Part shown: positions 1 to 20,120 of the stretch, one piece after another | How the letters are laid out: each line of letters starts with the position of its first letter | How positions within the stretch are numbered: the first letter of the stretch is position 1 | Source: a virus | Direction: 5' to 3' (one strand) | DNA: 20,120 bases | Virus record (IMG/VR): IMGVR_UViG_3300032116_001651 | Coordinates: 1 to 20,120 of that record | Translations under genes and position numbers: made by a program | Notes under the pieces: generated by a model | Told to the model about the DNA's origin: nothing | Databases searched by the model: none | What the model saw: the letters and a program-made list of their open reading frames with translations, nothing else

Positions 1-2
1 TC

Positions 3-77
3 GCTCAGGCAGAAGCAGCCAAGGCTCAGGCGGATGCGGAAAAGGCAAAAGCATTGCAGTCTCAAAATAATTCTTAA
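3..77 (+). CDS. C-terminal end of an Ala/Lys/Gln-rich protein (partial)
   Basis: The window opens inside a reading frame that runs from base 3 to a TAA at 75-77. The 24 visible residues are almost only Ala, Gln, Lys, Glu and Asp, ending QSQNNS. This composition suggests a charged alpha-helical or coiled-coil tail. The Ala-Lys periodicity looks like real coding, and the other two frames give no comparable peptide. The start and function lie outside the window. About 50 AT-rich bases with no recognisable signal separate it from the next gene. It could be the tail of a structural or scaffold-type protein, but that is a guess. Confidence 0.6.
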   Translation, partial: AQAEAAKAQADAEKAKALQSQNNS

Positions 78-129
78 AAAATTTGCAAGTATTGTAATTA
101 ACTATTTACCTTTGTAAGAGAAACAAAGA

Positions 130-834
130 ATGAACAAAAAAATTAAAATTCTTGAAAATATGATCCGCAGCGAAATTCAAAGGCAACTGAGCGAGTCAGA
201 TAATTCTGAATTATCAAGTTACGGAATTTCAGAACTCAAAGATGGTTTAACTGTTGATGTTATAAAAAAGTATTTTTCTTGGATTTTGAAATCTAAAATC
301 AATGGTGCAATTCTTGGGTTAAATAAAAGCGGATTAGTTTGGCACGGTGGGACATGGGAACGTGGAACATGGTACAATGGAACGTGGAAGGATGGAATAT
401 GGAAAGACGGTTGGTGGATGAATGGAATATGGAAAGACGGAACGTGGTACGCAGGAACATGGTACAATGGAACATGGGAATACGGAACATGGAAATCCGG
501 TTGGTGGGAAAAAGGAACGTGGAGCAATGGAACTTGGGAGGATGGAACTTGGGAGGATGGAACATGGAAATCCGGAATATTTGATGGTGGAGCATGGAAA
601 TTGGGAACGTGGAGCAATGGAAATTGGGATGGTGGAAACTGGTACGGTGGAACATGGGAAGATGGATCATGGAAATCGGGAGATTGGTACAATGGTCTGT
701 GGAAATCAGGAACTTGGCATGATGGAACTTGGCATGACGGAACGTGGAAATCTGGAACGTGGAAATCTGGTCGGTGGAAGCGTGGTATGTGGAAATCCCC
801 TGAACCACATCCTAATAAAATAAAAACTTTTTAA
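130..834 (+). CDS. Trp-pentapeptide (GTWxx) repeat protein with capsid-targeting-like leader
   Basis: A 234-residue protein. Residues 1-22 form a basic amphipathic helix (ILENMIRSEIQRQLSE) ending in L-S-E, matching the (I/L)-x-E site used by T4-type prohead proteases. A linker of about 48 residues follows. From residue 71 to 221 there is an aromatic residue at every fifth position (30 Trp, 1 Phe), with Gly three residues later and usually Thr before the next Trp. Typical units are GTWKD, GTWYN and GTWKS. No insertion breaks the register over 31 units. Such regularity suggests a beta-solenoid or stacked-turn fold. It recalls MORN and pentapeptide repeats in spacing but matches neither consensus exactly. 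The leader is nearly identical to that of the next gene, 17 bases downstream. I infer a packaged head protein; the role of the repeat domain is unknown. Confidence 0.85.
   Translation: MNKKIKILENMIRSEIQRQLSESDNSELSSYGISELKDGLTVDVIKKYFSWILKSKINGAILGLNKSGLVWHGGTWERGTWYNGTWKDGIWKDGWWMNGIWKDGTWYAGTWYNGTWEYGTWKSGWWEKGTWSNGTWEDGTWEDGTWKSGIFDGGAWKLGTWSNGNWDGGNWYGGTWEDGSWKSGDWYNGLWKSGTWHDGTWHDGTWKSGTWKSGRWKRGMWKSPEPHPNKIKTF
340..804 (+). repeat. Array of 31 imperfect 15-base tandem units inside the Trp-repeat gene
   Basis: The array encodes the pentapeptide units of the protein at 130-834. A typical unit reads tggaaagacggaaca. Codons for Trp and Gly are invariant in most units and the other positions vary. 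The 15-base period keeps several other frames free of stops, so long antisense and offset frames across it are artefacts. Identical neighbouring units, such as the paired EDGTW and HDGTW copies, suggest recent unit duplication. Confidence 0.9.
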
Positions 835-851
835 ATAAAAGGAAACCAAAA

Positions 852-1358
852 ATGAACAGAAAAATTAAAATTCTCGAAAACATGATCAGGACAGAAGTTC
901 GCAGACAAATTATAGAGGGTAAGAAGGTTTTCAAATTAAATCCGCCCATCGGTCGTGCCAAATATAGTATTAGTTCTCACGATGGTGTGAAAACACATCG
1001 AGATGGAAGCGATTTTTGGGATATTGAAATTTTTAAAAATAAAGTAGATTTGGCAAAAGCAATTAAGAAATATAAAAATGATGGATTTATTGAGGAGTCG
1101 GCGAACAGCAGATTCTCCACTAATTTATCTCGCTTGCGAATAGAGCAATCTGACAGCAATGATGACGACTACGAATCTCAGTATTGGTCTGCACCGGACA
1201 AAATACGAAATATGATAGATGCTGTTTCGATGCGCATAGAACGAGGAGGAAAGGACTCATACAAGGCTCTTTCCGATTTGAACCGAGTTTTGAACCGTCA
1301 TGGGTGGGAAATTGAGTATGGTCTTGACGGCGAAATACACACTCTTAGAAAAATTTAA
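852..1358 (+). CDS. Small protein with capsid-targeting-like leader, body unknown
   Basis: A 168-residue protein preceded by AAAGGAAACC about eight bases before the ATG. Residues 1-22 (KIKILENMIRTEVRRQIIE) repeat the leader of the preceding gene with only a few changes and end in I-I-E, a candidate prohead-protease site. The body is hydrophilic, with a DxxD-rich centre near residues 98-106 (SDSNDDDYE). The C-terminal third (about 117-168) looks like a compact helix plus strand module ending GWEIEYGLDGEIHTLRKI. I recognise no family for the body. The position beside a leader-sharing gene supports a packaged head protein; this is inference from the leader alone. Confidence 0.8.
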   Translation: MNRKIKILENMIRTEVRRQIIEGKKVFKLNPPIGRAKYSISSHDGVKTHRDGSDFWDIEIFKNKVDLAKAIKKYKNDGFIEESANSRFSTNLSRLRIEQSDSNDDDYESQYWSAPDKIRNMIDAVSMRIERGGKDSYKALSDLNRVLNRHGWEIEYGLDGEIHTLRKI

Positions 1359-1372
1359 TAATTAAGTATTAA

Positions 1373-1480
1373 TACGAGACACTACTTATCAGCCTCCAAC
1401 GATATATAAATGAAGATGTCATTCTGAACCTGAATGACCCTGCCTATGGTCAGTTATTCACTGATCAAGACCTTGCTATA
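1373..1480 (+). other. In-frame open extension upstream of the large tail gene, no standard start codon
   Basis: After an in-frame TAA at 1370-1372, the frame of the next gene is open for 36 codons before its first possible start (TTG 1481, ATG 1490). The encoded peptide looks like real protein: its second half reads NLNDPAYGQLFTDQDLAILD and runs smoothly into the annotated N-terminus. There is no ATG, GTG or TTG in these codons and no Shine-Dalgarno before 1481 or 1490. Explanations include a non-AUG start, a recoding event, a lost start through mutation, or a base error in the assembly. Confidence 0.5.
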
Positions 1481-4400
1481 TTGGATGATATGTTACTTAT
1501 TCCGGTCGATCCGCAGATAGTGCAGAATCAGACAAGCGAGGTGCATATCTATTCGTTGTATGGAGATTATATATCCGGAAATCACAATGCCGGATACGCA
1601 GTGTTTGAAAAGAATACCAATTCCATGTTGATGGACATGGCAAAGGTTTTCGGGGATGCGGGGTTGAAGAATGGTTCATACATGATAGTCTTGAACCTTT
1701 TTCAAAATGTGTGGGGAGGCATAGGTTCTGAACCCGTACTGGTGAAAGAAATAAGCCCAGACAGAACAGAAATTCATTTTAAAGTAAACAAGTCTTATCT
1801 TCCGCAGTACGGACAATTTAAGACTTCTATACAATCTCTGAACGATAACGGTATCCTCAACAATCTTGTCGTTAACTTCGGATACAATTTAGTTCAAAAA
1901 GTAGTCAATATAAGGTTTGATGCCGATAGCTTTTATGTCAAACTGTACCAGCCTATATATGATGAAATAGAAGTAAAAAATAAAGCGTGGTTTCAATTTG
2001 AGTTAATTGATCCTTACGTTGATACCATCGTTTTGACTCAGCCTCTTCATAAAGGAAATGTTACCTATATGAAGGGGCCGAACTTTGATTTGGACACTTC
2101 TCTCTTTGCATCAAATTCTACTCCATTCAAAAACTGGGAAGAATTGTTGGATGCAAATCTTCCGACACAACAACGAATAATAGAAAATACCATATCCGGT
2201 TCCGGACTGGTCAAGTTGAATATTGATTTTACAGACTTCAACAATTTTGTATTTTATTCAAGTGCAGAGGAAAGAGTAAGAAATTTTCAATACAAGATAA
2301 CGAAAATAGAAGAGTATAGCAGTTCGATTGCCATACTCATGGATTCCACTGCTTCAAATACTCCGTTTATATCTTCCTCTGTCAGCATAAACCAGCAGAG
2401 AATAGATCAATTGACTTCTACTTTTGATCCGTTTGAAAAGTGGGTGTACTTTGAACCAACCAGTTCCATTTTCAGCCACGATATAACTGGCTCCATAACT
2501 CCGTATCCAAAGTTCTTATATTCCGGTAGTTACAGAAACTATCCGCTTTCCTCGTCCATTGTTACGAATTGGTACAATAAATTATTGTATAGTTCCAGTA
2601 GATACGATGAACTAAATCTTAATAGACTGTGGTGGTCTGTTCCAGAGCATATCATAATGAATCCCGGTAACAGTGACTTTGTTACCTTTGTCGAAATGGT
2701 TGGACACCATTTTGATACGATTTATATGTACGTGAATAGTCTGACCAAAATACACGAGCGCGATGAACATCCACAGCGAGGAACACCGAATCAGTTGCTA
2801 TGGAGTATTGCCAAGAGTTTTGGCTGGCAATTGCAGAATACAAGACAGTTAGCCGACCTTTGGAAATATAAGCAAGGAACAAATCAGCAGGGACAGTATC
2901 AATATACTGGTTCTATGTTTAGTTTGTCGTATGAAAACCAAACAAGTCAGATTTGGAGAAGGACAGTAAACAATCTCCCGTACCTGCTAAAAACAAAAGG
3001 TACTCCACGGTCTGTGAAGGCATTGATGTCTATATACGGCATCCCGCAGACTCTTATTTCCATCAAAGAATACGGTGGCCCGTCTCCGGCGCTTGACATT
3101 CCCACACTCGTAGAAGACAGGTTTATTTACAAACTCAGGGTCACTGGTAGTCAGTACATCGAGTTACCGCGTAGAGTGATTCCTGCAACAAGTGGTTCGT
3201 GGGGAGGTGTTACCAGAGTCCCCGATTCCATCGTGTTCAGGTTCAACACCGAATATTCGGGCTCGGCTTCTCAATCGTTATGGGCAATTGAGGATGGTAC
3301 GAATAGAAAGCGCGTTTTGTCTAACTTGGAATTGGTACACGCCCGCGCATATACAGGAACGAGTTCATACTCAGGATCGGTTGCCTATGGCCTGTTGAGA
3401 TACACACAAGCGCAATTGTCCGGATCGGTGTATGTTTCAAGTTCTGTCACTACGGGATATCTTCCGCTGTTTGATGATGATAGCTGGTCGGTTCATTTAT
3501 ATACTACGCAAAGTATATTGGACACAAACAAATCGGGTTCAATATATTTGACTGTGAAAAAAGCCAGCGATTCTTTATACGGAAGGTTCAGCCACAGTGG
3601 AAGCGCGGTATGGAGCGGATCGTTAAACGTAGCTGCTGCGTGGGGTAGTCTCTCCGGCTCTGCAAATGCCCCACATTACATTATTTTGGGCGGAACGACC
3701 GGAAGTAACAGTTCAAGGTTTACTGGCAACATAGACGGATATAAAGAGTATTTTGAAACATTGGATGAAGACACTTTCAATGCCCATGTACTCAATCCGT
3801 CATCCTATCAAGGAACCAATGATACCAGTTCATATCACACCTTGTTCAGATATTATCCGCTGGGCTTGGATCAACAAAGATGGAGTCATGTAACTTATAC
3901 GCAAGTATCAAGTTCCCATCCAAACAGAATTGCTTCGTTTGATACTACTGCGTCCTTCAAAGGGTTTACTGGCGCACAGACAAATCAATACGATAGCACT
4001 AACGAAACACATTACATATTCCCTGCATCTATCGGCGGAAATGTTCTTAGAAGCGAAAAAATAAGACTGGAATCTGGTCAGTTGGTAAGGGATCTGAGTC
4101 CGGTGGCAAGGTCTGAGAAAGGCGCGTATGATAAAGCATCATTTGACACCAATCGTCTTGCCATAGTATTTGCTCCAAACGATCAAATAAATAATGATAT
4201 ATATAATCATTCTGGGTATATAGAACTTGATGATTATATAGGAGACCCTTCATACGAATTTGAAGAATCTTATTCTGAATTAAGAAGATATAGCGGATTA
4301 TACTACCGAAAGTTCCAGCAGAGATATGATGTCAATGCACTGGTTCGCTTGTTGGCATTGTACGATTATACATTTTTTGAACAGGTCAAACAGGTTATTC

Positions 4401-5089
4401 CAGCAAGGGCAGATGCCATTCTTGGCGTGTTGATTGAGGATGATTTGTTGAACAGGTCAAAGGTTAATATAACGAAAAGACCTACTATAACAAATCCTCA
4501 ATATGATTTAAACCTTTCCGGATTAGCACCATCGCAGTCTGGAATAGTTCCTGTATATGATGCTTCTGCATCTGTTTCTCCCGTAGTAGAATCTGCGTAC
4601 AAGTATATCACTGGATCAATCAAATTCCCAATAGAAATCTCAGGTTCAAGTGTACACCATACTGGAAGCCGTGGAAACTTAAAGGGTATTATAGATTGTG
4701 TGCCGTATCGTTATACTGGAAGTCAGGCTCCGACTCAATCTATTATAGATGACATTCCGCTTAATTGCTGTTACAAGAAAGTAATTTATCACTATTCTGC
4801 ATCAGGCCAGTTTTCAACGCATTATGAACGTCAATGGTACACAGCAGTTTCTAAATCTTACCATTGGTATTATTCCAGATCGCTTGAATGTACTGGATAT
4901 CAATATAAGGAAAGTTGTGCGGTGGAAAACAGGGCAAGGTTCGGCGGAACGAGATTGGAAGGCGCGGGTATAAATATCAATTCTCCCAACACAGTTGATG
5001 GCGGCCCCGTAATTTCGGTATGGGAAGTAACTCAGAACGTATTGACAGTAGAAGACAGTCCGCTTGGAGGCAAATTGACTGTCAGATAA
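1481..5089 (+). CDS. Large tail/baseplate-associated virion protein with LamG-like domain
   Basis: About 1202 residues from TTG 1481, which is the first possible start but probably not the true N-terminus. Residues 420-470 hold a helical segment (VEMVGHHFDTIYMYVNSL). Around 495-515 lies KTKGTPRSVKALMSIYGIP, which resembles the KGTxxSVRxxL motif of P2 gpI-type tail proteins. Residues about 545-765 look like a LamG/concanavalin-type sandwich ending in GNIDGYKEYFETL. Around 940-1000 is FFEQVKQVIPARADAILGV followed by LIEDDLLNRSKV, a segment I recall from large structural proteins of phages. SGS and TGS tripeptides are very frequent, as in the other virion proteins of the window. The Cys-rich last 130 residues are distinctive. 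I infer a tail-tip or baseplate role; the exact T4 counterpart is unclear. Confidence 0.75.
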   Translation: MDDMLLIPVDPQIVQNQTSEVHIYSLYGDYISGNHNAGYAVFEKNTNSMLMDMAKVFGDAGLKNGSYMIVLNLFQNVWGGIGSEPVLVKEISPDRTEIHFKVNKSYLPQYGQFKTSIQSLNDNGILNNLVVNFGYNLVQKVVNIRFDADSFYVKLYQPIYDEIEVKNKAWFQFELIDPYVDTIVLTQPLHKGNVTYMKGPNFDLDTSLFASNSTPFKNWEELLDANLPTQQRIIENTISGSGLVKLNIDFTDFNNFVFYSSAEERVRNFQYKITKIEEYSSSIAILMDSTASNTPFISSSVSINQQRIDQLTSTFDPFEKWVYFEPTSSIFSHDITGSITPYPKFLYSGSYRNYPLSSSIVTNWYNKLLYSSSRYDELNLNRLWWSVPEHIIMNPGNSDFVTFVEMVGHHFDTIYMYVNSLTKIHERDEHPQRGTPNQLLWSIAKSFGWQLQNTRQLADLWKYKQGTNQQGQYQYTGSMFSLSYENQTSQIWRRTVNNLPYLLKTKGTPRSVKALMSIYGIPQTLISIKEYGGPSPALDIPTLVEDRFIYKLRVTGSQYIELPRRVIPATSGSWGGVTRVPDSIVFRFNTEYSGSASQSLWAIEDGTNRKRVLSNLELVHARAYTGTSSYSGSVAYGLLRYTQAQLSGSVYVSSSVTTGYLPLFDDDSWSVHLYTTQSILDTNKSGSIYLTVKKASDSLYGRFSHSGSAVWSGSLNVAAAWGSLSGSANAPHYIILGGTTGSNSSRFTGNIDGYKEYFETLDEDTFNAHVLNPSSYQGTNDTSSYHTLFRYYPLGLDQQRWSHVTYTQVSSSHPNRIASFDTTASFKGFTGAQTNQYDSTNETHYIFPASIGGNVLRSEKIRLESGQLVRDLSPVARSEKGAYDKASFDTNRLAIVFAPNDQINNDIYNHSGYIELDDYIGDPSYEFEESYSELRRYSGLYYRKFQQRYDVNALVRLLALYDYTFFEQVKQVIPARADAILGVLIEDDLLNRSKVNITKRPTITNPQYDLNLSGLAPSQSGIVPVYDASASVSPVVESAYKYITGSIKFPIEISGSSVHHTGSRGNLKGIIDCVPYRYTGSQAPTQSIIDDIPLNCCYKKVIYHYSASGQFSTHYERQWYTAVSKSYHWYYSRSLECTGYQYKESCAVENRARFGGTRLEGAGININSPNTVDGGPVISVWEVTQNVLTVEDSPLGGKLTVR

Positions 5090-5110
5090 AAACTGTTATA
5101 TTTTGCATAT

Positions 5111-5233
5111 TTATATAAAAACAAGAAATTAACTATGAAAAAAAATTATCAAAATTTCGACCGAAAGAAGTTGTTGGAATCTAAACTTAAAAAAGTAATC
5201 AAACCTATCGTTGAAAGAATGTTGAGAGAAGAA
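5111..5233 (+). repeat. Direct repeat copy A: leader plus capsid-targeting-like coding segment
   Basis: This 123-base stretch recurs 400 bases downstream at 5511-5633 with only three differences (5124/5524, 5140/5540, 5209/5609). It spans the AT-rich upstream TTATATAAAAACA, the ribosome site, the ATG and about 33 codons. Identity stops abruptly where the bodies of the two genes begin, so what is duplicated is the expression signal plus the tag and not the whole gene. Confidence 0.95.
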
Positions 5234-5509
5234 AATGAAGAACTTCCGGAGGGCTGGACAAAACAAAAAGAATGGTACGGCAATCCATCGCTGGGATATG
5301 ATTCTTATATGAAAATGTTTGGATCACGCCGCACGAAAAAGATTCCTGTATATGTTTACGGTAAAGATGGAAAATGGGGAAATTTCACAGTAGCGGCCGG
5401 ATCCAGCAGCGAATATTCGTATAGTGGACTGATACCAAATTCAAATAGCTATATGGACGTTATCAATGGTGTTGAACTTTTGGATCGTGCTGGCAAACTA
5501 ATAAAATAA
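5135..5509 (+). CDS. Small protein with capsid-targeting-like leader (copy A), unknown body
   Basis: A 124-residue protein. Residues 1-33 are a highly basic helix containing LLESKLKKVIKPIVERMLRE, ending L-R-E before an acidic stretch EENEELPEGW, so cleavage after LRE is plausible. The body (about 38-124) contains a Gly/Ser/Tyr-rich segment and the end GVELLDRAGKLIK. I recognise no family. Its leader and 5' region are duplicated almost exactly in the next gene, whose body is unrelated. I infer a packaged head protein from the leader only. Confidence 0.75.
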   Translation: MKKNYQNFDRKKLLESKLKKVIKPIVERMLREENEELPEGWTKQKEWYGNPSLGYDSYMKMFGSRRTKKIPVYVYGKDGKWGNFTVAAGSSSEYSYSGLIPNSNSYMDVINGVELLDRAGKLIK

Positions 5510-5510
5510 T

Positions 5511-5633
5511 TTATATAAAAACAGGAAATTAACTATGAACAAAAATTATCAAAATTTCGACCGAAAGAAGTTGTTGGAATCTAAACTTAAAAAAGTAATC
5601 AAACCTATTGTTGAAAGAATGTTGAGAGAAGAA
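5511..5633 (+). repeat. Direct repeat copy B: leader plus capsid-targeting-like coding segment
   Basis: Second copy of the 123-base element at 5111-5233, with 120 of 123 positions identical. Here the ribosome site reads ACAGGAAATT rather than ACAAGAAATT, a better Shine-Dalgarno match. Bases after 5633 diverge completely from copy A. Confidence 0.95.
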
Positions 5634-5810
5634 GACAATGATGATGACTTTAAGATACATGGGGAACAATTGGCAGAAAAAAGCGGCGGTAGTGGTGAGT
5701 ATATTAACAAGATATATTTTGCAGCACTTACTGAGGCAAACTATCACGAATTTAGAAAAAAAGTAGAACCTATTATAAATAGGTATTTTGCCTCCGCTCA
5801 GAAAGGGTGA
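5535..5810 (+). CDS. Small protein with capsid-targeting-like leader (copy B)
   Basis: A 91-residue protein. Residues 1-33 match the leader of the preceding gene except for one residue. The body (about 38-91) is a small helical domain containing ALTEANYHEFRKKVEPIINR and ending FASAQKG. A close relative of this body, sharing YHEFRKK(V/I)EPIIN and FASA(Q/R)KG, forms the C-terminus of the gene at 5917-6474, including about 30 bases after the stop. The gene is therefore a chimera: leader from copy A, body shared with the next gene. Function unknown; packaging is inferred from the leader. Confidence 0.75.
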   Translation: MNKNYQNFDRKKLLESKLKKVIKPIVERMLREEDNDDDFKIHGEQLAEKSGGSGEYINKIYFAALTEANYHEFRKKVEPIINRYFASAQKG

Positions 5811-5830
5811 TTGAAAAATTGAAGAAGAAA

Positions 5831-5879
5831 ATAATACGATAAACCAACATTGGTTCAATATTACATTGATTCGTATTAT
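5831..5879 (+). repeat. Intergenic inverted repeat with nested hairpin
   Basis: ATAATACGA (5831-5839) is complemented perfectly by TCGTATTAT (5871-5879). Between the arms lies a second perfect hairpin, AACCA (5842-5846) with TGGTT (5851-5855) around a four-base loop. It sits between the stop at 5808-5810 and the ATG at 5917. No U-tract follows, so a rho-independent terminator is not supported. It may be an RNA processing site or a recombination scar. Confidence 0.6.
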
Positions 5880-5916
5880 CAATCAAAACTTGATTAGTAA
5901 AAACAGGAAATTGACT

Positions 5917-6474
5917 ATGAAAAAAAGGTTTATAAAAGAAAATTCAAACAGTGATAGATTCTATCTTACAGTTGATTCGGACGAGCGTGGCGAATATTCT
6001 GCTACGTTGTATGATTACGATGATAATGAAGTGTGGGATTGTGACTATGATTTGGTGAGTGAATTGATTGACAATGGTTATTTAAAATACAAACCGGATG
6101 AAGATTTAGATCGGCTGGCAGAGTATTTGGGAAGTGTCAATGTTATACCAAGAGGTAGCACTATTGATCCTGAGAAAGAAGAGAGTATGGAAGAGAGCAG
6201 AAGAATGTATTCTCGGAAATCCGGTAGAACGAAGTTGCTGGAATCAAAACTTAGAAAAGCAATCAGACCTATTGTTGAAAGAATGTTGAGAGAAGAAGAC
6301 GACGTTGATGACGTTACTATCATGGCACGAGAATTGTCAGAAAATTGCGGATGGCACGCTTATCAGATTTCTGATGTATATTTACAAGCACTTACTGAGT
6401 CAAACTATCACGAATTTAGAAAAAAAATAGAACCTATTATAAATAAGCACTTTGCCTCCGCTCGGAAAGGGTGA
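5917..6474 (+). CDS. Two-domain protein with an internal capsid-targeting-like helix
   Basis: The ATG at 5917 is preferred over an upstream TTG because ACAGGAAATTGACT directly precedes it, as in the two sister genes. The product is 185 residues. It begins MKKRFIKE, whose I-K-E could itself be a minimal cleavage tag. Residues about 10-90 form an acidic domain (RFYLTVDSDERGEYSATLYD) of a type I recall as a small domain in phage proteins. Around 105-130 comes LLESKLRKAIRPIVERMLRE, the same helix that is N-terminal in the two preceding genes. The C-terminal 55 residues are homologous to the body of 5535-5810. The simplest reading is that a new domain was inserted between the start codon and the helix. 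Cleavage at the inner L-R-E would release two pieces. Confidence 0.75.
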   Translation: MKKRFIKENSNSDRFYLTVDSDERGEYSATLYDYDDNEVWDCDYDLVSELIDNGYLKYKPDEDLDRLAEYLGSVNVIPRGSTIDPEKEESMEESRRMYSRKSGRTKLLESKLRKAIRPIVERMLREEDDVDDVTIMARELSENCGWHAYQISDVYLQALTESNYHEFRKKIEPIINKHFASARKG

Positions 6475-6512
6475 TTAAAAAATTGAAGAAGAAAATTGAT
6501 AAAGATTGACTA

Positions 6513-6743
6513 ATGCCGTACTCTATTGACCGAAAAAACAAGTGTGCTTATAAAAAGAATCCGGACGGAAGTCGCGGAAAAAAGGTTGGATGTACGAAAG
6601 GCCCGCTTAAAAAATACCTTGATGCGTTGTATGTAAATGAGCAAGACTGTTGTAAGGAGATTAATCAACATTTAAAATCTTTAATAGAATCTATCGTAAG
6701 AAAAGAAATATTGGGATTGAACAAAACCAGACGTAATGACTGA
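6513..6743 (+). CDS. Small Cys/Lys-rich phage protein with C-terminal helix tag-like segment
   Basis: A 76-residue basic protein starting MPYSIDRKNKCAYKK. The motif GKKVGCTKGPLKKYLDALY (about 22-40) is one I recall from short conserved proteins of large marine phages, with no known function. Cysteines at 11, 27, 46 and 47 could bind metal. Residues 53-70 (LKSLIESIVRKEILGLN) resemble the capsid-targeting-like helix seen at the N-termini of neighbouring proteins, here at the C-terminal end. The stop overlaps the start of the HNH gene by eight bases. Confidence 0.65.
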   Translation: MPYSIDRKNKCAYKKNPDGSRGKKVGCTKGPLKKYLDALYVNEQDCCKEINQHLKSLIESIVRKEILGLNKTRRND

Positions 6744-7704
6744 CTTTTTTTACTTAGTTGATGCTGAAAATCCACAATGCGAGATATGTGGCGAAAAATT
6801 TAAAAATGTACGAGGTCTCTCACAGCACTGCCGAGCGCATAATTTGACATCAAAGGAATACACCTTTAAATATTTACTAAAAGGAAGCATTCCAAAGTGC
6901 AAATGTGGATGTGAAAAGGAATGCCTGTACTACCCGTTCAAGTATTCTATATATCGATCTGGGCATAATCCACTGTGTTTGTGGCAAAACAGACTAAATC
7001 CTGACAGTGCAGAGTATCAAGAAATAGTTGACAAAATAAAAATAAAATTATCTGATTACTATTTGAAAAATCCAAAAATTATTTCGGATGAACAAAAGAG
7101 AGAAATGTCGGAGTATATGAAATCTTTGCTGTCTGATCCGGAAGAAAGAAAACGGAGATTTTCAAAAATGAAAGAAACAAAGAAACGTCAAAGCGAATCA
7201 GGAATTTTAAGCAAAAATCATTGGACTAAAAAGTTGAGTCCAGAAGAACTTGATAAAAAACTTGCTGAGATTTCAATACTGATACAAGAATCTAAAAGAA
7301 AAAATAAACAATCTGCTTGGAATAAAGGTTTAACTATTGCGTCTGACAGCAGGATATTAAAATGGTCGGGCGAGAATAATTATAGATACAATGCTTCTAA
7401 AAAGACAAGATACAGTAGAAAGTTTAGAAACAAAGAATACAGAAAAATGCTATTGGAGCAACAAAATAGTGTTTGTTTCAAGTGCAATTCTACTGATGGT
7501 CGGCAACTCTGTCTCCATCATGTAGATGAATATAAAACAAACGACTCTTACGAAAATTTGATATTTGTATGTAGGTCGTGTCATATAAGGTTGCATAGTA
7601 TTCCGGTAATGATGGAAGATATGAAAATGAAAGTGACTGATTTTAAAAATGAAATAAAAAAGGAAAAACGATGGGTTATATCGGAAATAGTAATGGGGTC
7701 GTAG
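6736..7704 (+). CDS. HNH homing-type endonuclease with zinc-finger N-terminus
   Basis: A 322-residue basic protein. Residues about 14-33 contain CEICGEKFKNVRGLSQHCRAH, a zinc-finger-like C-x2-C with His partners. A second Cys cluster (CKCGCEKEC) follows near 54-64. The middle is Lys/Glu-rich, and SAWNKGLT resembles NUMOD-type DNA-binding modules of homing nucleases. The C-terminal 75 residues hold the nuclease: CFKCNSTDGRQLCLHHVDEY, then N near 279, then CRSCHIRLH, giving the C-x2-C / HH / N / C-x2-CH pattern of zinc-bound HNH domains. The gene overlaps the previous gene by eight bases, and its last 34 bases overlap exon 1 of the intron-split gene. Its stop is ten bases before the 5' splice site. 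It is therefore intron-adjacent, not intron-encoded. Confidence 0.85.
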   Translation: MTDFFYLVDAENPQCEICGEKFKNVRGLSQHCRAHNLTSKEYTFKYLLKGSIPKCKCGCEKECLYYPFKYSIYRSGHNPLCLWQNRLNPDSAEYQEIVDKIKIKLSDYYLKNPKIISDEQKREMSEYMKSLLSDPEERKRRFSKMKETKKRQSESGILSKNHWTKKLSPEELDKKLAEISILIQESKRKNKQSAWNKGLTIASDSRILKWSGENNYRYNASKKTRYSRKFRNKEYRKMLLEQQNSVCFKCNSTDGRQLCLHHVDEYKTNDSYENLIFVCRSCHIRLHSIPVMMEDMKMKVTDFKNEIKKEKRWVISEIVMGS

Positions 7705-8624
7705 TCGATGCGATAGAGTGATGTCGCCTTGTACAGCAATGTATAAGTAAAAATTGGGGAAAATCGGTGAAGCCTGAGATGGTAATACCGAGAGGGGTTT
7801 AAATCAAAATTCCTTGTAGAGCGTAGAAGTTGAGCGATAAGAGAGCAAGAAAACTTCCAAGAGTCTCCGACAACCAAAGTTATGAATTGGTTGAAAATGT
7901 ACGCCGAACTTGCAAGAATAAAATTGCAAGAGCGTTCGGATAAAAAGCCGAACGGATAACAAATTGATTAACAACTCGCGGCCGCGAACTTTTGTCAAGA
8001 GGCAGGAACGAATTCAACATCACTCACTTTGCACTGGGAGACGATGAAATAGATTATTCGTTGTGGAACACCGATCATCCGCTTGGAACAAATTACTACG
8101 GAATAGTGATCGAGAATCTTCCCATCACAGAAGCCGTGCCCGATCCGACACAAAACCTAAAATATAAACTGGTTACTCTTCCGAGAAGAACCGTTCGTAT
8201 TCCAAAGGTTTCGGTGGCACAGACCTCATTTACATTGAACCCGGGGCAGAGTGTAACTATCACACCACAGACGGTGAATTATACGGATGGCAACAGTACG
8301 TTTGGCTATACGTTCATTCTTGCAGACAGCGATGTTTGCTCCGCGTATATCAGCGAAACAGCACCCGGACAGCAATATGCAGGAACAGGAAATATTGTTG
8401 CTGCTCCTCTGTCTGAGAGTGAAATCGGACAAGCCGTGACATTAACTGGAAAGTCAATCACGCTGACTGCGAATATGCTTACATTGGCTGCACGATCAAC
8501 TACGTTGACCATAATCGGTAACGAGACTGGTGGCCGCGAAGTGGTTACAATTACTGTTAAAAAAGTAACTGTTAATACTACACCAAATGTACCTCTTACT
8601 GGAAATCCTCCTATCACTATTTAA
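7671..8624 (+). CDS. Intron-split virion structural protein (exons 7671-7714 and 7967-8624)
   Basis: Exon 1 starts at ATG 7671 after AAAGGAAAAACG, the same ribosome-site form as other genes here, and encodes MGYIGNSNGVVVDAI. It then meets a stop at 7719. Exon 2 read from 7967 completes the Ile codon and continues LTTRGRELLSRGRNEFNI. The joined product is 233 residues. The joined motif DAILTTRGRELLSRG fits a conserved N-terminus (VDAILTKKGRELL type) that I recall from phage structural proteins. FALGDDEIDYSLWN and YYGIVIENLPI follow. The second half is Thr/Ser-rich beta structure, perhaps Ig-like, with NPGQSVTITPQ near the middle. Without splicing, exon 2 would have only a poor TTG start at 7992 with no ribosome site. 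Function is probably in tail or neck assembly; that is inference from neighbours. Confidence 0.8.
7715..7966 (+). ncRNA. Group I intron, 252 bases, no internal ORF
   Basis: The intron interrupts an Ile codon. Exon 1 ends in T7714 and the intron ends in G7966, the expected bases for group I splicing. P1: exon GCGAT (7710-7714) pairs with GTCGC (7723-7727), placing a U-G wobble exactly at the cut. P10: TGAT (7719-7722) pairs with the first four bases of exon 2, ATTA (7967-7970). P2: CTTGTAC (7728-7734) pairs with GTATAAG (7741-7747). Towards the 3' end, CAACCAA/TTGGTTG (7871-7877/7887-7893) and CCGAAC/GTTCGG (7904-7909/7934-7939) form P9-type hairpins. GAAGTT/AACTTC (7826-7831/7852-7857) could be P8. 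I did not resolve P3 and P7 with certainty, so the subgroup is open. Confidence 0.8.
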
Positions 8625-8640
8625 AATTTGAGGAAAAAAC

Positions 8641-8958
8641 ATGACTTCTAATTACTTGAAAAATTACATCAAATCGGTTGTTTTAAACGAGATTTCTAAA
8701 CAAAAAAGAACAAAGGTTCGCTCTCTCAGAGAAAGTAGCAATGTCGGAGATATTAAGTCTGTCTCTGACTTGGAAGATCACAAATATCAATTCATATCGG
8801 ATTCCCAAGAGGTAGCATCGGTGTTAGAAAATATCGGTATTGATCCGGACGAATATGATTCTGTATTTGCTGTAATAGGGGACGGAGATTATGAAGAAGT
8901 ATGGGGTATGTCCGGAATAGTCCCGCATTTGAACAAGAGAGTAGAAAGACTCGCTTAA
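8641..8958 (+). CDS. Small acidic protein with capsid-targeting-like leader
   Basis: A 105-residue protein with a good ribosome site (TTGAGGAAAAAAC). Residues 1-31 are a basic leader, YLKNYIKSVVLNEISKQK, running to S-L-R-E, a candidate (I/L)-x-E cleavage site. The remaining 75 residues are acidic, with DSQEVASVLENIGIDPDEYD and VFAVIGDGDYEEVWGM. I recognise no family. The leader and the bases around the start are paralogous to those of the next gene, again with an unrelated body. A packaged head protein is inferred. Confidence 0.75.
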   Translation: MTSNYLKNYIKSVVLNEISKQKRTKVRSLRESSNVGDIKSVSDLEDHKYQFISDSQEVASVLENIGIDPDEYDSVFAVIGDGDYEEVWGMSGIVPHLNKRVERLA

Positions 8959-9003
8959 CAAGTACACATGAATATCAATCACAATAAAACATAAGGAAAA
9001 AAC

Positions 9004-9519
9004 ATGACTTCAAGTTATTTAAAAAAGTACATCAAATCCGTAGTTTTACAAGAAATCTCTAACCAAAAAAAATCTAAATTTAGATTGAACGAGATGGCAA
9101 AGCAAGTCTATACTATCGGAAACATTCAAGCATCTTTTGATGATACTAACAGTCGGATTTCGAAACAACCGTGGAGCGGCGGAAAAAGTGCGTTTAAAAA
9201 CAGGGTATATGTAAAAAATACAGAAACTGGTGCTAAGATATTTTTTGATATGCACGGCAGTGTTGCCGATTATGGTTCCAACAAACCTACCGATATAAAA
9301 AGCGCACTTGCATCATTTTTGAAAGATGCAGACGCAGGATTTCAGTTTTCTGATCCAGAAGAGTTGGCAGACAATTATGGATATGACATGGAGACTAATC
9401 GTGCCGAAGTAAGACGTATTTTTAAGGGTGTACAAGGCGCAGCAGCAAAGGTAGAGAAATTAGACCTTTCACACGATGACGTGATAGATATGCTTAACGG
9501 CGAACTTAGTGATTATTAA
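9004..9519 (+). CDS. Protein with capsid-targeting-like leader, body unknown
   Basis: A 171-residue protein preceded by ATAAGGAAAAAAC. The leader YLKKYIKSVVLQEISNQK matches that of the preceding gene almost residue for residue and ends FRLNE, so L-N-E at 28-30 is a candidate cleavage site. The body starts MAKQVYTIGNIQASFDD and has a beta-rich first half, with a Trp-Ser-Gly-Gly turn and RVYVKNTETGAKIFFDMHG. An acidic helical second half ends LDLSHDDVIDMLNGELSDY. No catalytic motif is visible. The role is inferred only from the leader. Confidence 0.75.
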   Translation: MTSSYLKKYIKSVVLQEISNQKKSKFRLNEMAKQVYTIGNIQASFDDTNSRISKQPWSGGKSAFKNRVYVKNTETGAKIFFDMHGSVADYGSNKPTDIKSALASFLKDADAGFQFSDPEELADNYGYDMETNRAEVRRIFKGVQGAAAKVEKLDLSHDDVIDMLNGELSDY

Positions 9520-9537
9520 TCAATATATGGATAACAA

Positions 9538-11052
9538 ATGGCATTTGTAAAAAAAAGTACATCATCAGTAGTTTCGACTCAAAAAGTTGACTCTTCACAG
9601 ATAGGAAAGTTGCAGGAGGCTGGATTCCAAGTAACTCCGGTTGCTACGGACACTTCTGTTTTGGCCAATACTCTGCCTACTACAAAGCAGGTATTGCCCG
9701 GCGTAGTTTTGAGTGGTAACGTAGATGCTGCTGGAAATTTTCTCATAACGGATCAGTTCAATGTGGTACACGATGTAAAGGTTAAACCTTCGGTCGGAAG
9801 TGCTGCTGGCGGCGATGTTGGACTTTCTGCGCCTACTGGTGGAGACTTATTGCCATCCAATCCCTTTATTCAAGACTTCGCACGTCCGAACGGAGGAATG
9901 CCCGGTGGCCCCGCTGTTGGTGGAGGCGGATCAAATGTTCCTCCCCCAGTCAACCTTGGTTCGGGAAGAATATACACTCGTTTTGATGTAGGGGACATTG
10001 TTCCCAATCAGCAAGAAACAGTTACTCGTGCCCTGTGGTCAAATAATGTAGGAAATCTGCTTACATTCTACACGTCTTCTACGCAAAATTCTACATCCAA
10101 GAGATATTACTACGAAATATATAACAGTGCAAGCGGTGAATGCGGAAGCGAGCCTCAGTTTTCTGTTGCCTATGGTCACAAACAAGGCTCTGGCTCTGCT
10201 GACGAAGGTGGACAAATAAACGACACTCCGTCCCGTGCAATATATGGTCAGTATAAACAACTCTGTCTGGAACCCGGCGATGAAAGGTTTGTAATTGGTG
10301 GCAATGCTACTGATCAAATTTACGTAGTTAACGTAAACCGTGCAAGAATGCGAGAGTTCATTGATGAAGGCAATATAGAGTTGAATCTTCAACGTCTCTC
10401 CGGCTCGCAATGGTTGGCAGGCGGGGGTGCGCAAAATGCTTGGACTGGCTCAAATGTACGAGTGTTCCCAACACAGGCCGTCACAAGGTTGATAGATGAC
10501 AGCAGAATAACAACTGCTGATGTGACATCGGCTGGCGAAGTGTATAATATCGTTTCTGGAACCATTGAAGATGGTGTATATAATTCATCTGCTCCGCACT
10601 ACTATGGAAAACTTTATAAAAAACTTGGAATAGTGGTACTGGACGGTAACAAACTTGACCAGTCATGTAGTTTCCTTTCGGTCACAGGTTCAGAGATTCC
10701 CGGCGATAATGCCTACAAACTATTTGTATCCATCTCCGGATCGGCAAGATATACTGATACCAGTGGAGATTATCTCGGCTTTGCCGGAAGAAGCGGTGAA
10801 AAGGTTAAATCCAGTCACTATTTTGTCAGAGTCAAAAACCAAGAATATAACTTTTCCAATAACCCAACCTTCATTACCGGATCGGAAGGCGACTTGGCCG
10901 AGCCAACGATGATAGGCGATCCTACTGTTTATATAACATCTGTTGGTTTATACAATGACGCCAAAGAACTTCTCGCTGTTGGTAAATTGAACAAGCCGTT
11001 GAAAAAGAACTTCTCGTTAGAAAGTTTAGTGAAAGTTAGGTTGGATTTTTAA
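9538..11052 (+). CDS. Virion structural protein, paralogue 1 of a three-member family
   Basis: A 504-residue protein. Residues 1-115 are a Ser/Thr/Val-rich N-terminal region. A Gly/Pro-rich linker (about 116-140) follows. From about 141 (SGRIYTRFDVGD) to the end it aligns with the protein at 11067-12665: shared landmarks include AVYGQYR/AIYGQYK, RLIDDS, HxYGxLY and the C-terminal block with NNPTFITGS, VYITSVGLYNDAKELLAVGK and a final hydrophobic strand. The same C-terminal block closes the protein at 15088-16749. SGS/TGS motifs are frequent. No membrane segment or enzyme motif was seen. Probably a tail, neck or decoration protein; the precise place is unknown. Confidence 0.8.
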   Translation: MAFVKKSTSSVVSTQKVDSSQIGKLQEAGFQVTPVATDTSVLANTLPTTKQVLPGVVLSGNVDAAGNFLITDQFNVVHDVKVKPSVGSAAGGDVGLSAPTGGDLLPSNPFIQDFARPNGGMPGGPAVGGGGSNVPPPVNLGSGRIYTRFDVGDIVPNQQETVTRALWSNNVGNLLTFYTSSTQNSTSKRYYYEIYNSASGECGSEPQFSVAYGHKQGSGSADEGGQINDTPSRAIYGQYKQLCLEPGDERFVIGGNATDQIYVVNVNRARMREFIDEGNIELNLQRLSGSQWLAGGGAQNAWTGSNVRVFPTQAVTRLIDDSRITTADVTSAGEVYNIVSGTIEDGVYNSSAPHYYGKLYKKLGIVVLDGNKLDQSCSFLSVTGSEIPGDNAYKLFVSISGSARYTDTSGDYLGFAGRSGEKVKSSHYFVRVKNQEYNFSNNPTFITGSEGDLAEPTMIGDPTVYITSVGLYNDAKELLAVGKLNKPLKKNFSLESLVKVRLDF

Positions 11053-11066
11053 GGTAGAAGCGAAAT

Positions 11067-12665
11067 ATGCCCGTAACATTACAAGGAAATTGGACAGTAC
11101 AATTAGTATCTCAGCCGATTGACGAACCACAAAGGTTCATTATCGCAGGTGCTACAATAGGAAACGGAGTGTATTCCGATACCTATACTGCTGCTATTGG
11201 CGTTGAAGGGGCTAATTGGACTATTCGTTCACAGGAAGAAGGTTCTTGGTCGGGTAATCCGGGTGTATGGATAGATTCTAATAACGTAGAACAGACTCCG
11301 ATACAGGAAATAAATGGAAACTATGTATTCTATTTAAAGTTTGATGATTACAGGGGCGGTGTCAACTACGATGACATGATAATAAAACTGTCTCGCCCTG
11401 CACCTCCGCCTCCTCCCCCTCCTCCGGCTCCTGATCCGCTTCCGGATATGCCTGTTCCAGACCCAGTACCGGACACCCCTCCGCCTCCTCCGCCTCCTCC
11501 GAAAGAACTGAGTTATGGTCGGGTATATACCAAGTTTGAAATTGATGATAAACTCCCGCGTCAAACGATGGAGAAGACGTATGGTATTTGGACTGACTAT
11601 ACCGGATCGGTTACTGGAAATCTTACCGACTTTTATACTTGTTCCTACGATACGGGATCGTTCAAAAAAACCGTGTACAACTCTCAGTGTTTCACTTGTT
11701 CAAGTTCTCCGCAATTTGATATAGCATACGGTCACGATGGAGGATCGGGTTCAAAAGATTTAGGCGGCAATGACTTTTATACACCGTCAAATGCAGTGTA
11801 TGGTCAATACAGAAGCCTGTGTCTTGAATCGGGACAACAAAGGTTTAAGATAGGCGACAGAGAAATATATCACTTCTATGCAATCAATGTCAAAAGAGAT
11901 CGTATGGGTGATAAACTGGATGTCGGTAATATTGAGATAAACATTGCCGAACTTTCAGGCTCTTACTTTGAGGCTGGTGGAAGGCCCAGAAATGCCCATA
12001 CAGGCTCGAATGTTAGATTGTCGGGTACAACTAAGACCATAAGACTGATAGACGATTCTAAGCTAAATTTAGAGGCTCTAACGAGAAATTCCCTATCCAC
12101 TATATATTCAGATTTGTCCGGCTCTATGACTCCCCTCTACACCGGAGCGGGGGCCGTGCAATATATGGTTTCCGGCAATTTGGAAACTGGTATATACAAT
12201 CCGACTCAACCACACGTCTATGGCTTGTTATATCCACATCAAGGCATTGTAATCCTTGATGCACAAACACTGGATCAATCCGCTTCGTTTCTAACTGTTA
12301 CAGGCAGCGATGTGGCTGGTGATAACGCTATGAAACTATATACAGCCATGTCAGGAGCCGCGTTGAGAACTGATGATACGGGTGACAGACTGGGCTTTCA
12401 GGCGCGAAAGGTAAAAAAGGAATATGTTGAACAGTTTTTTGTAAGGGTTCGAAATCAAGAATATAACTTTACAAATAACCCAAGTTATGTGACTGGTAGC
12501 GATCAAGTCATCATAGATGATTTTTATGGCAATCCAGCGGTTTACATAACCCAAGTTGGGCTGTACAACGAACAGAAAGAACTGCTCGCAGTTGCCAAGT
12601 TGAGCCAACCTATATTTAAAACATATACGGAAGAGGCGCTTGTTGAAGTAAAACTTAAATATTGA
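11067..12665 (+). CDS. Virion structural protein, paralogue 2, with Pro-rich hinge
   Basis: A 532-residue protein with a moderate ribosome site (AAGGTAGAAGCG). Residues 1-108 form a distinct N-terminal beta-rich domain with no match in its paralogue. Residues about 110-147 are a hinge of Pro runs broken by Asp, Val and Met. From about 150 (YGRVYTKFEIDDKLP) it is homologous to the preceding protein through to the C-terminus. The C-terminal 75 residues contain FVRVRNQEYNFTNNPSY and VYITQVGLYNEQKELLAVAK. The pattern of a variable front, a flexible hinge and a conserved back suggests the back docks to the virion and the front is exposed. That arrangement is inference. Confidence 0.8.
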   Translation: MPVTLQGNWTVQLVSQPIDEPQRFIIAGATIGNGVYSDTYTAAIGVEGANWTIRSQEEGSWSGNPGVWIDSNNVEQTPIQEINGNYVFYLKFDDYRGGVNYDDMIIKLSRPAPPPPPPPPAPDPLPDMPVPDPVPDTPPPPPPPPKELSYGRVYTKFEIDDKLPRQTMEKTYGIWTDYTGSVTGNLTDFYTCSYDTGSFKKTVYNSQCFTCSSSPQFDIAYGHDGGSGSKDLGGNDFYTPSNAVYGQYRSLCLESGQQRFKIGDREIYHFYAINVKRDRMGDKLDVGNIEINIAELSGSYFEAGGRPRNAHTGSNVRLSGTTKTIRLIDDSKLNLEALTRNSLSTIYSDLSGSMTPLYTGAGAVQYMVSGNLETGIYNPTQPHVYGLLYPHQGIVILDAQTLDQSASFLTVTGSDVAGDNAMKLYTAMSGAALRTDDTGDRLGFQARKVKKEYVEQFFVRVRNQEYNFTNNPSYVTGSDQVIIDDFYGNPAVYITQVGLYNEQKELLAVAKLSQPIFKTYTEEALVEVKLKY

Positions 12666-12674
12666 TTGGAAAAT

Positions 12675-13562
12675 ATGAACAAACGTAATTTAGTCGAAAT
12701 GGTTCGTGGTATTGTGCGTGAAGAAGTTAGGTATATCAATCCAAATCGTTTTGATAAAGAAGAGCCGCTTAAAGACAATCAGACTCTTAGAGTTTTTCAT
12801 GGATTTAATTCATTTGAAGACGTAAAGAAGGTTATTAATATCGGACTTACGGGCAAGAGAAAAGCGGCGAGAATTTATAGTTACGAAGCGGAAAATAACC
12901 CTTACGGATTATTTGTTTCTATTGATCCGAACATAGTAAAAAAAGAATTTGCAAATAGTGGAGTAATAATTGAATTTTCCGCAAGGGTTAGTGATTTAGA
13001 GGCTCCTGTTTGGGTTGGCGGCAGAAGCTATTTTGTTCAGGGAGAGTATGCTGAATCGTTTAAAAATATGGATGAGCGGGAACAACAGAAACTTCTTAAC
13101 AGACAACGCGCCGGGGAATCTCCGTATGACTATATTTCAAAATCCGATAGGCCGGAACTGGCGGAAACAATATTCGAGAACGCGGAGAAGCAGGCTTTGT
13201 TTGTAGGCGATTTAGACCCAAATATGATAAAATATGTTTGGTATAATGAGAGATTGCACAAAGATCGTATGTTGGGCGGAAGTTGGACAAGGATGAAGAG
13301 AGCCGATTTTCTTAAAAAAGTCGATACCAAGTATCAAGACACGAGGTCATTTAAGTATTTGCCAAATGAAAATTTTGAGTTTGATAAGTTTGTAAAGAAG
13401 CGTTTTAAGGGAGATTATAATAATCGTATTTTGCAAAGTTTTCTAAAATCACTTCCAAAAGACGAATTCGAATTGGCAGAATACGGATTTTATCCAAAAC
13501 AGATAAAGCAATTCATGCAGCTACAAGATGAAGGTTTTTTTGATAAATACATTAATTCTTAA
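12675..13562 (+). CDS. ADP-ribosyltransferase-like protein with capsid-targeting-like leader
   Basis: The ATG at 12675 is preferred over TTG 12666; GATTGGAAAAT precedes it. The product is 295 residues. Residues 1-20 (NLVEMVRGIVREEVRYI) resemble the shared leader, with L-V-E inside it. Three features fit the ADP-ribosyltransferase fold: LRVFHGF (R39/H42) on a first strand, then YGLFVS (77-82) followed by a helix that could serve as the STS-type strand, then FVQGEYAE, where Q-G-E (122-124) matches the catalytic (E/Q)-x-E. PVWVGG precedes it. T4 Alt is a packaged ADP-ribosyltransferase with a cleaved leader, so leader plus this fold is a striking parallel. The C-terminal 150 residues are helical and unassigned. 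The fold call rests on motifs only. Confidence 0.5.
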   Translation: MNKRNLVEMVRGIVREEVRYINPNRFDKEEPLKDNQTLRVFHGFNSFEDVKKVINIGLTGKRKAARIYSYEAENNPYGLFVSIDPNIVKKEFANSGVIIEFSARVSDLEAPVWVGGRSYFVQGEYAESFKNMDEREQQKLLNRQRAGESPYDYISKSDRPELAETIFENAEKQALFVGDLDPNMIKYVWYNERLHKDRMLGGSWTRMKRADFLKKVDTKYQDTRSFKYLPNENFEFDKFVKKRFKGDYNNRILQSFLKSLPKDEFELAEYGFYPKQIKQFMQLQDEGFFDKYINS

Positions 13563-13565
13563 CCA

Positions 13566-14192
13566 ATGCCATACTTAAACTCGAATATACCAGTCATTGA
13601 CTGCTATTTTAGAAACGAATATCTTTTCAACCATACCAAAGGGTATGGAGAATTTACAAAATGTAATGTTCACTCTGTCGCAAGCATAGAATCAAGAACA
13701 CTTTTGTTTGAGGTTTTTCTTGAAAATGGTGTAAATTGGACTCGGAGACCTATTACTTCTTTTTGTTGGAAGCAAGACGCCCCAGTCCATCCGTTAGAAG
13801 AACACATATATTGGGACTGTTTTTCCTATTATATAGACGTTCAAATACGCCATAGACTTCAAGGTTTAAGTGCCGACTTGATTTCTATATCTGGTAAAAA
13901 GTATGTTGGTGAATATTTATTTACAATAGACTGGGCACACGAAAATAATATGATGTGCAACGTGTCTTTTGGAGAATCTCCGGAACACAAATGCGCACAC
14001 ATATTCAAGGTTGAAGATGGTAATTTTTTCGCATATCCTAATAACAGAATCGTGTGGAAAGACAGAGCGTTTACGGAAAATAGATTGACATCCAACCCGG
14101 GCTACATAATAGATCAAAAAAAATATTCTGTTGAAGGAGAATCATATTATGAATCTGACAGCAGTTATCATACGGAATTTGTAACTAAATAG
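13566..14192 (+). CDS. Conserved phage protein of unknown function
   Basis: A 208-residue protein starting three bases after the previous stop, with no strong ribosome site, so translational coupling is likely. Residues 1-40 read MPYLNSNIPVIDCYFRNEYL then HTKGYGEF. I recall proteins with this opening, with ITSFCWKQDAP, WDCFSYY and the later HKCAHIFKVEDGNFFAYPNN, from large marine myoviruses, where they carry no assigned function. Five or more Cys and several His residues are spread through the chain but form no clear metal site. It lacks the basic leader helix seen in its neighbours, so it is not obviously a packaged protein. Confidence 0.7.
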   Translation: MPYLNSNIPVIDCYFRNEYLFNHTKGYGEFTKCNVHSVASIESRTLLFEVFLENGVNWTRRPITSFCWKQDAPVHPLEEHIYWDCFSYYIDVQIRHRLQGLSADLISISGKKYVGEYLFTIDWAHENNMMCNVSFGESPEHKCAHIFKVEDGNFFAYPNNRIVWKDRAFTENRLTSNPGYIIDQKKYSVEGESYYESDSSYHTEFVTK

Positions 14193-14201
14193 GAAAGTAT
14201 A

Positions 14202-15086
14202 ATGAGAAGAAATATGCGTTTGAAAGAAGAAGCCAAGCCGTTTCAAAAATCTCCGATAGAAGTAAAAATTGCGCAGGACGAAGATTCCAGATGGAATGCG
14301 TATTTGCAAACGATTAACGGTGAAGAGGGACTTTTCCCTATCGGTTATGAAACCAAGGAGCAGGCAGAACACGCTGCCATGACCAAGGGATATTGGTTTG
14401 ATAAAAACACTTCGAGCAAAGCATATCAATATGATAGGCCGAAATTAACCAAACACGAACCTGTAAAGTTTGATAAGCCCACGGAAATGAAACTTGAACA
14501 ATATATTCGCAGACTTGTTAAAGAAGAGCGAAGAAAACTTCGTTTATCAGAGGCTCCGAAAATCACCAAAGAAATAGAAGCTAAGTTGAGGGAGGCCAAA
14601 CAACTTCAAGAAGAGATAGATGCAGCACAGGCGCAGATAGAAAAAATAATTGAAGAGACTGGTATGAAGGCCAAGGAAAAACGTCTTAACCAACTACTTC
14701 GAGACGATCTTTGGGATTTCTTTGACGAGTTAAAAAGTGTAAAGCAGCGGTTAGTCGAGTTGGAAGATATAATTGTTACGATAAATACGTTCCAGTCAGA
14801 AGTACAAACATTTCAATATGAAAAAGGGTTCTTCTTTTTGCTTGAAAAAGTTAACCAAGCAACCAAAGGTATTGCCCTTGATATGATTAAACTTACTGAA
14901 AAAATCAGCAAGCGTAAAGGCTCCTACTCATTCAAATCCAAAACAGAAGCCGTTGGAGATTCTTTTTGGGACAAACTTACAAATTTCTTTTCCAAGTTTC
15001 TTCCTTCTATCAAGAAGAAAGGAGAACAAGTGGACAAAGACATTAACAAATTGAAGTCTATGTTAGACGATATGACAAATAAATAA
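14202..15086 (+). CDS. Coiled-coil protein with internal capsid-targeting-like helix
   Basis: A 294-residue Lys/Glu-rich protein with a clear ribosome site (AATAGGAAAG). Residues 1-95 form a separate hydrophilic domain containing RWNAYLQTINGEEGLFPIGYE. A Met at 96 starts MKLEQYIRRLVKEERRKLRLSE, the shared basic helix with L-S-E as a possible cleavage site near 115-117. ATG 14487 could be an internal start, but it lacks a good ribosome site. Residues about 120-250 are strongly heptad-like (KEIEAKLREAKQLQEEIDA), so a long coiled coil is likely. A final helix-rich stretch with FWDKLTNFFSKFLPSIKKK is amphipathic. It could be a core/scaffold component or an internal head protein. Overall function is unknown. 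Confidence 0.75.
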   Translation: MRRNMRLKEEAKPFQKSPIEVKIAQDEDSRWNAYLQTINGEEGLFPIGYETKEQAEHAAMTKGYWFDKNTSSKAYQYDRPKLTKHEPVKFDKPTEMKLEQYIRRLVKEERRKLRLSEAPKITKEIEAKLREAKQLQEEIDAAQAQIEKIIEETGMKAKEKRLNQLLRDDLWDFFDELKSVKQRLVELEDIIVTINTFQSEVQTFQYEKGFFFLLEKVNQATKGIALDMIKLTEKISKRKGSYSFKSKTEAVGDSFWDKLTNFFSKFLPSIKKKGEQVDKDINKLKSMLDDMTNK

Positions 15087-15087
15087 A

Positions 15088-16749
15088 ATGTCAATACCTC
15101 ACGTATTCGCTCCGGTTAAACCGCAGGATTTCAACATCCGGCCTGTTACTGTACACAAGAAGTATGTGTTGCAGCAGTCAGACCTTTACTCTGGATCACT
15201 GCCTTTAACCGGAAGCGGATATACTATTTGGGAAGGTCTATATATTGGGGAGAAGTTGAAGATAAGTTCTTCGCTCTACCCTACCAATAGCTATGACGGT
15301 TCGCTGAAACACATTGTTTGGAAATCCATTGATGCTCGTTATTATAGATTTCCGAATGATCCTCTCGCAACTTTTGAACACAGCAATACCCGATTTACTC
15401 GAAAGTTTCTTAACTATTCGGCAAGTATATTGGCAATTCCTTATTTGAAAACTGGAACGTCTATACTTCCCGGATCGGTAGAAATAACCGCGTCTGGGTT
15501 TAATTTTTTGGACGACAAGAATGGTAATATCTATGATATATCCATAGCTACTGGTTCAATACCAAGCAAGACCGATTGCGTAGCATACTGGGGGTTCAAT
15601 GATAGTTTCCGGAAAGCGAAAAACCTTCCACACACCTTTGAGAATACCGTACTAAATTATGATTCTTTCCAGTTTGAAGTACAAGATCAGTCTGCTGCTA
15701 AGAATATAACCATACAAGAAGGCGTCGTTTTAAACAACACTGCCTCTGCTTGTGCCGCATTTTTCTCCGGTCAGTCAATGATATTTACTCCCCATCGGGA
15801 TGAGTTTACATTTTTGAAGGCAGACGACTTTACCATTTCTTTCTGGGTAAAACATCAACCTACTGCATCCGGTACTTCCGTACTGATATCCAAAAGCGAT
15901 ATAATACAAAAGCAGGTTTACGGATATTTGGATAAAATCAATCAAAATGATTTAGTAGTGCCTACAATGCACGTTTCGTGGTCAACGGAATACGAGCCTA
16001 CTCCGATATATCCATACAGATTTGAAGTCAACTCTTCCAATAGACTATTGTTCAAACGGAGCGACGGTAAAGATATTTTATCTTTGTCCGGATCAATAAA
16101 CCTGAATGATAACAAATGGCATCACTATGCTGCTGTCAAGTCAGGATCGAGTATATATCTATACCAAGATTCAATCATTGTCCAGAGCGGGAGTGAGGTA
16201 ACTTACAATCCGGTAAATGGCCATGCACTTGTGTTTGGAACCAAAACCTTTGATTATCAAGATTCTTTTGTTGGCGGGCTTGACGAGGTACGGATGTATA
16301 ACAAAGGTTTAACCACATCTCAGATTCAAACCTTGGCAAATTCTTCCTCTATGCAGATGTATCAAACTGCCGTAGTAGGAAACGTATTTTATAAAAATGG
16401 AACATTTGTTATATCTGCACCTGATGCCAAATACAACAAGTTATTTAGTAATACCTTTACAGTAAAATATAGAAGTACCCATACTATTTATGAGTATGAA
16501 ACATTGGTCAGAATCAAAAAAGGTTCGTTCAATTTAAGTCAAAATCCTACAATACTTAAAAGTCCTAATAGTGACTTGATTATAGATGATGCTACTGGAA
16601 GCCTTGCAAATGGTTCATTGTTTCCCTACGCCACATCCGTGGGATTGTATAACGACAAAGCAGAATTATTAGCAGTAGCCAAATTGAACCAACCGTTGAT
16701 GATGAGAGACGATGTAGATATTAACATTTTAGTTAAATGGAACTCTTAA
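15088..16749 (+). CDS. Virion structural protein, paralogue 3, with LamG-like domain
   Basis: A 553-residue protein whose ATG lies one base after the previous stop. Residues 1-150 are a beta-rich N-terminal part with SGS/TGS turns (LYSGSLPLTGSGYTIWEG). Residues about 160-410 carry a LamG/concanavalin-like domain: CVAYWGFNDSF, then FTISFWVKHQ, KWHHYAAVKSGSSIYLY and GGLDEVRMYNKGLT, the typical order for this fold. This suggests glycan binding. The last 80 residues match the C-terminal block of the two proteins at 9538-12665 (SVGLYNDKAELLAVAKLNQP). A tail-associated adhesin-like or baseplate protein is the likeliest role. Confidence 0.8.
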   Translation: MSIPHVFAPVKPQDFNIRPVTVHKKYVLQQSDLYSGSLPLTGSGYTIWEGLYIGEKLKISSSLYPTNSYDGSLKHIVWKSIDARYYRFPNDPLATFEHSNTRFTRKFLNYSASILAIPYLKTGTSILPGSVEITASGFNFLDDKNGNIYDISIATGSIPSKTDCVAYWGFNDSFRKAKNLPHTFENTVLNYDSFQFEVQDQSAAKNITIQEGVVLNNTASACAAFFSGQSMIFTPHRDEFTFLKADDFTISFWVKHQPTASGTSVLISKSDIIQKQVYGYLDKINQNDLVVPTMHVSWSTEYEPTPIYPYRFEVNSSNRLLFKRSDGKDILSLSGSINLNDNKWHHYAAVKSGSSIYLYQDSIIVQSGSEVTYNPVNGHALVFGTKTFDYQDSFVGGLDEVRMYNKGLTTSQIQTLANSSSMQMYQTAVVGNVFYKNGTFVISAPDAKYNKLFSNTFTVKYRSTHTIYEYETLVRIKKGSFNLSQNPTILKSPNSDLIIDDATGSLANGSLFPYATSVGLYNDKAELLAVAKLNQPLMMRDDVDINILVKWNS

Positions 16750-16767
16750 TCAAACGCGAGGTAATGA

Positions 16768-17337
16768 ATGACGGCTCAGGAAATTTGGACGTATGTAGGA
16801 ACTGCTGTTGGTGGAGGCGCAAGTCTCAAACTGATAGAATACTGGTCAGCAGTTAAAAAAGAGAATAGGAGCGACTTTGATGCTATCAATCAAAGGTTGA
16901 ATGACGAGATAAAAAGATTATATATTCGCATTGACGAACTTGAAAAAGAAAATAAAGAACTGGAAAATAGAGTAAGACTATTAGAAGGTTCATCCAGTGA
17001 AGATTTACCTTTTCCGATGTGGCACAAAGACCTTTCCGGAAATTACATTTGGGTAAACCAAAAGTTTATTAACTCCTTCCTGATTCCGCTTGGTAAAAGT
17101 CCAGACGATATTATTAACCACAAGGATGAAGATATTTGGTCTCCGGAGACAAGTTTATTGTTTAAAGAAATAGACAATGCTGCACTTATATCCGTTGATA
17201 AAGAGGCATCAAAAGTAAATGTTTTGTTGGACAGCAAAATATTAAAACCTTATACTATTTACAAATACCCACTCTACGTTCGTAGAATTTTAGTTGGATT
17301 TGGCGGCCTTGCGTTTCCAAGCAACAATCAGATTTAA
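16768..17337 (+). CDS. Coiled-coil plus PAS-like domain protein
   Basis: A 189-residue protein with a strong ribosome site (GAGGT). Residues 5-26 (EIWTYVGTAVGGGASLKLIEYW) are a Gly-rich hydrophobic helix that could sit in a membrane. Residues 36-73 are a heptad-patterned coiled coil (IDELEKENKELENRVRLLEG). Residues about 80-185 look like a PAS domain: FPMWHKDLSGNYIWVNQKF, then SPDDIINHKDEDIWSPE and a C-terminal strand pair ending RRILVGFGGLAF. There is no kinase or cyclase output domain. The order recalls small phage membrane proteins to which a PAS module has been added. Ligand and role are unknown. It lacks the capsid-targeting-like helix of its neighbours. Confidence 0.65.
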   Translation: MTAQEIWTYVGTAVGGGASLKLIEYWSAVKKENRSDFDAINQRLNDEIKRLYIRIDELEKENKELENRVRLLEGSSSEDLPFPMWHKDLSGNYIWVNQKFINSFLIPLGKSPDDIINHKDEDIWSPETSLLFKEIDNAALISVDKEASKVNVLLDSKILKPYTIYKYPLYVRRILVGFGGLAFPSNNQI

Positions 17338-17365
17338 AAATTTTAAAAATGAAAAGGATTAAATT

Positions 17366-17686
17366 ATGAGTACAAAACTTAGACTGTTAGAGCGTATCAT
17401 TCGCAGAGAAGTTCGCAGACAACTTGCAGAAAGTGCTGATTTAGAAAATATAAAGAATGTTTCATTCAAACAACTGGTCAATATGATTTATTCCGATTGG
17501 AAAAACGTAAGTCCTTATGCCGAACCATATCTGTCGGCAATGAGTACCATGCGTAACCCAACTGATAGATATGGATTTGATGATGGATATTCAATAATAA
17601 TGTATTTTCTGTCAAATGCTTCGCAGTGGAAAGGGCCAGTAGCAAAAGCGGTTAAAGCGGAATTGAAGAGACGCGCCAAAGGTTGA
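17366..17686 (+). CDS. Small protein with capsid-targeting-like leader
   Basis: A 106-residue protein with a good ribosome site (AAAAGGATT). Residues 1-22 (KLRLLERIIRREVRRQLAE) are one of the clearest copies of the shared leader, with L-A-E as a candidate cleavage site, and resemble the leaders at 130 and 852 at the other end of the window. The body contains SFKQLVNMIYSDWKNV, then NPTDRYGFDDGYSIIMYFLS and SNASQWKGPVAKAVKAEL. I recall similar short proteins from large phages without a known function. The cleaved product would be about 84 residues, the size class of T4 internal proteins. Confidence 0.75.
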   Translation: MSTKLRLLERIIRREVRRQLAESADLENIKNVSFKQLVNMIYSDWKNVSPYAEPYLSAMSTMRNPTDRYGFDDGYSIIMYFLSNASQWKGPVAKAVKAELKRRAKG

Positions 17687-17697
17687 GTGAAAGTCCT

Positions 17698-18486
17698 ATG
17701 ATCAAGTTACGAGATATAATATCAGAAGGAAAATATGCTGCAAGCGAAGCAGATATGAAGAAGTGGTTTGACGAGTGCATGAGGAAGTATTTTCCGCAAC
17801 ACGTATCCAAGATAACAAGACCGTTCCGAAAAATACCGAAAGGGTTTGCTGGACTGTATATTGACAATGATTGGCAAAATAACTGGATATATCCGGATTT
17901 GCAAGTAAAATCCTTGAAAGGTCACAGCGCTGCTGGTATATGCCAAACGTCTCGTATAGTGAAGAATGGTCAAATTGTTATGCCTATTATTGCTGTTTCT
18001 CCCGAGTATATTAAATTAGACGGAAGATCAATAGTATTTCACGAAACTATTCATTATATTCAGGCTTACACTTATACCAGAGCCGAGCATAATAATATGT
18101 CTAATGGAGGACACGATAGTTTTTTCAAAAAGATGATGGCAGAAATGAATGAGGTTGAAGGTGATAATTATATAACCATCGTTCACGATCGGTCAAAAAA
18201 AAGTGGTGACGAAAGTATTGGAACAAACCTTTGGATATATTTGTTTGTAAGAGACGGAAAATGGTGTACAGTAAGTTTTTCAAGAAGAAGCCCAAAGACA
18301 GTAGAATTTTTGCAGTATTATTTGCAAGGTGGTAGATATACAGAAGCATACGAAATGCGTTCTGATAAATTGAAATACGTAGGAGGAGGCTGGAAAGGAT
18401 CGAGTCTTTCATATAGAGAACTTTCAACTCCGCCATCACAAGATGAGTTGAATGGAGCATACAAAATAACACCAACAAGACAATAA
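17698..18486 (+). CDS. SprT-like zinc metalloprotease with capsid-targeting-like leader
   Basis: I chose ATG 17698 over an in-frame TTG 17683 because it starts MIKLRDIISE, a short basic leader ending I-S-E. The product is 262 residues. VFHETIHYIQAY carries HExxH at 115-119, and GGHDSFFKKMM (137-147) supplies a third ligand, H139, in the arrangement typical of SprT-type proteases (HExxH followed by GH..F). SprT/SPRTN relatives act on DNA-bound proteins. Residues 45-75 (IPKGFAGLYIDNDWQNNW) and the Tyr-rich C-terminus are unassigned. With its leader it would be a protease carried in the head. The metalloprotease motif is seen directly; packaging and substrate are inferred. Confidence 0.65.
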   Translation: MIKLRDIISEGKYAASEADMKKWFDECMRKYFPQHVSKITRPFRKIPKGFAGLYIDNDWQNNWIYPDLQVKSLKGHSAAGICQTSRIVKNGQIVMPIIAVSPEYIKLDGRSIVFHETIHYIQAYTYTRAEHNNMSNGGHDSFFKKMMAEMNEVEGDNYITIVHDRSKKSGDESIGTNLWIYLFVRDGKWCTVSFSRRSPKTVEFLQYYLQGGRYTEAYEMRSDKLKYVGGGWKGSSLSYRELSTPPSQDELNGAYKITPTRQ

Positions 18487-18504
18487 AATTAAATAGAAAA
18501 TAAT

Positions 18505-19035
18505 ATGAAAAAACCACATACTTTACAAGAAAACTATGAACGATTTTTTGGAAAAGTAGATTTTTTGAAGCAGACGAAAAAATATAGACTTATAAAGGAA
18601 GATTATAATGACATTATTTCCAGCTGTATTGAAGAACTTGTCAAAGAGTTTGAAAAATATGGCACATTGAGATGTGATATTAATAAGGGACAGTGCATGG
18701 TCTTCCAAGATAATTTATATGAGATATTAAAAGATAAAGGTATAGAAGTTGATACTCTAAGTGATGCTATGTTTTATGATGCCTTTGACGATTACGATGC
18801 TGATGAATATGCTGTACCGGAAGACTATGGGACTGAACCTAAATGGGATTACAAGGAACTCGGAATGCCCTCACATTATTGGATTTACTACAAAGGCAAG
18901 CATTATGATGCGGAATCTCCGAATGGAGAATCAAACTTTTTTAATTTAACAGCGTTTAAGGATTTTTATGAAAAGTATGTAAAAAAGGTGCAAATCCAAA
19001 CAAAAGATAAGTTGTCACCAAGACATACGATTTAA
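18505..19035 (+). CDS. Papain/NlpC-like Cys-His protein with capsid-targeting-like leader
   Basis: A 176-residue acidic protein. Residues 1-31 (MKKPHTLQENYERFFGK through KYRLIKE) end in I-K-E, a possible prohead-protease site. KGQCMVFQDNLYEILKDKG places C64 at the start of a helix. HYWIYYKGKHYDAESPNG places H124 at the start of a strand with D135 on the next turn. This Cys...His...Asp order and the HxWxxxxGKxYDAExPxG form recur in small papain-like proteins of phages and bacteria as I remember them. Substrate unknown: peptidase, amidase or transglutaminase activity are all possible. The central acidic loop (DAFDDYDADEYAVPEDYG) is unusual. Confidence 0.5.
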   Translation: MKKPHTLQENYERFFGKVDFLKQTKKYRLIKEDYNDIISSCIEELVKEFEKYGTLRCDINKGQCMVFQDNLYEILKDKGIEVDTLSDAMFYDAFDDYDADEYAVPEDYGTEPKWDYKELGMPSHYWIYYKGKHYDAESPNGESNFFNLTAFKDFYEKYVKKVQIQTKDKLSPRHTI

Positions 19036-19096
19036 GTAATTAGTGCTATATACACGAGTTCTCAATAAAAAACATTAAAACCAAATAGGAAATAAC

Positions 19097-19525
19097 ATGA
19101 AACCATGTTGGAAAGGTTACGAACAAGTTGGTACCAAGCGCAAAAACGGAAAAGAAGTACCTAATTGCGTGCCTATAAAAGAAATGACAATTACTACTCC
19201 ACGGCTGGTAAAAAAACTGGTTGAATATCTATCCAAATGGAAACCAGTTCTCACAGAGGCAGAGTATCAGGGAAGGTCTGTGAAGTTGGGGAAACCGATG
19301 AAGGGAGATGTTAAGAAGTACAAAGTGTATGTCAAAAATCCGAAAACCGGAAAAGTGGTCAAGGTTAATTTTGGCGACCCGGGCATGGAGATTAAACGAG
19401 ACGATCCGAAGAGAAGAAAGGCATTTCGGGACAGACATAACTGTTCTCAGAAAAAAGACCGGACATCTGCTGGATACTGGTCTTGTCGAATGTGGTCAAA
19501 AAAGAAAGTCAGCGATATCGTTTGA
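19097..19525 (+). CDS. DUF5872-like phage protein with internal capsid-targeting-like helix
   Basis: A 142-residue basic protein with a good ribosome site (AATAGGAAATAAC). It starts MKPCWKGYEQVGTKRKNGKE and has C4 and C24. Residues 35-54 (PRLVKKLVEYLSKWKPVLTE) are a basic amphipathic helix ending L-T-E, like the leaders elsewhere but internal. The body has KYKVYVKNPKTGKVVKVNFG, then KRRKAFRDRHNC (107-116) and YWSCRMW (127-133). The RHNC...YWSC pair is a signature I associate with a phage family of unknown function (DUF5872, from memory). Cleavage after L-T-E would separate the CWKGYE domain from the RHNC domain. Confidence 0.7.
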   Translation: MKPCWKGYEQVGTKRKNGKEVPNCVPIKEMTITTPRLVKKLVEYLSKWKPVLTEAEYQGRSVKLGKPMKGDVKKYKVYVKNPKTGKVVKVNFGDPGMEIKRDDPKRRKAFRDRHNCSQKKDRTSAGYWSCRMWSKKKVSDIV

Positions 19526-19540
19526 TGAATTTATCAATAT

Positions 19541-20017
19541 ATGTGGATATACAAAGAAAAAGAAGTACATAGTACAGACGACCTTCCGGAAAACGCTTTT
19601 GGGTTTGTTTATCTGATAGAGAAAATAAACCCAGTTTCCGGAGAGAAGAGTAAGTACATCGGAAGAAAGTATCTGACACGCTCAAAAACGACTTCTAAGA
19701 GAGTTTCGTTGAAGAATGGTACAAAGACAACCAAGAAGAAAAAAAGTCGCGTAGAGAGCGATTGGTTGAGTTATATGGGCAGTTGTAAGCCTCTGCTGGA
19801 AGAAATCAAAAGGTTGGGCCAAGAACAGTTCAGGTTCACTATACTGGCAGTGGGCTATACCAAGGGTCAGGTTAACTTTTTAGAAGAATATGCGCAGATG
19901 AAAGCAGGAGTTATGTTTGATGACTCTTACTATAATGACTCGATTGGAGCCAGAGGATTTATCGGTGTCAAATTCACCGATGAGTTTAAACAAATATTAA
20001 GAGAGGTTCAGTTGTGA
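19541..20017 (+). CDS. GIY-YIG nuclease-like protein
   Basis: A 158-residue basic protein. GFVYLIEKINPVSGEKSKYI then GRKY (21-44) gives the paired aromatic/Gly motif of GIY-YIG nucleases in a relaxed form (GFVY...KYIGRKY). A Lys/Thr/Arg-rich loop follows, then ESDWLSYMGS (72-81), and LGQEQFRFTIL, matching the usual G-x-E-x-F-x-x-x-IL segment. E115 or E116 is a candidate for the metal-binding Glu. I recall proteins of this form in T4-like marine phages, where they are called putative endonucleases. There is no obvious ribosome site. The stop overlaps the next start by four bases (GTGA). Confidence 0.6.
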   Translation: MWIYKEKEVHSTDDLPENAFGFVYLIEKINPVSGEKSKYIGRKYLTRSKTTSKRVSLKNGTKTTKKKKSRVESDWLSYMGSCKPLLEEIKRLGQEQFRFTILAVGYTKGQVNFLEEYAQMKAGVMFDDSYYNDSIGARGFIGVKFTDEFKQILREVQL

Positions 20018-20120
20018 AACTAAGGAAGATATTGGACAAGGTTTTTGAAGGTATAAACGATGTTCAGGGAATTGTATCTCCTGATGGAGAATCTATTGAG
20101 CTAAACATTCCTACGAAGAG
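20014..20120 (+). CDS. 5' end of a gene with capsid-targeting-like start (partial)
   Basis: GTG 20014 overlaps the preceding stop in GTGA and is preceded by AAGAGAGGTTC, a good ribosome site at normal distance. The 35 visible codons begin (M)KLRKILDKVFEGIND, resembling MIKLRDIISEG of the metalloprotease gene, then GIVSPDGESIELNIPTK. The frame is open to the window edge. The function cannot be judged from this fragment. Confidence 0.55.
   Translation, partial: MKLRKILDKVFEGINDVQGIVSPDGESIELNIPTK

What the first reader, a model, noticed from the sequence alone, without database searches (positions are those of the whole stretch)
12675..13562. Alt-like logic: ADP-ribosyltransferase-type cargo with packaging leader
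R39/H42, GLFVS and Q-G-E (122-124) are spaced as in ADP-ribosyltransferases, and the protein starts with the shared helix. T4 Alt is a head-packaged ADP-ribosyltransferase that modifies host RNA polymerase on entry. No global similarity to Alt is visible, so this could be an independent or highly diverged solution to the same task.
Basis: inference. Interest (0 to 1): 0.7.

Follow-up and report, generated by a model that had tools for sequence, protein, structure and literature searches.

The report
Head-packaged phage ADP-ribosyltransferase with cleavable tag
A gene of an uncultivated large tailed phage encodes a new family of ADP-ribosyltransferase-fold protein whose start carries a removable address tag, shared with unrelated neighbour proteins, that most likely sends it into the virus head so that it can be injected into the bacterium with the DNA.

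Summary
The 295-aa ORF at 12675-13562 heads an uncharacterised family: 38 members aligned, more found later, all in uncultivated viral contigs up to 494 kb. An AlphaFold model from 38 sequences (pLDDT 91.7) matches almost only ADP-ribosyltransferases (ARTs). Single scores are modest: Foldseek best E 0.02, VIA Z at most 7.6. H42 and G-x-F80-V are invariant. E124 is not conserved (8/38), so Q-G-E is not the third motif. The third motif is E171-x-Q173, invariant, at the front of a later strand. [quoted passage not shown]

The leader is well supported. It resembles N-termini of unrelated genes in the same contig (permutation z 9.4; two controls flat). It differs between phages and typically ends in [L/I]xE just before the domain. 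Some of the same genomes carry gp21-type protease and capsid propeptides ending at the same motif. In multi-domain relatives the tag recurs at module junctions, where modules have been swapped.

Best reading: a capsid-targeted, protease-trimmed, injected ART. Packaging, cleavage, activity and host target are inferred, not shown.

The parts
12675..13562 (+). precursor of the ART-fold protein, 295 aa
   Evidence: ORF; family of 38 aligned members; AlphaFold model pLDDT 91.7, pTM 0.86
12675..12725 (+). leader, residues 1-17: amphipathic helix (model helix 3-15), predicted capsid-targeting propeptide
   Evidence: own-contig tag test z 9.4; similarity to leaders of genes 130, 852, 9004, 17366
12714..12725 (+). 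predicted prohead-protease site, V14-R15-E16|E17 or R15-E16-E17|V18
   Evidence: aligned residue is E in 30 of 37 relatives, with L or I two residues before it in 27 of those 30; held-out relatives agree
12789..12800 (+). motif I on strand 37-43: R39-V-F-H42
   Evidence: H42 38/38, R39 34/38
12876..12887 (+). Y68-S-Y-E71, invariant, likely part of the NAD pocket
   Evidence: 38/38
12906..12920 (+). motif II on strand 79-82: G78-L-F80-V-S
   Evidence: G78, F80 and V81 38/38
13038..13046 (+).
   Evidence: E124 8/38; loop in the model
13185..13193 (+). motif III at the front of strand 173-176: E171-K-Q173
   Evidence: E171 and Q173 38/38
13320..13559 (+). C-terminal helical extension (residues 216-295), possible target-recognition part
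   Evidence: model helices 236-293; less conserved than the core (mean top-residue frequency 0.34 against 0.57)
130..834 (+). unrelated protein with related leader ending QLSE|S
852..1358 (+). unrelated protein with related leader ending QIIE|G
5135..5509 (+). protein with leader ending MLREE
5535..5810 (+). protein with near-identical leader to 5135
8641..8958 (+). DUF6839 protein (domain at residues 39-89) behind a leader
9004..9519 (+). protein with the same leader as 8641
17366..17686 (+). protein with leader ending QLAE|S; a relative in L156 keeps the body but has another leader
17698..18486 (+). SprT-like protein with a short leader ending IISE|G

Best explanation
The gene encodes an injected effector of a large T4-like tailed phage. 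It would be made late, within a tail/baseplate gene cluster. The N-terminal helix would dock the precursor to the prohead core, and the phage's gp21-type protease would cut after a [V/L/I]xE site (E16 or E17). The mature ART would stay in the head and enter the next host with the DNA. There it would split NAD with a pocket formed by H42, F80, the YSYE stretch and E171/Q173, and move ADP-ribose onto a host macromolecule early in infection. Shown here by computation: the family, its invariant residues, the ART-like predicted fold, and a leader that is a contig-specific tag ending in a gp21-type motif. Inferred: late expression, packaging, cutting, injection, catalysis, target.
For: Fold: model pLDDT 91.7; the 50 PDB rows shown by Foldseek and by VIA are ART-fold chains such as TreX, DarT1, Tpt1, PARP16 and bacterial ART toxins; a first model from 15 sequences gave the same picture. 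Conservation: H42, Y68SYE71, G78xFV81, E171xQ173 in 38/38. Leader: own-contig effect z 9.4, controls z 1.3 and 1.4; E at the boundary in 30/37, L/I at P3 in 27 of those 30; held-out relatives L106, L107, L113, L130, L132, L137, L139 and L141 all end in E. Protease: Peptidase_S77 in 8 of 22 relatives' records. Capsid: in those genomes the Gp23-type proteins show propeptide ends, read by eye, MINE|S, LINE|A, LIYE|A, LTE|S, LNE|A, IFE|S. Precedent: T4 internal proteins and Alt carry 7-19-residue propeptides removed by gp21 (PMC9026906; PMC5694885); phage ARTs are often virion-packaged (PMC9503650). A neighbour in L009 is a Pfam ART-PolyVal protein whose own leader ends LISE|A.
Against: No single structural score is significant alone (best Foldseek E 0.024; Z at most 7.6). 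No sequence-profile link to a known ART family. Motif II has Phe where the H-Y clade has Tyr, and motif III has Gln where Glu is usual, so activity is unproven. The window's own site is a weak fit, (V)R-E-E rather than LxE. Members in the largest phages (L036, L038) and in L039 and L064 carry another leader type (M-WY-x-L-A), and no S77 or S78 protease was found in the records of L036 and L038 (L039 was not searched). No virion proteome exists.
Confidence: 0.7

Rival explanations
1. The ART fold is real, but the protein is not a transferase of macromolecules: it is a dead fold used for binding, an NAD glycohydrolase, or a phosphate-accepting enzyme like KptA/Tpt1.
For: Phe at motif II and Gln at motif III; Tpt1/KptA chains are among the structural matches.
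Against: 38/38 conservation of H42, E171, Q173 and the YSYE stretch points to a kept active site; Gln is an accepted third residue in the H-Y-[EDQ] clade (PMC7955679).
Confidence: 0.2
2. The leader is a cleavable or docking tag for another virion part (baseplate or tail) or another assembly step, not the head.
For: In the window the gene sits in a run of tail/baseplate-like genes; relatives mostly do not lie next to head genes.
Against: The leaders end in the motif found at capsid-protein propeptide ends of the same genomes; known T4 capsid-targeting leaders behave this way; genes of the Alt family are themselves linked to baseplate genes (PMC5512222).
Confidence: 0.15
3. It is an ART made and used inside the infected cell like T4 ModA/ModB, and the N-terminal helix is simply part of its fold.
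For: The model gives a helix at 3-15 and no virion data exist.
Against: The leader varies between phages while the core is kept, matches unrelated genes of the same contig, and has lower model confidence (about 71) than the core.
Confidence: 0.1

Closest known systems
T4 Alt (head-packaged ART)
   Same: ART type; short N-terminal propeptide; Alt-family genes lie near baseplate genes
   Different: Alt belongs to the R-S-E-type clade; here H42, F80 and E-x-Q; no sequence similarity; target unknown
T4 internal proteins IPI-IPIII with capsid targeting sequence
   Same: unrelated bodies sharing an N-terminal leader that ends in a gp21-type site (PMC12373910)
   Different: body is an ART; leader sequence differs from phage to phage; the tag also occurs inside multi-domain proteins
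H-Y-[EDQ] clade ARTs (such as PARPs and diphtheria toxin)
   Same: His on strand 1; a GxF(V) strand 2; E/D/Q position at the front of the late strand
   Different: Phe instead of Tyr in motif II; no profile similarity
ART-PolyVal (PF18760) and polyvalent proteins
   Same: phage-borne, thought to be injected; found next to or fused to this family (L009, L041)
   Different: no significant profile match (hhalign probability 0.5%)
Bacillus phage G gp53
   Same: best viral structural match (E 2e-5); HGT, VYLT and a third-motif Q by eye
   Different: not found by the family profile in that genome; no comparable leader seen

Membership tests
ADP-ribosyltransferase superfamily | ART split-sheet fold | tested here: met
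   PDB rows shown are ART folds; single scores modest, E 0.024 and Z 7.6
ADP-ribosyltransferase superfamily | NAD-dependent activity | not testable with these tools
   needs purified protein
H-Y-[EDQ] clade | His on strand 1 | tested here: met
   H42 38/38, strand 37-43
H-Y-[EDQ] clade | Tyr on strand 2 | tested here: not met
   F80 in 38/38, so not filed as a strict clade member
H-Y-[EDQ] clade | E, D or Q at the front of strand 5 | tested here: met
   Q173 38/38 at the start of strand 173-176; equivalence read from strand order, not from superposed coordinates
T4 Alt family | (E/Q)-x-E catalytic motif | tested here: not met
   E171-x-Q173 invariant; E124 8/38
T4 Alt family | packaged in the head | not testable with these tools
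   no virion data
capsid-targeting-sequence proteins | short N-terminal propeptide ending in a gp21-type site | tested here: met
   8-24 residues, [L/I]xE in 27 of 30 relatives with E at the boundary; the window's own site is a weaker fit
capsid-targeting-sequence proteins | leader shared by otherwise unrelated proteins of one phage | tested here: met
   z 9.4 over 36 loci
capsid-targeting-sequence proteins | phage encodes a gp21-type protease | tested here: inconclusive
   found in 8 of 22 relatives' records; the window is a 20-kb fragment
capsid-targeting-sequence proteins | protein found trimmed inside virions | not testable with these tools
   uncultivated phage
ART-PolyVal PF18760 | profile match over the curated cut-off | tested here: not met

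The most novel reading that the evidence does not exclude
Many large phages use a phage-specific, removable N-terminal address tag to load a whole set of injected effectors, several of them ARTs. Their giant multi-domain 'polyvalent' proteins would be strings of such tagged modules that the prohead protease cuts apart inside the capsid.
Probability: 0.4. Interest if true: 0.78.

Novelty: new variant of a known kind. Interest (0 to 1): 0.62.

Why it matters
If right, the leader gives a sequence-only way to list the injected effector set of uncultivated large phages, whose early host takeover is mostly unknown. It adds an undescribed ART family with an H-F-(E-x-Q) active site. It also makes a testable proposal for how polyvalent phage proteins are turned into separate effectors.

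Tried and rejected
Q122-G-E124 as catalytic motif: rejected by conservation. Sequence search against Pfam, PHROGs, NCBIfam, PADLOC, PDB sequences, cultured phages and prokaryote genomes: nothing significant for the window protein; phrog_6170 (unknown function) matches 8 of 15 members weakly, best 1.2e-5. SAM_SMF hit at the C-terminus is below its cut-off. Profile comparison with ART-PolyVal: no signal. T4-type late promoter TATAAATA: 4 hits against 1.6 expected, none upstream of this gene. Peptidase_S78 in eight records lacking S77: none. Nearness of the gene to head genes: within 12 kb in 3 of 8 genomes with both, too few to count as evidence. Tree of the family: not built.

Full report
What is there. 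The window is a 20,120-base virus record. ORF 12675-13562 encodes 295 aa and sits 9 bases behind a 532-aa tail-type gene and 3 bases before the next gene. A relative of that 532-aa protein lies, in the isolated Flavobacterium phage immuto, downstream of a baseplate wedge gene and upstream of tail fibre genes. There the neighbouring tail-type genes run on without small genes between them, whereas in the window several small tagged genes lie among them, so these look like accessory insertions (inference).

Family. Direct searches of annotated collections found no relative, but IMG/VR holds dozens. I aligned 38 members (A4). Contigs reach 494 kb.

Fold. AlphaFold on A4 gave pLDDT 91.7 and pTM 0.86. 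The 50 rows shown by Foldseek and by VIA-align are ART-fold chains. Single scores are modest (E 0.024; Z 7.6 over 112 residues, rmsd 4.1 to TreX), so the case rests on the list being so uniform, and on the invariant residues falling where ART motifs fall. The viral library adds ART-like proteins of Bacillus phage G, a phage reported to carry at least ten ARTs (PMC9503650).

Active site. H42 is on strand 37-43, G78-x-F80-V on strand 79-82, E171-x-Q173 at the front of strand 173-176; all are 38/38. E124 is 8/38 and lies in a loop. The literature divides ARTs into H-H-h, H-Y-[EDQ] and R-S-E clades (PMC7955679). This family is H-F-Q, nearest the second but failing its Tyr. T4 Alt is placed in the R-S-E-2 clade (PMC5512222). 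I could not superpose coordinates, so Q173 as the catalytic position rests on strand order.

Leader. Across 36 loci, the first 26 residues match the N-termini of unrelated genes in the same contig more than those in other contigs: z 9.4, none of 20,000 permutations as high. Leader against residues 31-60 of neighbours (z 1.3) and ART core against neighbour N-termini (z 1.4) are flat. The leader is 8-24 residues long; its last residue is E in 30 of 37, with L or I at P3 in 27 of those. Relatives found afterwards agree. The window's own site is the weakest fit: V-R-E|E or R-E-E|V. Dialects differ: 'ITESQLKRLLE' (L028), 'FxxYLxE' (L012, L043), 'VEELFE' (L059), and 'WYxLA' without the E in L036, L038, L039 and L064.

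Link to the head. Peptidase_S77 occurs in 8 of 22 relatives' records and Gp23-type capsid protein in the same 8 genomes. By eye, most of their capsid propeptides end MINE|S, LINE|A, LIYE|A, LTE|S, LNE|A, IFE|S. For L059 the ART leader ends LFE|AT and the capsid propeptide IFE|ST. T4 precedent.

Multi-domain relatives. In L020 the N-terminal tag MKNIIKEILRESLITE recurs before the ART as FTIKKLLRESLINE (0 of 2000 shuffles as high). In L040 it recurs with p 0.002. L041 is ART-PolyVal, tag, a GVETKN module, tag, this ART. L046 is ART-PolyVal, tag, this ART. L040 is tag, GVETKN module, tag, this ART. Modules thus come and go at the tags. That these junctions are cut is a prediction only. Earlier work noted processing of P1 DarA/DdrB before packaging and suggested autoproteolysis for DdrB (PMC5512222); in the passages I read I found no description of tags at junctions, but my paper search was limited.

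Verdict. An injected ART with a packaging leader is the best reading (0.7). Fold and tag are well supported by computation. Packaging, cutting, activity and target are not shown.

Noticed in passing
L020:6741-8951, L040:4369-7050, L041:3445-6942, L046:5122-7032, L027:25-7452, L006:7995-9572: The leader-like tag recurs inside multi-domain proteins at module junctions, and modules are gained or lost there (L040/L041/L046).
   Followed up: partly
L036, L038, L039, L064 (first two are 333-494 kb phages): A different leader type, M-x-WY-K-L-A-Q, is shared by many unrelated genes; no S77 or S78 protease was found in the records of L036, L038 and L064 (L039 not searched).
   Followed up: partly
L009:2287-2844, L028:4810-5352, L010:10195-10380, L012:8741-9604, L020:8932-9759, L036:8887-9384, L038:8352-8831: Other ART-like proteins (YHG[ST]-type motifs) with leaders of the same phage's type; L009's is Pfam ART-PolyVal, the others have no Pfam hit or were not scanned.
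   Followed up: partly
window 130-834: Leader-bearing protein built almost wholly of G-T-W-x-x-G repeats.
   Followed up: no
window 9004-9519: Leader-bearing protein with a sub-threshold match to the GmrSD restriction enzyme C-terminal domain (E 0.0011); T4 internal proteins inhibit GmrSD enzymes.
   Followed up: no
window 13566-14192: 61% identical to cyanophage proteins annotated variously as PurM, methyltransferase or hypothetical (ferredoxin in PHROGs and in a Pelagibacter phage record); the annotations conflict.
   Followed up: no
L156:1866-2267: Relative of window gene 17366 that keeps the body but has a different leader.
   Followed up: yes
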